Assembly (NCBI GenBank): GCA_012031265.1
Contig: JAAUTY010000018.1
Span: 1-64,000, forward strand
Source: Spirulinaceae cyanobacterium SM2_1_0
Lineage (GTDB): Bacteria; Cyanobacteriota; Cyanobacteriia; Cyanobacteriales; Spirulinaceae
Reading direction: 5' to 3'
Length of the DNA: 64,000 nucleotides
Below are positions 1-64,000 of the stretch, piece by piece. The stretch's first letter is position 1. Every line of letters starts with the position of its first letter. The position numbers and the translations under genes were made by a program. The notes beneath the pieces were generated by a model. The model saw only the letters and a program-made list of their open reading frames with translations. It searched no databases and was not told the origin of the DNA.

Positions 1-25
1 TTTTGACCCTGATTTTCATCATGGG

Positions 26-65
26 GTGCAAGGTTTTTGCAACCTTGGGAGCCAAAACCTTGCAC
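26..65. repeat. 12-bp inverted repeat, possible mobile-element end
   Basis: Bases 26-37 (gtgcaaggtttt) and 54-65 (aaaaccttgcac) are perfect reverse complements separated by 16 bases. The repeat lies at the left edge of the window, next to no gene. It could be the tip of an insertion sequence or MITE continuing outside the window, or a structured repeat. No transposase is visible here, so its identity is open. Confidence 0.45.
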
Positions 66-122
66 TTGCTGTGCCCCAAAAGTGGCTGAAGCCCTTATCC
101 TGTGAGGATCTTAGCTTTTTTC

Positions 123-147
123 AGCAAGCCCTAAATAGGGCTTTGCT
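123..147 (-). terminator. hairpin over the stop codon of the methyltransferase-glycosyltransferase gene
   Basis: A hairpin with arms 126-132 and 137-143 (aagccct/agggctt) extends by three more pairs (123-125 with 145-147) past one bulged base. It covers the TAG stop codon (131-133 on the minus strand) of the upstream gene. There is no strong U-tract after it on the minus strand, so it is only a candidate terminator. Confidence 0.35.
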
Positions 148-2422
148 CCTCTAAAATGCTGAGGTCGGTGAGTACGGGCAAATCAGCAAGACCAAACATG
201 GCGATCGCCTCACCGTCCTCTGATTCCAAAGGTAGATATCCCACCAAGCGCGGTTGCAAGCTTTGTAATTGCCAAGAACTGAGTGGCTCAACCAAGCTAA
301 CCGCTATGGAGTCTATGCTTGTAATTTGCTCTGACCACAGCGCCTCCATCAAGATACCAGTCAGCAATAGGTTTGCAACTTCAGACTCAAGTTGGCGATT
401 GGCGAGCAAAAGCGTGATGGGGCGATCGCCAGCCGACCCACTCACTGTTTGAATCAATGTTTGCAGTTGAGCTGCCAAGACTGTTTCTGGCTGCGACCAG
501 TCCGGAAAAGCGATGAAATTCAGCTCTTGCAGATTGAGATCGGCTAGTGTTGTGTTCACCAGTACTTCAAGTACTTGTGCAGCCATCTGTGACCAGGAAA
601 ATTGCTTGGCGCGTTGTAAGCCTCGCTCAATGAGCTGCTTGCGGACAGTGGGCTTCTGGATTTCACACAGAGCATCCATCATGCCGGAGAGATCGCTAGC
701 ATCGACATACAGGACAGCATCACCACCTACTTCAGGAATTGAGGCATTGGGGCAAGTAATGACTGGACAACCACAAGCCATTGCCTCGAGTACAGGCAAA
801 CCAAAACCTTCATAAATCGAGGGATAAACAAGTGCGATCGCACCCGAAAAAGCCTGGCTCAACTCAACATCATCCAGGTGCAAAGCATGAATTACAGTAC
901 CCGGTACAAAATTGCGGAGAGTCTGATCAATTGCGCCTGGATTGCCTGTACAAAGGATTTCAAACCCGAAGCGCGTTGGGAGCTGTGAGAACGCTTTAAA
1001 AAATAGCTGTACATTCTTGTAGCCGGTAGTCGCAGAAGAGACAAGGAAAAAAGGTTTCTGAATCGCGTATTTCTGCTTGAAACTTTCCACATCCTGCCTT
1101 GTTGCCGGGTGAAAAATAGAGTCCACCCCACAATAAGCTACGGTAATCGCTTCGGCATTAATATTGGGGAAGTAATTTGCTAAATCCTGGGCAGTATTGT
1201 TGGAGATACTAATAAAATTAGAAGCATATTGAATGGCGCGATGCTTCTCCTGCCAGATTGGATTGGTAGTATCGCTACCCAATGCTTCTGGAATCATATC
1301 ATACGCCATAAATACAGAGGGCGTAACGATAGGGATCGTATAGTACGTCGAGATAAAAATTGCCGCGTTTTCTTCATCGCAGACAGTTTGTAAGATTTGG
1401 CGGTCACGTTCAAGATCGTTGTAGTCATGAGGTGGGATGGTTCGATACTTGAAGTTGGGAAACTTGGGGGCAGTACCAGCACGATCAACAATAATAATTT
1501 GGTCAGCCCACTCTAGCTCAACTGACCATAGTGCTAGAATTGAACGCCACAGTCTGGCAATACCAGTCTGATAGCGTTGAAAAAAAACGCAGTCGATTAC
1601 GATTTTAGCTGAGGATTGTCTGGATGAAGTGCTAAGCTCTGAGACGGAGCAATCGAGACCAGTGGGAACATCTTTTAATAATAGCTCTTGGAACTTCGGA
1701 AAGATTCCATAGTGGTTAAAATCCAATATTCTAGGCAAATCCGGAGAAAAATTGCGTTTAGTCAGTAAGTGAATTGATGCGTTATTTGTATATAGATTTA
1801 GTTGTAAAGCCTCAGCCAGAATCCGCATGGATTCAGGTGTATGGATACCGATATGTTGACCTTCTTCAAGGGCGTAGTACGGCCAAGCTTGCGGCTCAGG
1901 GTTTGAGTCAGGTAACAACTCAGTGCTCAGCAAAATGCTGTCGGTAAGTTGTGAAATTGCGTGAAGGTCTTCAACCGGATTTGGCAAGTGTTCAATCACC
2001 TCAAAAGCAGTCACCAACTCATAAGTCTCGCCACTTAGTTCTTCGCGCTTACGATCTAATGCAAACTTATGCTCGCAGTAGCGGTCATGACCGTAAAAAT
2101 CCAGACCCAAGTACCACATCAACTGCACAAGTGTCCCGTAACCCGATCCATAGTCTAGGAACTGTGCCTGGGGATCGAATAAATTGACGATAACTTTAAA
2201 TGTTAATTGGGCAAAGACAATGTTTCTAGCCAGTAAACCGTAATCAGCCCTGGCTATTGGGTTTTGGTAAGCTTCCGCTAGCCAATATGGTTCCTCAGTC
2301 TGCACAAACCGGCAGCGAGTGCATTGAAAGTAATCAACCTCATACTTTTCGAGAATCGTAGCACGCGAGAAGAACTGACTCTGAGAGCCGCAAATCTTAC
2401 ACTCTGTGGAGTTTTGATGCAT
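131..2422 (-). CDS. SAM methyltransferase-GT4 glycosyltransferase fusion
   Basis: This 763-residue protein joins two enzymes. Residues 8-37 hold paired cysteines (CKIC and CTRC) like the zinc-binding N-termini of some sugar methyltransferases. A class I SAM-binding loop follows (LDYGSGYG, about 89-96), then the EVIEHL motif at about 141. From about 275 to 630 there is a GT-B fold glycosyltransferase of family 4; it carries the retaining-enzyme E-x7-E signature (EGFGLPVLE, 538-546). The last ~130 residues match nothing I recognise. It probably modifies and extends a surface glycan in the cytoplasm. It starts with ATG at 2422, after a weak GAGAG ribosome site. No operon partner is visible. The exact sugar substrate cannot be read from the sequence. 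Confidence 0.85.
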   Translation of the reverse strand: MHQNSTECKICGSQSQFFSRATILEKYEVDYFQCTRCRFVQTEEPYWLAEAYQNPIARADYGLLARNIVFAQLTFKVIVNLFDPQAQFLDYGSGYGTLVQLMWYLGLDFYGHDRYCEHKFALDRKREELSGETYELVTAFEVIEHLPNPVEDLHAISQLTDSILLSTELLPDSNPEPQAWPYYALEEGQHIGIHTPESMRILAEALQLNLYTNNASIHLLTKRNFSPDLPRILDFNHYGIFPKFQELLLKDVPTGLDCSVSELSTSSRQSSAKIVIDCVFFQRYQTGIARLWRSILALWSVELEWADQIIIVDRAGTAPKFPNFKYRTIPPHDYNDLERDRQILQTVCDEENAAIFISTYYTIPIVTPSVFMAYDMIPEALGSDTTNPIWQEKHRAIQYASNFISISNNTAQDLANYFPNINAEAITVAYCGVDSIFHPATRQDVESFKQKYAIQKPFFLVSSATTGYKNVQLFFKAFSQLPTRFGFEILCTGNPGAIDQTLRNFVPGTVIHALHLDDVELSQAFSGAIALVYPSIYEGFGLPVLEAMACGCPVITCPNASIPEVGGDAVLYVDASDLSGMMDALCEIQKPTVRKQLIERGLQRAKQFSWSQMAAQVLEVLVNTTLADLNLQELNFIAFPDWSQPETVLAAQLQTLIQTVSGSAGDRPITLLLANRQLESEVANLLLTGILMEALWSEQITSIDSIAVSLVEPLSSWQLQSLQPRLVGYLPLESEDGEAIAMFGLADLPVLTDLSILEEQSPI

Positions 2423-2545
2423 ATTTGGCTTTGATGCTCTCTAGAGTTATTTGCGTTCTGAAAATCAGTGAGCGCCGAGCGCCATAAGAATTTGAGCACA
2501 AGGCATTCAAACAGGGAATCGTATGGCTAAAAATGGTAATCAGGA

Positions 2546-3142
2546 CTATTCTTCGGCTGACGTCGCAGGGTCTGGATCTGTCCCAGATTCGGGAGATGCT
2601 TCTGGCGCAATGCCACTAGAATCTGTTGGCGCGGGACTGGGTGAGCTTTTGGTTGCGCCACTTTCTAAATACTGCTCAAGCTGGGTGCGGAGTTGCTGAA
2701 TCTCCTCGTTTTCGGGATCCAGCTCAATCCAGCGATTGAGGGGTTCTAGGGCGGCGGCGAAATCTTGACGTTGGATTTGGATTGCGGCGATCGCCTGCAA
2801 CACCCCTTGATTTTCGGGATCTTGCTTGGAGAGTTTTTGCAGTGGGTCGAGTGCGGCTTCGAGCTTGCCTAATTCGATGCGCGTGCGGGCCAGTCCTTCT
2901 AGCGCCGTCAGGTTGTCTGGCTCTCGTTCCAGCACGTCAGCATAGCCCTGCTCTTGGTTCTCTAGCGCTGCTGAGTTGACTTCGCCATTTTGTGGAGCGC
3001 CGGCGACCGGGGCCGCTCCCGGCGCGGTCTGGCTGTTCCCCCCCATGAAGGTACTGGCAGCAAAAAAGACTGTTGTACCCAAGAAGGCAAAGCCCGACAA
3101 AATCAAGATCGCGCGCTGGAGCAGAGAGCGTTTGTTAGACAT
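2546..3142 (-). CDS. membrane-anchored TPR-like protein
   Basis: This 198-residue protein has one N-terminal membrane helix (about residues 7-32) and then helical repeats of TPR type from about 60 to 150 (YADVLEREPDNLTALEGLA and two similar units). The tail is rich in Pro, Ser, Glu and Asp. I chose the ATG at 3142 (MSNKRSLLQRAI); a GTG at 3169 would add nine residues. It is probably a scaffold facing the periplasm or thylakoid lumen. It is divergent from the gene starting at 3216, so the 70-bp gap should hold both promoters. The partner is unknown. Confidence 0.75.
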   Translation of the reverse strand: MSNKRSLLQRAILILSGFAFLGTTVFFAASTFMGGNSQTAPGAAPVAGAPQNGEVNSAALENQEQGYADVLEREPDNLTALEGLARTRIELGKLEAALDPLQKLSKQDPENQGVLQAIAAIQIQRQDFAAALEPLNRWIELDPENEEIQQLRTQLEQYLESGATKSSPSPAPTDSSGIAPEASPESGTDPDPATSAEE

Positions 3143-3215
3143 ATATGCTTCGAGATTGGAAAGGGGCACAGAAACTCGCTAATCTTAGTTTAAGTTACCC
3201 GGCTTTGTACTGTGG

Positions 3216-4067
3216 GTGATCGCATTCTCCAAACTTTCCCTCATGCTTCTCACTAGCTCTGTGCTCTTGACTTGGTTGCGCTCGCCGGCCGTCCGGCAAT
3301 GTTTCGCGACAGGGGGCGCGATCGCCCTCGGGGTCATCGCGGTCATCAGCTTGCAGCGCCCGCGCCTCGCAAGGCTGGTGGACACCGAGACCGTGATCTC
3401 CTCCGCTGAGTATCAGCGCCAAGCCGAGCAAACGCGGCTCAACCTTCAGTTACTGCAAAACATCCCCACTTTTGGGTTTAGTAACCTCTTGGCGGACTGG
3501 ATTTTTCTGCGCTATCTACAATATTTCGGTGATGACGAAGCCCGCGCAGCGACCGGCTATGCTTTGACGATCGACTACTTTCGACCGATCATCGGCAATG
3601 ATCCACGCTTCCGTGACGCCTACCTCTTCCTGGCGACCGGCGGCTCGCTCTATGCGGCTCAGCCGCAAGCGGCGGACGAGCTGATGGCTTGGGGGCTGCA
3701 ATTTATGCAACCGCAGCAGCCGCCCTACAGTTACTGGGTGTGGGAAAATCGCGGCGTCAATCAGCTTCTTTTCCTCGACGAAGCCAAAGCCGCACAAAGC
3801 AGTTTTGAGCAAGCGGCGGCCTGGGCGGCAACTTATCAGGAGGCTGATACTCAGGTTGCCGCCGCGAACTTGCGTCAGACCGCTGAGTTTCTGGAGCGAG
3901 ATCCCGAAAACACACTGGTTCGCCTAGCGGCTTGGTTTGGTGTGCTCAGGAATGCTCCTGATGAGACAACCCAAGAGCGGGTGATTCGCGAAATCGAAGC
4001 CCTCGGCGGTCGCGTTGAACGGAGTCCGGATGGGGGGTTCCAGTTGGTTCTACCGGACAGCGAGTGA
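3216..4067 (+). CDS. conserved membrane-anchored protein of unknown function
   Basis: The 283-residue product has a hydrophobic N-terminus (about residues 8-45) followed by a soluble helical region rich in Ala, Gln and aromatic residues (QNIPTFGFSNLLADWIFLRY at about 82-101). The helix-pair pattern resembles TPR proteins, but no clear TPR consensus is visible. The start shown is GTG at 3216; an ATG at 3243 is an alternative that would shorten the leader by nine residues. The gene converges on the 147-residue membrane protein at 4072 with only four bases between the stops. The function cannot be assigned. Confidence 0.7.
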   Translation: MIAFSKLSLMLLTSSVLLTWLRSPAVRQCFATGGAIALGVIAVISLQRPRLARLVDTETVISSAEYQRQAEQTRLNLQLLQNIPTFGFSNLLADWIFLRYLQYFGDDEARAATGYALTIDYFRPIIGNDPRFRDAYLFLATGGSLYAAQPQAADELMAWGLQFMQPQQPPYSYWVWENRGVNQLLFLDEAKAAQSSFEQAAAWAATYQEADTQVAAANLRQTAEFLERDPENTLVRLAAWFGVLRNAPDETTQERVIREIEALGGRVERSPDGGFQLVLPDSE

Positions 4068-4071
4068 GAAC

Positions 4072-4515
4072 TCAGCTCGCCAGCAGGGGCCGCAGCCGGG
4101 TGTAGAGCAGCAACCCGGAACTGAAGCCGCTGAGACTGGCGATCGCCAGCACCGCGAAGGCAGGCCACTCGCCGTATTCAGCAGCCTGCAACTCTAGGCG
4201 TGCCAACGCTCCTGCTGCTAGCACCACCAATAAATGGGCAAAATAGCGCAGCCAAGTCAAGGCAAGGACAGCCGCAAACGCAATCACCACAACAGCGACA
4301 AAAGCGCGGGCATCCGATCTGAGGATGCTCGCTAGGGCAGTTCTGACCAAGCTACTGGGTGCCGTGAAGGCGAGTGCAAGTAGCACGATGGCACAGGCTG
4401 CCAGTGACCAGACTTGCCAGCGGGACGTGGCTGCTGCTGAGAGCCACCCCAGAACGGTGTAGATCAGCCAGAGAATGGTCACTGAGAGGAGGGGAATGCA
4501 CTTGAGGAAAGACAC
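4072..4515 (-). CDS. small four-helix membrane protein
   Basis: The product is 147 residues with about four hydrophobic segments and short polar loops. The open frame extends upstream to 4632, but that would overlap apcD by about 90 bases and the extra residues look like shadow sequence. I therefore take the GTG at 4515 (VSFLKCIPLLSVTILW). It lies 23 bases downstream of apcD on the same strand and may be cotranscribed with it. I do not recognise a family. Confidence 0.55.
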   Translation of the reverse strand: MSFLKCIPLLSVTILWLIYTVLGWLSAAATSRWQVWSLAACAIVLLALAFTAPSSLVRTALASILRSDARAFVAVVVIAFAAVLALTWLRYFAHLLVVLAAGALARLELQAAEYGEWPAFAVLAIASLSGFSSGLLLYTRLRPLLAS

Positions 4516-4538
4516 AGGGACGTGACCGATGCAGCCCT

Positions 4539-5024
4539 CTAGGACATGGCTTGGATGATGTAGTCGAAGTAAGGTTCTGCTTCTGTGACATCTTCTGCTG
4601 AAAGCAGTCCGAGGGATGCCTCCTTTAGGCAATTGATCGCCTCGACCATACCGGGAACTGGAACGTTGAGAGCGTTGTACATTTCGCGAACCCCGATCAG
4701 ACCGATGCGCTCAATCGGTTCCTTGTCGCCCGCGAGAATGCCGTAGGTGATCAATCGCAGGTACCAGCCGTAGTCGCGCAGACAGAGTGACCGCTGGCGC
4801 TGACCAAAGGCATTGCCGCCGGGTGAGATAAAGTCAGGGCGCTTGCGCCAGAGTTCTTTGCTGGCGCGATCAACGATCTTCTGTTCGTTCTCAGCGAGGG
4901 TCTCGGCGATCCGCATCCGTTGTTCGCCCGTGCTGAGGAAGCTCCGGATACTCTGTAACTCGCCACTGCTCGGATAGCGAAGCTCGTCGTCGGCTTTGAG
5001 GATGACTTGGCTAACTACGCTCAT
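4539..5024 (-). CDS. apcD: allophycocyanin alpha-B subunit (ApcD)
   Basis: This 161-residue phycobiliprotein belongs to the allophycocyanin core of the phycobilisome. It is a terminal emitter that passes energy to chlorophyll, mainly photosystem I. The chromophore cysteine is Cys81 in [13 protein letters not shown]. The N-terminus ([20 protein letters not shown]) and C-terminus ([11 protein letters not shown]) resemble ApcD rather than ApcA as I remember them, and the length is the usual 161. As often in cyanobacteria, apcD stands apart from apcABC; no other phycobilisome gene is nearby. A start at ATG 5024 is supported by the conserved N-terminus. The upstream ~180 bases should contain its promoter. 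Confidence 0.93.
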
Positions 5025-5206
5025 GTTATTCAGGGAAATTTATTTAAAAGCCACTTTGTAGTGTACCGACTTGGCGGTGCGGAGTGGAAGGTGAGCGCTA
5101 TCGTAATGAATCGTAACCAAATGCCGGTGACCTGTCAGCCGCTGTTAGCCTGAGTCAGAATGGTAGGGAAGGAGCCGCACCATTTTTTCCTGCCATCCCC
5201 ACGATT

Positions 5207-6611
5207 ATGAGCGCATCGCCTCAGTCTCAGTCCGTGCCCGCCGAGCAGTGGCAGCAGGGATGCTGCTTGACCCTCATGATCGATGATCTGAGCGATCGCG
5301 GCGATGGGGTTGGTCACTGGCAGGGACGGGCTGTCTTCGTTCCGGATACGGCACCGGGCGATCGCGTCCGCGTCCGTCTGCTGCGTGTCAAACCCAGCTA
5401 CGCCCACGCCCGCCTCGATGCGGTGCTGGACTCGTCACGCTACCGCCGCCGTCCGCGCTGCATCGTCGCGGACAAATGCGGCAGTTGTCAGTGGCAGCAC
5501 CTTGACGATGACTATCAGCGTCAGGCTAAGCACCAACTCGTGGTTCAGGCCCTCGAACGCTTGGGGGGTTCGTCTCACCCCTGTCGCGCCGGTACTGACG
5601 GCGGGTGACAGTCTCGGCTACCGGAATAAAGCCACCTATCCGCTGGTGCGGGCGGCGACGGGTCAGGTGCAAGCGGGCTACTACCAGCGCGGCACACACC
5701 GCCCGATCAACCTCAATCAATGCCCAATTCAGGACGAGCGCTTGAATCCGCTGCTGGCGGAAGTCAAGCAAGACATTCAGACGCGCGGCTGGTCGATCTA
5801 CAACGAAGAGGCCCAACGCGGTAAGCTTCGCCATTTGGCCTTGCGGATTGGGGCACGCACCGGCGAGCAGTTCCTGACCTTGGTGACGGCGGATGCTGGC
5901 TTACCGGGTCTGGCTGAGCAAGCCGAGATTTGGCTGGCTCGCTATCCTCACCTGGTCGGGATCGCGCTGAATTTGAATCCCAAACCCGGCAATGCCATCT
6001 TTGGCGCGCAGACGGACTGCATTGCCGGTCGTGCTTATCTTCAGGAGGGCTTTGCCGGGCTGACGCTGCGACTGCGCCCCGATACCTTTTTTCAGATCAA
6101 TACGGCAGCGGCTGAGGCGTTGTTGGGGGCGATCGCCGCACAACTCGCCTTGCAGGGGACAGAAACTCTAGTCGATGTCTACTGCGGCATCGGCACGTTC
6201 ACGTTACCGCTCGCTCAGCAGGTTCGGCAGGCGATCGGCATTGAAGTGCAAGCCGAGGCGCTGGAATTGGCGGGGATCAATGCAAACATCAACGGCATTG
6301 ACAATATCACTTGGCAAGTGGGTCGCGCTGAGGATTGCTTAGCGCAACTATCAGTGCCACCGGATGTCATTCTCCTCGATCCGCCGCGCCAAGGGTGCGA
6401 TCGCGCCGTCATTGAGCAATTGCGACAGTTGCATCCTGCTCAGCTCGTCTACATCAGTTGTAAGCCCGCGACGCTGGCACGGGATTTGCAGCGCCTCTGC
6501 CAGGATGACTGCTACCGCCTCACCCATGTCCAGCCAGCCGATTTCTTCCCGCAGACGGCTCATGTTGAGTGTGCTGCTTTCCTGACCCGCTCGGAGTTGG
6601 TGAATCTTTAG
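5207..6611 (+). CDS. rlmD: 23S rRNA m5U methyltransferase RlmD/RumA-type, frame interrupted
   Basis: The gene encodes a TRAM-domain RNA uracil-C5 methyltransferase. The first part (5207-5608) has the TRAM domain and three cysteines of the [4Fe-4S] site (C-x5-C-x2-C, CIVADKCGSC). The second part, in the next frame, has the fourth cysteine (QCPIQ), the SAM site (DVYCGIGTF) and the catalytic cysteine in YISCKPATLARD. The frames join if one G is removed from the run of six G at 5563-5568; this gives 467 residues, a normal length. The second frame is open back to 5304, but its sequence before about 5570 is shadow. The frame break may be a sequencing error, a slippage site or a real mutation. Confidence 0.85.
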
Positions 6612-7171
6612 CCGTAAAACAGCCACAGGCAGTTTGTAAAGATAAGTAAATCGAAAGCCCATGATTAAAGAAGTTGATGGTAATTCTGCCAAGATGACGG
6701 GATGAGTGATTGGGGACGGCGGGCGAAAACTCGGCACTTTCTCTGAGCCAGAGCTTGCTGCTATAATGGATCTATATGCGGATTACCGTAGGAACTGCGC
6801 TTGTAACCCGGGCGTGCTTCAGGATTCCGTGATCCAAATAATTAATGCGTTCGATTCCTTTCCAACTGTTTGACAACAGAGCTACTGTTTTTTTCACTTG
6901 CTGAAGAAGTTTTGTAGTCAGGGCTGAGGTCGTTATTAGTAAGTGCAATTAGCGGTGGCGAATGTAGTTTGGATGTCAGGGTTTAATTTTTTAGCTGCAA
7001 AATATGATGTATGTGACGGCATCAGCCGCGATCAACTAGTGAGTTCGTGATCGGGATTCGGCTGGTGTGGATGGAGCTTTGCTGCTGCCTAGGTCTCTGT
7101 CAATTTACGAACCAGTCGGGCGCTTTCAGTTGTAATGTCCGCCGCTAGAGTCAAACTTAGAGGTAAGTCGC
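6612..7171. other. long gene-free stretch upstream of an ATPase-fold regulator
   Basis: This 560-base stretch holds no credible coding frame. It contains a TATAAT box at 6762-6767 and a strong purine-rich ribosome site (gaggtaag, about 7160-7167) just before the next gene. The ~400 bases between them could be a long 5' leader or house a small RNA. I recognise no known RNA family in it. Confidence 0.4.
6762..6767 (+). promoter_or_regulatory. candidate -10 element TATAAT
   Basis: A perfect TATAAT lies in the gap after rlmD. The -35 region at the expected distance (around 6739-6744) is not a good match. If used, transcription would start near 6774 and give a leader of about 400 bases before the ATPase-fold gene at 7172, or a separate small RNA. 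Confidence 0.35.
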
Positions 7172-7600
7172 GTGATTGCCATTTCGTTGCCTGCGCCTCG
7201 TCGGAGTTGGGAAACGCTGAGTTTCGCGTCCACCCTGTATTTGTGCCCTGTCCTAGAGTTGCTGATGGCCCATGTGCCGTCGGAGTGGGAAGTTGAAGTG
7301 CGCCTAGGTTTGCAAGAAGCATTGGTCAATGCCGCCAAGCACGGCAATAAGCTTGATCCCAGCAAAACCATTTCGGTGCAGTTTTCAATGACCGACGGCC
7401 TCTATTCTTGGGTGATTCTTGACCAAGGTACTGGCTTTACCCCGCAGCCAGATTGTTGTGGCGATGAATCAGAGACTCTGATTCCTCCGGAAGATTGGGA
7501 ACGGGGTCGGGGTTTGTGCATCTTGCATCAGGTTTTTGATCAAGTCCACTGGAATCGTCGCGGCACGGAACTGCATCTCTGCAAGTATAAAAAACGCTAA
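7172..7600 (+). CDS. RsbW-like anti-sigma/serine kinase ATPase domain protein
   Basis: This 142-residue protein is a stand-alone GHKL-type ATPase domain. The N-box is visible at about residues 49-57 (EALVNAAKHGN), the G1 box as DQGTGF, and the G2 box as GRGLCILHQ. This arrangement is typical of RsbW/SpoIIAB-like anti-sigma factors and serine kinases in partner-switching regulation. It starts with GTG at 7172, about four bases after a near-ideal ribosome site (gaggtaag). No anti-anti-sigma (STAS) partner is adjacent, so its target is unknown. It is followed convergently by the glycosyltransferase at 7651. Confidence 0.85.
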   Translation: MIAISLPAPRRSWETLSFASTLYLCPVLELLMAHVPSEWEVEVRLGLQEALVNAAKHGNKLDPSKTISVQFSMTDGLYSWVILDQGTGFTPQPDCCGDESETLIPPEDWERGRGLCILHQVFDQVHWNRRGTELHLCKYKKR

Positions 7601-7650
7601 CGGTCGGTCTCAGAGCGTGAACGACCTGCGATTGGTTGGGGTGCAATGGT

Positions 7651-8691
7651 CTAGAGCACGCGAATGGCGGCGACGGCAGCAGCGATTCCTGATGTGAATT
7701 GCCAGGTTTCAGGCGATCGCACCGCATTCCCAGTACAAAGCTGGTGTTCGACGGCAGTGAGTGTCTCGGCTAGCGAGCGCACGATCGTAATCGGTTGATG
7801 GTCTGACTGCCGCTGCAAGCGTGCCTGTTGGCGATCATAGAGGCGCGATCGCGGCAAAGCAATCAAGGGCCGGTTTAAAGCTTGACACTCGTAGACTGTA
7901 TGATAGCCTCCCCCGCCGACGACCAGCGTTGCGGCTGGCAAGACAGCGAGCGCTGGATAGAGTGATCGCCACAGCGCCGACGGGCAATCCGGTGGTAAGT
8001 TCGGCGCGAGACAGCACCAGCAGAGTTGCGGATAGTGGTCGTGCAGCGTGGCGAGCAGTTGTCCGTAAGTTGTCAGCTCATCAGCGCGACCTGCCGCGAG
8101 TACGATCGCCAGAGGTCGGGGATCATGGGCGAACCCCAGGCGTGATCGGGCGATCGCCACTGACGGGAGTTCCGCCGCTGCGTAGAGCAGCCAGGGCGCG
8201 AGCAATTGGGCTGTGGGTAAATCCGCGAAGGGAACCTGGCTGCCTTCCCCTGGGATCAGAATTTGGTCGTAGCAGCGGGTCACAAAACGGCGCAGATTTT
8301 GCACCCGGACATAATCAGGATTGAGGTCACGGTGAACCAGGATGCGCGGGATCGGCAAGCGCGATAAGAGTGTTGCTAGCTCACCGACCAAGCCACGCGG
8401 AAAGGTATCGACAATCAGGCGATCGCCTGGTGCAGTCAGCAGACTGTGCTCAATCCAAGCCCGTGTCGCGGCGCGGCCGAGGTCGGGCGATCGCCAACTA
8501 ACCTGCAAATTAGCTCGCGCCGCCGGGTCAAATAGCGCCGTCAAGTGCGGCTGCACCCAGGGCCAATAGCGACTGTTGACCAACAGATGGACATGCTGCT
8601 GGCGGGTCGCCTGCCGCGCGAGGGCGAGAGCGCGCTGCAAGTGACCGAAGCCACCCCCGAGAGCGTAGATTGTCCAGGTTTCCTGGCTCAA
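7651..8691 (-). CDS. MurG-like GT-B glycosyltransferase family protein
   Basis: The 346-residue product begins with a glycine-rich loop (YALGGGFGHLQRALAL) like those of MurG-type GT-B glycosyltransferases. A second glycine-rich stretch (VVGGGGYHTVYE) lies near residue 260, in the nucleotide-sugar half. The open frame runs upstream to 8829, but the extra sequence is shadow of the FHA gene. I place the start at TTG 8691, which overlaps the TGA stop of the FHA gene as TTGA; this suggests coupled translation. The substrate is not evident. Confidence 0.7.
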   Translation of the reverse strand: MSQETWTIYALGGGFGHLQRALALARQATRQQHVHLLVNSRYWPWVQPHLTALFDPAARANLQVSWRSPDLGRAATRAWIEHSLLTAPGDRLIVDTFPRGLVGELATLLSRLPIPRILVHRDLNPDYVRVQNLRRFVTRCYDQILIPGEGSQVPFADLPTAQLLAPWLLYAAAELPSVAIARSRLGFAHDPRPLAIVLAAGRADELTTYGQLLATLHDHYPQLCWCCLAPNLPPDCPSALWRSLYPALAVLPAATLVVGGGGYHTVYECQALNRPLIALPRSRLYDRQQARLQRQSDHQPITIVRSLAETLTAVEHQLCTGNAVRSPETWQFTSGIAAAVAAIRVL

Positions 8692-9449
8692 CTGGCATCC
8701 AGGTCTTGCTCGAAGTCGGTAGAGGTGACGGCAAAGGCAGCGGCATCCGCTTCTGTGAAGTCGTAGTTGCTCGCCTCTCCCGGTTGTGCCTCGGCTGGCG
8801 TCAGGTCTTCGGTGTACTCGCTGCCCCAACTGCTGCCGCCGTAGTAGCCGTAGTTGGGATAGATCGACCGCTCGCTGGCGAGAAAGTAGGGATCATCGTC
8901 AATTTCGCCACCCTGGCAGTGGGGGCAGTGCTCGCGGCTGGTGCGACCGCAACGGCGCGGAAACAGGAAACCGACGAGGCGATCGCAAGGCATTCCGGGA
9001 CTCGGCGCGGCCCCGGCAGCGGCCTGGCTTGCGAGTCCGGCAACTGGGGGCGACTGACCCGCAGGCGCGACCGTGACGCCCCAAGCGCGCGCCGGTTCTG
9101 CTTCAGCCGCATCAGGCGCGCTGAGCATCGTGACCGTCAGCTCGAGTGCACCGAGTTGCAGGCGATCGCCCGTTTGCAGGGTGACGGTTTCGCCAGTGTA
9201 GGGCTGCCCATTGACCCCGGCGGTGGCATCAGGACGCAGGGCGATCGCCAATTCCCCCAGCGTATTCACCTTCAAAACGCCGTGGTAGGGACTCAAAGCC
9301 GGGTCAGCCAGGATCAGCCGCGAAACGCGCTGCCCGTTGAGTTCGCTCGGGAGCTGTGAAAATTCTTGCCCAAAGGCAACCGGCGTCTCGTACTGCGGTC
9401 GGCGCGGTCCGCCAGTCATCGGGTCTGTCCAGTCCAATTGGATCCGCAT
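8688..9449 (-). CDS. FHA domain protein with cysteine cluster
   Basis: The 253-residue protein starts with an FHA-like phosphopeptide-binding domain (about residues 20-115); VSRLILADPALSPYHGVLKV carries the typical R-x-S-x-x-H-like element. After an Ala/Pro linker there are cysteines in the pattern C-x7-C-x2-C (RCGRTSREHCPHC), which could bind a metal, and a Tyr/Gly-rich acidic tail. It probably recognises a Thr-phosphorylated partner. It is translationally linked to the downstream glycosyltransferase. No Ser/Thr kinase lies in the window. Confidence 0.75.
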   Translation of the reverse strand: MRIQLDWTDPMTGGPRRPQYETPVAFGQEFSQLPSELNGQRVSRLILADPALSPYHGVLKVNTLGELAIALRPDATAGVNGQPYTGETVTLQTGDRLQLGALELTVTMLSAPDAAEAEPARAWGVTVAPAGQSPPVAGLASQAAAGAAPSPGMPCDRLVGFLFPRRCGRTSREHCPHCQGGEIDDDPYFLASERSIYPNYGYYGGSSWGSEYTEDLTPAEAQPGEASNYDFTEADAAAFAVTSTDFEQDLDAS

Positions 9450-9496
9450 GACTCAAAGTTCGGGGTACGAGGTTGAGTGGCTCACTGCTAAAGGGG

Positions 9497-10432
9497 TCAA
9501 CTAGCTTGATTGGCGCGGATGCGGGCGAGATTGAGGATTTGATAAGCGCTGAGCAGCATCAGCGTGATCGTTTGTGCCAAAAGGGCGGCGCTGGCTTCCT
9601 GGGGCAATGTCACCTTCATTGCCAGGCGATCGCGCTGGATCTCGAGACCCTGCAACTGGGCGACCTGGGGCAATTGAACCGCCGAGCGAGCAATGTTGGC
9701 CAGACGCGCCAGATCAGCGTGCTGCTCAGCCGCGTAGCGCAAAGCCAAGTCGATTTTAAAGCCTTTGTGCTTCTCGCGGCGGCGAGCGTTGTTGTTCTGG
9801 TTGCGCCAGGTACAGACGATGTAGCGTTCGAGCACCGTGAGCTGAAACTTGGTGCCGTCGGCAAAGGCACTGCGTAACTTCAGCCAATTGTCTTCAAAAT
9901 ATTCGTTCTGGCGCTCGCGGTGGCGGCGATTGGGTGCTTTGCTGACCGATTTACGGGAGTCAGTGATCGGGGCGAGATCGAGGCGGAGACGTAGCTTTTG
10001 GTCAGGAGCAATATCACGTTCTAGCAATGTCAGCAAGCGGCTGAGACATTCGTGGCGGTAGCTCCGCTCGCTGAAGCCACGGGCCTCAAAAAATTGCAGT
10101 TGTTCGTAGAACTTCTTGGCTCGGGAGCCAGTGTAGGCAGCTACACCGACTGCAACTAAAAACCCTGGCACGCCTAGAAAAACCCCGATCGAACCCGCCG
10201 CCGTGATCAGAGAAATGCTGAGGAAAACAGTAATCACCGCCACTGCTGACCAGCTTACCCAAGTGTTGCGCTTGCGCGTGTAGTGGTCAATTTGGGTTTT
10301 AACATAGTCCTGCCAACGGATGAGTTCGTCCAAGTCGGTTTGCAGGGGAGCGATCGCCGTGATGTTCTGATAACAGCGTTTTTGGGGTGCAAAGGCTGTG
10401 ATTGCGGGTCGATCGGCGGGCAACTTTTTCAT
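9497..10432 (-). CDS. two-helix membrane protein of unknown function
   Basis: The 311-residue protein has a soluble, possibly coiled-coil N-terminus, two adjacent membrane helices at about residues 60-100 and a long basic helical cytoplasmic part. The outline resembles DUF4231/SLATT-like proteins, but I cannot confirm the family. The ATG at 10432 is preferred over GTG 10435. It lies 47 bases upstream of the FHA gene on the same strand, so the three genes 10432-7651 may form one transcript. Confidence 0.6.
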   Translation of the reverse strand: MKKLPADRPAITAFAPQKRCYQNITAIAPLQTDLDELIRWQDYVKTQIDHYTRKRNTWVSWSAVAVITVFLSISLITAAGSIGVFLGVPGFLVAVGVAAYTGSRAKKFYEQLQFFEARGFSERSYRHECLSRLLTLLERDIAPDQKLRLRLDLAPITDSRKSVSKAPNRRHRERQNEYFEDNWLKLRSAFADGTKFQLTVLERYIVCTWRNQNNNARRREKHKGFKIDLALRYAAEQHADLARLANIARSAVQLPQVAQLQGLEIQRDRLAMKVTLPQEASAALLAQTITLMLLSAYQILNLARIRANQAS

Positions 10433-10657
10433 CACATTTCCCCAGGACTTCCGATATTCAACACGCTCCGAAGATGATTCTCCCTCACTGAATTTAAGCC
10501 GGGGTTATGTCCGTTGGGCGGCTTGAAATTCTGACTCTACGGGCGCTGCTCTGAATTTACCGCCAATTGGTGCAGCGGCGATCGCCAAAGCTGAGAATTG
10601 TGTCAGTCAGTCTGGGCTTTGTTACAATTCCCTCATCATTGTTAACATTCAGCTCCC

Positions 10658-11041
10658 ATGCTTAGTGACTGGCTCCCCTTCCAAATCCGCATCGACAGCG
10701 CAATGGTTGCGGGTGCCTGCCTGTGGGCGATGGCGCTTTACCTGGGGCTTTCTGGCCCGCGCGAGTGGGCGATCGAGGGGCTAGCCCGTTGGTTTAACTT
10801 TGCAGAGCGATCGCTCTATATCTCCGCGAAGGAATTTGAAGCAACCCGCGCTGCCCGTGAGTCTCAGAATGCCTTCTATGCTTCAGTGCTCAGCATCGTG
10901 CCCTTCCTACTGTTGGGGGTGCTGTGCAACTATGGAGTCGAGCTGAGCCTTGGGCGGAGCTGGGCGATCAGTGTCGGGTTGATTGCGATGATTAGTTCGG
11001 GTGTCTACGAACTGGGACGGCGCACGGGGGCAAACTCCTGA
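10658..11041 (+). CDS. small two- to three-helix membrane protein
   Basis: The product is 127 residues with hydrophobic segments at about 15-32, 73-92 and 98-118 and a charged middle. A TACAAT box sits at 10623-10628, 30 bases before the ATG, and may be its promoter. The next gene on the same strand starts 75 bases after its stop. I do not recognise the family. Confidence 0.6.
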   Translation: MLSDWLPFQIRIDSAMVAGACLWAMALYLGLSGPREWAIEGLARWFNFAERSLYISAKEFEATRAARESQNAFYASVLSIVPFLLLGVLCNYGVELSLGRSWAISVGLIAMISSGVYELGRRTGANS

Positions 11042-11116
11042 GCCACATTGCCTGTTTGCCAGCCATCTTTCCCGCCTCAGCCAGTAACTATATGATGGGT
11101 AGCTCATAGTGTCGCG

Positions 11117-11707
11117 ATGGCGGAAGTTTACGGCGACTATCTTGAAGATCTCTCCGGCAGCCTCGAGTTCTTGTCCGTTAGCTTTCAGCCCAGCGTGATC
11201 GCCTTGCAACAGCGCTGGCGCAATGGCGCGCTCGCTAGCTTCCTGGTGACTTACCTCCCTAGCTTGGCGATTACGCTGGACATCAATCTGGAGGAGCAAC
11301 TGGATGACCTCAGCGCGGCGGTGAACTATATCGCCAACGAGTTGCTGGAAAATGCCCTGCGCTTTGGTCAGGCTGTGGTGCAGGAGCCGATCGGCTTAGC
11401 CCTTTACCTGTACCGCGATCGCCTCGTTTTGCTCGCCAGCAACACCCTATCCACCGGTGCTCGCAAACGCCTGCAAGCCTTCATACAAGCCCTCCTTGCC
11501 CGCGATCCCGAAGTGCTCTATGCTCAGCAACTGGCGCGTGATGCCCGTGCCGATACCGCTGCCCAGCTCGGCTACCTGACCATGCTCAATGACTATCAGG
11601 CTGAACTCGGCTGGAAGTTTGAGCCAGCTCGTGAGCCGGAGCTGGAGCGGGTCACGGTGATGGTGCAGTTGACGGTGAATCGTGAGCTAGCTAAGGGTTC
11701 CGATTAG
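11117..11707 (+). CDS. DUF6272-like ATPase-fold protein
   Basis: This 196-residue protein has an N-box-like motif (YIANELLENALRFG, about residues 71-84) of histidine-kinase-type ATPases and a conserved-looking LGYLTMLNDYQ stretch near residue 155. That combination is what I recall for DUF6272 proteins, stand-alone relatives of anti-sigma and sensor-kinase ATPase domains. The G boxes are poorly conserved, so ATP hydrolysis is doubtful. It follows the small membrane protein gene and may be cotranscribed with it. The role is probably regulatory. Confidence 0.65.
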   Translation: MAEVYGDYLEDLSGSLEFLSVSFQPSVIALQQRWRNGALASFLVTYLPSLAITLDINLEEQLDDLSAAVNYIANELLENALRFGQAVVQEPIGLALYLYRDRLVLLASNTLSTGARKRLQAFIQALLARDPEVLYAQQLARDARADTAAQLGYLTMLNDYQAELGWKFEPAREPELERVTVMVQLTVNRELAKGSD

Positions 11708-11811
11708 CCGTGTAGCTGCGGCGATCGCGTCAACCGTGCTACGATCCGCCGCGCCTGGCTTGCTAGACTTGAAAGTCATTGAATTATTAATTGTTGGTCG
11801 TGAGGTGTGAG

Positions 11812-13125
11812 ATGGCTGAACCTGACTTAAGTGCCTTACGAGACTCCGAAGCCTTTGCCAAGCGCGAGCGCCAACAGGACTATCCCCTCAGTCCGGTGCC
11901 GCCAGAAAATCGCAAGCCGCTCTGGTCGCTCGCGCCGTTGCTCATTGGCTTCACGCTCTACTCTGGAACGTTATTTGCCGGCGGTGTGGTCGGCCCCGCC
12001 TTCAACTTTTTCCCCGACCTGTTGCTGATTATCCTGGTCGGCAATCTGATTCTTGGCGTCTACGCGGCCCTTCTGGGCTACATCGCCGGCGAAACCGGGC
12101 TCAATACCGTGCTGATGGCGCGGTTCAGCTTCGGCAGCATCGGCTCTCGCTGGGTGGACTTCATCCTCGGTTTCACGCAGATTGGCTGGTACGCCTGGGG
12201 TTCAGCGCTGATCGCCGATCTGCTCAACCAACTGGCGGGGGTTCCGGAAAGCTTCAACTGGCTGATCATTCTCATCGTCACCTACGCTTTTTGTGGCACC
12301 GCCTATGTTGGCTATCGGGCGCTGGATTGGCTGAGCCGCATTGCTGTCCCGGCGATGGTGGTGCTGATGCTCTGGAGCTTGGCGATCGCCACTGGCGATG
12401 TTGGCGGCTGGGGAGGTCTGCAAGCGCTAGAACCCGGTGAGCCGCTAGCCTGGACGGCCGCGATCACCGTCATCGTCGGCACTTTCGTGTCCGGCGGCAC
12501 CCAGGCGACGAACTGGAGCCGCTTTGCGAAAAATGGCAAGATTGCGGCACTGGCGACGCTACTCGCCTTCTTCCTCGGCAATGGTTTTCTGATTTTCAGT
12601 GGTGCCTATAGTGCCCTTGCTTATGGTGAGCCTGACATTGTTAAGGTGATGGCGCAGCAAGGCTTGTTGCTCTGGGGTCTGATTCTCTTTTTGTTAAATA
12701 TGTGGACGACCCAGGACAACACGATTTATGCCTTCTCGGTGGCGGGCGCGCACGCCTTTCGGACTGAGCAGCGTCACCTGCTGGTGCTCGGCGGTGCGAC
12801 CTTTGCCCTGGCACTCTCCTACGGCGGCATTTATGAAAGCGCTCAGTTCATTAACTTCCTGCTGCTGCTGGGCACATTCATCCCGCCAATCGGGGGCGTG
12901 ATCATGGCCGATTATTGGCTTTATCGACGCGGCCAATTTCCAAGCCTCGACACCACCCAGCCGCTGTTCAACTGGGCGGGGGTGATCGCCTATGTTGGGG
13001 CGTCGGCGATCGCCTACTATGCACCCGGCATCACGCCGATCAATGGCATCGCCAGCGCGCTCATCCTCTATTTCCTCGTCAGTAAGGTGTTGGCTCCCCG
13101 GACATCCTCAGAAGAATTGTCGTAG
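11812..13125 (+). CDS. NCS1-family cytosine/purine permease-like transporter
   Basis: The 437-residue protein has about 12 hydrophobic segments in the pattern of nucleobase:cation symporter-1 transporters such as CodB. Family-like stretches include the early APLLIGFTLYSGTLFAGG and FSFGSIGSRWVDFILGFTQI. It should import a nucleobase or related compound across the plasma membrane. I chose ATG 11812, which follows a GAGG-containing ribosome site; the frame is open from 11791. No cytosine deaminase or other salvage gene is adjacent, so the substrate is inferred from the family only. Confidence 0.85.
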   Translation: MAEPDLSALRDSEAFAKRERQQDYPLSPVPPENRKPLWSLAPLLIGFTLYSGTLFAGGVVGPAFNFFPDLLLIILVGNLILGVYAALLGYIAGETGLNTVLMARFSFGSIGSRWVDFILGFTQIGWYAWGSALIADLLNQLAGVPESFNWLIILIVTYAFCGTAYVGYRALDWLSRIAVPAMVVLMLWSLAIATGDVGGWGGLQALEPGEPLAWTAAITVIVGTFVSGGTQATNWSRFAKNGKIAALATLLAFFLGNGFLIFSGAYSALAYGEPDIVKVMAQQGLLLWGLILFLLNMWTTQDNTIYAFSVAGAHAFRTEQRHLLVLGGATFALALSYGGIYESAQFINFLLLLGTFIPPIGGVIMADYWLYRRGQFPSLDTTQPLFNWAGVIAYVGASAIAYYAPGITPINGIASALILYFLVSKVLAPRTSSEELS

Positions 13126-13249
13126 AGCGCGCGTGGCTGGCGAGCCGCTGTCCCCCAGATGGTCAGCGCACGATTACAATCGGTAGCAAGTACTCAGCTT
13201 GTGGGCGAGTGCTGAGAACTGGAGAATATTGTCAGCCGCTGTCTCGCTT

Positions 13250-15004
13250 ATGAATCCTCGTTGCCGCCAACTTCTGCCTAGCTTGTGCCGCGTGACCGGG
13301 GCGATCGCCACGGCGATGTTGCTTCCGGCCTGTTTGTTTGAGAGCCAACCGGGTTCACAGCCGCCCGATGACCTCAACCCACAAAACCTACCCGGCTTTG
13401 AAGTCAAATTTCTCGCAGGCAGCGCCTTGGGCGACTTCTGTGAGCAAGCCGCGAACCAGTTCAATCAACAGCAGCCGCAGCTTGACGATGGTAGTCCATT
13501 TTATCTGCGCTGCGAGACCAAGGGCAGCGGCGATGTGGTGCAAGAGGTCGTCAGCCTCACGGAACAGTTGCAGGCGGGGACGCTGGCTGCGGAGGCACCG
13601 GAATTTCCCACCCTGATCTCGGTGGATGGCGAAATTTACCATAGCCAGATGGCTTATCAAGTCGCGCAGATTGTGCCTGGTGAAGACTACATTCCGGCGA
13701 TCGCCGACGCGCCACTGCTCGCGTACAGTCCGATGGTGTTGATGACGACGGCGGAGATCGCGCCGGGACTGACTGAGCAGGAGAATATCTACAAAGCCTT
13801 GTCTGAGGCCGAGACCCACCGCGACCTCGATCCCAACGCGCCGCAACTGCCGATCCACTTTGTCCAGACCGCGCCGACGCGCTCAAATTCTGGCTTGCAG
13901 ACCTTGGTGGCGCAGTTTGCGGAAGTCTCAGGCAAGCGGCCGGAAGCATTGACTGTGGCTGATGTTGAGCAGTATCGCGATGCCGTGCGGGCAATCCAGA
14001 GCAAGGTGACGCGCTACGGCGCTTCGACGAGTTCGCTAGCCAGATCGATGGTGGCGAATGGTGTATTTTGGGCGTCGATTGGTTCGGTGTACGAGTCCTC
14101 GGCGATCGCTGCCAACAGCGAACTCGGCGCGACGGCGACGACGCGCTACCAAGTGGTCTATCCCGATGCCACCTTCACATCCAATATGCGCGCCATTTTG
14201 CCTGACGCCCCTTGGGTGAGTGAGGCGGAGCGGGCAGCGGCGACGCAGGTGATTGAGTTTTTGCGATCGCCAGAGATTCAGCGCATCGCCGCTGAGCAAG
14301 GGTTGCGCCCCGGTGTGCCCGGTGTTGAACTGGGCAACAAGTTTTCGGAGCAGTTTGGCGTCGAAGCCAATCCGAGCTACGACTCCTACCGTCCACCAGC
14401 ACCGGAAGTCGTCGAGGCGATGCTAGAAAGCTGGCGCATCTATGCCAAGAAACCCTCACAAGTGGCGCTGGTCGTGGATACCTCTGGCTCGATGCAGGGC
14501 CGCAAGCTGGCGGCGGTGCAGAATACTCTCCTCACCTACATCCAAAACCTCGGCCCACGCGAACAAATCATCATCATCGAGTTCAATTCAGAAATCCAAG
14601 CGCCGATCATCGTCGAAGGGACACCAGAGGGACGCGACGCGGGCATCGCCTACATCGGCCAAATGCGTGCCCGAGGCGGGACGCGCCTCTACGACGCGGC
14701 CTTGGCGGCCCGCAACTGGCTGTCGGACAATCTGCAACCGGAGGCGATCAACGCCGTCTTGATCCTGACTGATGGCGAAGACTCTGGCTCGGCAATTTCG
14801 TTAGCACAACTGGAGCAGGAACTGCAAACCAGTGACTTCAGCTCCGACCAGCGTATCGGCTTCTTCGCCATTGGCTACGGTCAAGCGGGCGAGTTCAATC
14901 CGCAAGCGCTGGAAAAAATTGCCGAGGTCAACAGCGGCTACTATCGCAAGGGCGATCCGGAGACCATCGCCCAAGTAATGTCGGACTTGCAAGTTGAGTT
15001 CTAG
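13250..15004 (+). CDS. solute-binding/VWA-domain lipoprotein
   Basis: This 584-residue protein starts with a lipoprotein signal (lipobox LPAC, cysteine about residue 28). A periplasmic binding-protein-like domain follows (about 45-340), then a von Willebrand factor A domain with an intact MIDAS metal site (DTSGSMQG near residue 409, later TDGEDSG). It is exported and lipid-anchored. The ATG at 13250 is chosen because it places the signal peptide at the N-terminus; the frame is open from 13199. A coiled-coil membrane protein follows 43 bases later. Proteins of this layout can accompany TelA-like stress proteins, but no TelA is present here. The ligand is unknown. Confidence 0.8.
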   Translation: MNPRCRQLLPSLCRVTGAIATAMLLPACLFESQPGSQPPDDLNPQNLPGFEVKFLAGSALGDFCEQAANQFNQQQPQLDDGSPFYLRCETKGSGDVVQEVVSLTEQLQAGTLAAEAPEFPTLISVDGEIYHSQMAYQVAQIVPGEDYIPAIADAPLLAYSPMVLMTTAEIAPGLTEQENIYKALSEAETHRDLDPNAPQLPIHFVQTAPTRSNSGLQTLVAQFAEVSGKRPEALTVADVEQYRDAVRAIQSKVTRYGASTSSLARSMVANGVFWASIGSVYESSAIAANSELGATATTRYQVVYPDATFTSNMRAILPDAPWVSEAERAAATQVIEFLRSPEIQRIAAEQGLRPGVPGVELGNKFSEQFGVEANPSYDSYRPPAPEVVEAMLESWRIYAKKPSQVALVVDTSGSMQGRKLAAVQNTLLTYIQNLGPREQIIIIEFNSEIQAPIIVEGTPEGRDAGIAYIGQMRARGGTRLYDAALAARNWLSDNLQPEAINAVLILTDGEDSGSAISLAQLEQELQTSDFSSDQRIGFFAIGYGQAGEFNPQALEKIAEVNSGYYRKGDPETIAQVMSDLQVEF

Positions 15005-15047
15005 CCGTGTGCATTCCCTTCCTCCCTCTAATCCTCCTGCCGCCGCT

Positions 15048-15764
15048 ATGAACTGGTCGAATCCCCTGCATCATCCCCTCGCCATTCTGGCGGGCGGCAT
15101 TGTTCTGGTGGTTAGTGTGCGCCTGCTGGCGTTGCCGAGTGCGATCGCCCTGCCTGCGTCGGCGGCGATCGCGATTGGCGGCGCGCAGCTCCTGGGTTGG
15201 CGACAGCCGCAGCGAGCGAAAACCCTTTTGGCGTCAGAGTTGCAAGTGTTGCAAGCAGTGGCGAGGGACTTAGCGGCGAAGGCAGAGAGCTTGCGCCAAG
15301 AGGCGAGCCGATTGCTGGCGAGCGGTTCTGGGCAATTAGAGCTATTGACAGCGGTGGAATATGTTTGCGATCGCGCTCAAGAGTTGCCTGAGAAGGTTGC
15401 AAAAATGACCGAGCGCTTACAGGACAATGACTCACTGCTATCCATCACCGCCTTGCAGCAACAACTCCTCGAAGTGCAAGCGCGCCAGCAACGCAGCACC
15501 GGTGCAGCACAGCAACAGTTGGTGCAACTGGCGGCGAGTTTGCAACGCAACATCGAACTGGCTCAGCAGGGTGAGGATGCTCGCCAAGCACAGGCGATCG
15601 CGCTCTCAACGCTGATGACTGACTCCGCTGGGGCGTTGCAGACGTTGCAGAATCGCTTGCGGACAGCCAACTTGGCAGATGCCACAGCCTTGGTCGAGTT
15701 GCGGAGTCTGAGCGAGGAACTCTCTGGCTTTCAGGAGAGCATGGAGCTTTTGGTCTCGCGCTAG
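15048..15764 (+). CDS. two-helix membrane protein with coiled coil
   Basis: The 238-residue product has a short membrane hairpin (about residues 8-50) followed by ~180 residues of Gln/Ala/Leu-rich helix with clear coiled-coil character. The frame is open from 14994, but ATG 15048 avoids overlap with the VWA gene. The layout resembles XpaC-like partners of TelA, though the similarity is only in architecture. It is probably cotranscribed with the VWA lipoprotein, and the two may work together at the cell envelope. Confidence 0.65.
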   Translation: MNWSNPLHHPLAILAGGIVLVVSVRLLALPSAIALPASAAIAIGGAQLLGWRQPQRAKTLLASELQVLQAVARDLAAKAESLRQEASRLLASGSGQLELLTAVEYVCDRAQELPEKVAKMTERLQDNDSLLSITALQQQLLEVQARQQRSTGAAQQQLVQLAASLQRNIELAQQGEDARQAQAIALSTLMTDSAGALQTLQNRLRTANLADATALVELRSLSEELSGFQESMELLVSR

Positions 15765-16020
15765 CATACCCGCCAGCGGGCGGTAAGCGAGAGCCGCCAT
15801 CACACCGAACGCAATGATGAGAAGCGCGGGGACAGAAAATGGTGACTCAGGTTGGAACGGGTCATCAATTCAGGGGCAGGTTGTCGCGCAGTTGGGCTGG
15901 AGTGAATTTGGCTGACAACCGGTAATGGTCGGATTGCTAGCCGATTTAACGGGTCGAGTCGAATCGGCAAACAGGGCGCGGCGCAATTCTCGGAGGATTC
16001 CTAAGGAGGGAAGCCAACAG

Positions 16021-16227
16021 TTATTGGTAGTAGATGTTGCTGGTTTGTGTGAAATAGCCGATGCAGTTGTTCATCAAAAAGTAGACGACGAGTAAGCCTG
16101 CTGCTGAGGATGCCACCAGCGTCCCCGCCAGCATTAGCGAAAACTCTTGGCGGTTGAAGGCCTGCTGCATCAGGTGCAACGACCAGGCAACCAATGCCAC
16201 GTCAAAAATTAAAATAGAAACCAGCAT
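16021..16227 (-). CDS. small two-helix membrane protein
   Basis: The product is 68 residues with two hydrophobic helices joined by a short charged loop (QQAFNRQEF). I use ATG 16227; a TTG at 16245 could add six residues. It lies in a 570-base gap between the coiled-coil gene and hisF. The hydrophobic pattern supports a real small gene, but I do not recognise it. Confidence 0.5.
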   Translation of the reverse strand: MLVSILIFDVALVAWSLHLMQQAFNRQEFSLMLAGTLVASSAAGLLVVYFLMNNCIGYFTQTSNIYYQ

Positions 16228-16333
16228 ATTAACGATTTGTAACAATTTTCTTTATTCTAATACACATTTCCAGACCGGGTAATCCTCCCTGCGGCAGCGT
16301 AAACCGCAAGTAGCTCTGGTCTAGCCCTGGTTT

Positions 16334-17095
16334 TCAGGGGCGAGTGACGATCCCCTGCTCGCTTAAGTAAGTCTTAATATTTGCAATGCTGAGCTGACCG
16401 TAGTGCAGGAGTGAGGCGAGTAGGGCGGCATCGGCTCGAGCGATCGCCAATGCCTCGCCAATGTGCTCCACCGTCCCCGCTCCCCCGGAAGCAATGACTG
16501 GAATCTCGACTGCCTGGGTCATCGCCCGCGTCAGCTCGAGGTCATAGCCCGCCTGGGTTCCGTCGGCATCCATGCTGGTGACCAGCAATTCCCCCGCGCC
16601 GTGAGCTGCAACGGTCTCGGCCCAGGCGATCGCATCTAAGCCCGTATTCTCCCGACCGCCGCGCACAAACACGTCCCAGCCCGAGCCGTCGGAGCGCCGC
16701 CGCGCATCGATGGCGACGACGATGCACTGCGCCCCGAAGTGATCGCTCGCCCGCCGCACCAACTCAGGGTCACGCACGGCAGCAGAGTTAATGCTCACTT
16801 TATCCGCGCCTGCCCGTAACAATTTTTTAATCGTTTCTAAGGAACTGATGCCGCCGCCGACCGTGAGGGGGATGAAGACCTGTTCGGCAGTTTGATAAAC
16901 CACATCAAAGATGATATTGCGATCCTCGTGGGTGGCGGTGATGTCCAGAAACACGAGTTCATCCGCACCGGCTTCGTTGTAAACCCGCGCCAACTCCACG
17001 GGATCGCCCGCGTCGCGCAGGTTGACAAAGTTAACGCCCTTGACGACGCGACCAGCTTTGACATCCAGACAGGGCACAATTCGTTTGGCAAGCAT
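16334..17095 (-). CDS. hisF: imidazole glycerol phosphate synthase subunit HisF
   Basis: HisF is the cyclase subunit of IGP synthase. With HisH it converts PRFAR and glutamine-derived ammonia into imidazole glycerol phosphate and AICAR in histidine synthesis. The 253-residue sequence shows the (beta/alpha)8 barrel with catalytic Asp11 in [15 protein letters not shown] and the second Asp in [13 protein letters not shown]. The phosphate-binding loops VGGGI and ASGGAG are also present. Start at ATG 17095 matches the conserved [12 protein letters not shown]-terminus. No other his gene is nearby, which is usual for dispersed his genes in cyanobacteria. It is divergent from ruvB. Confidence 0.95.
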
Positions 17096-17255
17096 AGTAA
17101 TTCTGAACTCCCAAAAGTCAGGGAACAGGCTAGAGTGATAGAACACCTTACTCAGTCGGTTGGCTGGGGCGGTTGCCGCTCAGGGCTGGTGATTCGCCTG
17201 ATGGCGGCCGGGTTCATCCTTAGAACCGCAAACTTCGCACGTTTCACTCCGCGTC

Positions 17256-18353
17256 ATGGCGATTAAGCGCACTTCAAAATCCGATGGCGATCGCGCTCCG
17301 GCTCCACCCAGCGCGGCCGCGGCGACTGAGAATCTCCTCGCCGCCGCGGCAACCACTGAGGAAAAGGACGAAGCCACCAACCCAGAAATCAAGCTCCGAC
17401 CCCAACGCCTCGCTGATTATATCGGGCAGAAGGAGTTGAAGAAAGTGCTGGAAATCGGCATCCAAGCGGCGAAGCAGCGCGGCGATGCGCTGGATCACTT
17501 CCTCTTCTACGGCCCGCCGGGCTTGGGTAAGACGACCTTGGCGCTGATTCTCGCCGCCGAGATGGGGGTGCAGTGTCGGCTGACGACCGCCCCAGCCCTG
17601 GAGCGCCCACGCGACATCACTGGCCTGCTGGTGACGCTCCAACCCGGCGATATTCTCTTCATCGACGAGATTCACCGCCTGAATCGGACGACGGAAGAAC
17701 TGCTCTATCCGGCGATGGAAGATGCACGACTCGACATCACCATCGGCAAGGGGCAGAGCGCCCGCATCCGTAGCATTACGCTGCCGCGCTTCACGCTGAT
17801 CGGCGCGACGACGAAGGTGGGGGCGCTAACTTCGCCGCTGCGCGATCGCTTCGGCAGCATCCAACGTCTGCGCTTCTACGAGCTGGACGAGTTGCTGGCG
17901 ATCGTCAAGCGCACGGCCGGTCTGCTCAAGGTGGCGATCGCCGAAGATGGCGCGATCGAGATCGCGCGGCGGGCACGCGGGACGCCCCGCATCGCCAATC
18001 GCCTGCTGCGCCGGGTGCGCGACTATGCCGAGGTCGAAAAGGCGAAAACGATTGACAAACCGCTTGCCGCCGCCGCACTCGCTCTCTACCATGTCGATCC
18101 GGCGGGTCTGGATTGGACGGATCGCCTCGTGCTCGGCGCGATTGTCGAGCGCTTTCAGGGCGGGCCGGTGGGCTTAGAGGCGGTCGCGGCAGCCACGGGT
18201 GAAGATGCTCGCACGATCGAGGAAGTTAACGAACCTTTCTTGCTCCAAGCCGGTTACCTCAACCGCACGCCGCGCGGCCGCGTGGCAACGCCGAAAGCCT
18301 ACGAACACCTGGGCTACAGTCAGCAGCTCGAATTGGGTCGGCTATGGAGCTGA
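17256..18353 (+). CDS. ruvB: Holliday junction branch migration helicase RuvB
   Basis: RuvB is the ring-forming AAA+ motor that drives branch migration of Holliday junctions with RuvA. The 365-residue protein has Walker [10 protein letters not shown] (about residue 87), Walker B DEIHRLN (about 137), a sensor region [18 protein letters not shown] and the C-terminal winged-helix domain. The N-terminal ~45 residues are an Ala/Glu-rich extension before the conserved [12 protein letters not shown]; such extensions are seen in some cyanobacteria. The start is ATG 17256. A repeat-rich spacer follows the stop. Confidence 0.95.
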
Positions 18354-18389
18354 GTACCGCTTCTACCGCGAAAATGTCCTGTGTGGTAG

Positions 18390-18436
18390 GGGCGGGTTTC
18401 AAACCCGCCCTTCAAACCCGCCCTTCAAACCCGCCC
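18390..18436. repeat. palindrome plus three tandem 13-mers
   Basis: Three copies of the 13-mer ttcaaacccgccc lie end to end at 18398-18410, 18411-18423 and 18424-18436. The first copy pairs with the preceding gggcgggttt (18390-18399) to form a stem with a one-base loop. The core is the same as in the palindrome at 18529-18557. It follows the ruvB stop codon by about 40 bases. Confidence 0.8.
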
Positions 18437-18528
18437 TAAATTCCAGCAATTTGGGCTTCCCAATATTTTTTGAAGCGGTCTCTCATACCAGATCCGATTT
18501 ACACACCCCGGAAATCAAATATGCGGTC

Positions 18529-18557
18529 GTAGGGGCAGGTTTCAAACCTGCCCCTAC
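18529..18557. repeat. perfect 14-bp palindrome providing a stop codon
   Basis: Arms 18529-18542 and 18544-18557 (gtaggggcaggttt/aaacctgcccctac) are perfect reverse complements around one central base. The minus-strand TAG stop codon of the DUF928-type gene (18554-18556) lies inside the right arm. The element could act as a two-way terminator and looks like a dispersed cyanobacterial repeat. Confidence 0.8.
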
Positions 18558-19350
18558 TCGGCGGTGAATTCCCAATCGGTGAACTTGGCATCGGCGAACG
18601 CCGCTAAGCCCGCGCGATTCAGGGTGCGATACCAGTGGCGGGCGATGCGCGCGTCTTCAGGATTTTCGCGATAGAGCTGTACAAGTTCCGCGAGCATATC
18701 GTGCCAAAGTCCCCGTTGTTCGTAGGTGCGCAGTCGTTGGGCGCGCGCAAGGGAGTCGAGGCGCGATCGCTCCCGTGCCGACAGTTCTACCCGCTCCAGC
18801 TTGCCAACCACGCTGTAAGTGGAGCTGGCTGGCTCAGCGAAGTTAGAGAATAAGGTGAATTCCCACTCATAATGTTGACCTGGCTCCAACGCTGGCAGGC
18901 CTAGTCGCTCGAAGCTCAACTCGAGAATGCCAATCTCTTCTGCATTAGGCAGTTCAACAGTCTGCTCGTAAACCGTCTCGCCTTGTTCATCGGAAATCCA
19001 CAGCTCGAAGGCATCAGCATTCGTCGCCGGAATGTAGAGCCAAAAGGTCGGGTGAGCTGCCGTCGTTGCTGAGGTTGACGTGGATCGGCAGCGGTGGGCT
19101 GCAAGGCGGCAACGGGTAAGCCGCTGTAACTCCAAATCGAAGCCGGACACCGGTAGCCAACATCCAGCCACATGCCATCTGGCTTAGGGTTCACCACCGG
19201 GCGATCGCCTCCACATTTGCGACCATCGAGGGCCGCTGTTTGGGGCTGAACAGTCCGGTTCGCCCTGGGGACTGGTGGGGCAGCCTGAGCCGAAGCCAGG
19301 GTAATGGCGGCGCTGAGGCTGAGGGTGGCGATCGCTAACAGAGATTTCAT
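18554..19350 (-). pseudogene. DUF928-type exported protein, frame disrupted
   Basis: The N-terminal part (19350 to about 19080) encodes a signal peptide (MKSLLAIATLSLSAAITLAS, cleavage near AQA-AP) and a Pro-rich stretch. The C-terminal part, in another frame, encodes the DUF928-like domain (AHPTFWLYIPATNADAFEL, then a helical end with ARIARHWYRTLNRAG). The frames meet somewhere in 19045-19110; no single homopolymer explains the join and two indels are possible. The total length fits a protein of about 265 residues. The stop codon comes from the palindrome at 18529-18557. It may be a real pseudogene or an error. Confidence 0.65.
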
Positions 19351-19411
19351 CGCTCAGATCAAGGATCGGATTCCTTCAATCTTAAGTGACCCATTTTGGC
19401 AGCGGCAATCC

Positions 19412-20113
19412 CTAGATTTGCCGAATTTTGGGCTGGCCGTCAACGATCTCGCCGATCAGCACTAGGTCAGTGCAGTTCACAAAAATACCGTTTTCGAGCA
19501 CGCCAGGAATGTTGTTCAGCGTCTGCTCGAGACCGACCGGGTCGGGGATGTCGGCGAAGTGAACATCCACGACCAGATTGCCCTGGTCGGTCACCACCGG
19601 CCCGGCCTTCTTGACCCCCATGCGGAGTTCGGGTTCGCCGCCGAGCTGGGCGATCGCCCGCATGACGGGGGTGATCGCCATCGGGATCACTTCCACCGGC
19701 ACTTTGAATTTTTCGCCCAGCTTGCTGACCAGCTTGCCGCCATCGACCACGACGATGAACTGCGCCGCCAGGTAGTCCACGACTTTCTCGCGTGTGTGCG
19801 CTGCGCCGCCGCCCTTGATCAAGTTTTTCTGGGGATCGACCTCATCGGCCCCATCGATGGCGAGGTCGATATGATCCACGGCGTCCAGCGAGGTTAGCGG
19901 AATGCCGTATTGCTTTGAGAGTACTTCTGCCTGGAAGGAGGTGGGGATGCCGACAATATCTTTTAAATCGCCGGTTTTGAGGCGATCGCCAATCGCGGCG
20001 ATCGCACAAGCGGTCGTCGAGCCAGTGCCCAAGCCGACAATGGTTCCCGACTGCACCCGTGCTGCTGCCGCTTTGCCGACTTCTTCCTTCATCACGGCCA
20101 CTGGATCGGTCAT
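19412..20113 (-). CDS. rpiA: ribose-5-phosphate isomerase A
   Basis: RpiA interconverts ribose 5-phosphate and ribulose 5-phosphate in the Calvin-Benson and pentose phosphate pathways. The 233-residue sequence has the family motifs [19 protein letters not shown] (with catalytic Asp residues), and [11 protein letters not shown]. The ATG at 20113 follows a strong ribosome site (aggagg) and gives the expected N-terminus; the frame itself is open to 20200. It is in the same orientation as thf1, which lies 155 bases upstream. Confidence 0.95.
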
Positions 20114-20268
20114 CGTACTCCTCCTAGATCGCGATGGGTCGCGAAGCAATTTCGGTACTAGCGTAATGGCGCATGGTGACGCAGCGCTAGAGCTATGCAA
20201 AATTCACCCCCGATTTGCTGAGCCGCGGCGGTGAGTCTGGCTGACCCAGCCGCAAAAAACCGCCCTCG

Positions 20269-20976
20269 CTAGCTCGAAGTTTCTGGAGCCGGATCCTGGG
20301 GCTGTGATTCTGCTGCCTTGGCTTCGCGTTTTTTGCGCTCATTGGCGAGGGTATCTTCGATGATGATGCGAGCCTGCTCCATCTTCTCGACATTGCCCTG
20401 GTATAGCTCGAGATCCTTCTCCAGCTTATCGCTGGGGATGTTCAAGCTCTCGCTAAGTGATGCCAGAATCTCGTTGCGCTTCTCCGTGTCGCGGGCGATC
20501 TCCGTGTCGGCGCGCTCGACGAGGGTGTAGAGACCGATGGCGAAGAGGCGGCTGTACTTGAACTTCTCATTCGTGGCGACAGCCTGGAGAGTGTCGTGCA
20601 ACAGTTCGGTTCCATCCAACGGCGGGAGCGCGCTGCGCCAATCGGCAAGTTGTAAGGGGGAGAGGCGGTCAGCGATCGCCCGTAAGCCATCCGCATCGTG
20701 CCGGTACTGATCCGGCTCCGCTTCGATCGAGCGACAGAGTGAGCCAAAGATCGAGTCCCGATCGACATCTGGTCGGTAGCCAGCCATGAGGCGGTCATAG
20801 GCTGAAACCACCCCTAGTGCATAGATGGGATCGTAGCGAAAGAGGTTGTTGACGGAGAGTAAGTGCATCTCCACCATCAATTCTTCAACCACGCGACGAT
20901 AAATCGAATTGACCGGGCGCGTGTGGCGAGCGTAGAAGCTCCGTTTGGTATCCGAGAGCGTGCGGACAGCGTTCAC
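20269..20976 (-). CDS. thf1: Psb29/Thf1 photosystem II biogenesis protein
   Basis: This 235-residue protein matches the Psb29/Thf1 (thylakoid formation) family, which is needed for photosystem II repair and interacts with FtsH proteases at the thylakoid membrane. The characteristic N-terminal VRTLSDTKRSFYARHTRPVN and the helical middle (VNNLFRYDPIYALGVVSAYD) are clear. The C-terminus is a charged coiled coil (EKMEQARIIIEDTLANERKK) with a Pro/Glu tail. The start is GTG at 20976, consistent with the usual MNAVRT-like beginning. Confidence 0.92.
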   Translation of the reverse strand: MNAVRTLSDTKRSFYARHTRPVNSIYRRVVEELMVEMHLLSVNNLFRYDPIYALGVVSAYDRLMAGYRPDVDRDSIFGSLCRSIEAEPDQYRHDADGLRAIADRLSPLQLADWRSALPPLDGTELLHDTLQAVATNEKFKYSRLFAIGLYTLVERADTEIARDTEKRNEILASLSESLNIPSDKLEKDLELYQGNVEKMEQARIIIEDTLANERKKREAKAAESQPQDPAPETSS

Positions 20977-21222
20977 AAAGTCGTCAGGCTAACAGTACAG
21001 CCTCCCTATTCTCGCACAACCGTTCTGATTTTGCTGGCGATCGCCCTCACTTGCCCCTCATTTCAGCATCGTTGCTGCCAGAGCAGTCCTATTCTTCCCC
21101 CTGGGGTGATGCAAGCCCTGACTGACCTCGGCACAATGCCAAAACAAGTGGAAGACTGACCGCTGGCTATTCTAACCGCGTGTCATGTCCAACTCGATTC
21201 CCGCTGTCAGTAGAGTTGTTTT

Positions 21223-22398
21223 ATGGCTTTTATCCAAGCAGAAGAATTGAAGGCGTTGGTGGCGAGTGCCGACCAGCCTTGTGTTTCGATTTATTTCCCC
21301 ACGACTCGACCGGGGCAGGACGCGCACCAAAACTTGATTCGCCTCAAGAATCGGGTGACGGCCGTAGAGACCCAGTTGTGCGATCGCGACTGGCGCGCGG
21401 CACAGATTGATGAACTCTTGCAACCCCTACGTCGAGCACTCCCGGACGACAACACCAATTTTTGGAAACAGCAAACGGGCGGCTTGGTCGCTTTTCTCGC
21501 GCCGAGTCGCTTCTACTACAACAGCTTGCCCCTCGACTTCGAGCCGCTGAGCATCGTTGCCGAACGCTTCTACATCAAGCCGCTATTGCCGCTGTTTACT
21601 GAGCGTGAGCCATTCTATATGCTGGCGATCGCCAAAAACTCCCTCCGCCTGCTCTGGTGCGACCAACAGCAGAGTAGTGAAGTTGATCTGTCTGATCTGC
21701 CCCTTAGCCTCGCTGCTGCCCTGCGCTTCGATGATCCTGAGAAGCAGTTGCAATTTCACAGCAGCCAGGGCGGCGGGCGAGCGCCGGTCTACCATGGGCA
21801 TGGCAGGAGCGGCACCGATGACAAAGACGACCTGCGGCGCTGGTTTCAACAAGTGGATGCCGTGCTGGGCGATCGCTACCAAGATCGCCCCGCGCCCTTG
21901 GTGCTGGCTGGCGTAGAATATCTGACCGCCCTCTACCGTGAACTTAGCGCCTATCCAGACCTCATGTCTGAGAGCATCAATGGCAATCCAGAAGCGGTAA
22001 CTGCTACTGAACTGGGTGAACAAGCCCAGCAACTGTTGCAACCCCGTCAGGCACGTCGCTATCAGGAGATGGTCTCCCGCTATCGTGAGTTGCTGGGCAC
22101 GGGTCAGGCTACCGCTGATGTGCAGGCAGTTATGAACGCTGCGCTCCGGGGTCAAGTGGAGACGCTGTTTGTACCGCGCCGCGACCAGCTCTGGGGGCGT
22201 ATGGATCCCGATACTGGTCAGATCATCTTGGACAATACCGACCATGAGTGGCGTGAAGACTTGGCAAACCTAGCTGCCGTTTGCACGTTTCAACAGGGGG
22301 GCAGCGTGTACGTGGTGGATGCGGACGCGATGCCCAGTCCGACCGCAGCGGCGGCGATTCTGCGCTACCCCGTGATGGCGGGTCAGCCGAGCCGTTGA
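21223..22398 (+). CDS. baeRF-type archaeo-eukaryotic release factor-like protein
   Basis: The 391-residue product resembles bacterial homologues of archaeal/eukaryotic release factor 1 domains (baeRF, probably family 3). Supporting stretches are CVSIYFPTTRPGQDAHQNLI near the N-terminus, the ILRYPVMAG end, and the middle AEFRFYIKPLL-like region. Related proteins are thought to act on ribosomes or RNA, but the function is not established. It starts at ATG 21223 and precedes pgi by 151 bases on the same strand. Confidence 0.75.
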   Translation: MAFIQAEELKALVASADQPCVSIYFPTTRPGQDAHQNLIRLKNRVTAVETQLCDRDWRAAQIDELLQPLRRALPDDNTNFWKQQTGGLVAFLAPSRFYYNSLPLDFEPLSIVAERFYIKPLLPLFTEREPFYMLAIAKNSLRLLWCDQQQSSEVDLSDLPLSLAAALRFDDPEKQLQFHSSQGGGRAPVYHGHGRSGTDDKDDLRRWFQQVDAVLGDRYQDRPAPLVLAGVEYLTALYRELSAYPDLMSESINGNPEAVTATELGEQAQQLLQPRQARRYQEMVSRYRELLGTGQATADVQAVMNAALRGQVETLFVPRRDQLWGRMDPDTGQIILDNTDHEWREDLANLAAVCTFQQGGSVYVVDADAMPSPTAAAAILRYPVMAGQPSR

Positions 22399-22549
22399 GT
22401 AGCTGGGAGCAGCCGGCGAAGAACTCTGAGGAAAAGCCAAAGCTACACCCAGGTCGATCGCCCTTAACGTAAACTGGGGGCGAATCGGTTGACCCTACGG
22501 CGCGATCGCGCTGGCCTGCCACTGCTCAGAGAATTTGAGGTTTGCGCTT

Positions 22550-24139
22550 ATGGATGCTGTCGCACTTTGGCAACGCTATCAGGACTGGTTGTACTACGAC
22601 CCCGACCTCGGATTCTATGTCGATGTCAGCCGGATGCGCTTCGATGAATTTTTCGTCAAAGCGATGCAGCCCAAGTTTGAGCAGGCCTTTGCGGGCATGG
22701 CAGCCCTGGAGGGCGGCGCGATCGCCAATCCTGACGAAAATCGCATGGTCGGGCACTATTGGCTGCGTGACCCTGACCTCGCTCCCAGCGCGGAACTGAG
22801 GCAGGAGATCGTCGAGACCCTGACCCGTATCCAGCAGTTTACCAGCCGGGTTCACAGCGGCGCGATTCGCCCGCCGAGTGGTGGTCAGTTCACCGACATT
22901 CTCTCGGTCGGCATTGGCGGCTCCGCCCTCGGCCCCGAATTTGTCACCGCCGCCCTCGCACCTGTGGATGCGCCCCTCGCCATCCACTTCAGCGACAACA
23001 CCGATCCGGCTGGCCTCGACCGGACGATTGCCGAAATCGGCGCTCGCCTCGCCAGCACCCTCGTGCTGATCATTTCCAAATCCGGCGGCACGCCCGAAAC
23101 TCGCAACGGGATGCTGGAGGTAAAAGCCGCCTTTGCCGCGCGCCAATTGCCCTTCGCCGCCAACGCCGTCGCGATCACTGGTCACGGCAGCAAACTGGAG
23201 CAGACGGCCCAATCTGAGGGCTGGCTCGACATTTTCCCAATGCACGACTGGGTGGGCGGCCGCACCTCGGAGCTATCGGCCGTGGGTCTCGTGGCTGCTG
23301 CTTTGCAGGGCATCGACATCCAAGCCCTCCTTGACGGCGCTAAGGCGATGGACGCCACCACCCGCCGCCCCGACTTACACCAAAACCCGGCGGCTCTCCT
23401 CGCCCTCGCCTGGTACTACGCCACCAATGGCAAAGGCGACAAGGACATGGTGGTATTGCCGTACAAAGACAGTTTGCTGCTCTTTAGTCGCTACTTGCAG
23501 CAATTGGTGATGGAGTCTCTGGGCAAGGAACGCGATCTCGATGGTAATGTCGTGCATCAGGGCATCGCCGTCTACGGCAACAAGGGTTCGACTGATCAAC
23601 ACGCCTATGTACAGCAGTTGCGCGATGGTGTGCCGAATTTTTTTGCTACCTTCATTGAAGTCCTGCGCGATCGCCAGGGCGCATCGATTGAGGTCGAACC
23701 GGGAGCTACGTCCGGCGATTATCTCTCTGGCTTCTTGCAGGGGACACGTCAAGCCCTATTCGACAATGCCCGCGATTCAATCACCGTCACCATCCCCGCC
23801 GTCACGCCCCGTAGCGTCGGGGCGCTGATCGCCCTCTATGATCGCGCCGTCGGTCTCTACGGCAACTTGGTCAACGTCAACGCCTATCACCAACCGGGAG
23901 TTGAGGCCGGGAAAAAGGCGGCCGCCTCGGTGCTGACCTTGCAAAGTCAGGTGCTGAAAACACTCCAGCAAGCGGGGCAACCCCTGAGTCTGGTTGAACT
24001 GGCGGCGCGGGCTGGCGCACCCGAGAGCATTGAGACGGTCTACAAGATTCTGCGGCATCTCGATGCCAATGATCGGGGGGTGAAATTGAATGGCGATCGC
24101 GGTCGTCCCAGTCAGCTACAAATTTCCTGGCAACCTTGA
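22550..24139 (+). CDS. pgi: glucose-6-phosphate isomerase
   Basis: PGI interconverts glucose 6-phosphate and fructose 6-phosphate, linking glycogen metabolism, glycolysis and the Calvin cycle. The 529-residue length is usual for the cyanobacterial form. Visible motifs are the sugar-phosphate site [13 protein letters not shown], the [10 protein letters not shown] loop, and [14 protein letters not shown] with [11 protein letters not shown] (catalytic region). The ATG at 22550 follows a GAGG ribosome site; a TTG at 22535 in the same frame is less likely. It is followed by tRNA-Leu. Confidence 0.96.
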
Positions 24140-24182
24140 GCCGATGAATCAGGCGATCGCACTATTGATGTCTTGCAAAAGA

Positions 24183-24212
24183 TTGACAATGGAGCGACTG
24201 CCCAGTCATAAT
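24183..24212 (+). promoter_or_regulatory. promoter of tRNA-Leu
   Basis: TTGACA at 24183-24188 and CATAAT at 24207-24212 are separated by 18 bases, close to the sigma-70 consensus. Transcription would begin near 24219, about 20 bases before the mature tRNA end. Confidence 0.75.
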
Positions 24213-24238
24213 GAGAAGTTGCGTGCTAAATACCGCTT

Positions 24239-24322
24239 GCGGAACTGGCGGAATTGGTAGACGCGCTAGATTCAGGTTCTAGTGGGAGTTATCCTGTCCG
24301 GGTTCAAGTCCCGGGTTCCGCA
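24239..24322 (+). tRNA. tRNA-Leu (CAG)
   Basis: An 84-base class II tRNA with acceptor stem gcggaac/gttccgc and discriminator A. The anticodon stem CTAGA/TCTAG encloses the loop TTCAGGT, giving anticodon CAG for leucine codon CUG. The D-arm (ggcggaattggtagacgcgc) and T-arm (gttcaagtcc) are canonical, and the long variable arm is present. The terminal CCA is not encoded. Confidence 0.96.
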
Positions 24323-24356
24323 TTCTGACCGCAGTCCTCACCGGACAACCCAAGTT

Positions 24357-24385
24357 AGGGCAGGCGTTATGCCTGCCCTTTCACT
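24357..24385 (+). terminator. terminator-like hairpin after tRNA-Leu
   Basis: Arms 24357-24365 and 24371-24379 (agggcaggc/gcctgccct) pair perfectly around the loop gttat. A short T-containing stretch follows. It sits between the tRNA and the next gene and probably ends the tRNA transcript. Confidence 0.65.
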
Positions 24386-24419
24386 ATTTCGATAGAGCCG
24401 CAGCCGCCCAGGCATCCTT

Positions 24420-25220
24420 ATGTCGCGTCCATTGATCGCCAGTCGCCAGAACCCCCTAGTCAAACAACTGTGCAAGCTGCACACCGCGAAGCAGCGTCAC
24501 CAGCAGCAATTATTTCTGGTGGAAGGCACGCACTTAGTCGAAGCGGCCTGCCAAGCCGAGCGTCAGTTTGTGATTTTGTGTAGCACCTCAGCTTGGCAGG
24601 AGCGCCACCCGCAGCTTTGGGAGCAGGCGCTAGCCCGCACCGAGCGCTGGGAAACAGTGACGCCAGCAGTACTCGCCGCGATCGCCACCACCGTTCAACC
24701 CGATGGCATCGTCGGCGCGATCGCCCGCCCCGCCTCCCCTCGCACTCCTGACCCGACGACGCTGAGCCTCGGCCTCGCCGTCGAGCGCCTGCAAGATCCG
24801 GGTAATCTGGGCACGCTGATTCGTACCGCCGTCGCGACGGGCGTGGAACAACTCTGGCTGAGTGGCGATAGCGTCGATCCTGACCACCCCAAAGTCCTGC
24901 GCGCTTCCGCTGGGGCCTGGTTCCGCCAACCGCTCACCGTCAGCGCTGAGCTGGGGGCGACACTCCAGGTCTATCGCGATCGCGGCATTCAAGTCGTCGC
25001 CACCGTCCCTCGGGCCGATGAAGACTTCTGGGCCGTCGATTGGCAGCCGCCCAGCATTTTGCTCCTCGGCAATGAAGGTGCGGGACTGTCCGCCGCCGTG
25101 CTTGCCTGTGCCGATCGCCAGGTCAAGATTCCCTTGCAGCCGGGGGTTGAGTCGTTGAATGTCGCGATCGCGGCGGCCCTGCTGCTCTACGAAGTCAGCC
25201 GCCAACGCCGCCGTACTTAA
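24420..25220 (+). CDS. SpoU/TrmH-family RNA 2'-O-methyltransferase
   Basis: This 266-residue protein has an N-terminal substrate-binding region (FLVEGTHLVEAA) and a C-terminal SPOUT catalytic domain. All three SpoU motifs are visible: VERLQDPGNLGTLIRTA (motif 1), ILLLGNEGAGLS (motif 2) and IPLQPGVESLNVAIAAALLL (motif 3). Such enzymes methylate ribose 2'-OH groups in rRNA or tRNA; the exact target site cannot be read here. It begins at ATG 24420, just after the tRNA terminator. Confidence 0.92.
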   Translation: MSRPLIASRQNPLVKQLCKLHTAKQRHQQQLFLVEGTHLVEAACQAERQFVILCSTSAWQERHPQLWEQALARTERWETVTPAVLAAIATTVQPDGIVGAIARPASPRTPDPTTLSLGLAVERLQDPGNLGTLIRTAVATGVEQLWLSGDSVDPDHPKVLRASAGAWFRQPLTVSAELGATLQVYRDRGIQVVATVPRADEDFWAVDWQPPSILLLGNEGAGLSAAVLACADRQVKIPLQPGVESLNVAIAAALLLYEVSRQRRRT

Positions 25221-25222
25221 AC

Positions 25223-25429
25223 TCAGCCTTGGTTCGCTTTCGTGATCTTGACGGCACCCCAAAACATCAGGGCGCTGACCGGAATGCTAGCGGCGAGAAT
25301 CGCGGCAGTCGCCGTCGTGCCGTAAGTGGGGTTGCCATAGGCAAGTTCAAAGATCGAGCCGACAGCGGCGATCGCCGTGACACAAGATCCCATGAGTAAA
25401 AGACCGCTGAGCGGCGTCATCTGCACCAT
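25223..25429 (-). CDS. small two-helix membrane protein
   Basis: The 68-residue product has two hydrophobic helices (about residues 5-28 and 38-60) with a short loop (ELAYGNPTYGTT) and a basic tail. It converges with the SpoU gene, with stops three bases apart, and lies 44 bases downstream of def on the same strand. The regular topology supports a real gene. Its function is unknown. Confidence 0.6.
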   Translation of the reverse strand: MVQMTPLSGLLLMGSCVTAIAAVGSIFELAYGNPTYGTTATAAILAASIPVSALMFWGAVKITKANQG

Positions 25430-25473
25430 TGTCTCAATCCTGCTTCCTAAAAAAAATTCCCAACCCTCAATTC

Positions 25474-26037
25474 TTACGCCACCGGACGCACTGCTTGCAC
25501 AGAGAACTTGTGCTTCCTCAATTCCTCAGCCAAGACAAGACCATTCTGCACCCGATCGACGAACAGGACACCCGTGAGGTGATCCATCTCGTGCTGAATG
25601 ACACGCGCTAGCAACCCATTGGCATTGAGGCGCTGCGGCCGACCATTTTCATCTTTGAATGCGACATCAATCGCTTGGGGGCGGGTCACATCCAGATAAA
25701 CGCCCGGAATGCTCAGACAACCTTCCTGAGCATCGCAGACTTCGCGGCTGAAGGCTTTTAGCTGCGGGTTAATCAAGACTAGGGGCGGGGTCGTCGGTTC
25801 GTCCGGCTCACAGTCAACTACCAACAACTGCTTGTGGACGCCGACCTGCGGCGCGGCTAAACCGATGCCATCGGCACTATACATAGTTTGCAGCATCTCC
25901 TGCACCAGCTTACGCAGCCCCACGTCAACCTTGGCGATGCGCTTGGCAGGGGTACGCAGGACGCGATCGCCCAGATAATGCAGATCTAACGGCGGATTCT
26001 CCAGCTTGGTCTTATCAAAGGTTGTGGAAACAGGCAT
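25474..26037 (-). CDS. def: peptide deformylase
   Basis: Deformylase removes the formyl group from the N-terminal methionine of new proteins. The 187-residue sequence has all three metal-site motifs: GIGLAAPQVG, EGCLSIP (cysteine ligand) and QHEMDHLTG (HExxH). The start is ATG 26037. It is followed by the small membrane protein at 25429. Confidence 0.96.
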   Translation of the reverse strand: MPVSTTFDKTKLENPPLDLHYLGDRVLRTPAKRIAKVDVGLRKLVQEMLQTMYSADGIGLAAPQVGVHKQLLVVDCEPDEPTTPPLVLINPQLKAFSREVCDAQEGCLSIPGVYLDVTRPQAIDVAFKDENGRPQRLNANGLLARVIQHEMDHLTGVLFVDRVQNGLVLAEELRKHKFSVQAVRPVA

Positions 26038-26141
26038 ACTAAAATGTTGCAGACAGCAGGTTCTAGGAGCGCAATCACTCGAATTTTGATTTTAGCGTGC
26101 AACCCGGGCAATCGGCCGATCCCTACAAGTTGGTGCTAGGT

Positions 26142-27365
26142 TCAGGCGGCGAGTAGCGTTTGGTAGAGATCGAGATAGCACTGAGTCTGGCGGTGAAGGT
26201 CATACTCCGCCACCGCGATCGCCCGGCAATTTCGCCCCAGACGCTCACGTTCATCGGGTGAGTCGAGAAGCTGAATGAGGCCCTGCCGAAAATCGCTGGT
26301 CTGATGTGGGCGAGCCAGATAGCCCGTGACCCCAGGGCGCACCAACTCCGACACCCCGCCAACATCAAACGACACCATCGGCGTGCCACAAGCTAAGCTT
26401 TCTTGCAGGACGAGGGGCAAATTGTCGGCCCGGGTCGGAAACAGAACGAGATCGGCTGCGGCATAAGCAACGACTTTTAGGTAATCACTATCCACATAGC
26501 CAAGGTTGTGACTGGCGATCCCGACCGTTTCTGCCAGCGCTTCTCCCCCCGTCCCCAAAATTAGTAGCGTGGATTTTGCCTTATATGCCGCTGGCAGGCC
26601 CAACAATATTTCGCGCAACAAATCGGCTCCCTTGCGAAAATTGTCCAGCCGCTCGGCAGCGAACATCAAAACATGGCGATCCGGCGCAATATCTAGCAGC
26701 GAGCGACACTGCTGGCGATCGCGCGGTCGATAAACCTCGGTATCAATGCCATAGGCAATGTGGTGAATGGCATACTGCCTGAGCAGACTCTGGGTTGCCA
26801 CGCCCTGGAGCCAACGACTCGGTGTAACGATGGTTAAACGACTGCGAGCATAGACTTGCCGTTTGAGCCACCATTCTAAGCGTGTGCTGTCGCGATGAAT
26901 TTCGGGATATTCTTGCGGATAAGGGCACTGCCCACAGCCAGTACGCCAGCGCTCGCAATCATAGCTGTAGGCACAGTGACCGGTGAAACTCCACATATCA
27001 TGCAGCGTCAAGACAGCAGGTTTCTGTCGAGTGAGCGCGGGCAGTGCTAAATAATTGAAATAGCCAGTATGAAGGTTATGAAAATGCAGCAGATCGGCAG
27101 TTTGCACCAGAGGATGGTGAGGCAAATCAAAGCTGCTAACGATGCTGACATAGTTGAGACTGAAGCGGCGACTCAGGCGTGAAAGCTGGTTATCTAACCA
27201 ATAGCGACGCGGCACTGCTGTGACCCGGGAACCGGTGCTGACTACCTTACCGACCAATAGTTGGGAGTCAACTTGGGCGGCTAATAAGCCTTGGTGTAGG
27301 CGGTAAGCGGCGATCGCTGCGCCACCGCTGAGATCCGACTGATTGATCTGGACTAGCTGCATCAT
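26142..27365 (-). CDS. GT4-family glycosyltransferase
   Basis: This 407-residue GT-B enzyme transfers a sugar from an activated donor, probably to a surface polysaccharide. The N-terminal domain has the SGGAAIAAYRLHQGL loop and LHDMWSFTGHCAYSYDC. The C-terminal nucleotide-sugar domain has RLDNFRKGADLL and DNLPLVLQESLACGTPMV, with the E-x7-E-like element slightly altered (D in place of the first E). Two adjacent ATGs (27365 and 27362) are possible starts. It is the last gene of a five-gene run on the minus strand that begins with plsY at 31582. Confidence 0.88.
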   Translation of the reverse strand: MMQLVQINQSDLSGGAAIAAYRLHQGLLAAQVDSQLLVGKVVSTGSRVTAVPRRYWLDNQLSRLSRRFSLNYVSIVSSFDLPHHPLVQTADLLHFHNLHTGYFNYLALPALTRQKPAVLTLHDMWSFTGHCAYSYDCERWRTGCGQCPYPQEYPEIHRDSTRLEWWLKRQVYARSRLTIVTPSRWLQGVATQSLLRQYAIHHIAYGIDTEVYRPRDRQQCRSLLDIAPDRHVLMFAAERLDNFRKGADLLREILLGLPAAYKAKSTLLILGTGGEALAETVGIASHNLGYVDSDYLKVVAYAAADLVLFPTRADNLPLVLQESLACGTPMVSFDVGGVSELVRPGVTGYLARPHQTSDFRQGLIQLLDSPDERERLGRNCRAIAVAEYDLHRQTQCYLDLYQTLLAA

Positions 27366-27428
27366 GTCGGTATCAGAATCGTCGGGCAGGCAAACAGAGT
27401 GCTGGCAAGCCTGAAATCACAATTGTTA

Positions 27429-28340
27429 CTATAACTTGCGAAAGACGACATAGAGGCTCATCCCCGGCAACCAACGATGTAGACCGCGTTCTAAAACATA
27501 GCGATAGAGGGGGAGCACATGGTGATTAAACGCGATTCTCGTCAGGAGCGAGAGGTCATGAAAAAAGTGGTAATAGGTCTTGGTATAAATTTCGATATGT
27601 TCTGGGTCGAGCGGCTCGCAACAGGCTGATAACAATTGTAATGGAAAGAGTGTTTCCAACGACTTAAATGCAGCCTGCGACCAGCGGGTCACGTGATGCG
27701 GCGGCATATCGAGTAAAAATTCACCATGCTGGGTAAAGCTTTCGCAATTCGGGACGCTGAAAATTAGATAGCCCATCGGTTTGAGCAGTTGCACACTCTG
27801 CTCAATAAAGCGCCTCGGTTCAGCAATATGTTCGAGGACTTGAAAACTACAAACGGCATCGAAGGTTGCCGCCCGATCAGCGACCAAGCTCGCCAAATCG
27901 GTTGCCGTCACGGGTAAGGCTTGAGCTTGGGCACGCGCCGCAGCGTCATGGTTGAGTTCAATCCCCGCAATGTCGAGTCCAAGTTGGCGACCGCGCTGGA
28001 CAAAATCACCCACACCGGCTCCAATTTCGAGGACAGTTTGAGTGCGATCGCACAGATCGCGAAGGGCGCGGCGATGTTCCCAGCGATCGGGCCGATAATA
28101 CCAGCTAAACTTTTGCAGCTGTTGGTAGAGCCGGGCAGAACCCGCCAGGTTTCCTGGCGCAAAGAATTGCAGTTGCGTGGGGTTGGAGCGGTAGAGCTGA
28201 ATGGTGGTGGCGTGAGTAAATTCTGAGGAGATGTCAACTTGAAAATCATGCTGCCAAGCATCAATGAGGGCATCTGAGTCGAACGTCTTGAGTAGTGTGA
28301 CATCTGGAGAATGAGTCAGCGGACAAGTAATCATTGCCAT
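27429..28340 (-). CDS. class I SAM-dependent methyltransferase
   Basis: The 303-residue protein has a SAM-binding loop (VLEIGAGVGDFV, about residue 103), an acidic ligand at the end of the next strand (AGIELNH) and a post-I motif region with SFQVLEHIAEP. The C-terminal ~110 residues are an extension seen in sugar or lipid methyltransferases. It lies between a GT4 and a Wzt-type ATPase, so it probably methylates a glycan, possibly as a chain-end cap. That role is inferred from context. Confidence 0.82.
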   Translation of the reverse strand: MAMITCPLTHSPDVTLLKTFDSDALIDAWQHDFQVDISSEFTHATTIQLYRSNPTQLQFFAPGNLAGSARLYQQLQKFSWYYRPDRWEHRRALRDLCDRTQTVLEIGAGVGDFVQRGRQLGLDIAGIELNHDAAARAQAQALPVTATDLASLVADRAATFDAVCSFQVLEHIAEPRRFIEQSVQLLKPMGYLIFSVPNCESFTQHGEFLLDMPPHHVTRWSQAAFKSLETLFPLQLLSACCEPLDPEHIEIYTKTYYHFFHDLSLLTRIAFNHHVLPLYRYVLERGLHRWLPGMSLYVVFRKL

Positions 28341-28430
28341 AGAAAGCCACCAAATCCCGATGAATTTTGCAGATTGTTTCGAGTTAAATGCTTGGCGGTA
28401 ACTGAGCGAGCAATAGCGAGCAATTCCGTA

Positions 28431-29762
28431 CTATACCAGACCAGAATCCAGAGACTGAGCAGGCAAGCTCCAGAGGGACTCTGAAACCAGACGTTGTTCT
28501 TGCCAAGGAAAATTAACAATAATCACCCCCTGATTATCCTGTTGCTGATACTGAGCATTTTGGCTACCCGTTTCATTCACCGTGAAGCTCAGCAAATTTT
28601 CGTGCAAGTCGTAGACTTGTACCCACGGTGTATGCGCTCCAATCGTCACGAGATAAACGCCAGGCATTAGGAATAATGCGGGAATTTGAATCGAAGCTTG
28701 GTAACATCCGGGTTGGCGGGCGGCCAGACATTCCGGCTGAGTATGAGATTGATGCGTAGTGAAAACAGGGACACGATTAGACGTTTCAATCCGTACAGAC
28801 AGTTCAACATTCTCAACTGGTTGCAGGACTTCGTAGCGCAGTTGGATCGTAAACGAATAGCGCACATCTAGCTCGGTAGTGGGTTTAGCTTCGTGATTGA
28901 GTAACCTTAACTCACGAAAGAAGATCGGTTGATCTGGAATGGGCTGTCGGTTAGACCAAATCTGGAAGCTGGCACCAGCATTTACATCAGCAAGGAGATA
29001 CGCCGCGATCGCCTCGTCAACTGTTCCCCACTTGGCTACACAGCCTTGCTGTAGGTAGATTCCCCGATTACATAGTTGAGAAACTAAGCCCATATTGTGG
29101 CTTACAAATAGAACTGTCCTGCCCTCGCGACTGACGGTTTCCATTTTACCCAAGCATTTTTTCTGGAACTTTGCGTCACCAACTGCTAGAACCTCATCAA
29201 TGAGGAGGATCTCTGGCTCGAGGTGGGCGGCAACAGCAAATGCGAGGCGCACATACATCCCGGATGAGTAACGTTTGACCGGTGTATCGAGAAATTGTTC
29301 TACCTCAGCAAAGGCGACGATCTCATCAAATTTTTGCTTGATCTCGATGCGCCCCATGCCGAGAATCGCTCCGTTGAGAAAAATGTTTTCGCGGCCGGTG
29401 AGTTCGGGATGGAAGCCAGTTCCCACTTCCAGTAAGCTGGCAACCCGACCGTGCAGATGAATGCTGCCTGTAGTGGGTTCGGTGATGCGGCTGAGGATTT
29501 TCAAGAGTGTCGATTTGCCAGCCCCATTGCGGCCGATAATGCCGACGCGATCGCCCTGCCGAATTGAAAACGAAACATCGCGAAGCGCCCAAAATTCCTC
29601 ATGATTGTCATGAGTCTTTCTGTCCCACCAGTGACGGAGCCGTCGTCCCCAGCCTTTGAAGCCATTGGTCAGTGCATGACGAAGGGAGCGCCCATCAGCA
29701 TTTTGGTGATGCAGCGTATACTTTTTCCCCAAATGCTCGGCGCGGACAGCCAGATCAGACAT
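28431..29762 (-). CDS. Wzt-type polysaccharide ABC transporter ATPase
   Basis: The 443-residue protein is an ATP-binding subunit of an O-antigen or capsule ABC exporter. It has Walker A GRNGAGKSTLL, the signature YSSGMYVRLAFA and Walker B ILLIDEVLAVGD, followed by the H-loop VSHNM. From about residue 285 on there is a beta-rich domain like Wzt C-termini, which bind the modified end of the glycan. I use ATG 29762; the frame is open to 29780. No Wzm permease gene occurs in the window, so its membrane partner must lie elsewhere. The neighbouring methyltransferase could make the recognised chain end. Confidence 0.88.
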   Translation of the reverse strand: MSDLAVRAEHLGKKYTLHHQNADGRSLRHALTNGFKGWGRRLRHWWDRKTHDNHEEFWALRDVSFSIRQGDRVGIIGRNGAGKSTLLKILSRITEPTTGSIHLHGRVASLLEVGTGFHPELTGRENIFLNGAILGMGRIEIKQKFDEIVAFAEVEQFLDTPVKRYSSGMYVRLAFAVAAHLEPEILLIDEVLAVGDAKFQKKCLGKMETVSREGRTVLFVSHNMGLVSQLCNRGIYLQQGCVAKWGTVDEAIAAYLLADVNAGASFQIWSNRQPIPDQPIFFRELRLLNHEAKPTTELDVRYSFTIQLRYEVLQPVENVELSVRIETSNRVPVFTTHQSHTQPECLAARQPGCYQASIQIPALFLMPGVYLVTIGAHTPWVQVYDLHENLLSFTVNETGSQNAQYQQQDNQGVIIVNFPWQEQRLVSESLWSLPAQSLDSGLV

Positions 29763-29784
29763 ACGGAAATTTACGAACAAAACA

Positions 29785-30828
29785 TTAGGAACGAAGCAGC
29801 TTGAGTCTGGATTTCAAGGCTAAGAGATAACGGACATTGCTCGCACCCAACCAAGATAGCGCATACTTCCACCATAGCTGCGGTGCTAGGCCTCGCCAAC
29901 CCCATAACTCTATTAGCTCACGAACCGTCTGCCGAAATAAGACGACGCGACCCTTCGCAAAATTATCTAGGCAGAGTCCGTACAGACTATTGCGGGCGTG
30001 CTGGCGGACAGCCGGAGCCAAATCCTCGCGTTGATAGACCAGTTTACACAACTGAAATGCTTCGTATGCCCAAACTTCCATTTGTCGTGTCGATTTGGCA
30101 GCAGGATGAATGCGCCAGTTCGCCGCGATTCCGGGTGCAAACTGAAAATGATAGCCCTTCAAAAGCAACCGCAAGTGGAATTCTTGATCCATGCAATGTT
30201 GCAGGGTTTCGTCAATGCGTTCGCCCGCTTGCAAGACTTTGGCGGCATAAAAAACTGAGTGATTTGTGACGCTTGCGAACGGAATTGTGGTTGCAACAGT
30301 CGGCTGACAAACAGGATATTTAGCCAGGAAGCGATGGGCAATATCGACATAGTTAACTCCACCATAAACTGCTCCCGCATCTGGATTTGCTAACCAGGTG
30401 CGGGCAGCACTCGCGAAGGCATTAGGTTCATAGGTATCGTCAGAATTTTGCCAGCCGATTAAATCACCAGTGGCGCGAGCAAAGCCTTTGTTGAGGGCAT
30501 GGGATTGACCGCGATCGCGCTCGCTGACCCAAAAGGCTAGAAATGGGGCGTATTTTTGGATAATTGCGAAGCTGCCATCTGTACTGCCGCCATCCAGGAG
30601 CAAATACTCAAGATTGGGGTAACCTTGCAGCAATACCGAGCGAATTGTCGCTTCGAGAAATTCGGCCTGATTGTAACTCGGGGTGACGATGCTCAGGAGC
30701 GGCCAGGGTGAACCATCTGGTTGTCGCGGTGGCAAGGGTGACGACAGCTCTGTCCAGGGCCAGCCCGTCCGGCCCGGTGGGGGAGCGGGTAGATCGCTGA
30801 GAGCCAGAGCCTGAGTGAGAATCGGCAT
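29785..30828 (-). CDS. GT2-family glycosyltransferase
   Basis: The 347-residue protein has a GT-A fold. The N-terminal SIVTPSYNQAEFLEATIRSV binds the nucleotide sugar, LLLDGGSTDGS follows, and the metal-binding motif is in GWQNSDDTYEPNAF. The acceptor part includes HCMDQEFHLRLLLKGY. No membrane helix is obvious. ATG 30828 is preferred to TTG 30843. It is transcribed with the downstream Wzt-type gene (22-base gap) and belongs to the polysaccharide cluster. Confidence 0.88.
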   Translation of the reverse strand: MPILTQALALSDLPAPPPGRTGWPWTELSSPLPPRQPDGSPWPLLSIVTPSYNQAEFLEATIRSVLLQGYPNLEYLLLDGGSTDGSFAIIQKYAPFLAFWVSERDRGQSHALNKGFARATGDLIGWQNSDDTYEPNAFASAARTWLANPDAGAVYGGVNYVDIAHRFLAKYPVCQPTVATTIPFASVTNHSVFYAAKVLQAGERIDETLQHCMDQEFHLRLLLKGYHFQFAPGIAANWRIHPAAKSTRQMEVWAYEAFQLCKLVYQREDLAPAVRQHARNSLYGLCLDNFAKGRVVLFRQTVRELIELWGWRGLAPQLWWKYALSWLGASNVRYLLALKSRLKLLRS

Positions 30829-30925
30829 GGTTGCGCCATTCAACTAAGAAGCTGAGATCGCTGTCAAATTAATGGGATTGATACTAATTATCGTACCCAT
30901 CGACCCCGACCCGATCCGGCCCGCT

Positions 30926-31582
30926 TTACTCAGCATTGCTCTGTAATTTTTTGCCCAAGGCTGGTTCAGTTCCAGCCAGTAGACGTTGGATATTGCTGCG
31001 GTGGCGGGTAATGACGTAGGAGCCAGCGACTAGGGCGAATAAACAGTAGGGGAGGGGATAGCCACAGGCGATCGCAAAAACACTGACGGCGATCGCACCA
31101 CTAATGGAACTCAGCGAAACAATCCGCGAAATCGCGAGCACGACACTGAATACTAACAGTGTTCCCAGCGCCGCCCAAGGCATCATCGCCAGTAAGATGC
31201 CCAGGCTCGTCGCCACCGATTTCCCCCCTTTGAAACCGAGCCAAACCGAGCGACTATGCCCAATCGCCGCCATCAGCGCTGCCACTGCTACCAACCAGTC
31301 ATAACTTGCGGCTGGCAGCAACTCGGGTACCGACATGGACGTCAGACGCACGAGATAGATCGGCAGTGCTCCCTTAACAATGTCCACGAGTAACACGACC
31401 AATGCCGCCGATTTACCGACCGTCCGTAACACATTCGTTGCCCCAGTTGAGCCAGAACCGTGTTCGCGGATATCAATGCCCTTGAGTTGGCGTGCAACTA
31501 GGTAGCCTGTCGGCAGCGAACCACAGAGATAAGCCGCTGACGCGAGCAGAATGGCAGTAAGCAGTGGGGCGAAAAGCATCAT
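30926..31582 (-). CDS. plsY: acyl-phosphate:glycerol-3-phosphate acyltransferase
   Basis: PlsY transfers an acyl group from acyl phosphate to glycerol 3-phosphate, the first step of phospholipid and glycolipid synthesis at the membrane. The 218-residue protein has about seven hydrophobic segments and the family motifs SLPTGYLVAR, GSGSTGATNVLRT and GHSRSVWLGFKGGKSVAT. The starts ATG 31582 and 31579 are adjacent; the frame is open to 31648. It lies 97 bases upstream of the GT2 gene on the same strand. Confidence 0.95.
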   Translation of the reverse strand: MMLFAPLLTAILLASAAYLCGSLPTGYLVARQLKGIDIREHGSGSTGATNVLRTVGKSAALVVLLVDIVKGALPIYLVRLTSMSVPELLPAASYDWLVAVAALMAAIGHSRSVWLGFKGGKSVATSLGILLAMMPWAALGTLLVFSVVLAISRIVSLSSISGAIAVSVFAIACGYPLPYCLFALVAGSYVITRHRSNIQRLLAGTEPALGKKLQSNAE

Positions 31583-31888
31583 AAGGTGGGCCGACCGACC
31601 AACACAGAGCGACTCCCTCCAGCCAGAATTGTGCCAGAGGATCGCCAAACCGATTTCTCTACCTTCTCACATTCCTTGGCAAATTGCGTAGGTTATCACG
31701 CTCTCAATGCTTGCAATCTGTTGCCAATTTAGAAGCTGTTCAATCGCTTACTGACGGGGATCTTCAGGTTACCGATGATGGGTTTGGTGGTGATCCCGGC
31801 TTGGTTACCGTCAAACCTGGTACTGACGGCTATGCAACATGTTGTCCGGCTTGGCTCGATGGATTGGGCTGCTTGAATACAGGGGCAT

Positions 31889-32012
31889 CCTACTTCGGCG
31901 TTGCTTTTGCCCACTCGACGCGCAGCCGCTGCGTGTCTACATCCCCCGGCCCCTGCTCCCAGGCTGGGCGAAGGCGGGCTAGAAGTTCCTCTCCCAGCTT
32001 GGAGTTTGGGGT
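31889..32012 (-). repeat. dispersed repeat, inverted relative to 50437-50600
   Basis: The segment includes actcgacgcgcagccgctgc, then gtctacatcccccggcccc and later aagttcctctcccagcttgg. It matches the reverse complement of 50450-50590. The shared reading of both copies as STRSRC-x-STSP-x-P-x-SQAGRR confirms the similarity. The inner hairpins of this copy are degraded. Confidence 0.7.
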
Positions 32013-32313
32013 GTTGGTGTTCGTGCTAGCGTGTCGGAGACCTCAGTCTGTTCCGTAGGAACGTAGGGTTACCAATCTGTGATGCCCCCCTTGATTGAAT
32101 ACTCCGTTCATGGGCGGCTTCCCAAGCCCACCATCGAGAGAGGGTGACTGGCATTCTCGGTGAGCACAGGAACTTTTGCCGGGTGCTCCCTGCCCGTCCT
32201 TGCGGCGGGTCAGCTTCAGCTGATCAGCCAGGGATCGAGCGGCGAGGTTGTAGCTTGACTGACCGACACATCTCGCTCGTAGATTGGGTTGAGCTTGGCG
32301 TGATTCCCTCCGG

Positions 32314-32337
32314 GACGCTCCGCGAACGCGAAGCGTC
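32314..32337. repeat. REP-like imperfect palindrome
   Basis: The sequence gacgctccgcgaacgcgaag followed by cgtc folds on itself (gacgct with agcgtc, cgcg with cgcg). Palindromes of this type, reading GACGCTTCGCGTTCGCGGAG, are widespread repeats in cyanobacterial genomes as I recall. Confidence 0.65.
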
Positions 32338-32460
32338 TCCAGAGAAGATAACCCAACAACCACAAGGGTTAGAGGTGGGTTGCTTGCATCAACTTGGCGG
32401 TGAATCCCTCATCAGCGGAGCTTGGCCCTACTCGAGCAACTTTCACCGTGAGTCGCGGTC

Positions 32461-33642
32461 TTAGCCTTGTTGCCAGTACTTGCAGGCTGCATAGGCTAGG
32501 GTGACAACACCAGTGATGATCGCCGCTTCATCGACTTCAAAACGGGGATGGTGAAGTGGATAGTTCGGTCGATCTGCAAAGCCAACGCCGAGCCGGAACA
32601 TACTGCCTGGTGCTTGCTCCAGATAGAGCGAGAAGTCTTCTGCCCCCAGCGACGGTTCGGGGATCGTTTGCACATGCTCATCGCCCCAGGCTTCGCGGGC
32701 AGCGGCTTCGAGCAACTGGGTCATGCCGGGGTCATTCTGCACCGATGGCACACCCCGCTGATACTTCAGTTCGTAGCGTGCGCCGTAGGTCTGGCAGATG
32801 CTGGCGATGATGTGCTCGAGCCACTGCGGTAAGTTTTCATGCGTCTCGGGATGGAGTGATCGCACCGTTCCCGCCATATGTACCTGGTCAGCGATCACAT
32901 TGGGGGCGCGGCCGCCGTTGATTTGTCCGATGGTGAGCACTAGCGGTCGTAGCGGATTCTGGGTACGGGCGATCGCCTGTTGCAGTGCCGTGATCACCTG
33001 CGCTGCAATCCAGATCGCATCCTTCGCCTCGTGCGGCCGTGCCCCATGACCCGATTCGCCCTGAATGAAAATCTCAATGTCGTCTGCCGCCGCCGTCAGT
33101 GCCCCATAGCGTACCCCGACTGAGCGCGCCGGAATCGAGGGAAAAACATGGACGCCAAAAATGTTGCTGACCTCACGCATGGCCCCATCGCGCACCATCC
33201 AGCCTGCTCCCTGGGCAATCTCTTCGGCCGGCTGAAAGATGAAGCGGACATTGCCGGCTAATTCGTTTTGTAGCTCCGAGAGCAGCATCGCCGTACCCAG
33301 ACCCAGGGTGGTATGCACATCGTGACCGCAGGCGTGCATCACCCCCAGCTTGCAGGAGGCAAAATCGAGTTGTGTCCCTTCCTGAATTGGCAGCGCATCC
33401 ATGTCGGTGCGGATCGCTAGTCGGCGCGGGTCGTTTCCCTGCCCGTCGAGTTCGCCGACGACACCGGTTTTCCCCACTGCCTCCTGGACATGCAGCCCAC
33501 AGGAGGAGAGTACCCCCGCGACATAGGCGGCTGTTTGGTATTCTTGTCCGCTCAGCTCCGGATGGGCATGGAGGTGGCGGCGGATCTCGAGCAGGCGCGG
33601 GGCGAGGCGTTCGGCGCGATCTTTGATCTGGCTCAGCAGCAT
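32461..33642 (-). CDS. M20-family N-acyl amino acid amidohydrolase
   Basis: The 393-residue protein belongs to the M20D peptidase/amidohydrolase group (hippurate hydrolase, IAA-amino acid hydrolase-like). It should cleave N-acyl amino acids with a metal-dependent active site. Motifs seen are LAIRTDMDALPIQEG, VMHACGHDVHT (metal ligands), IFQPAEEIAQG (catalytic Glu) and GGRAPNVIADQ, and a dimerisation domain occupies the middle. The start is ATG 33642. It is divergent from the cobA-hemD gene. The true substrate cannot be read from the sequence. Confidence 0.92.
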   Translation of the reverse strand: MLLSQIKDRAERLAPRLLEIRRHLHAHPELSGQEYQTAAYVAGVLSSCGLHVQEAVGKTGVVGELDGQGNDPRRLAIRTDMDALPIQEGTQLDFASCKLGVMHACGHDVHTTLGLGTAMLLSELQNELAGNVRFIFQPAEEIAQGAGWMVRDGAMREVSNIFGVHVFPSIPARSVGVRYGALTAAADDIEIFIQGESGHGARPHEAKDAIWIAAQVITALQQAIARTQNPLRPLVLTIGQINGGRAPNVIADQVHMAGTVRSLHPETHENLPQWLEHIIASICQTYGARYELKYQRGVPSVQNDPGMTQLLEAAAREAWGDEHVQTIPEPSLGAEDFSLYLEQAPGSMFRLGVGFADRPNYPLHHPRFEVDEAAIITGVVTLAYAACKYWQQG

Positions 33643-33918
33643 GGGGTGATTTTGGGCGGCGTTAAACCCTCATTGTATAAAAGCTCTTTCTCCCGCGCGG
33701 GATTGGCAACCGAGTGCAACATTTGGCTGCGCCTTCCTGGTATGACCGATGGCGCTGGGTTATCGGAATGATTCGGCGTGGTATGGGTAAGGTGATGGTT
33801 TGGATTCAGGGCATTTTTTCGGCGGCTCACGCTATATTCGCAACCCCTGACTGCTGCCCGCTTGACGCAATGCTGCTAACATCAGCAGAGATTTGTCGTT
33901 GTTTGCAACTTTCCATCC

Positions 33919-35472
33919 TTGCCTGCTCTTGATCGTGCCGCCCCGCTTCTGACGGGCAAAGTCTACCTAGTGGGTGTCGGCAGTGGTCGCCTGGCACACC
34001 TGACCCTTGGCGCACAACAGTGCCTCCAGCAGGCTGAGGTGGCCGTCTGCGATCTCCGTCTCGATCCGGAGGTGCTGCAACTCCTGCCCGCAAATTGTCA
34101 ATTGCTCGCGGCGGGCAAGCAGGGCGGGGAAGCCAGCACCCCTCAAGCCGATATCAATCGCTGGCTCGTTGAGCACTGCCAAGCGGGACGGCGGGTTGTG
34201 CGGCTCAAGGGGGGTGACCCGCTGGTTTTTGGGCGGGCGCGCGCCGAGGTCGAGGCACTGCAAGCGGCGGGTTGTGACTTTGAGATCGTTCCTGGCTTGT
34301 CCAGTGCCCTGCTGGCACCGCTGCTGGTCGGCATTCCTGTGACCGACAAAGACTTGAGTCGCTGTCTGGCGATCGCCACGGCTCATGCTCTCGACGCACT
34401 CGATTGGGCGGCACTCGCTCGGCTCGACACCCTGATCTTCCTCATGGGTGGTCGCCAGCTCGCTGCGATCGCCACTCACCTGCAAGCTAACGGTCGCGAG
34501 GCCAGCACGCCGATTGCCATCATCCGGGCTGCTGGTAGTGCCGAGCAACAGCTCTGGATCGGCACGCTGGCGGACATTGCCGAGCGTGTTGCCGGACAGC
34601 GCCTCGCTCCTTGCATCATTGTCATCGGAGCAGTGGTGGCGCTGCGCGATTGCTTCCAGCCCGCCCCCGTGACGCCATCCCGGCCGCTGAGCGGCAAGAC
34701 GATTCTGGTGACCCGCGCGGCAGAACAGGCGAGTGATTTTTGCGATCTGCTCATGGCGGCGGGGGCGACGGTGCTGGAGATGCCGGCCTTGGTCATCCAA
34801 CCGCCTAGCAGTTGGCAGCCGCTCGATGCCGCCATTGCCCAACTCGAGCAGTTCGATTGGCTGATTTTGACCTCGAGCAATGCGATCGCCGCCTTTTGCG
34901 ATCGCCTCTTCGCTCAACAGCGTGACCTGCGCGCCCTAGCCGGACTACGCCTAGCGGTGGTCGGCCGCAAAACCGCTCGCTATCTTGCCGATTACTACTT
35001 GCAAGCTGACTTTATCCCACCCGACTACATCGCCGATGCTCTCATTGAGCACTTTCCGGCTCCCCTTGCCGGTCAGCGCTGCCTATTTCCGCGTGTCGAG
35101 AGCGGCGGTCGCGATGTGCTGATTCGCGAGCTGACTGCGCGGGGTGCTCAGGTGACGGCAGTTCCGGCCTATCAATCGGGTCAACCGGCGACGATCCCGC
35201 CGCTCGTGACGCAATACTTGCAACAGGACGCAATTGATGTCGTCACCTTCGCCAGCTCCAAAACGGTGCTTCACTTCTGCAACTTAGCCAGTGCTGCCTT
35301 GCAGATCTTGCCCGCCGCCCTGCCCGAGCGGCTGGCGACCGCGAAGTTTGCGGCGATCGGCCCGCAGACGGCGCAAGCTTGTCATCAGTTGTTGCAGCGA
35401 TTGGACATCGAAGCCCGAGAGTACACCCTGGAGGGGCTGACAGCGGCGCTGATTGAATATTTTCAGTCCTGA
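33919..35472 (+). CDS. cobA-hemD: uroporphyrinogen-III methyltransferase/synthase fusion (CobA-HemD)
   Basis: The 517-residue protein joins two tetrapyrrole enzymes. Residues ~13-245 form a SAM:uroporphyrinogen-III C-methyltransferase, with KVYLVGVGSGR (the GAGPGD-like loop is altered), VVRLKGGDPLVFGR and the PGLSSAL motif. The rest (~255-515) is a uroporphyrinogen-III synthase (ILVTRAAEQASDFCDLL, ASSKTVLHFCNL, AIGPQTAQAC). Together they lead to uroporphyrinogen III and toward siroheme or cobalamin. The start is uncertain; TTG 33919 gives a short leader before the conserved region. Confidence 0.92.
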   Translation: MPALDRAAPLLTGKVYLVGVGSGRLAHLTLGAQQCLQQAEVAVCDLRLDPEVLQLLPANCQLLAAGKQGGEASTPQADINRWLVEHCQAGRRVVRLKGGDPLVFGRARAEVEALQAAGCDFEIVPGLSSALLAPLLVGIPVTDKDLSRCLAIATAHALDALDWAALARLDTLIFLMGGRQLAAIATHLQANGREASTPIAIIRAAGSAEQQLWIGTLADIAERVAGQRLAPCIIVIGAVVALRDCFQPAPVTPSRPLSGKTILVTRAAEQASDFCDLLMAAGATVLEMPALVIQPPSSWQPLDAAIAQLEQFDWLILTSSNAIAAFCDRLFAQQRDLRALAGLRLAVVGRKTARYLADYYLQADFIPPDYIADALIEHFPAPLAGQRCLFPRVESGGRDVLIRELTARGAQVTAVPAYQSGQPATIPPLVTQYLQQDAIDVVTFASSKTVLHFCNLASAALQILPAALPERLATAKFAAIGPQTAQACHQLLQRLDIEAREYTLEGLTAALIEYFQS

Positions 35473-35651
35473 ATACTGAGTGTCAGCCGGGGCGATCGCC
35501 GCCGAAACGGCTCTGCGCCTCTCAGAGGGACATAATATAATTTGTCAAGAGAATAACTCGTAATGGCTGACTCTCGGACTTGCGGTTTGCCATCGAGTTA
35601 CCTCATCAGGGTATATGAGCGGTATGAGCCTCGCTCGCCGCCGGGGAAGGT

Positions 35652-37583
35652 ATGCAAAATACTGCGCCGCGTCACGAACGCGAGATCCGCAATCTAGTCG
35701 CCGTCTACGCTGGCTTCGGCAGTCTGTGGATCTTGTTATCCAACCATTTGCTCCACCAGTGGCAGGCGGGCGTCCCAACGTTGGCGTGGCTGTCCCTGGG
35801 CCAAGGCTTTGTCTCCGTGGTCGCGACGAGTGCGCTACTTTATGGTGTGCTGCATTGGCGCGAGCAACAACTGGGCGCTCGGCGGGCACAGCTCACCGAA
35901 ACCGAGCCGTTGCCGCCACTGCTGTTCACAGAAAATCCCCAGGCTTGCTGGATTCATGAGCCGACGACGTTGCAGTTTTTGGCGGCAAATGCGGCTGCGA
36001 GTGAACGGTGTGGCTACAGCGTGGGCGAGCTGTTACAACTGAGCTGGCACGAGTTGGCAGTTCCGGAAACGGTTGAGGCGCTGGTGGCGGCGGGCAAGCT
36101 GAGTCGTGATCGCCAACCCAGCAATCAGCGTGGTCAGCTCCAGGATCGCCGGGGCGAGCTGCACGCCGCCGAGATGCTCGTTGCGCCGATTACCTATGCG
36201 GGTCGGCCTGCCTGTCTGACCCTCTGGCGTGATCCGATTGCCCGTCAACCACTTGCGGAGCGGTCGCATCAATCCGCTGTCGATGATCTGCTCACGCAGT
36301 TGCCCAACAAAACCTGGTTTCTGGCCCAACTCAGCGAGCAGTTACAGGCGACTCGCGCCGGGACAACCAGCTTTTTTACCATCCTGTTCATCGAGCTAGA
36401 GCGCTTCAATGCGGTGAAGTATAGCCTGGGACACCGGCTCGCTGAGGTGATGCTGGCGGCTACGGTCGAGCGCTTGCAAACCTGTTTAAACCTGGCTGAA
36501 CCAGTGGCACGGGTCGGCGATTGTTCCCTGGCGATCAGGTTGGATAGCATTTACACTGCGCTCGATGCTGAGGCGATCGCCGAGTACATTCACCAGCAGA
36601 TGAGCCAGCCGCTGGAAGTCGAGGCTAGCGAGCTTTTTTCGCCCGTGAGCATTGGGATCGCGATCGTGGATAGTCCCGATCTCGCTGAGCAGCGCTCTGA
36701 GGATCTGCTACAAGCAGCGGATACGGCAATGAACCATGCCCGCCAGAAGCTGCGCGCGACCTACGCGATTTTTGAACCCGCTATGTTTGAGTTGGCGGCG
36801 GGTCGTTTTCATCTGGAGACTGATCTACGCCAGGCGATCGCCCGTCAGGAATTCACCATCTTCTATCAACCGATCGTTGCTCTGGATACGGGTCAATTGG
36901 TGGGTTTTGAGTCCCTGGTACGCTGGCAAATCCCCAATGGGACTTGGGTGGCACCGGAGCACTTCATTCCAGTAGCTGAAGAAACCGGTTTGATTGGTTT
37001 AATCGACTGGTGGATTTTAGGAGAAGCCAGCAAGCAGTTGGGCCTTTGGCAGCAACAGTTGCCCCCGGAGCGCAAATTAGTTCTCAGTATCAATGCTTCC
37101 GGGGCATTGTTATCGCAATTGGGGTTTCTAGAGCGATTGCGACAGGTCTTAGCTACCAACAGTATTCAACGCGGCAGCTTGATTCTGGAGGTCACTGAGC
37201 GGGTCATCGTGGAGCACCATCTCAAAGCCAGCGGGATGCTCAACGCCATTAAGAACTTGGGAATTCAGCTTGCCATTGACGATTTTGGTACGGGCTATTC
37301 CTGTCTAGAGCGCCTGCACCAACTGCCCATTGATATTCTCAAGATCGATCGTTCATTTATCGAACTGATCATTGCTGACCCGGACAGCTTAGAAATTGTG
37401 CGGGCTATTTTGACACTCGCTCGCGGCCTGGGCATGAGTGCGACAGCTGAGGGTGCCGAAACCGTCGCCCAGGTGAAACGCCTGCAAGCTCTAGATTGTG
37501 AGTTCGGTCAAGGTTATTTCTTTGCGGAACCGTTGCCAAGCAGCGCGGCGACGCAATTGCTGGATCGCCAGTGGCAGTGGTAG
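35652..37583 (+). CDS. PAS-degenerate GGDEF-EAL cyclic-di-GMP protein
   Basis: The 643-residue protein has two N-terminal membrane helices (about 14-65), a PAS-like sensor (about 90-195), a GGDEF domain (about 205-365) and an EAL domain (about 380-635). The GGDEF signature is replaced by VGDCS, so cyclase activity is unlikely. In the EAL domain the signature is ESL (GFESLVRW), which is a known functional variant. The other catalytic elements are present: EVTER, DDFGTGYS, ILKIDRSFI and AEGAET. It is probably a c-di-GMP phosphodiesterase controlled by its sensor part. A GGGGAAGG ribosome site precedes ATG 35652. Confidence 0.9.
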   Translation: MQNTAPRHEREIRNLVAVYAGFGSLWILLSNHLLHQWQAGVPTLAWLSLGQGFVSVVATSALLYGVLHWREQQLGARRAQLTETEPLPPLLFTENPQACWIHEPTTLQFLAANAAASERCGYSVGELLQLSWHELAVPETVEALVAAGKLSRDRQPSNQRGQLQDRRGELHAAEMLVAPITYAGRPACLTLWRDPIARQPLAERSHQSAVDDLLTQLPNKTWFLAQLSEQLQATRAGTTSFFTILFIELERFNAVKYSLGHRLAEVMLAATVERLQTCLNLAEPVARVGDCSLAIRLDSIYTALDAEAIAEYIHQQMSQPLEVEASELFSPVSIGIAIVDSPDLAEQRSEDLLQAADTAMNHARQKLRATYAIFEPAMFELAAGRFHLETDLRQAIARQEFTIFYQPIVALDTGQLVGFESLVRWQIPNGTWVAPEHFIPVAEETGLIGLIDWWILGEASKQLGLWQQQLPPERKLVLSINASGALLSQLGFLERLRQVLATNSIQRGSLILEVTERVIVEHHLKASGMLNAIKNLGIQLAIDDFGTGYSCLERLHQLPIDILKIDRSFIELIIADPDSLEIVRAILTLARGLGMSATAEGAETVAQVKRLQALDCEFGQGYFFAEPLPSSAATQLLDRQWQW

Positions 37584-37609
37584 TGACTGCGAAATCCGGT
37601 CTAGTGACA

Positions 37610-38635
37610 TCAGCGATCGCCGGTTGAATGCGTGTCCGGACTCGCAAATGGCTCGATCTGTCGTGCTTCCGGGGGTAGACTCGCTTGCTGCTGGCCGTGA
37701 CTGCGCGCTTGGTAGCCGACGAGATCGATGGGCGATCGCACCAGATCCAGCCAATCAGCCCGGCCCAGAGCCAACTTCAGACCATCGCGCGGTAACTCCT
37801 TAAGCAGCCAGCGGCCGAGACGGCGGGCGGCAGTGGCAGCCGTCAGCTCGCGCATCAGGGGCACGCCGTAGAGTTCGTGGAGATAGCGGTTGGAGCGACC
37901 GTAGCGTCGCCACTGACTGCGAAATTCGCGGAGATTGGCGCGGTGGCGATGGCGAATCACGGCTTGAGCCGCGAAGGCATACTGCCACTCGGTTTCGCGG
38001 AGAATCCGCCAGCAGATGTCGGCGTCGCCGCCGGTTGTCAGATAAGGGCGAAAGAGACCCACCTCAGTCAGGGCCACCTTGCGGATGGCGAGATTCGCTG
38101 TCTGACCATAGGGACAGAACGGGTGGGCGAGAGTGAATTTTTGCGACAAGACATTGTGGCGCTCAGCATGGCGTTCTAACCAGGTTGCGCCCGGTAGACC
38201 GGCAATCTCGCCGACGACTAATCCAATCGTCGGCTGCTGAAAGGGCTGTACAAGCTGTTCGAGCCAAGCAGGAATTGGTCGGCAGTCGGCATCGGTAAAG
38301 GCGAGGAGGTCGTGGCGAGCGGCGCGGATGCCACAGTTGCGAGCCGCGTAGGAGCTTTGCACCGCCAGTTCTTGCAGGAGGCGGATATTGGGCTGGTTGT
38401 GGGCAGCGGCGCGGATCAGGTCAGCGGTGCGATCGCCACTGTTGTTATCGACCAGCAAATACTCGACGCGATCGCGAGGATAAGTCTGCGCCTGCAAGGC
38501 CGCCAACAGCCCAGGCAAGTCTGCCTCGCCATTGTAAATCGGCACAATCACAGAGACCGGCGGCCTAAATTCCGAGTCGGGCGGGGCAGGAGAACTGGAC
38601 ACAGCAGCATCGCCAACTGACCAAACCTCAGCCAC
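37610..38635 (-). CDS. GT2-family glycosyltransferase
   Basis: The 341-residue GT-A enzyme has the nucleotide-sugar region VSVIVPIYNGEADLPGLLAA, the metal-binding triad in FTDADCRPIP and the acceptor-side GGDADICWRI element (in place of the usual ED). The C-terminal ~90 residues are basic and may touch the membrane. It starts with GTG at 38635. It may build a cell-surface glycan, but no operon partner is adjacent. The MITE copy at 38659 lies just upstream. Confidence 0.85.
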   Translation of the reverse strand: MAEVWSVGDAAVSSSPAPPDSEFRPPVSVIVPIYNGEADLPGLLAALQAQTYPRDRVEYLLVDNNSGDRTADLIRAAAHNQPNIRLLQELAVQSSYAARNCGIRAARHDLLAFTDADCRPIPAWLEQLVQPFQQPTIGLVVGEIAGLPGATWLERHAERHNVLSQKFTLAHPFCPYGQTANLAIRKVALTEVGLFRPYLTTGGDADICWRILRETEWQYAFAAQAVIRHRHRANLREFRSQWRRYGRSNRYLHELYGVPLMRELTAATAARRLGRWLLKELPRDGLKLALGRADWLDLVRSPIDLVGYQARSHGQQQASLPPEARQIEPFASPDTHSTGDR

Positions 38636-38658
38636 TATAGCGCATCGCCGCCGGGAGT

Positions 38659-38790
38659 CTCGTACCGCTACGCGGAGTTTTGAGTCCGCTACGCGGAGTT
38701 TTGAGTTCTAAGTTCTAAGGTTTGAGTTCCCGCAATCTGGGGATCCTGGGGATTTTGCCTGGGCAGCTCATTGCCGCCGTCCTGTACTAG
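38659..38790 (+). repeat. MITE-like element, copy A (132 bp)
   Basis: The element begins CTCGTACCGCTACGCGG and ends with CTGTACTAG. It carries TTGAGTT-type heptamers and the GATTTT-x-CCTGGGC-like segment shared with copies B, C and D. Its right CTAG supplies the TAG stop codon (38787-38789 on the minus strand) of the 359-residue gene. Confidence 0.85.
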
Positions 38791-39866
38791 CGCGATTGAC
38801 TGGAGCTGCCGAGGGGATTCCCGAAGCTGTCGATCTGGCCGCCACCAATGCGCTGAAAACCATTACTCGTCCCAGTCGGATTTTGGCGCAACTGTTGCTG
38901 TTGCCGGATCGGGCTGGTGAATTGTTGACCCGGAACCGCTGTCGCCGGATTCGGGGCATTACCCGGAACGGCCGCCGGACTGGGCGAGGGAGCGAGGAGA
39001 GGGGTGACCAAGGAGCGGCGTTGCGATCGCTGCGGCAAGCTGGGAATAGCCGTTGGCGCTGGCTGCCCCGGCAGCAGCGGCTGCGTAGGCGAAAACGCAT
39101 CATAGCCACCCGCCGTTGCCGGTACATTCGGCTGACCCGGAATGCCATAGGCGGGTTGACCATTGGTAGGACGGCCGGTGTAGGGGTCAATGCCCAGACG
39201 GCTCCCTACTTGGGGTGAATTGGCCGTAGTCGCGGTATCAGCTTCAGCCTCAGCCGCCTGAGTCACTGCCGCCTCCGAGACCGCCATCTGATTCAGGGCA
39301 TCTTGGAGAGGGTTGCCCGTGTTGCTCAGGCCGCCATTGAGAGCCGCACTCAGCGGCGCTGCATTGGGATTTCCCACGCCCAGCAGTGCCGCGAGGGGAT
39401 TCGTTGCCGGGGTGGTCGCGTCTGGCTGGCTGGGGTTGAGCAGGGGATTGTCGGCATTGAGCTGCTCGAGCAAGTCTGGCGTTGATGGCTCGCTCTCCGA
39501 GGCTTCATCCTCCTGACCCTGCATAAACTGCTCCAGCAGGCTTGGTTGTGCCTCGCCATCGCCATCCGGGGCGATCAGTTCTGGTGTGACTTCTGCCTCA
39601 AATTCGCCGCGCAAAAAGGCTAGGTCTTCTGGATTCGCTCCGTCGGGGAGGTCGTCGAGACGACCCAAACCGGCCGCATCTTCAGCGACGATGCCCTCCA
39701 GCCATTGGGGGTTTTGACTGTAGACCCAAAACGCGCCGCCAAAAGCGAGGGCGATCACCACCGTGGCATACACCACCGGTCGCCGATAAAAGGGCCGGGC
39801 CGCCGGAATGTTTAGATCGAGAGAGCCAGCGGGCGTTTCACTGGCGTTGCCTTTACCAAAAACCAT
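38787..39866 (-). CDS. membrane-anchored low-complexity protein
   Basis: The 359-residue protein has one N-terminal membrane helix (about residues 30-50) and then a long Pro-, Asn-, Gln-, Ala- and Ser-rich extracytoplasmic region without a recognisable domain. The start is ATG 39866. The composition suggests an extended tail or linker. The stop codon lies in the terminal CTAG of repeat copy A, so the C-terminus may have been changed by that insertion. The family is unknown. Confidence 0.65.
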   Translation of the reverse strand: MVFGKGNASETPAGSLDLNIPAARPFYRRPVVYATVVIALAFGGAFWVYSQNPQWLEGIVAEDAAGLGRLDDLPDGANPEDLAFLRGEFEAEVTPELIAPDGDGEAQPSLLEQFMQGQEDEASESEPSTPDLLEQLNADNPLLNPSQPDATTPATNPLAALLGVGNPNAAPLSAALNGGLSNTGNPLQDALNQMAVSEAAVTQAAEAEADTATTANSPQVGSRLGIDPYTGRPTNGQPAYGIPGQPNVPATAGGYDAFSPTQPLLPGQPAPTAIPSLPQRSQRRSLVTPLLAPSPSPAAVPGNAPNPATAVPGQQFTSPIRQQQQLRQNPTGTSNGFQRIGGGQIDSFGNPLGSSSQSR

Positions 39867-39947
39867 GATTTTTCCCCGTGCCGCTGGTCATCAGCTTGCC
39901 TTCACTCTAGCCTAAGTTTTGTGAAACTGTCGGGTACTCCAGCCCGC

Positions 39948-41114
39948 TTATCGTGCCGACTGCACCAACAGCGCTGAACCCGCCCCGATGCCGAAGAGAT
40001 TCGGCAACCAAGCGGCTAAAAGGGGCGAGAGGGTGCCGACGAGACCGAGCGCCCCGGTGACGAAGAACAGTACATAGTAGCCGAAGACAACCACTACGCT
40101 AATCGCAAAACTCGTTGCCCGGCTTGTATGCTGCGGCCGCGTTCCCAGTGCCGCTCCTAGCAGCCCAAAGACGAGGCAAACGAAGGGGAAAGAGACTTTT
40201 TGGTGAATGCGAACCCGCAGCTTGCGAATTTGTCCCTCATCGCCGCTGAGTCGCAGTAGGTTGAGCTGATCCCGCGACTGAGCGATATTCATCTCGGTGT
40301 TGTCGCGCAGGCGGCTCGCCAGATCGATCGGCGTGCGCGGCAGTTGCAATTGCTGTTGCTCGAAGCGGAGGATGTTTTGAAACGAGCCGTCGGGTGAGAC
40401 CAAGTAGATGATGCCATCCTCGAAGTCCCATTGATTGTCCTGGAAATTCCAAGCCGCTGACTTCGCGGTCACGATCTGATCGACGCCATCGCGGGAGCGG
40501 TCGAGGATGGTGAGACCTTCCATGTTGCGGCCGTCGAAGTGCTCAGCATAGAAGAGGCGTTTGAGCACAGTTTGTAGCTCGCCGTCGTCGCCACGCACTT
40601 TGTCATATTCGGGATAGAAGATATTGCGTTCCTGAAATGAAGGCGCTTCATCGTTGAGAGCGCGTTCGAGGGCGATCGCCGCGCGATAGTTCGCCGCGGG
40701 CACCACGAGTTCGTTAAACAGAAACGTCATGCCCGTGACAATAATGCTGAGCAGCAGCGCTGGGGCAGCCAAGCGATAGACGCTGACACCCACACTCCGC
40801 AGAGCGACGAGTTCGCTGTCGCTCGCGAGGCGGCTGTAGGTCATCAGCGTCGCCAGCAGCAAGGCAACGGGCAAAGCGTAGGCAACGAACTCGGGCAGCT
40901 TCAGCAACATCACCCGCAGGGCGACATCGACGGTCAACCCATACTCAGTGACCCGACGCACGAGGTCAAAAACCATGCCGACGGCGACGCCGAGGGAAGA
41001 AAAGAGGCCGACGCCGAATAAAAATGGCGGCAACAATTCTCCAATCAGGTAGCGATCCAGGATCGACAAGTGGGGAAAATACCGGAGCGAGAGACCGATT
41101 TTCGTGAAAGCCAT
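39948..41114 (-). CDS. LptF/LptG-family LPS export permease
   Basis: The 388-residue protein is a YjgP/YjgQ (LptF/G) permease, the membrane part of the LptBFG complex that extracts lipopolysaccharide from the inner membrane. It has the family layout: three N-terminal helices (from ILDRYLIGELLPPFLFG), a periplasmic beta-jellyroll (~130-270) and three C-terminal helices (FPFVCLVFGLLGAALG). Cyanobacteria often have a single such protein that may work as a homodimer, so I do not assign F or G. It lies downstream of lptB, separated by repeat copy B. Confidence 0.92.
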   Translation of the reverse strand: MAFTKIGLSLRYFPHLSILDRYLIGELLPPFLFGVGLFSSLGVAVGMVFDLVRRVTEYGLTVDVALRVMLLKLPEFVAYALPVALLLATLMTYSRLASDSELVALRSVGVSVYRLAAPALLLSIIVTGMTFLFNELVVPAANYRAAIALERALNDEAPSFQERNIFYPEYDKVRGDDGELQTVLKRLFYAEHFDGRNMEGLTILDRSRDGVDQIVTAKSAAWNFQDNQWDFEDGIIYLVSPDGSFQNILRFEQQQLQLPRTPIDLASRLRDNTEMNIAQSRDQLNLLRLSGDEGQIRKLRVRIHQKVSFPFVCLVFGLLGAALGTRPQHTSRATSFAISVVVVFGYYVLFFVTGALGLVGTLSPLLAAWLPNLFGIGAGSALLVQSAR

Positions 41115-41251
41115 GAGTCCTAGGGGAGGGGATGCAGGTCGGGCACGCGGCGATCGCCCAGCCGCCAGATTAAGCCCCGCTTTATACTACTTTACGAATG
41201 ACAGCTTTGCGGAACCGGCAGACAGAGCGCGAGCTGGCACGTTGCTCCGGG

Positions 41252-41394
41252 CTGGTACCGCGTTGCGGAGTTTTGGGTTTTGAGTGCCTGCAATAACCGC
41301 GTTGCGGAGTTTTGGGTTTTGAGTTTTGAGTGCCTGCAATCCGGGGAGCCTGTGGATTTTGAACGGGTCTCTCATTTCCGCCGTCTTGTGCTAA
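41252..41394 (+). repeat. MITE-like element, copy B (143 bp)
   Basis: The left part, ending in gagtgcctgcaat, is duplicated (41255-41294 and 41295-41340). The right end is CCGTCTTGTGCTAA. The stop codon of lptB (41391-41393, TAG on the minus strand) lies in the terminal CTAA. The last 20 bases (ccgtctt/aagacgg, 41381-41400) form a hairpin at the gene end. Confidence 0.85.
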
Positions 41395-42118
41395 AGACGG
41401 AAGTCGTCGCCGAGATAATACTGTCGCACCAGTGGGTTGTCGTAGAGTTCTTCAGCCGTGCCTGAGGCGAGAATCTGCCCGTCGCGCATGATGTAGGCGC
41501 GATCCACGATCGCTAGCGTTTCGCGGACATTGTGGTCGGTGATGAGAATTCCCATGTAGCGATCGCGCAAGCTCGCGACCATCTTCTGGATCTCGGACAC
41601 CGCGATCGGATCAACCCCCGCAAATGGCTCGTCGAGCAGCAGAAAATCCGGGCCGTCAGCACTGACCGCCAAGGAACGCGCCAACTCAGACCGCCGCCGC
41701 TCGCCCCCCGAAACGCTACCACCCTTGACCCGTGCGACTTGCTGCAAGCGAAACTCGGCGAGCAGTTGCTCCAGACGCTGGTTTTTTGCAGGGTTGACAT
41801 CTGGCTCTGCTCGAGCACCAGTTGGATGTTGTCTTGGACGCTGAGATTACGGAAGATGCTCGCCTGTTGCGTCAGGTAACCGATGCCGAGGTGGGCACGC
41901 TGGTTGATGCTCAGGGTGGTGATTTCCTGACTATTCAGCCAGACGCTGCCTTGATTGGGCTTGACGAGACCGGTGGCGATGTAAAACGTTGTTGTTTTAC
42001 CAGCACCATTGGGGCCGAGCAGACCGACGATCTCACCCTGCGACACCGAGAGATTGACCCGATTGACGACGACCCGCTTGCCGTAGAACTTGTGGACGTT
42101 TTTGAGCGTAATCGTCAT
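41391..42118 (-). CDS. lptB: LPS export ABC ATPase LptB, frame interrupted
   Basis: LptB is the ATPase that powers LPS extraction by LptFG. The first part has Walker A GPNGAGKTTTF and the Q-loop region (YLTQQASIFRNLSVQDN); the second, in another frame, has the ABC signature SVSGGERRRSELARSLA, Walker B FLLLDEPFAGVDP and the H-loop TDHNV. They join when one base is added to the A6 run (T6 at 41782-41787 on the plus strand), giving 242 residues, the usual LptB length. LptB is often essential, so this is probably a sequencing error or a slippage site. The start overlaps the lptA stop (ATGA). Confidence 0.9.
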
Positions 42119-42672
42119 CGCAGCGGCTGTGGTTCAGGTAAAAATGGGCGTTCTATGGGATTGGGATCGCTCAGCGGCTCTTTGAAGGCTGGCTTGGGAT
42201 TGAAGGGACGGGCGGGGGCGTTGGGATCGGCGGCTTGGGGTGGCGCTTCCGGATCGGAAATGATGTAAACCGACTCCACCTGTCGCGCGTCGGGCGGCGT
42301 GGCAATGAAGCGACCTTCATCGATCAGATAGGTGATCGTCTCGCCGCGCAGGCTATTGCCCTCTTGCAGCACGAAGACATTGCCGGTCATGACGATCCGA
42401 TTCTCGCGGCTGAAATACTGCGCCTGCGCGGCGGTGGCGCGAATCTGGCGCGCGGGATAGTCGATCTGGACATTGCCCCGTGCTGTGACGACGCCGGTGA
42501 CTTGGTCGGCTTCTTGGATGTCGGAGCGCACGGTGATGGCGCGGCCGTCCTGGGCTTGAACCGGGGCTTGGGGGGGCAAGAGGGCGATCGCGCCGCCGGT
42601 CACCAGCAACAATGTACCCAATCCCCAACCGGCGAGATTAAATCTTGATTTTCGCATCGCAGATTTTCGCAT
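42115..42672 (-). CDS. lptA: LptA/OstA-like LPS transport protein
   Basis: The 185-residue protein has a signal peptide (GTLLLVTGGAIALLPPQAPV, cleavage near VQA-QD) and a single OstA beta-jellyroll domain. Typical stretches are ITVRSDIQEADQVTGVVTAR, GNVQIDYPARQIRATAAQAQ and YFSRENRIVMTGNV. It should bridge the periplasm and carry LPS from LptFG to LptD. Two in-frame ATGs (42672 and 42657) arise from a tandem 15-base duplication. The gene overlaps lptB by four bases, so translation is probably coupled. Confidence 0.88.
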   Translation of the reverse strand: MRKSAMRKSRFNLAGWGLGTLLLVTGGAIALLPPQAPVQAQDGRAITVRSDIQEADQVTGVVTARGNVQIDYPARQIRATAAQAQYFSRENRIVMTGNVFVLQEGNSLRGETITYLIDEGRFIATPPDARQVESVYIISDPEAPPQAADPNAPARPFNPKPAFKEPLSDPNPIERPFLPEPQPLR

Positions 42673-42676
42673 CGCA
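42647..42676. repeat. tandem 15-base duplication at the lptA start
   Basis: The unit gattttcgcatcgca occurs twice, at 42647-42661 and 42662-42676. It duplicates the start codon context, so the protein can begin MRKSAMRKS or MRKS. Confidence 0.9.
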
Positions 42677-42794
42677 AACGCTAGGTTGCCTTGTTGGCAC
42701 TGAGAGCAAAATCCTTCGCTAGTCTAGATCGAGACGTGCCAACTGGGCCGATGTTTCCCCAACAGCCGTCGGTTTGCCACCGTCCCCCCCACCT

Positions 42795-43190
42795 TCAGCC
42801 CTCAGGGGCGGTTGTCCGGTCAATTTTGGGGAGCGGGAAGGGGTGCTCTTGGCACGTGGTCGCGAATTCGGCGATCGCTGCTGGTTCAAGTTGCTGGAGC
42901 CTGGTTAACAATTGACCCCCCACCTCTCGCAGGCGAGCCACTTGCACCCCCGCGTGCTCGGGTGAATAGGAACGCAAGCGGCGCGTGCCTTCACCCAGCA
43001 AGGTCACCGCGCCGCGCCAGTTGGCATTCTCGAGATGGTAGCAAGCCACTGCAATCTGCAAGATGCCCTGGTAGAAACCGCGCTCAGCGTCTTCGGCTTC
43101 CATCCACAGTGCTTCCAAGGTGTCATGGCAGGCGTAGAAGTCGCCGCGATTGAACTCATCAATGCCGCGCTCTAGCGCTGAGTTAACCAT
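42795..43190 (-). CDS. DUF309 family protein
   Basis: The 131-residue helical protein carries the DUF309 signature near its N-terminus (FYACHDTLEALWM, the H-x3-E-x2-W pattern) and GFYQGILQIAVACYHL. The ATG at 43190 is chosen; a GTG at 43196 is in frame. The family occurs widely in cyanobacteria and plastids, and its role is unknown. It lies 24 bases downstream of ftrC on the same strand and may be cotranscribed with it. Confidence 0.88.
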   Translation of the reverse strand: MVNSALERGIDEFNRGDFYACHDTLEALWMEAEDAERGFYQGILQIAVACYHLENANWRGAVTLLGEGTRRLRSYSPEHAGVQVARLREVGGQLLTRLQQLEPAAIAEFATTCQEHPFPLPKIDRTTAPEG

Positions 43191-43214
43191 GTTCACCAGC
43201 GACAGAGAACTGGG

Positions 43215-43589
43215 TTACGAAGAAGCGGCCATGCTCTCACGTACTTTGAGAATCTCTTCGGTCTCAATGGATTGCTGCTCACCGGCAAAATCATTGTCAG
43301 GGGTGAGGAACAACATACAGTGGCACTCTTTGCGCTCGCGCATCGGCACACAGGGGCAATTCCAATAGGTCGCTTTGACTTCAGCCTCTTTATCTTCGTA
43401 GTGGCGGCAAGGACAAAGTGGCGCGCCCAGTTCGTCTTTGTGCCGCGCTAAGCCTTCGATCACAACGGCGGTGACTGAGGGATCAACGCAAAAATAGGTG
43501 TCGGTACGCTTGGCATATTGCTCGGCAAACTTTTTCATCGCCCCGAGCGTTTTGTCATCTTGTGCCAGATTGCCATTTGTAGAAGCCAT
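43215..43589 (-). CDS. ftrC: ferredoxin:thioredoxin reductase catalytic subunit
   Basis: This 124-residue protein is the catalytic chain of FTR, which passes electrons from photosynthetic ferredoxin to thioredoxin and so lets light control enzymes. The cysteine spacing matches the family exactly: Cys59, Cys78, Cys80 and Cys89 as [4Fe-4S] ligands, Cys61 and Cys91 as the redox disulfide (CPCRHYED, CPCVPMRERKECHC). ATG 43589 gives the expected MASTNGNLAQ start; the open frame continues to 43934. The variable subunit is not nearby, as is usual. The symbol ftrB is also used for this chain. Confidence 0.96.
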   Translation of the reverse strand: MASTNGNLAQDDKTLGAMKKFAEQYAKRTDTYFCVDPSVTAVVIEGLARHKDELGAPLCPCRHYEDKEAEVKATYWNCPCVPMRERKECHCMLFLTPDNDFAGEQQSIETEEILKVRESMAASS

Positions 43590-43741
43590 GTCTATTATTT
43601 TTTTAGATAAACTTTCAACCCAATTATGGTCTGATTTTATCGTATCGTGGCAGCCGCTGCGTTCTGTCTGCTGAGAGAGTTGCGGGCAAGCTGCGGAGTT
43701 CGTGATGTTGTTGATAACCAAGCTTGAGTCAGGATTCCCTA

Positions 43742-44407
43742 ATGATGCGATCGCTCCTCCGCAGCTTCTCGAACCTGATCCTGCAACCCAACTGCCTCCT
43801 GTGCGATCGCGCTGCCCGTGAGCCGATCTGTCCCGCTTGTCAGCGACGTTTGCAGCACTATCAGCGCCCCGATCCGGCGGCTTTTTGGCAAGGTGATTTA
43901 CCGCTGTGGGTCTGGGGGCACTACGCAGGGGCACTCAAACAGGCGATCGCCCGCTTGAAGTACGACAACAAGCCGGAACTGGCGCGATCGCTAGGTTTCT
44001 GGCTGGGGGCGAGCTGGCAGTCATCTCCCCCGCTATCCTCGCGTCCGGTGCTGGTGCCGATTCCCATGCACGCTACAAAACAGCAACAGCGTGGTTTCAA
44101 TCAAGCGGAACTGATCGCCCGCAGCTTCGGTCACTACACGCGCTTACGACTGGCGACGGGGCTGGTGCGGGTGCGAGCGACCGAAGCGATGTTTGGGTTG
44201 AGTCCGGCGGCACGCGATCGCAATATCACCGATGCCTTCCAACTCGCCGCTGACTTTCAGCGCCGACCGCCGCGTCAGCCGGTGCTACTGGTGGATGATA
44301 TTTATACCACTGGTGCCACCGCGCGCGAAGCCGCCCGCGTGCTGGCGGCGGCGCAGATCCCGGTAGCGGGGATCGCGGCCATTGCCACGACTCGCGAGCG
44401 CCCCTAA
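43742..44407 (+). CDS. comF: ComF-family phosphoribosyltransferase-like protein
   Basis: The 221-residue protein has an N-terminal zinc-ribbon (CLLCDRAAREPICPAC) and a phosphoribosyltransferase domain ending in the PRPP loop VLLVDDIYTTGATA. A middle KQQQRGFNQAELIARS stretch is typical of ComF. ComF proteins support DNA uptake in competent bacteria; in cyanobacteria the gene may also serve nucleotide metabolism. The frame is open from TTG 43724, but ATG 43742 is better. It is divergent from ftrC. Confidence 0.9.
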   Translation: MMRSLLRSFSNLILQPNCLLCDRAAREPICPACQRRLQHYQRPDPAAFWQGDLPLWVWGHYAGALKQAIARLKYDNKPELARSLGFWLGASWQSSPPLSSRPVLVPIPMHATKQQQRGFNQAELIARSFGHYTRLRLATGLVRVRATEAMFGLSPAARDRNITDAFQLAADFQRRPPRQPVLLVDDIYTTGATAREAARVLAAAQIPVAGIAAIATTRERP

Positions 44408-44452
44408 GATGGTCGGGGCAACTTCACCTCAGTTCTGCAACGCAACGGCCTC

Positions 44453-44950
44453 ATGCTCGCCAAACTCAAACAGTTCACTTGGCACGGTTTTTTTAGCAAT
44501 TCCATCGTGCGCTGGTGGATCGTCGGTCTTTTCTTCACGGGCGCGAATTTGCCCCTGTCCTGGTTGTTCAAAGATGTCCTCTTGTTTCCGGCTTGGTTGG
44601 CGACCTTGCTAGGGGCCGAAACGGTGACTCTGCTGCGCTACTTCGCCAATGACCGCTGGGTCTTCGGTTATCCGCGTCCGAGTTGGCTGCGCTTGTGGCA
44701 ATACCACGTGGCGATGGCGAGTAGTTTCGTGCTTTGGTATGCGATCGCCAATGTCCTCTACTATCGCTACCGCGAGGGTTTCAGCCTCTTCCTCGTGCAA
44801 GCGCTGGGCAACTGGATCACCCTCAGCCTCGACGACGCGGACACCATTGGTTTTCTACTCGCGCAGATTCTCGCCACCTGCTGTTCGGTGTTCTGGACCA
44901 TGGTGACCAATTTCCTCTGGATTTGGCGCAAGCCAGACCCAAAGCCGTAA
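44453..44950 (+). CDS. GtrA-like membrane protein
   Basis: The 165-residue protein has about four membrane helices and the GtrA-like stretch LLRYFANDRWVFGYPRPSW. The GtrA family is linked to flipping or transfer of glycosyl groups on lipid carriers. It follows comF by 45 bases on the same strand. The acidic segment SLDDADT between helices is unusual for the family, so the call is moderate. Confidence 0.72.
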   Translation: MLAKLKQFTWHGFFSNSIVRWWIVGLFFTGANLPLSWLFKDVLLFPAWLATLLGAETVTLLRYFANDRWVFGYPRPSWLRLWQYHVAMASSFVLWYAIANVLYYRYREGFSLFLVQALGNWITLSLDDADTIGFLLAQILATCCSVFWTMVTNFLWIWRKPDPKP

Positions 44951-45047
44951 AAAAACTTAATGGCAAGTCTCAGTAAATCGGTTTAACCTTGCCAGTTAGA
45001 ATTTAATGTTTTTTTAAACACCCGATTGTAAATCGAGAACGTCAGTT

Positions 45048-45764
45048 ATGAGTGTCAATCTAGCGACAATGCTGCGGGAGGGGACGAAGAAGTCCCACAC
45101 CATGGCCGAAAATATGGGCTTTATCAAGTGCTTCCTGCGCGGCACGGTGGAAAAAACCTCCTACCGCAAGCTCACCGCGAACCTATACTTCGTCTACAGC
45201 GCCATGGAAGCGGAGATGGATCGCCTCCAAAGCCACCCAGTTCTCGGCAAGGTCTACTTCCCCGAGCTGCATCGTCAGGCGAGTCTTGAGAGTGATCTCA
45301 GCTTCTACTACGGCTCCAATTGGCGTTCGGAGATCGCACTCTCCCCAGCGGGACAAGTTTACGTCAACCGCATTCGTGAGATCGGCCAGACTCAGCCCGA
45401 ACTGCTGATCGGCCATGCTTACACCCGCTACATCGGCGACTTGTCCGGCGGGCAAATCCTCAAGGGCATCGCCCAGCGCGGCATGAACCTGGCTGAAGGT
45501 GAGGGCACGGCCTTCTACGAGTTTGCCGAGATTCCCGACGAGAAGGCGTTCAAGCAAAACTACCGCGCCGCCCTGAATGACCTGCCCATCGATCAGGCGA
45601 CCGCTGACGCCATCGTGCAGGAAGCCAACGATGCCTTTGGACTGAACATGAAGCTGTTCGAGGAACTCGAAGGCAGCTTGATCAAGGCAATTGGGTTAAT
45701 GCTGTTCAACAGTCTGACCCGACGGCGATCGCGCGGCAGCACCGAATTGGCTACGGCTGATTAG
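45048..45764 (+). CDS. ho1: heme oxygenase (phycobilin type)
   Basis: Heme oxygenase opens heme to biliverdin IX-alpha, carbon monoxide and iron, using ferredoxin. Biliverdin is the precursor of phycobilins, so the enzyme supports the phycobilisome to which ApcD belongs. The 238-residue sequence has the axial histidine at position 17 (GTKKSHTMAEN) and the distal helix signature YIGDLSGGQILKGIA. ATG 45048 is the start. The gene is usually called ho1 (hmuO or pbsA in other systems). Confidence 0.96.
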   Translation: MSVNLATMLREGTKKSHTMAENMGFIKCFLRGTVEKTSYRKLTANLYFVYSAMEAEMDRLQSHPVLGKVYFPELHRQASLESDLSFYYGSNWRSEIALSPAGQVYVNRIREIGQTQPELLIGHAYTRYIGDLSGGQILKGIAQRGMNLAEGEGTAFYEFAEIPDEKAFKQNYRAALNDLPIDQATADAIVQEANDAFGLNMKLFEELEGSLIKAIGLMLFNSLTRRRSRGSTELATAD

Positions 45765-45895
45765 GGCTGAACCTGGGCGATCGCCGCAACAACCCATTGG
45801 CGATCCAGTGAGCAGGACGACTGTTAGCAGTCTGTTCGCAAGCTGGATCGCCATTGTGCTTTGACCGCAAACGCCACATCGGGCTGGCCCATGAT

Positions 45896-48226
45896 CTAGC
45901 GACGGCTCAGCAACCAGTAGGTTGTCATTTCGCCCTTGCCTCGCACCAGCAACTTGCCGCGTCGCTTGAGGTGATAGCGCGATCGCAACTGGCGATACAC
46001 CGCCTGCGTGACTTGGATGCAACCAGCTTCGCCCTGGGACTCCATGCGCGAGGCGACATTCACCGTATCGCCCCAGAGATCGTAGATGAAGCGACGAATG
46101 CCGATCACGCCTGCCACCACCGGCCCGGTGTGAATGCCAATCCGCAGCGACAGCGGCACTCCCTGCTCGTCGGGAAAACTGGAGATCGCGGCTTGCATAT
46201 CCAGGGCGAGATCGGCGATCGCCGCCACCGAATCACCGTGCTCAGTCGGCACACCGCCCACCGCCATGTAGGCATCGCCGATGGTTTTGACCTTTTCCAG
46301 CTCATGCCACTCCACCAGCTTGTCAAACAGCGAAAAGATGTGGTTGAGCAGAAAAACCACCTCCTTCGCTGACATCTGACCTGCCAGGGCTGTGAAGCCG
46401 ACGATATCGGCAAACAGAATCGTTGCCTGGTCAAACTGGTCGGCGATCGAACCGCTACCCTGCTTGAGCTGTTCCGCGATCGGGGCTGGCAAGATATTGA
46501 GCAATAACTGCTCTGAGCGTTGCTGCTGTTGCTGGAGAGCGGCCTCCACCTGCTTGCGTTGGGTGATGTCGCGCGCCACCCAAATGACCGCTTGCTCATT
46601 GAGCGGCGAGATCGTGGCGGCAAACCAGTGGGGCTGACTCGCCAGTTCGATTTGGTACTCAACGAGTTGGGTCGTGCCAGTAGCGAGGGCTTGGCGGATC
46701 GTCTGGATGAACAGCTCTGCTTGCTCTGGCGGGAAAATATCGTGCTCCGTTACCCCAATGAGCGCGTCAGCCGATTGGGCTACCAGAGTCGGATCCCCGG
46801 CGGCGATTTTGAGGTAGCGTCCGTCGGCATCTTTGACGAAGATCAGCTCTGTCATCGCCGCAAACAGGCTGCGTAGCTCCGCATCCGCTGCTGCTAGCGC
46901 TAGGGTGCGTTGTTGCACCCGCCCTTCGAGTTCAGTGTTGGCTTTTTCTAGAGCGGTAAAAGAGGCGTGCAACTGTTGCGACATTTGGTCAAAGGCGGCT
47001 GCGAGCGACTGCACTTCGGCAATCGGGCCGGGAATCGTCTTGCCCTGAAGTTGCCCCGCCGCCATTGCCTGACTGGCGGCGATCAGGCGGGTCAGCGGCT
47101 CTGTCAGCCAGCGCGCGGTGAGGATGCCGAGACCGATCGAGAGCACCAGCGCCCCCAGGCAAAGCCAGAGCGTCAGGCGCGTATTTTGCTCGATACGAGC
47201 GAGAAAATCGGCTTCGGGCACGACGACGACGATCAGCCAGTCCAGGCCCTGCGCGTCGGTCAGGGGCGTGACTTGCAAAAATTGCGGTTCGCCGTCGAGG
47301 GTGAAACTCAGTTGTGTCGGGGCGGCGATCGCCCCCAAATCAGGAAAGGTCGCTTCTAAATAGGCTGCCGTCGCCTGGATCAGCGGTTCGCCCATGTTGC
47401 TGGCTTTGAGGCGCAGCGTCGTACCGTAGGAGAGCAGGAATGGCTGCTCCAGGGTGGAACTGGCAACCAAGAACCCCGACCGCTCGATGATAAACGCTTG
47501 GCCGGTTTTGCCAATGGCAAGCGCTTGTAAGAAATCGCCAATTTCAGCCAGCGCGATTTCGGCGCTGAAGACCCCCAATAGGCGACCCTCACGGTCGTAA
47601 ACCGGTTGGCTGAAGGGGCTGGCGAGGGTTTGCGCGTCGGGGCGGGTATAGATGCCAGCCCAAATTGCGGTGCCGGTCTCAATCGCGACTGTGTACCAAG
47701 CCTGGAAGCGAGCATTAACATCGGAGGTACTGCGGAGGGGGCGGCTGCGTTGACCCGGCGCGGTTGCCGCATAGGTTGTCAACTCTCGTGCCGTCGCTGC
47801 GGTCGCCTCATAAACCTGAAACGAGCCATCGCGTCGGCGCTCGATCCCCAGCAATTCCCCCCGCGCATTGCCAAATTTGATGCCGCTGAGGCTGGCCGTA
47901 GCCCGCAGTTGCGGCCAAAGAAAGCGCTCAATCTCGCCCCAGTCGGCTGGGTTGAGCACGCCTGATTCAACCGCTTCCACATTCATCTGGTTGATCTGAA
48001 CCGGTGCATCCAAGTAAGTCTGCACCTGCTGCTGAATGCGGGCGGTGATTTCGGCCCGCAGTTGCGCGGTGACCTCAGCGATCGCCCGCTCGCCATTGCG
48101 TAGCGACAGCCAGCCGGTCAGCCCGACGGCGAGCGCGATCTGCACGGCAAATGGTAGCACCAGCACAGTCCGCAAAGGCAGTCTGGCTGGGATGCGCGAT
48201 CGCCAGCGAGAGGGTAGGCCGGGCAT
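45896..48226 (-). CDS. Cache-HAMP-PAS class III adenylate cyclase
   Basis: The 776-residue membrane receptor has an N-terminal helix, a periplasmic double Cache-like sensor (about 60-330), a second helix, HAMP (about 355-410), a coiled coil, PAS (about 445-560) and a class III cyclase domain (about 600-770). Metal-binding aspartates are in ILFADIVGFT and KTIGDAYMAVGG; the substrate pair is Lys (KVKTIGD) and Asp (YDLWGDTVN), the adenylate pattern. The Asn/Arg catalytic pair is in TVNVASRM. It should make cAMP on binding a ligand outside. ATG 48226 is chosen, but TTG 48289, which overlaps the upstream gene, is possible. Confidence 0.92.
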   Translation of the reverse strand: MPGLPSRWRSRIPARLPLRTVLVLPFAVQIALAVGLTGWLSLRNGERAIAEVTAQLRAEITARIQQQVQTYLDAPVQINQMNVEAVESGVLNPADWGEIERFLWPQLRATASLSGIKFGNARGELLGIERRRDGSFQVYEATAATARELTTYAATAPGQRSRPLRSTSDVNARFQAWYTVAIETGTAIWAGIYTRPDAQTLASPFSQPVYDREGRLLGVFSAEIALAEIGDFLQALAIGKTGQAFIIERSGFLVASSTLEQPFLLSYGTTLRLKASNMGEPLIQATAAYLEATFPDLGAIAAPTQLSFTLDGEPQFLQVTPLTDAQGLDWLIVVVVPEADFLARIEQNTRLTLWLCLGALVLSIGLGILTARWLTEPLTRLIAASQAMAAGQLQGKTIPGPIAEVQSLAAAFDQMSQQLHASFTALEKANTELEGRVQQRTLALAAADAELRSLFAAMTELIFVKDADGRYLKIAAGDPTLVAQSADALIGVTEHDIFPPEQAELFIQTIRQALATGTTQLVEYQIELASQPHWFAATISPLNEQAVIWVARDITQRKQVEAALQQQQQRSEQLLLNILPAPIAEQLKQGSGSIADQFDQATILFADIVGFTALAGQMSAKEVVFLLNHIFSLFDKLVEWHELEKVKTIGDAYMAVGGVPTEHGDSVAAIADLALDMQAAISSFPDEQGVPLSLRIGIHTGPVVAGVIGIRRFIYDLWGDTVNVASRMESQGEAGCIQVTQAVYRQLRSRYHLKRRGKLLVRGKGEMTTYWLLSRR

Positions 48227-48281
48227 ACACGAGGAGCAGACAGCAATAGGGGCGGGTCTCGGAACCTGAGCACGGCGAGGC

Positions 48282-49037
48282 TCAGCCAAACCATTTTTGA
48301 ATCAGACGTTCTATTTCTCCATCATCTTGCAATTGCTTCAGGATCTCGTTGAAGCGCTCGAGATCGTCCGATCCCTTGGGTAGGGCGATCGCGCTGCCTT
48401 CGGTTCCCGCATCAAAGGGTGTCTCGAAGTTCAAATCCGGGTTGGCAGCCGTATAGCTCTTGGCGACGGTGGACTCAATGACCGCCGCATCGAGTTCGCC
48501 CGCTTTGACCGCCTGGACAATCTCGCCAATCGCCTCTAGCTCCACCAACTCCGCCTCGGGCAGTTGTTCCGCCGCCGCTTCGGCTTGGATCGAGCCAGCC
48601 TGGACACCGACTTTTTGCCCGGCGAGCGCCGCTGGACTGTCGGCACGTTGACCCTGGCGAGTCAAGATGATGCTCTCGGCTTTGTAATAAATGTCAGTGA
48701 AGTCTACTAGTTCACGACGTTCTGCCGTGGGAGACATCCCTGCCATAACAAAATCGACTGATTTGGCTTGTAGGGCTGGGATCAGGTCATCAAAAGGACG
48801 ATTTTCAATCTTCAGGTCGGTGTCCAATTCTGCAGCGATCGCCCGGGCAATGTCGATGTCAAAGCCGACAATCTCCTCCTCGCCGCCAGAGGTGTCAATG
48901 AACTCATAGGGCGGATAGTCCGCCGAAGTGCCCATGACCAGGGTTTGTTCAGTGCCCGCATCGCTACAAGCGCCGAGAGCGACCACGCTTAGAACAGCCG
49001 CGAGGGCCGACGACCAAAGTTGTCGAACCGATTTCAT
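48282..49037 (-). CDS. amino-acid-type solute-binding lipoprotein
   Basis: The 251-residue protein has a lipoprotein signal (lipobox LGAC, cysteine 24) and one family-3-like binding domain: MGTSADYPPYEFID, GFDIDIARAIAAELD, MAGMSPTAERRELVDFTD and GVQAGSIQAE. Such proteins bind polar amino acids or similar small molecules in the periplasm. The usual permease and ATPase genes are absent. Instead the next gene downstream on the same strand is a Cache-type cyclase; its stop (48282-48284) overlaps the possible TTG start of that gene at 48289. It may deliver ligand to that receptor. Confidence 0.9.
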   Translation of the reverse strand: MKSVRQLWSSALAAVLSVVALGACSDAGTEQTLVMGTSADYPPYEFIDTSGGEEEIVGFDIDIARAIAAELDTDLKIENRPFDDLIPALQAKSVDFVMAGMSPTAERRELVDFTDIYYKAESIILTRQGQRADSPAALAGQKVGVQAGSIQAEAAAEQLPEAELVELEAIGEIVQAVKAGELDAAVIESTVAKSYTAANPDLNFETPFDAGTEGSAIALPKGSDDLERFNEILKQLQDDGEIERLIQKWFG

Positions 49038-49404
49038 CCGTTAAGCCTCACCTGCTAAGTTGGAAATCTGGTAGGCAACTCCTGACATAAGCCGTAGTAA
49101 CTATTGTAAATGATGCTGCGTCAAGCCTAGTTTTTGGGACTGTCGAATGGGTGCATCCCAGCTTCGTAGCCCTGCGTTCCTACGGAGCAGGCTCCGCCAA
49201 TGTCTTAAATCCCTCTCCCCTTGTCTGTTGAGAGTAGTCGTGCCAGACCGCATCCCCTTGGCAGATGGCTCAGTCATAATCCGTAGAGAAGCGAGGGTCA
49301 GCCCGACGATGCATCCCCTGAGAACTCGAAAAATCGCCTGGTTCCCCTGGGAGACCGTATCGCGCAAGGATGAGTGCAGTGGATGGAGCGGTTGCTTCAA
49401 CAAG
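49038..49404. other. gene-free stretch with repeat-like sequence
   Basis: About 370 bases without a supportable gene. The open frames here do not look coding. The segment from about 49144 (gaatgggtgcatcccagctt) resembles sequence near the dispersed repeat at 50437. It leads into MITE copy C. Confidence 0.4.
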
Positions 49405-49515
49405 CTAGTACCGCTACGCGGAATTTTGAGTTCTGAGTTTTGAGTTCTGAGTGCCTGCAATACGGGAATCTTGGGGATTTTGAATGGGCATCTCATTTCC
49501 GCCGTCCTGTACTAG
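49405..49515 (+). repeat. MITE-like element, copy C (111 bp)
   Basis: This is the cleanest copy. It begins CTAGTACCGCTACGCGG and ends CCTGTACTAG, so it has 7-bp terminal inverted repeats CTAGTAC/GTACTAG (49405-49411 and 49509-49515). The outer CTAG on both sides could be a target-site duplication like those of IS5-type elements. The inside carries GAGTTTT/GAGTTCT heptamers. Confidence 0.88.
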
Positions 49516-49551
49516 ACGCTATAGGCGCTTGCCCTGTCCACTCCCAAAGCG

Positions 49552-49735
49552 GCATATCGCTGGTTGGGCATTGATGTCAGTAAAGACCGCTTGGATGTCG
49601 ATGACCCGAACCAGTAGTGAAGGTGGGAAACAACTGTGGCAAGCGTTGTCAGATGGTTCAGATTAGACCGTGGTCTGTGAAGCGAGTGGGGAGTATGAAA
49701 CCCTGATGACTACCCCCCTCTTGGGTCAGACGGCG
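49552..49735 (+). pseudogene. IS110-family transposase remnant
   Basis: Translation from 49552 gives RWLGIDVSKDRLDVDDPNQ and then a stop. From 49613, one base further in frame, SSEGGKQLWQALSDGSD appears and, after another stop, VVCEASGEYETLMTTPLL. These match the N-terminal DEDD-type nuclease region of IS110 transposases (IGIDVSK and a V-x-EA-x-G-x-YE element). The rest is degraded. No recombinase serine domain is left, so it is inactive. Confidence 0.75.
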
Positions 49736-50047
49736 ACCAGGAACAAACTTGGTACTCCTAAATTCTGATGTTGTGCGAGTGTTTTCTGACGATGCGGCTG
49801 CAAATAAAGTATTACGTCTCTTGAGCCAGGTTGCCCAGCGCCAGCAGTCCGACACCTGACCCGCTCCAACCCGACTGATTCCCGACAGTTGAACCGTGCG
49901 ATCGCCACCGCCATCTCGCCGAGGATTGTTATGGGTAGGCTGACAAAATCTCGAATCCTACGCCCTTCCTCCATCGTAAGGCGTAACTTTTGCTACATTT
50001 CCTGGTCGGCTGACTAGAATGCCAGTACAGCCACTACCGGGAAAGCG
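49736..50047. other. gene-free stretch after the IS110 remnant
   Basis: About 310 bases with no supportable gene or RNA. It may hold further decayed IS110 sequence, but I see no residual motif in it. Confidence 0.35.
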
Positions 50048-50269
50048 ATGAGATTCCCCAATACTCGACAACACATCCACAAGACCGATGTCGTTGAACG
50101 CACTCTGAGCATTGTGATCGCCTTCGTCTCCTCGCTAGTTCTCGGCCTCACGGTCACCAATGAGGGGCCGAGCTGGACGCAGGCAACACAGATTCAACCC
50201 GTCTTGCTCGGTGAAGTGGGGTTGTGGGGCGGAGCTTTAGGCATTGCTGAGTCCGGCAATGAAATCTGA
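50048..50269 (+). CDS. small hypothetical protein with one membrane segment
   Basis: The open frame gives 73 residues with one hydrophobic segment (TLSIVIAFVSSLVLGLTV) after a basic start. A GGGAAAG purine run precedes the ATG by a few bases. It lies in repeat-rich sequence and I do not recognise it. It may be a chance frame or part of a decayed gene. Confidence 0.3.
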   Translation: MRFPNTRQHIHKTDVVERTLSIVIAFVSSLVLGLTVTNEGPSWTQATQIQPVLLGEVGLWGGALGIAESGNEI

Positions 50270-50436
50270 TGCTATCGATAGCAAAAACCTTCCGCCTCTC
50301 CACACACAAGAGATGCGACATATAGCGTCTCTTTGATTTTGGGGGATGGGTACCGAATTTAGTGTCATAAAGTCCGAATTTGGCTCTCCTGGATCTGCGG
50401 TGATAAGCACAAGTTTTCAGTGCTGAAAGGGAGCAT

Positions 50437-50600
50437 CCCAGTTTGGAAACCCTCACCCTAAATCCCTCTCCCAAGCTGGGAGAGGGACTTCTAGCTCCCC
50501 TTCTCCCAGCTTGGGAGAAGGGGTTGGGGGATGTAGACGCGCAGCGGCTTCTCGTAGAGTGGGGAACCGTAGCGCCAAAGTGGGATGCACCCGTGCTGAA
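50437..50600 (+). repeat. dispersed repeat with two strong hairpins
   Basis: The segment contains caaccctcaccctaaatccc-like sequence and two perfect hairpins: 50464-50486 (9-bp arms ccctctccc/gggagaggg) and 50497-50523 (12-bp arms ccccttctccca/tgggagaagggg, 3-base loop). It ends near gatgtagacgcgcagcggct. An inverted copy lies at 31889-32012 and a partial relative at 59999-60125. Confidence 0.8.
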
Positions 50601-50721
50601 ATCACTGCCAAGCAAGGGTTTCAGCAATTCAGCCCACAAGGTTTGGTATCAGTACTACACTTATCCCACCCTAAACCCAGGAGAGCTAAAATTAACAGCC
50701 AGGATTCGCTGCCGTCGCGTA

Positions 50722-51330
50722 CTACAAACCTGCCAATTCCATCCCTCGCTGTACTGCCGGTCGTGCTTGCAGAGTTTCTGTCCAGCGCTGCAAGTGGGGA
50801 TACTGCTCCAGGGTCACTTCTAAATAATCATGAGCTGCCACCCAAGGATAGGTGGCAATATCCGCGATTGAGTAGTCACCCGCCAAAAACTCGCGTTCAG
50901 CTAACTGTTTGTCCATGACGCTGAATAAGCGCAAAGTCTCCTTTTCATAGCGCTGAATGGCATAGTCAATCGCCGTGGGAGCGGCGCGGCGAAAATGGCC
51001 GAGTTGACCAAACATCGGCCCCACATTCGCCATCTGGAACATTAACCATTCAATGACTTCTATACGAGGCTGAGTCTCTGTCGGCAGTAGTTGACCCGTT
51101 TTATCCGCCAAGTAGATGAGGATGGCCCCGGACTCAAAAACCTGAATGTCAGTTTCGGTATCAATGATCGCGGGGATTTTGCTATTTGGATTTAGGGTTA
51201 CAAACTCCGGCACGAACTGTTCGCCCTTGCTGATATCAACTTTGTGTAATTGGTAGGGTAAACTCACTTCCTCCAGCAGAATGGCTGGCTTGCGACCATT
51301 GGGAGTGGTGAATGTGTAAAGTTCAATCAT
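50722..51330 (-). CDS. glutathione S-transferase
   Basis: The 202-residue protein has a thioredoxin-fold N-terminal domain (MIELYTFTTPNGRKPAILLE, with the Thr/Asn-type active site of YfcG-like/Nu-class GSTs), the NSKIPAIID cis-proline motif and VFESGAILIYLAD for glutathione binding. An all-helical C-terminal domain contains FLAGDYSIADIATYPWV. It may detoxify or reduce disulfides with glutathione. ATG 51330 starts it. It is flanked by repeats and has no operon partner. Confidence 0.92.
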   Translation of the reverse strand: MIELYTFTTPNGRKPAILLEEVSLPYQLHKVDISKGEQFVPEFVTLNPNSKIPAIIDTETDIQVFESGAILIYLADKTGQLLPTETQPRIEVIEWLMFQMANVGPMFGQLGHFRRAAPTAIDYAIQRYEKETLRLFSVMDKQLAEREFLAGDYSIADIATYPWVAAHDYLEVTLEQYPHLQRWTETLQARPAVQRGMELAGL

Positions 51331-51545
51331 AATTTGTGGTTAAACGGCAATAGAAAAGGGCTGCAATCGCAACCTGGTGCGCGTGCTACGCACCGCAAAT
51401 ATAGCAGCAATCACGACGCCTCGACTCGCATCCGGCTTGCAGACGATGCATCACTGGGTGAATCCGAGCTAATGCTGTCGGCTTGAGGGTTGCTGCCTGG
51501 AGTCAGGCGGTGAGCAGGGAGTCGCGATCGCCCCGAGCAATCTGT

Positions 51546-51670
51546 CTAGTAACCCTACGCGGAGGTTTGGGGTTTGAGTTTTGAGGTTTGAGTTTTGGGT
51601 TTTGAGTGCCTGCAATCCGGGAATCTTGGGGGTTTTGAATGGGCATCTCATTTCCGCTGTCTTGTACTAG
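51546..51670 (+). repeat. MITE-like element, copy D (125 bp)
   Basis: It begins CTAGTAACCCTACGCGG and ends CTTGTACTAG, with the same order of internal segments as copy C (heptamer run, gagtgcctgcaat, gggaatcttggg, gaatgggcatctcatttccg). It lies between the GST gene and the 3' end of the tetR-type gene, 140 bases from that stop. The rest of the 480-base gap (51331-51811) shows no gene. Confidence 0.87.
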
Positions 51671-51811
51671 AAGCCAAAATGTGGGCGGTGCGTGGGGTAA
51701 TCGGTGTCTGATGGCGTTGTAATTGAGTGGCTCGATTCATCATTGACCGCTACTTTGGGCATATTCATTTCAGTTCGAGACTGAAAAAACCGCTTCACTG
51801 ACCTACCCGCT

Positions 51812-52393
51812 TCAATCTAGGACGGATAGTGCCGTGCGGACGATGCTGTGTAATAACTCACGTTCTGGGCGCAACTTGGAGATCACCCGCAGCCCCTGGA
51901 GCGTGCAGAGCAAGAACTGGGCAAGTGCATCGAGATCGCGCTCAGGGGTGAGATCCCCTTGCTGCTGGGCACTTTTCAGGGCACATTTCAACGCTCGTTC
52001 AACGCGGCTGAGATTCGCCGTGACCCGCGTCGCGACCTCCTGGTCGTGGATGCAGAGTTCCACAGCCGAGTTAGTCGCTAAACAGCCCCGCCGCTCCGAG
52101 TCATTGATGGCTCTTTCAACAAGTGTGTAGAAGTATTCGGCAATGGCTAATTTACCGGCGTTATCTGCTTCTAGCCGCGCCACCGCTTGTTTCACAACCT
52201 GCTCATCATAATGAGCAATCGCGGCCAGAAATAGAGAGTGCTTATCGCCAAAGGTGTTATATAGACTCCCTCGGTTGATCCCCATACTGTCAACGAGATC
52301 CTGCATCGAGGTGGCCGCATAACCTTTGTGCCAAAAGGTCTGCATCGCCTTAGTGAGCACCTCCTCGCGGTCGAATGTCCGGTGTCGTGCCAT
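51812..52393 (-). CDS. TetR/AcrR-family transcriptional regulator
   Basis: The 193-residue protein has the TetR helix-turn-helix near its N-terminus (RHRTFDREEVLTKAMQTFWH, then TSMQDLVDSMGINRGSLYNT) and a ligand-binding C-terminal helical domain including RRGCLATNSAVEL. It should repress one or more genes until it binds a small molecule. ATG 52393 is chosen; the frame is open to 52477. Its target may be the nearby GST or its own promoter, but no operator could be identified. Confidence 0.92.
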   Translation of the reverse strand: MARHRTFDREEVLTKAMQTFWHKGYAATSMQDLVDSMGINRGSLYNTFGDKHSLFLAAIAHYDEQVVKQAVARLEADNAGKLAIAEYFYTLVERAINDSERRGCLATNSAVELCIHDQEVATRVTANLSRVERALKCALKSAQQQGDLTPERDLDALAQFLLCTLQGLRVISKLRPERELLHSIVRTALSVLD

Positions 52394-52473
52394 CCGCTTG
52401 CCTGAGCTGTTTTGACTTCTAAGTGTCCCCAGCCTAACACTTTCTGGAACGATTGGTAAAATATTGTCAACTG

Positions 52474-52701
52474 TCAACTTTGACCGCCTTGGTCAAGGCC
52501 ATCTCCACCCTGACCATCCGCATGGCTGCACGGGCGATCGCCCTTCCGCCAAGGTAGCCAAAAGGCCTGAGCATCCCGTAAACCCCCGCCAGCCAGCAGG
52601 GCATTGTGAAAGGCATTAAATAATTTAAATAAGGCTTGGTGTTCACCATCGATCTGGCGATCGCCCGTGCAATAGCTGGTTTGCCAAATTGCAATGGCCA
52701 T
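52474..52701 (-). pseudogene. truncated hemerythrin-like fragment
   Basis: The 75-residue frame starts MAIAIWQTSYCTGDRQIDGE and continues HQALFKLFNAFHNALLAGG, which fits the first helix of bacteriohemerythrin (W-x-x-x-x-x-TG-x-x-x-ID-x-x-H). After that the sequence no longer resembles the family, and the other iron-binding His and Glu residues are missing. It is probably a decayed gene. The start overlaps the open frame upstream of the mannosidase. Confidence 0.45.
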
Positions 52702-52843
52702 CAGTGGTTTCAATTTAATTAGTATTAATTGGCTCAATCGGATTGAGTTTTGGCATTGTAACGCTCACCTCGCCAACGATTCAGTCAAATTTGAGGGCGT
52801 TTTTGTGTCAATAATAGGGTCTGTTGTTTGCCCTGATTTCGCC

Positions 52844-55800
52844 ATGAGTGCTGACGCGATCGCCGCCGCCACCACCCGCTTGCGCCGCCTGTGTCAGCGC
52901 GATGTCCAGGCGCATTGGCACGGTTATGCAGGCGATCTGCCCGATGAGCCGGGGGTGGCTAGCGCGGCGATTGAGCCAGAGACTTGGGCGATCGCGCCCC
53001 AAAACGAGAAGGGGTATCTGGTCTGGGAAGCCGGACGCCGTGTGCAGTGGTACGCGCAGCGCTGGGTCTTGCCGACACAATGGGAGTGCTATCCGCTTCA
53101 GGGGTTGACTTTGCGGCTAGCACTGACTTGGTGGGCTGAGGATGCCCAAATTTTTGTCAACGGTCAATTCCAGCAAGCGGGTGATCTCTTCGATTCCTCG
53201 GCTCGGATTGTTTTGACGGAAAACATAGAACCAGGTCAGACAATCGTGGTCACTCTACGGCTGGTGAGTCCGGGACACGATATTGGCGGGTTGATGCGAT
53301 CGCGCCTGCTCGCCGAAGCCCCCGCCGCTCATCTGGCTGACGCCCTCGATCCCGGCTTCGTCGCCGATGAAATTGAGGTGCTCGCCAAGTATGCTACCGC
53401 CTTCGCACCCGAGCGCTTGGGCGCGATCGCCGCCGCACTGGCGACCCTGGATTGGTCATTCGTCACCGCCGCCGACCGCTTCGAGCAGGCCTTGCGCTCC
53501 TTGCGCGATCGCCTCCGCCCCCTCGCCGCCGACCTCCAGCAGCGCCGGGTCACCATGCTCGGTCACGCCCACCTCGACATGGCTTGGCTCTGGGAACTGC
53601 CCGAAACCTACGCCGCCGCCGAGCGTACCTTCCGCTCCGTCCTGACCCTGCACCAGGAATTTCCAGCACTCACTTTTTGCCACACCAGCCCCGCCCTCTA
53701 CGCCTGGTTTGCGGCCGAGCGACCGGCCTTGTTCGCGGCGATCCGGGCGGCGATCGCCGCCGGTTACTGGGAACCCCTCGGCGGGATGTGGGTCGAGCCA
53801 GACGCCAACCTGCCCAACGGCGAAGCCCTCGCCCGACAACTGCTCTACGGTCAACGCTACACCCACGAACAATTTGGCACCCAGAGCCGCGTCGCTTGGC
53901 TGACGGATACCTTTGGCTTCAATTGGCAACTGCCGCAGCTCCTCAAGCTCGGTGGCATCGATTACTTTGTCACCCAAAAACTGCACTGGAATGACTCCAC
54001 AGAATTTCCCCACGGGGTCTTCTGGTGGGAAGCTCCTGACGGAACACGCGTCCTAGCGCTCATGTCGCCACCCAATGTCACCGGCGTCATGGATACCCAG
54101 CCGCAGCCGATGACAAACTACGCAGTGAAATGGGAACAACAAACTGGTTTAACCGAGATTTTCTGGTTACCCGGTGTGGGTGACCACGGCGGTGGCCCGA
54201 CCCGCGATATGTTGGCTGTGCAGGCTCGCTGGCAGCGATCGCCCTTTTTTCCGCAGGTTGAATTTAGCCGCGCCGAACCATTTTTAGATCGCTTGGCAAC
54301 GCTCGAACCCGAAGAAAAATTTCCGATTTGGCGCGACGAACTGTATGTCGAATTGCATCGCGGTTGCTATACTGCCCATGCGGATCAGAAGTGGTTCAAT
54401 CGCCGCGCCGAGGGGTTGCTTTACGAAGCCGAGTTACTCGCCGCACTGGCGGTACTCAGCCAGCCGTCCGATTTTGTTTACCCTCAGCAAGCGATTGAGA
54501 CAGCCTGGAAGCAGGTTTTACTCAATCAATTTCATGACATTTTGCCAGGAACCTCGATTCCTGGCGTTTTTGTCACCGCCAATCAGGGTTGGCGAGCGGC
54601 GATCGCCAGCGCAGCAGCGATCGCCGACCGAGCACTCACCGCCTTGTGCCAACAGATTGCTCTCACAAAACCACCCATTGCTAACGCTCAGCCCTGGTTG
54701 GTCTTCAACACCCTCAACTGGGCACGCTCAGAGGAGGTTGAACTTGCCATTACCGCCGATCATTGCCAAGTTTTCGATCGCGACGGACAGGTGTTGCCCA
54801 GTCAGCGAACTGCCGAGGGCCAGTGGCGAGTCTTAGTTGCTAGTGTCCCAGCACTGGGTTATACGCCGATTTGGGTACAGGCGTCGGCCGCGTCTGACTT
54901 GGCTCGGAGTGAAGTCAAGGAGAGGATGCTTGAGACGCGATGCCGTGCGTCTTTACAAAAAAGTTCCGAAACACAGACTTGGCAGCTTGAAAACTCTGTG
55001 CTGCGGGTAGAAATTGCTGCCAAAACTGGCAATATCACCGCTCTTTTTGACAAGTCAGCCCAGCGAGATGTGTTGAATGAGGCAGCGAATGAGTTACAGT
55101 TTTTTCGTGATGCTGGTCAGTATTGGGATGCTTGGAATATTGACCCAGACTATGAGCAGAAGCAACTCCCGGCGGCGATTGTCACGGCGATTGAACCCTT
55201 GGAAACAGGGCCGGTGCGATCGCGCCTCCGCGTCACGCGCCAATTTCAACAATCGACCTTTCAACAAGACTATTGCTTGACTGCCCACTCGCCTGTGCTG
55301 ACCATTGCCACTGAGGTCGATTGGCAGGAGCAGCACGTGATGGTGAAGGCTGCCTTTCCGCTCGCCTTAGAGGCTGATTTTGTCACCTATGAGATTCCCT
55401 GCGGCGCGATCAAGCGTCCGACCCGACCACAAACGCCGCAAGAGCAAGCGAAGTGGGAAGTCTGCGGACAGCGCTGGGCGGATCTAACGGCGACCAATGG
55501 CGAGTACGGCGTCAGTGTGCTGAACGACTGCAAGTACGGCTACGACCATCAGCCGGGACAGTTGCGGCTAACCCTTTTGCGCGCGCCGCAGTGGCCGCAT
55601 CCCGATAGCGATCGCGGTCAGCATCGCTTCACCTACGCCCTCTACCCCCACAGCGGCGGTTGGCAGGCGGCCCAGACTGTGCGGCGGGCGGCGGAGTTGA
55701 ATCTGCCACTGCGGGGGCGATCGCATGGCCCCGCTCCCGCCCCAAGCCCAACACTCCCGCCCCAAGCCAGCTTACTGACCCTGACGGGCGAAACGCTGAT

Positions 55801-56047
55801 GATCATGGCGCTGAAGCTGAGCGAGGATGACCCCAAAACCTGGATTTTGCGGGTTTACGAGGCTAGTGGGCAGGCGAGTGAGTTGGAGCTGGGCGGGGTG
55901 CTGGCGCTGCGGGTTTTGCGTTCCGTGGATCTGTTGGAGCAATCGACTGAGGGGAAGGGCGATCGCCTGCGTCCCTGGCAAATTTTGACCCTCGCGCTCC
56001 GGCCTGAGCAATCGACCGATTGCAACCGCTCTCATCCGAGAAGCTAA
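52844..56047 (+). CDS. GH38-family alpha-mannosidase
   Basis: The 1067-residue protein has an N-terminal carbohydrate-binding-like region (~60-220), the catalytic GH38 domain and a beta-rich C-terminus. Zinc-site residues are in MLGHAHLDMAWLW (H-x-D, about residue 241), the nucleophile aspartate in WLTDTFGFNWQLPQLL (about 354), and further active-site sequence in PGVGDHGGGPTRD (about 446). It should hydrolyse alpha-mannosides. ATG 52844 is chosen; the frame is open from 52694. No signal peptide is visible, so it is probably cytoplasmic. Confidence 0.93.
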   Translation: MSADAIAAATTRLRRLCQRDVQAHWHGYAGDLPDEPGVASAAIEPETWAIAPQNEKGYLVWEAGRRVQWYAQRWVLPTQWECYPLQGLTLRLALTWWAEDAQIFVNGQFQQAGDLFDSSARIVLTENIEPGQTIVVTLRLVSPGHDIGGLMRSRLLAEAPAAHLADALDPGFVADEIEVLAKYATAFAPERLGAIAAALATLDWSFVTAADRFEQALRSLRDRLRPLAADLQQRRVTMLGHAHLDMAWLWELPETYAAAERTFRSVLTLHQEFPALTFCHTSPALYAWFAAERPALFAAIRAAIAAGYWEPLGGMWVEPDANLPNGEALARQLLYGQRYTHEQFGTQSRVAWLTDTFGFNWQLPQLLKLGGIDYFVTQKLHWNDSTEFPHGVFWWEAPDGTRVLALMSPPNVTGVMDTQPQPMTNYAVKWEQQTGLTEIFWLPGVGDHGGGPTRDMLAVQARWQRSPFFPQVEFSRAEPFLDRLATLEPEEKFPIWRDELYVELHRGCYTAHADQKWFNRRAEGLLYEAELLAALAVLSQPSDFVYPQQAIETAWKQVLLNQFHDILPGTSIPGVFVTANQGWRAAIASAAAIADRALTALCQQIALTKPPIANAQPWLVFNTLNWARSEEVELAITADHCQVFDRDGQVLPSQRTAEGQWRVLVASVPALGYTPIWVQASAASDLARSEVKERMLETRCRASLQKSSETQTWQLENSVLRVEIAAKTGNITALFDKSAQRDVLNEAANELQFFRDAGQYWDAWNIDPDYEQKQLPAAIVTAIEPLETGPVRSRLRVTRQFQQSTFQQDYCLTAHSPVLTIATEVDWQEQHVMVKAAFPLALEADFVTYEIPCGAIKRPTRPQTPQEQAKWEVCGQRWADLTATNGEYGVSVLNDCKYGYDHQPGQLRLTLLRAPQWPHPDSDRGQHRFTYALYPHSGGWQAAQTVRRAAELNLPLRGRSHGPAPAPSPTLPPQASLLTLTGETLMIMALKLSEDDPKTWILRVYEASGQASELELGGVLALRVLRSVDLLEQSTEGKGDRLRPWQILTLALRPEQSTDCNRSHPRS

Positions 56048-56129
56048 CGCAGGTCGAGAGAGACACAACCCGCTCAGCAACCCGCATCAGATGGCGTCGT
56101 CAGAGGCAACAGTGCCGCAACTCGCGCGG

Positions 56130-56717
56130 TTAAACCTTGATATTCTGCGGATAGCGCTCGGCAGCCACGAAGCGACGACAGCCAGATTCTGGCAGTGCCC
56201 AGCGATAGTGGCATTCTTGCGGCTTGCCCCAGCACAGCCCCAGATACAGCTCTTGGCGGGTGGCATCGACTTCTGCCCACTCGGCATCGTGAGCGAGTTG
56301 CTCAATCGTCTCGCGGTTCATCACCTGGGGTTCGTCGGCCACCAGCCAGAGCGACAGCTCGGTGGCGGTTGCTCGCCAAAAGTCGAGTACCGCTGCTTTA
56401 GCCGCCCGCAGTTCCTGTTTGTCAGCCGGGATCGCAGTGAGTTGATTGTGCAGTTCCGGGTAGGAGAGGGTGTGGTCTCGAAACCGACATTCACGCCAGA
56501 TCAAGCCGGAGACTTGTTCGCGATGCTGATAGTCATGGACTTGTTCGCGAAATTCGCGGTAGGCGTAGACCTTACTGATTTTTTCAGAACCCAAGGCGAG
56601 GGAGAGCACAGGATCGTTGAAGCGTTCGCCGGCGGAGAGCAAGAGGCGATCGCCGCGCCAACTAGCCTGCATCTCCTGGTCGAGGATTTGGATCAGTTGT
56701 TGGGTGGTGTAGGGCAT
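56130..56717 (-). CDS. conserved hypothetical protein, 195 residues
   Basis: The product is a soluble mixed alpha/beta protein without membrane helices. Notable stretches are MQASWRGDRLLLSAGERFND and KVYAYREFREQVHDYQHREQ; Tyr, Trp and Arg are frequent. It starts at ATG 56717, converges with the mannosidase and has no obvious partner. I do not recognise the family. The even codon-like composition and length argue for a real gene. Confidence 0.7.
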   Translation of the reverse strand: MPYTTQQLIQILDQEMQASWRGDRLLLSAGERFNDPVLSLALGSEKISKVYAYREFREQVHDYQHREQVSGLIWRECRFRDHTLSYPELHNQLTAIPADKQELRAAKAAVLDFWRATATELSLWLVADEPQVMNRETIEQLAHDAEWAEVDATRQELYLGLCWGKPQECHYRWALPESGCRRFVAAERYPQNIKV

Positions 56718-56839
56718 GGCTTACCGCGCGGAACGCCAGTCACCTGCATCATAGCGCCGATTGCGAAGTTGGGAGTGGCGATCGCCTCATCCCTAGAGCC
56801 GGAAGCCCTTAGTATTGAGCAACACCGTTCAAGATGGCA

Positions 56840-58021
56840 TTAGCCCAGCTTGGCGATCGCCACCTGCATCCGTTCCAGCGCTTTGTAGATATTGTCCAGC
56901 GAGGTCGTGTAAGCGAAGCGCAGATAGCCGCGACCGTAACGACCAAAAGCCGTTCCGGCTAAGACAGCGATCCCGGCTTCTTCGAGGAGGTAGGTGGCTA
57001 GATCGTGGCTGTTAAGCGACAACTGCTGCACATTCGGGAAAACGTAGAAGGCTCCAGCGGGCTGGCGGCACTGAATGCCCGGCAGCGCATTCAACCCCGC
57101 CACCAGCACATCGCGGCGCTGCTGCAACTCAGCCACCATGTTCTCCACCGGCTGCTGCGAACCGGTCAGTGCTGCGATCCCCGCCATTTGCGTAAAGGAG
57201 CAGGTGCAGGAGTAGGAGTTGATCGCGAGGCGCTCAAACTGCTGGGCGATCGCCCGAGGCGCGACCCCATAGCCCAAGCGCCAGCCCGTCATCGCATAGG
57301 TTTTGGAAAAACCATCGAGCAAAATGGTACGGGCTGCCATGCCTGGCAAGCTGAGAATGCTTTGGTGTTTGCCGTCGTAAATCAGGCGGGAGTAGATCTC
57401 ATCAGCCAGGATGTAGAAATCGTGGCGCTCCGCGAGGGCAGCGATCGCCTGTAAATCCGCCTGTGTCAGACAACTCCCCGTCGGATTGTGGGGCGAGTTG
57501 AGGATCAGCAGCTTCGTGCGTTCCGAAATGGCAGCGACGAGATCATCGAGACGGAAGCGAAAACCCTCGCTCTCCAGCAGCGGCAGCGGCACCGGCCGTG
57601 CCTCGACGAAGGCGAGCGCCGAAGCATAGATCGGGAACCCCGGATCGGGATAAATTACCTCGTCGCCCGGATCGAGCAGGGCTAAAGCGGTGAAGAAAAT
57701 AATCGGCTTCGCACCCGGCGTGATCACCACTTGCTCGGGACTGACGCTGACCCCACGGGTGCGGCTGACATGGTGGGCGATCACCGCACGCGCCGCTGGC
57801 AGGCCGGCGGCGGGTGTATAGCTGGTGTAGCCGGAGCAGATCGCGTCGTAGGCGGCTTCGCTGATGTGAACCGGGGTCGGGAAATTGGGCTGACCAATTT
57901 CAAAATGCACCACTTCTTGCCCTTGTGCCTCCAGTTCTTGCGATCGCGCCAGAACCTCAAAGGCTGACTCAGTACCCAGTTGCGCCATCCGCTCCGCAAA
58001 GCGAATCTCTGTCTTAGCCAT
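56840..58021 (-). CDS. PLP-dependent class I aminotransferase (AspC-like)
   Basis: The 393-residue protein is a fold-type I aminotransferase, probably an aspartate or aromatic amino acid transaminase of the Ib type. It has the PLP-binding region (TPGAKPIIFFTALALLDPGD), NSPHNPTGSCL, DEIYSRL and the Schiff-base lysine in DGFSKTYAMTGWRLGYG. The conserved C-terminal arginine is in GRGYLRFAY. It moves an amino group between amino acids and 2-oxo acids. ATG 58021 is the start. It is divergent from argF. The exact substrate is uncertain. Confidence 0.92.
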   Translation of the reverse strand: MAKTEIRFAERMAQLGTESAFEVLARSQELEAQGQEVVHFEIGQPNFPTPVHISEAAYDAICSGYTSYTPAAGLPAARAVIAHHVSRTRGVSVSPEQVVITPGAKPIIFFTALALLDPGDEVIYPDPGFPIYASALAFVEARPVPLPLLESEGFRFRLDDLVAAISERTKLLILNSPHNPTGSCLTQADLQAIAALAERHDFYILADEIYSRLIYDGKHQSILSLPGMAARTILLDGFSKTYAMTGWRLGYGVAPRAIAQQFERLAINSYSCTCSFTQMAGIAALTGSQQPVENMVAELQQRRDVLVAGLNALPGIQCRQPAGAFYVFPNVQQLSLNSHDLATYLLEEAGIAVLAGTAFGRYGRGYLRFAYTTSLDNIYKALERMQVAIAKLG

Positions 58022-58213
58022 TGCCTCACCTCTAACCAGCGCTACTCAGCCGGGTCACTTCATTCTAGTCTGGTTTCCCTAACAACCCCTGGCTGGATGA
58101 CCAACCCTCTGGCAAGCCAACGCACCATCATCCGCAGCGCCGATGGCGTTTCCAACCGCCTCTCAGGCTAAAATGATGACTTCGCGGACTCGACACCAGC
58201 AGGATGATCGCCG

Positions 58214-59143
58214 ATGAGCATTCAGGCTTTGCGCGGACGGGATTTTCTGAGCCTCGCCGACATTAGCACCCCGGAACTCAACGCACTATTGCAACTCGCC
58301 GCTGACCTCAAACAGGGCGCATGTACCGCCACCAGTCAAAAAGTGCTCGGCCTGCTGTTTTCCAAAGCCTCCACCCGCACGCGCGTCAGCTTCTCCGTGG
58401 CGATGTATCAGCTCGGTGGTCAAGTCATTGATCTCAATCCCAATGTCACCCAGGTTGGTCGCGGCGAGCCGATCCCCGATACCGCGCGCGTGCTCGACCG
58501 CTATCTCGATATCCTGGCCATCCGCACCTTTCACCAGGCGGACATTCTTGAATTTGCTCGTTATGCCCGGATTCCGGTGATCAATGCCCTGACTGATCTG
58601 GAGCACCCCTGCCAGATTCTGGCCGATCTGCTGACAGTGCAGGAGTGCTTTGGTCGGCTGGCGGGTGTCACCGTGACCTATCTCGGCGACGGCAATAATG
58701 TCGCGCACTCGCTACTCCTGGGCTGCGCGCTGGTCGGAGCCAACATCCGTGTGGCAACACCAGCCAGCTACGTCCCCGCCGCTGCAATTGTCGAACAGGC
58801 GCGATCGCTCGCCACTGGCAAGAGTGAAGTCACCATCACCACCGATGCGATCACCGCTGTCAAAGGCTCCCAGGTACTCTACACCGATGTCTGGGCGAGC
58901 ATGGGCCAGGAAGCGGAGGCGACAGAACGTCTGCCCATCTTTCAGCCCTACCAAATCAATGCTGACCTGCTAAGCAAAGCGGGGCCGGACGCGATCGTCC
59001 TGCACTGCCTGCCAGCCCACCGCGAGGAAGAGATTACCGACACCGTGATGGAAGGCGAGCGATCGCGCCTCTGGCAGCAGGCCGAAAATCGGTTGCACGC
59101 CCAAAAAGCACTGCTCGCGGCGCTGCTCGGCGCAATTCATTGA
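58214..59143 (+). CDS. argF: ornithine carbamoyltransferase
   Basis: ArgF joins ornithine and carbamoyl phosphate to citrulline in arginine synthesis. The 309-residue sequence has the carbamoyl-phosphate motif FSKASTRTRVSF (about residue 49), the HPCQ motif (about 130) and the ornithine-binding cysteine in HCLPAHREEEI (about 262). ATG 58214 is used. tsaB follows within a few bases on the same strand. Confidence 0.96.
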   Translation: MSIQALRGRDFLSLADISTPELNALLQLAADLKQGACTATSQKVLGLLFSKASTRTRVSFSVAMYQLGGQVIDLNPNVTQVGRGEPIPDTARVLDRYLDILAIRTFHQADILEFARYARIPVINALTDLEHPCQILADLLTVQECFGRLAGVTVTYLGDGNNVAHSLLLGCALVGANIRVATPASYVPAAAIVEQARSLATGKSEVTITTDAITAVKGSQVLYTDVWASMGQEAEATERLPIFQPYQINADLLSKAGPDAIVLHCLPAHREEEITDTVMEGERSRLWQQAENRLHAQKALLAALLGAIH

Positions 59144-59148
59144 CCGCA

Positions 59149-59799
59149 ATGACCTCTGCACTGGGCTACGGCTTCGCGCTCCACGCCACCAGCTCGCAAC
59201 TGGGCCTCGCGATCGATGATTTCCAGACCACGCCTCGTACACAGACTTGGGATCTCGGCCGCGAGCTGTCCGCACAATTGCACCCTTGCCTGCAAACCTT
59301 TCTCGCACCGCAAACCTGGGCGGATCTGCGCTTCATTGCCGTCGCTCGCGGCCCTGGCAGTTTTACCAGCACCCGCATCGGTCTGGTCACCGCTCGCACC
59401 CTAGCCCAGCAACTCGATTGTCCCCTGTTCGCGGTTTCGACACTGGCGGCCTGGGCGCGATCGCAGCGATCACAAGTCCCCCTCGGCAGCTCCGTCGCCG
59501 TGCAGATGCTCGCCCGCCGCGACCAACGCTTTGCCGCCCACTACCAATTCAATGCTGACAACAGCCACCTGCAAGTCTGCGCAGCTGAGCAAACCTTTAC
59601 CCCTGAGTCTTGGGCACAATGGCGCGCGGGCTTACCCGCCGCCACAGAGGATCTGGTCGCGCCGGAGCCGCTGGGATTTACGGCACCCGAGCTGCTGGCG
59701 ATCGCCACTCCCGCCTATCAAGCTGGTGAGCGTCCCCACTGGTCAACCGCCCTGCCCTTCTACGGTCAACACCCGGTCAACCTCGAACCCACACCTTGA
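59149..59799 (+). CDS. tsaB: tRNA t6A-modification factor TsaB
   Basis: TsaB (YeaZ) works with TsaD and others to make threonylcarbamoyl-adenosine at position 37 of tRNAs that read ANN codons. The 216-residue sequence has the characteristic VARGPGSFTSTRIGLVTART stretch and an ATPase-like fold without a full active site. A TTG at 59140 overlaps the argF stop; ATG 59149 is preferred. It is probably cotranscribed with argF. Confidence 0.92.
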   Translation: MTSALGYGFALHATSSQLGLAIDDFQTTPRTQTWDLGRELSAQLHPCLQTFLAPQTWADLRFIAVARGPGSFTSTRIGLVTARTLAQQLDCPLFAVSTLAAWARSQRSQVPLGSSVAVQMLARRDQRFAAHYQFNADNSHLQVCAAEQTFTPESWAQWRAGLPAATEDLVAPEPLGFTAPELLAIATPAYQAGERPHWSTALPFYGQHPVNLEPTP

Positions 59800-60442
59800 G
59801 CATTCCTAGCCCCAGGATTTGACCGCACAGAATTTCAGCATTCACCGCCATGACGCAGAGTAGGTCGAGACCGTCGGCACCGAGGATTTCAATCTGATCA
59901 AGATCGAGCTGAGCACATCTGTTGACAGGGCTTTCAGTAAACTGGAGGCGATCTAGTAGAGGACGGCATCAATGGCGATGCGATTCAATCGGTCATTGAT
60001 TCCCAATCCTGCGCTGGGAACCCCAGCCTCGCCGCCCTCATCCCCAGCCCTGCTCCCCAGTCGGGGGCAGGGAGCCAGAAGCCCTCTCCCACCTTGCGAG
60101 CGGGTTGGGTGAGGGTCTGCGATTTCTGGGGTATGGAGACCGGACTGAGTATGGGTTCGCTCCTACCGACAATGATGACGTTATTGACGCCGTGTTGGAC
60201 TAGCTGGGCGAGGGCGCAGCCAATAGCGAGGCCGGCGTCGTGCTCGACGGCAGTGCAGGCGACATGGGCGATTTTTCCTTGACTCGCAAGGGGGTTGACG
60301 ATACCTTGGATAGCCAGATTGAGGCTTTGCGCCGGAGGTGCAGCGGTCACAGGGGCGGCAGTGAAGCTGGGCGGCGATGTGTTGACGAACAGTTTTGATG
60401 GCGGTGGCGATGCGATCGCCAATCTCATCCAACTTTTTTACC
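59800..60442. other. gap with repeat and uncertain minus-strand frames
   Basis: About 640 bases between tsaB and the alkB-like gene. A dispersed repeat is at 59999-60125. Two overlapping minus-strand frames (59985-60428 and 60181-60444) show fragments such as IAHVACTAVEHDAGLAIGCA and MVKKLDEIGDRIATAIKTVR, perhaps a decayed gene. The ATG of the second shares the CATG at 60442-60445 with the alkB-like gene. I cannot name a family. Confidence 0.35.
59999..60125. repeat. dispersed repeat relative of 50437-50600
   Basis: The segment has CCCTGCTCCCCAGTCGGGGG-CAGGG and ccctctcccaccttgcgagc followed by gggttgggtgagggtctg. It resembles the CCCTCACCC-type repeat family of cyanobacteria and partly matches the repeat at 50437-50600 (reverse strand). 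It is degraded. Confidence 0.55.
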
Positions 60443-61072
60443 ATGTCACAACTTTCGCTCTGGTCAACGGCGGGCGATCGCCAAACCTTTGCACTTCCCG
60501 ACGCAGAGGTGAGCTTGTGGCAGCAGTTTTACGATCCGGCGACGAGCGATCACTACTTCCAGGAACTCCGCACAACTCTGGCCTGGCAACAAGATCGCTT
60601 CCCCCTCGCGGGCAAGTACGTGCCGCTGCCGCGCTTGCAGGTGCTGTATGGCGATCGCGGTTGCGACTACGACTACTCCGGCATCGCCATGACCGCCTTG
60701 CCCTGGCCGCCGCTGTTGGCGCAATTACGCGCACAAATCCAGCAAATCACCGGCCACGAATTTCGCATCGTCGTAGCAAACTGCTATCGCGACGGTGCGG
60801 ATAGCGTCGGCTGGCACGCCGATAACGAGTCAGGGATGGGCCCGCAACCGGCGATCGCCTCCCTCAGCCTCGGTGCCACCCGCCGCTTCTCCCTCAAGCA
60901 CAAGTTCCGCCGCGACCTGCCCCGTCTCGATCTCGATCTAATCTCGGGTTCGCTACTGTTGATGGCCGGTCGTTGCCAAGACTGCTGGCTGCATCGCGTG
61001 CCCAAAACCAAGCGTCCCGTCGGCGAGCGCATCAACTTGACCTTTCGCCCCTGGACGGCTGCTCGTTCCTGA
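60443..61072 (+). CDS. AlkB-like 2-oxoglutarate/Fe(II) oxygenase
   Basis: The 209-residue protein belongs to the AlkB family, which removes alkyl groups from DNA or RNA bases. The iron and 2-oxoglutarate site is visible: H-x-D in VGWHADNESGMGP, a later His in CWLHRVPKTK, and RINLTFR for 2-oxoglutarate binding. The layout resembles ALKBH2/3-type proteins. ATG 60443 is chosen; the frame is open from 60395. It may repair alkylation damage. Substrate preference cannot be read. Confidence 0.92.
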   Translation: MSQLSLWSTAGDRQTFALPDAEVSLWQQFYDPATSDHYFQELRTTLAWQQDRFPLAGKYVPLPRLQVLYGDRGCDYDYSGIAMTALPWPPLLAQLRAQIQQITGHEFRIVVANCYRDGADSVGWHADNESGMGPQPAIASLSLGATRRFSLKHKFRRDLPRLDLDLISGSLLLMAGRCQDCWLHRVPKTKRPVGERINLTFRPWTAARS

Positions 61073-61337
61073 TCCTAAATCCGTATCGCGAACCTCGAAA
61101 ATCACCATGCCCGGAGTCTTTGCAGTGGCATCGGCAACACTGACAAATTACTGGCTAACAGTGAAATTGTGCAGCGGCAGATAACCTTGAATACTTGCCG
61201 ACAATCTCTATGCCGTCCACCCCAACGAAAGTGTTGTAGCGCTGTAGGTCAAGGTGCTGAAAGATACTTCATTCGCAACTTAAGGCAAAAGCAGCGATGA
61301 TGAACGGTCTTTGCCAATTTTCCCTCGATGCTTGAAG

Positions 61338-62052
61338 CTAGTCCTTAAACAGAGGAATAATCCAGGCAGCAAAGATACTCACCACAATTGCAATTTCCAG
61401 GACGCTCATCACAGTCATCGGTTGGAACCATCTGAGCCAAGCTCCTTGCTGAACCTGTGACCACCACTGGGAGACATGGGCTGGCCAGAGAGTGGGGCTA
61501 TCTTTTTCACGAAACTGCCAGGTCAGCATCGACAGCAGCAAAGGAGAGCCGCCAACCTTGGCATTCATCAACAGGTGCAACGCGATCGCTGCCACCATCA
61601 CCACCCACGAGATCAGGTGAGCGTAGTACCAACCATGATTTAACTCTCCTTCGGGTAGCCAGGTTTCGTCCATCATCTTGCCGCTGAACAGTGCAAAGGT
61701 TAACGCCAGCAGGGCCAAAGTATTGGTCACACGATTCAAGGTGTACCACCAAATGGGTTTGCCCACCTGAGCCAGCTTGCTCAGAGAATCAGACTGAATT
61801 AGTCGCTTCTGTCCCCGGTGAAAAGCGTAGACTACAAATGCCGGAAATAACAGCAAAGTCCATAATCCAAAGGTGCCGTGGATGCCCTCAATGTCCTGAT
61901 AAGTGGGCAGAGGATCCCCAGCGCCCATCATAGGTGTCGTAAGTCCAATAGGCAGTCAGAATGGCAGCAATCAGGAACAGTCCCGTCAGGCCATGCAAAA
62001 CTCGCAGGAGAAACGGTTGATAGGGACGAGAGGGTGCGAGCTTCTTACTCAT
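61338..62052 (-). CDS. cytochrome b561-like membrane protein, frame interrupted
   Basis: The protein is a four- to five-helix membrane cytochrome b like those of bacterial b561 and Ni-hydrogenase b subunits. The first part (from ATG 62052) reads LLRVLHGLTGLFLIAAILTA and ends at DTYDGRWG; the second, in another frame, begins with LPTYQDIEGIHGTFGLWTLL. Candidate heme histidines are in RVLHGL, GIHGTF, NHGWYYAHLI and ALHLLMN. Removing one base in the G4 run (C4 at 61916-61919 on the plus strand) joins the frames to 237 residues. This may be an error or a real mutation. Confidence 0.82.
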
Positions 62053-62256
62053 CGTTGTTTTAGTAAATTGGGTCTAAGGTTGAATAGCTCTCCAGGAATT
62101 GGGGTGGGGGAAGTATATTAATGATACAGAATTCCTCAAGGTGAATTCCTGAATACCTTATCAGGTAGGGATTTCAGCTCTAAAAGCTCCAGATTATCAC
62201 CATAGATCCTGGAGAGCCGGTTGAATCAAGCGTCTCAAGTCAACGACAAGTGCTAA

Positions 62257-62880
62257 TTAAATGCTTTCCAGGGCAGCGAGGATGCCAAAGCCGATAAACA
62301 AAGCACCGCCCAGAGCTGTCATCAGTCGCTCGGAGATGCGCCCGGCGATGAATTTGCCGCAGGCGACGGCAATGGCGGCACAGATAGCATGACCCAGAAT
62401 GGCTCCCAACAGCACCCCATAGGGATGGTCGGAAGAGGCCAGGGTAATGGTGGCAATTTGGGTGCGATCGCCCCATTCGGCAATAAAGGTGAGGATAAAG
62501 GCTTCCATCACCACGGCTCTAGCCGACCAAGTAGCGACGCCCTGTTCTCGCTGCTCAACCGCTTCTAGGATCTCGGCATGTTCCCCATCTAGGGTCTCTT
62601 TACCAGACATGCGGCTGGCATCATAAAGCAGTTTTAACCCGAAGCCAATAAATAGGGCTACGGCAATGCCTTGAACATAGTGTTTTGGAAAAAATGATGC
62701 GAGTTGACCAATCCAGACCGACAATAAGGTCATGGCAGCCAGCGCCGCCATCACGCCCAGAAACACCCACCGCCGAGGATGGCGCATGGCTAAAATAGCG
62801 CCAATAAAAAAGGTTTTGTCGCCGAGTTCTGACAACGTAATCAGCAATAACCCGGATGTAAATCCTGTCAAGAAATTCAT
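62257..62880 (-). CDS. mnx: UPF0016/Mnx-type manganese exporter
   Basis: The 207-residue protein has six helices in two repeats, each with the UPF0016/GDT1 motif: ELGDKT (LLITLSELGDKTFFIG) and EWGDRT (TFIAEWGDRTQIAT). Members in cyanobacteria (Mnx) export manganese from the cytoplasm into the thylakoid lumen or out of the cell, which protects cells and supports the PSII manganese cluster. ATG 62880 follows a GGAG ribosome site that may be sequestered in a small hairpin. A yybP-ykoY riboswitch lies upstream, so manganese should induce it. Confidence 0.93.
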   Translation of the reverse strand: MNFLTGFTSGLLLITLSELGDKTFFIGAILAMRHPRRWVFLGVMAALAAMTLLSVWIGQLASFFPKHYVQGIAVALFIGFGLKLLYDASRMSGKETLDGEHAEILEAVEQREQGVATWSARAVVMEAFILTFIAEWGDRTQIATITLASSDHPYGVLLGAILGHAICAAIAVACGKFIAGRISERLMTALGGALFIGFGILAALESI

Positions 62881-62883
62881 GCG

Positions 62884-62899
62884 CTACTCCAGCTAGTAG
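62884..62899 (-). promoter_or_regulatory. hairpin over the mnx ribosome site
   Basis: CTACT (minus strand, plus 62895-62899 as agtag) pairs with AGTAG (plus 62884-62888 as ctact) around the loop agctgg. The ribosome site GGAG (plus 62887-62890) is partly in the stem. The riboswitch upstream could control whether this hairpin forms. This is an inference. Confidence 0.5.
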
Positions 62900-62918
62900 T
62901 GGACTGAGCAGGCATGAC

Positions 62919-63075
62919 GGATATCTCAAAAGACCCCACCAAGCCCACTCTCTCCGTGGACTCAGTGAAGGTCTCGCTGACAAATTAGAAAACCAATTTA
63001 CTACCTGAACCAGGCTCATCACCAGTATGTTGATTCAGATAATGGGTTGCTATAACCCCAGCTACTCCCCTTCAA
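62919..63075 (-). ncRNA. yybP-ykoY manganese riboswitch
   Basis: On the minus strand the element begins AAGGGGAGTAGCTGGGG, the hallmark 5' core of the yybP-ykoY family. A second conserved side, GCGAGACCTTCACTGAGTCC, pairs with GTGGGCTTGGTGGGGTC (many G-U pairs) and ends TTTTGAGATATCC. These two sides form the Mn2+-binding pocket in known members. It precedes the Mnx-type exporter, the expected target. The remaining bases to 63256 hold no gene. Limits are approximate. Confidence 0.85.
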
Positions 63076-63256
63076 TAAGAAAATATCACAATCTGGGCAG
63101 AAGTGGCAGAGGGTGGAGGAAACCAGCAAACAGGAACCTCCATCTCAGGTGGTACAACGTTTGAGTTGAGCGGCGGCAAGTATCCTTTGTATCCTCACCG
63201 AGATCTCTCGCCCGTCCGCCCCAACGTGTTGTTAGCTGGCTGGCAATAACACAACT

Positions 63257-63710
63257 TTAAACTTGACGCGGATCGTCTACTGGTGGATGTAGCCCAGTTT
63301 TTATCCAAAACCGTCTTGTTTCTCGAATGGAGTCTTCCTCTGGATAACGGGTATCGTTCAAATCAAGCCGAAGGCAGGTTGCGCGACCAATTGGTGTAGT
63401 TCCTTCTATAACCACGCCTTGATTTAGCCAGACAAAGTGCTCTGCCCACTTCTGTTGGCGAGGATTAAAAATGGGAACAATTTCCTGAGTCTCTGGATCA
63501 ATACTAGCCACAAAGTTATAACGTCTCTCATTACAACGACGACAAGCAAGTGCAAGATTATCGAGTTGATCATAACCCCCCAAAGATTTTGGAATGATTA
63601 TGATCAACGGTAAATCGATTCGCACTTAACCTTTCTGGAGAATGGCAATACTCGCAAACGTATTTAGCACGCTCTCGGATCACTTGCTTGAGTTCATCAT
63701 TGATTGGCAT
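63257..63710 (-). pseudogene. HNH endonuclease, frame interrupted
   Basis: The N-terminal part (ATG 63710) reads MPINDELKQVIRERAKYVCE, then YCHSPERLSANRFTVDH; the second frame has IIPKSLGGYDQLDNLALACRRCNERRYN. Together they form a typical HNH nuclease with C-x2-C zinc pairs (CEYC, CRRC) and the DH of the active site. Removing one base near 63598-63599 joins the frames to 150 residues. The gene overlaps the upstream 80-residue frame by 14 bases. It may be a decayed gene or contain an error. Confidence 0.8.
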
Positions 63711-63939
63711 TTTGCGCAGCAAGCATTGCGTTGATATGAGTGAAAATGCGATCTAATTCTCCGATCGCATCCAATTCAGCAATTTCGCCAGAAGTGAGTT
63801 GATCAGCTTTTTTCTTTTCTAAAAAGCTCTCCATTCGTAGTTGAAGAGACTCACTGAATTTGAATAGATTCCAGTTGCCATCTTTTTCAAGCTGGATTTC
63901 ATGAATCAGAGAAGAGGGTTTATTAAGAGTTGTAACCAT
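63697..63939 (-). CDS. 80-residue partner of an HNH nuclease
   Basis: The small, charged, helical protein (MVTTLNKPSSLIHEIQLEKD at the start) has no known domain to me. It ends inside the start of the HNH gene, which is a strong sign of coupled translation. Similar small genes precede HNH nucleases in other cyanobacteria, as I recall. It could be an antitoxin or accessory factor, but that is speculation. Confidence 0.6.
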   Translation of the reverse strand: MVTTLNKPSSLIHEIQLEKDGNWNLFKFSESLQLRMESFLEKKKADQLTSGEIAELDAIGELDRIFTHINAMLAAQNANQ

Positions 63940-64000
63940 TTAGCCTCCATCGCATTAAATCTTTGTAAACCAATCGGTATCGACTTCAACTGACTCGATC

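Follow-up and report, generated by a model that had tools for sequence, protein, structure and literature searches.

Receptors driven by solute-binding proteins (SBPs) are well known, and relays of this sort have been described for chemoreceptors, sensor kinases, c-di-GMP enzymes and Ser/Thr kinases. The list of SBP-activated receptors in a 2022 review (PMC9602780) has no adenylate cyclases. The closest case to the one described here is Salmonella STM1987, a dCache_1 cyclase whose response to arginine needs both the dCache domain and the binding protein ArtI (PMC8846402). Like ArtI-STM1987, the gene pair reported here combines an amino-acid SBP with a dCache_1 receptor that has a nucleotide-cyclase output, but STM1987 signals through c-di-GMP as against cAMP or a kinase here, and our SBP gene adjoins the sensor gene and lies apart from transporter genes. 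Docking of a periplasmic SBP-type protein on a transmembrane second-messenger enzyme, a step that the present pair would have in common, is known from NspS-MbaA of Vibrio cholerae (PMC8967002), which differs in its polyamine ligand, its SBP family and its GGDEF/EAL output. Of 11 characterised couples of an SBP with the sensor histidine kinase that it activates, 10 have adjoining genes; adjacency does not always mean partnership however, and no interaction was found for AgtS and AruS, which are SBP-kinase neighbours in P. aeruginosa (PMC11113362). A literature search covering open-licence papers found no paper on an SBP-driven adenylate cyclase.

The SBP gene and the adjoining adenylate cyclase gene

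The window, that is the whole stretch of 64,000 nucleotides analysed from Spirulinaceae cyanobacterium SM2_1_0, encodes an amino-acid-type SBP_bac_3 lipoprotein (hereafter sensor SBP) followed by a class III adenylate cyclase (Table 1). The initial annotation had described a binding lipoprotein without ABC permease or ATPase, and on its strand a cyclase of Cache-HAMP-PAS type starting at 48226. Our analysis agrees on each of these points: no permease or ATPase gene was found beside the pair in the gene neighbourhood of the window locus and the neighbour of the SBP is the cyclase, both genes lie on the minus strand, Pfam detects dCache_1, HAMP, PAS_4 and Guanylate_cyc in the cyclase, and the most likely cyclase start is the ATG at 48224-48226. 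It had also been stated that the SBP stop overlaps or nearly overlaps the cyclase start, of which the adjacency stands and the overlap does not. The SBP stop lies 55 nt before this ATG on the same strand, and an overlap, of 8 nt, arises only with the TTG at 48289 that begins a longer, mechanically called ORF; the ATG is favoured because the cyclase proteins of relatives begin near it. A scan of the locus for promoters and terminators gave nothing exceeding chance level and a search for Rfam families gave no match. The genome also contains a dispersed repeat of ~140-210 bp in roughly 40 copies that are 81-98% identical, one of them upstream of the sensor SBP (window 50430-50640), another at C11:10858-10996 just beyond the permease of a transport paralogue, and the others in about 38 further places.

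Table 1 Features of the SBP-cyclase locus in window coordinates
Feature	Position	Strand	Basis
SBP_bac_3 amino-acid-type solute-binding lipoprotein (sensor-clade SBP), 251 aa	48282..49037	-	Pfam, ATG start, TGA stop
SBP lipobox cysteine Cys24 (LGAC)	48966..48968	-	Sequence motif
dCache-HAMP-PAS-class III adenylate cyclase, 776 aa from ATG 48226	45896..48226	-	ORF, Pfam, fold model
Cyclase transmembrane helix 1 (approx.)	48110..48181	-	Hydropathy, helix in model
Extracytoplasmic dCache_1 sensor domain	47183..48109	-	Pfam E 2.3e-13; pLDDT about 90 over most
Cyclase Gln196 at position of PctA Arg126 (carboxylate ligand), lost	47702..47704	-	Alignment
Cyclase Glu244 at position of PctA Asp173, changed	47558..47560	-	Alignment
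Cyclase transmembrane helix 2 (approx.)	47120..47182	-	Hydropathy, helix in model
HAMP domain of cyclase	46964..47122	-	Pfam E 3.7e-8
PAS_4 domain of cyclase	46550..46858	-	Pfam
Class III adenylate cyclase catalytic domain (Guanylate_cyc)	45908..46441	-	Pfam E 4.1e-63

The SBP matches Pfam SBP_bac_3 with an E-value of 7.7e-37 and 126.4 bits against a curated cut-off of 26.4, and its lipobox cysteine does not vary among the first ten homologues of the alignment. The structure model (pLDDT 86) has the two-lobe SBP fold with 4ymx as best Foldseek match (E 1.5e-27), and among solved structures it comes closest to binding proteins for arginine and basic amino acids, of the ArtI/ArgBP type (PDB 4ymx, 4zv1, 4psh). 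The window SBP has ligand residues in common with these proteins but is encoded without permease and ATPase and has lost positions that are conserved in transport. Residues S38, Y41, Y44, G100, T104, R107, Q146, Q151 and E188 of the ligand site are kept in 11/11 sensor SBPs, and in the alignment R107 and E188 are present in 32/32 transport SBPs as well. We take R107 to be the arginine for the alpha-carboxylate of the ligand and E188 the acidic residue for its amino group. A basic amino acid, arginine or another, is the probable ligand.

The full-length model of the cyclase has a modest pLDDT of 73, the dCache part being good, and the protein has one PAS_4 domain compared to three matches in the cyclases of each of four relatives. 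When the cyclase was aligned with the mammalian enzymes adenylate cyclase 5 and 9, Asp628 and Asp672, Lys668 and Asp737, and Asn744 and Arg748 (797-aa numbering) were identified, presumably with roles in metal binding, adenine recognition and catalysis respectively. As one chain carries all of the usual class III catalytic residues the enzyme is expected to be a homodimer; it has the sequence features of a class III adenylate cyclase and is predicted to form cAMP. For a genome of 5 Mb, dCache and class III cyclase proteins are very numerous: 75 stretches across many contigs match the window cyclase, and many of them are separate sensor or cyclase genes. At C101:46750-52550 (L046) a dCache-HAMP-PAS adenylate cyclase 44% identical to that of the window, with an intact dCache amino-acid motif and no SBP, divergently adjoins a dCache hybrid histidine kinase so that two amino-acid-type sensors with different outputs stand head to head.

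Recurrence of the pair and its transport relatives

The initial annotation had suggested a search of related genomes for the pairing, and we find the pair in the same order and on the same strand in 11 cyanobacterial genomes, all counts and E-values being based on one genome per species. The output domain is a cyclase in five genomes (the family of the window, including Spirulina) and HisKA/HATPase in six (Roseofilum-type). In the four genomes of the window's family other than its own, including Spirulina sp. CS-785/01 and S. subsalsa FACHB-351, the same SBP is directly followed by a dCache-HAMP-PAS-cyclase protein; in Roseofilum and UBA2566 a scan of named genomes together with neighbourhood analysis identified the same SBP and, directly after it, the same sensor half with HisKA and HATPase at its end. 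The input half of the sensor is a plug-in module, coupled to a cyclase in the family of the window but in Roseofilum to a histidine kinase. The output domain itself was rejected as the conserved unit since the Roseofilum sensors have no cyclase domain, and the nutrient-to-cAMP pathway proposed at the outset is too narrow a description, given the Roseofilum kinases.

When the dCache-HAMP half was compared with 391 genomes of the order the ten best matches, the query included, were all paired with an SBP, and one more paired sensor was found lower in the ranking. An SBP of this type was found in the fetched flanks of 0/83 unpaired related dCache sensors, and no sensor-clade SBP without a dCache partner was found. 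The pairing of the SBP with the cyclase is beyond chance. In a tree of 43 SBPs the 11 sensor SBPs fall on one side of a branch with 100/100 support and in a tree of 36 dCache halves the paired sensors likewise form a single clade (100/100). Pairwise identities of SBPs and sensors correlate with r = 0.98, which is expected under co-inheritance and is therefore not by itself proof of binding. As the 11 pairs are one clade, pairing and the loss of the dCache motif described below may each have been a single event.

Most of the next-closest relatives of the sensor SBPs are encoded with an ABC permease. Among 80 loci from the named-genome scan the five best carry dCache, and a permease lies downstream, together with an ATPase, in 71 of the 75 others. 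A few SBPs (L059, L070, L072, L132/L148) stand alone with neither permease nor sensor adjacent; L059, L072 and L132 fall in the transport clade of the SBP tree. In the window's own genome a 51% identical SBP paralogue adjoins a permease (C11:11108-11836), which raises the possibility that the sensor SBP serves this permease as a further binding protein, several SBPs sharing one permease, with adjacency to the cyclase only co-regulating uptake and signalling. The ligand residues, which match those of transport SBPs, are consistent with such use, and it is possible in all five cyclase-type genomes, which carry the transport paralogue as well as the permease (75-80% identity for the orthologue in the other four). 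The six Roseofilum-type genomes keep the pair however, and in these no orthologous permease was found, the best match being a fused SBP-permease of about 511 aa at about 40% identity and in one genome only 29%; a second SBP of this type was not found in them either. That the SBP acts with a distant ABC transporter, an alternative raised in the initial annotation, is weakened by these pairs.

Sequence changes in the sensor SBPs likewise speak against a shared permease. In a comparison with 32 transport SBPs drawn from both cyanobacteria and Bacillota, six positions, 93 (Arg), 147 (Leu), 168 (Asn), 181 (Arg), 189 (Asp) and 194 (Gly), are the same in 31-32/32 of the transport proteins, whereas all or nearly all of the sensor SBPs differ there. 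Such a pattern would be expected if selection on permease contacts, to which these positions may belong, had been relaxed. A shorter C-terminus, hinted at by the homologue alignment, was set aside as a marker of sensor SBPs since domain trimming had cut the tails. Given these changes and the presence of a dCache partner beside every sensor-clade SBP found, we regard service to the C11 permease as unlikely. The best explanation is that the sensor SBP, whether derived from an ABC-transport SBP or sister to one, can now do without a transporter.

The dCache amino-acid motif in paired and unpaired sensors

The amino-acid motif of dCache_1 domains comprises Y121, R126, W128, Y129, Y144 and D173 of PctA (PMC10104139), and we placed these positions on the sensors through an alignment with PctB. 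None of the 11 paired sensors has Arg at the R126 position, six carrying Gln and five Glu. Arg is present in 78 of 83 distinct dCache sensors without an SBP partner, collected from this and other genomes of the order. The D173 position is Glu in 11/11 paired and 0/83 unpaired sensors, 56 of the latter having Asp. The unpaired dCache paralogues of this genome mostly carry the amino-acid motif. The window sensor belongs to the same dCache_1 family as the dCache_1AA receptors (PctA and relatives) but differs from them, as does every SBP-paired sensor, in the loss of both R126 and D173. Four unpaired sensors with no SBP nearby (L214, L217, L218, L233) have Glu at the R126 position and keep D173, a different pocket variant.

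Judging from these substitutions the paired dCache domain no longer seems to recognise amino acids directly. D173E is a conservative change, and the altered pocket could bind some other ligand. If it bound a different small molecule directly the SBP would be a scavenger or modulator, dispensable for switching. Most paired sensors retain the aromatic pocket residues Y129 and Y144, and a Gln at the R126 position is found in the amine-binding dCache of PacA (PMC10104139). Both the amino-acid and the amine motifs however include the Asp for which every paired sensor has Glu, and affinity in PctD falls 162-fold when this Asp is mutated (PMC10104139). Three paired sensors have also lost W128, and direct binding leaves the strict linkage to the SBP unexplained. 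We therefore consider a pocket of this kind improbable. The initial annotation had likewise considered direct ligand binding by the Cache domain, which is weakened by the loss of the motif in 11/11 paired sensors and its retention in most unpaired ones.

That the two genes are functionless neighbours by coincidence, inherited together by descent from the single ancestral arrangement behind all pairs, is very hard to credit, as the pair has outlasted about 50% protein divergence and an output swap while the genes outside it differ between genera and the surrounding gene order did not persist.

A proposed two-part receptor

We consider it likely that SBP and cyclase make up a two-part receptor in which the ligand-loaded SBP is the co-receptor of the dCache sensor. 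The relay put forward in the initial annotation is supported: the pairing is conserved, the dCache motif is broken in the paired sensors, the SBP keeps its ligand residues and the Roseofilum-type genomes have no orthologous permease; docking, the identity of the ligand and the direction of the cAMP response are the parts that we infer. The lipid-anchored SBP would catch an amino acid outside the membrane and close, and the closed form would dock on the cyclase's dCache domain. Docking would shift both transmembrane helices along with the HAMP and PAS segments, the homodimeric class III cyclase would change its activity, and the presence of a nutrient would in this way be read as a change in cAMP; in the relatives the same input would switch a kinase output instead. 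The Roseofilum form fits the class of SBP-activated sensor histidine kinases directly, whereas that of the window differs in its adenylate cyclase output. On balance we favour, with somewhat more reserve, the wider description of an SBP-gated transmembrane adenylate cyclase, in which a dCache domain without a pocket of its own serves as the docking platform for a dedicated lipoprotein and the output, cAMP or phosphotransfer, is exchangeable.

By comparison with the described systems the SBP co-receptor is of a kind already known, and the adenylate cyclase output would be the new part. If the two-part receptor is real, a residue other than Arg at position 126 together with Glu at position 173 would mark SBP-dependent dCache sensors, and this signature might tell sensors that rely on a binding protein from those that bind their ligand directly. 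To our knowledge the upstream signals of cyanobacterial cAMP are mostly unknown, and a conserved SBP-cyclase pair would connect nutrient sensing with cAMP in these organisms.
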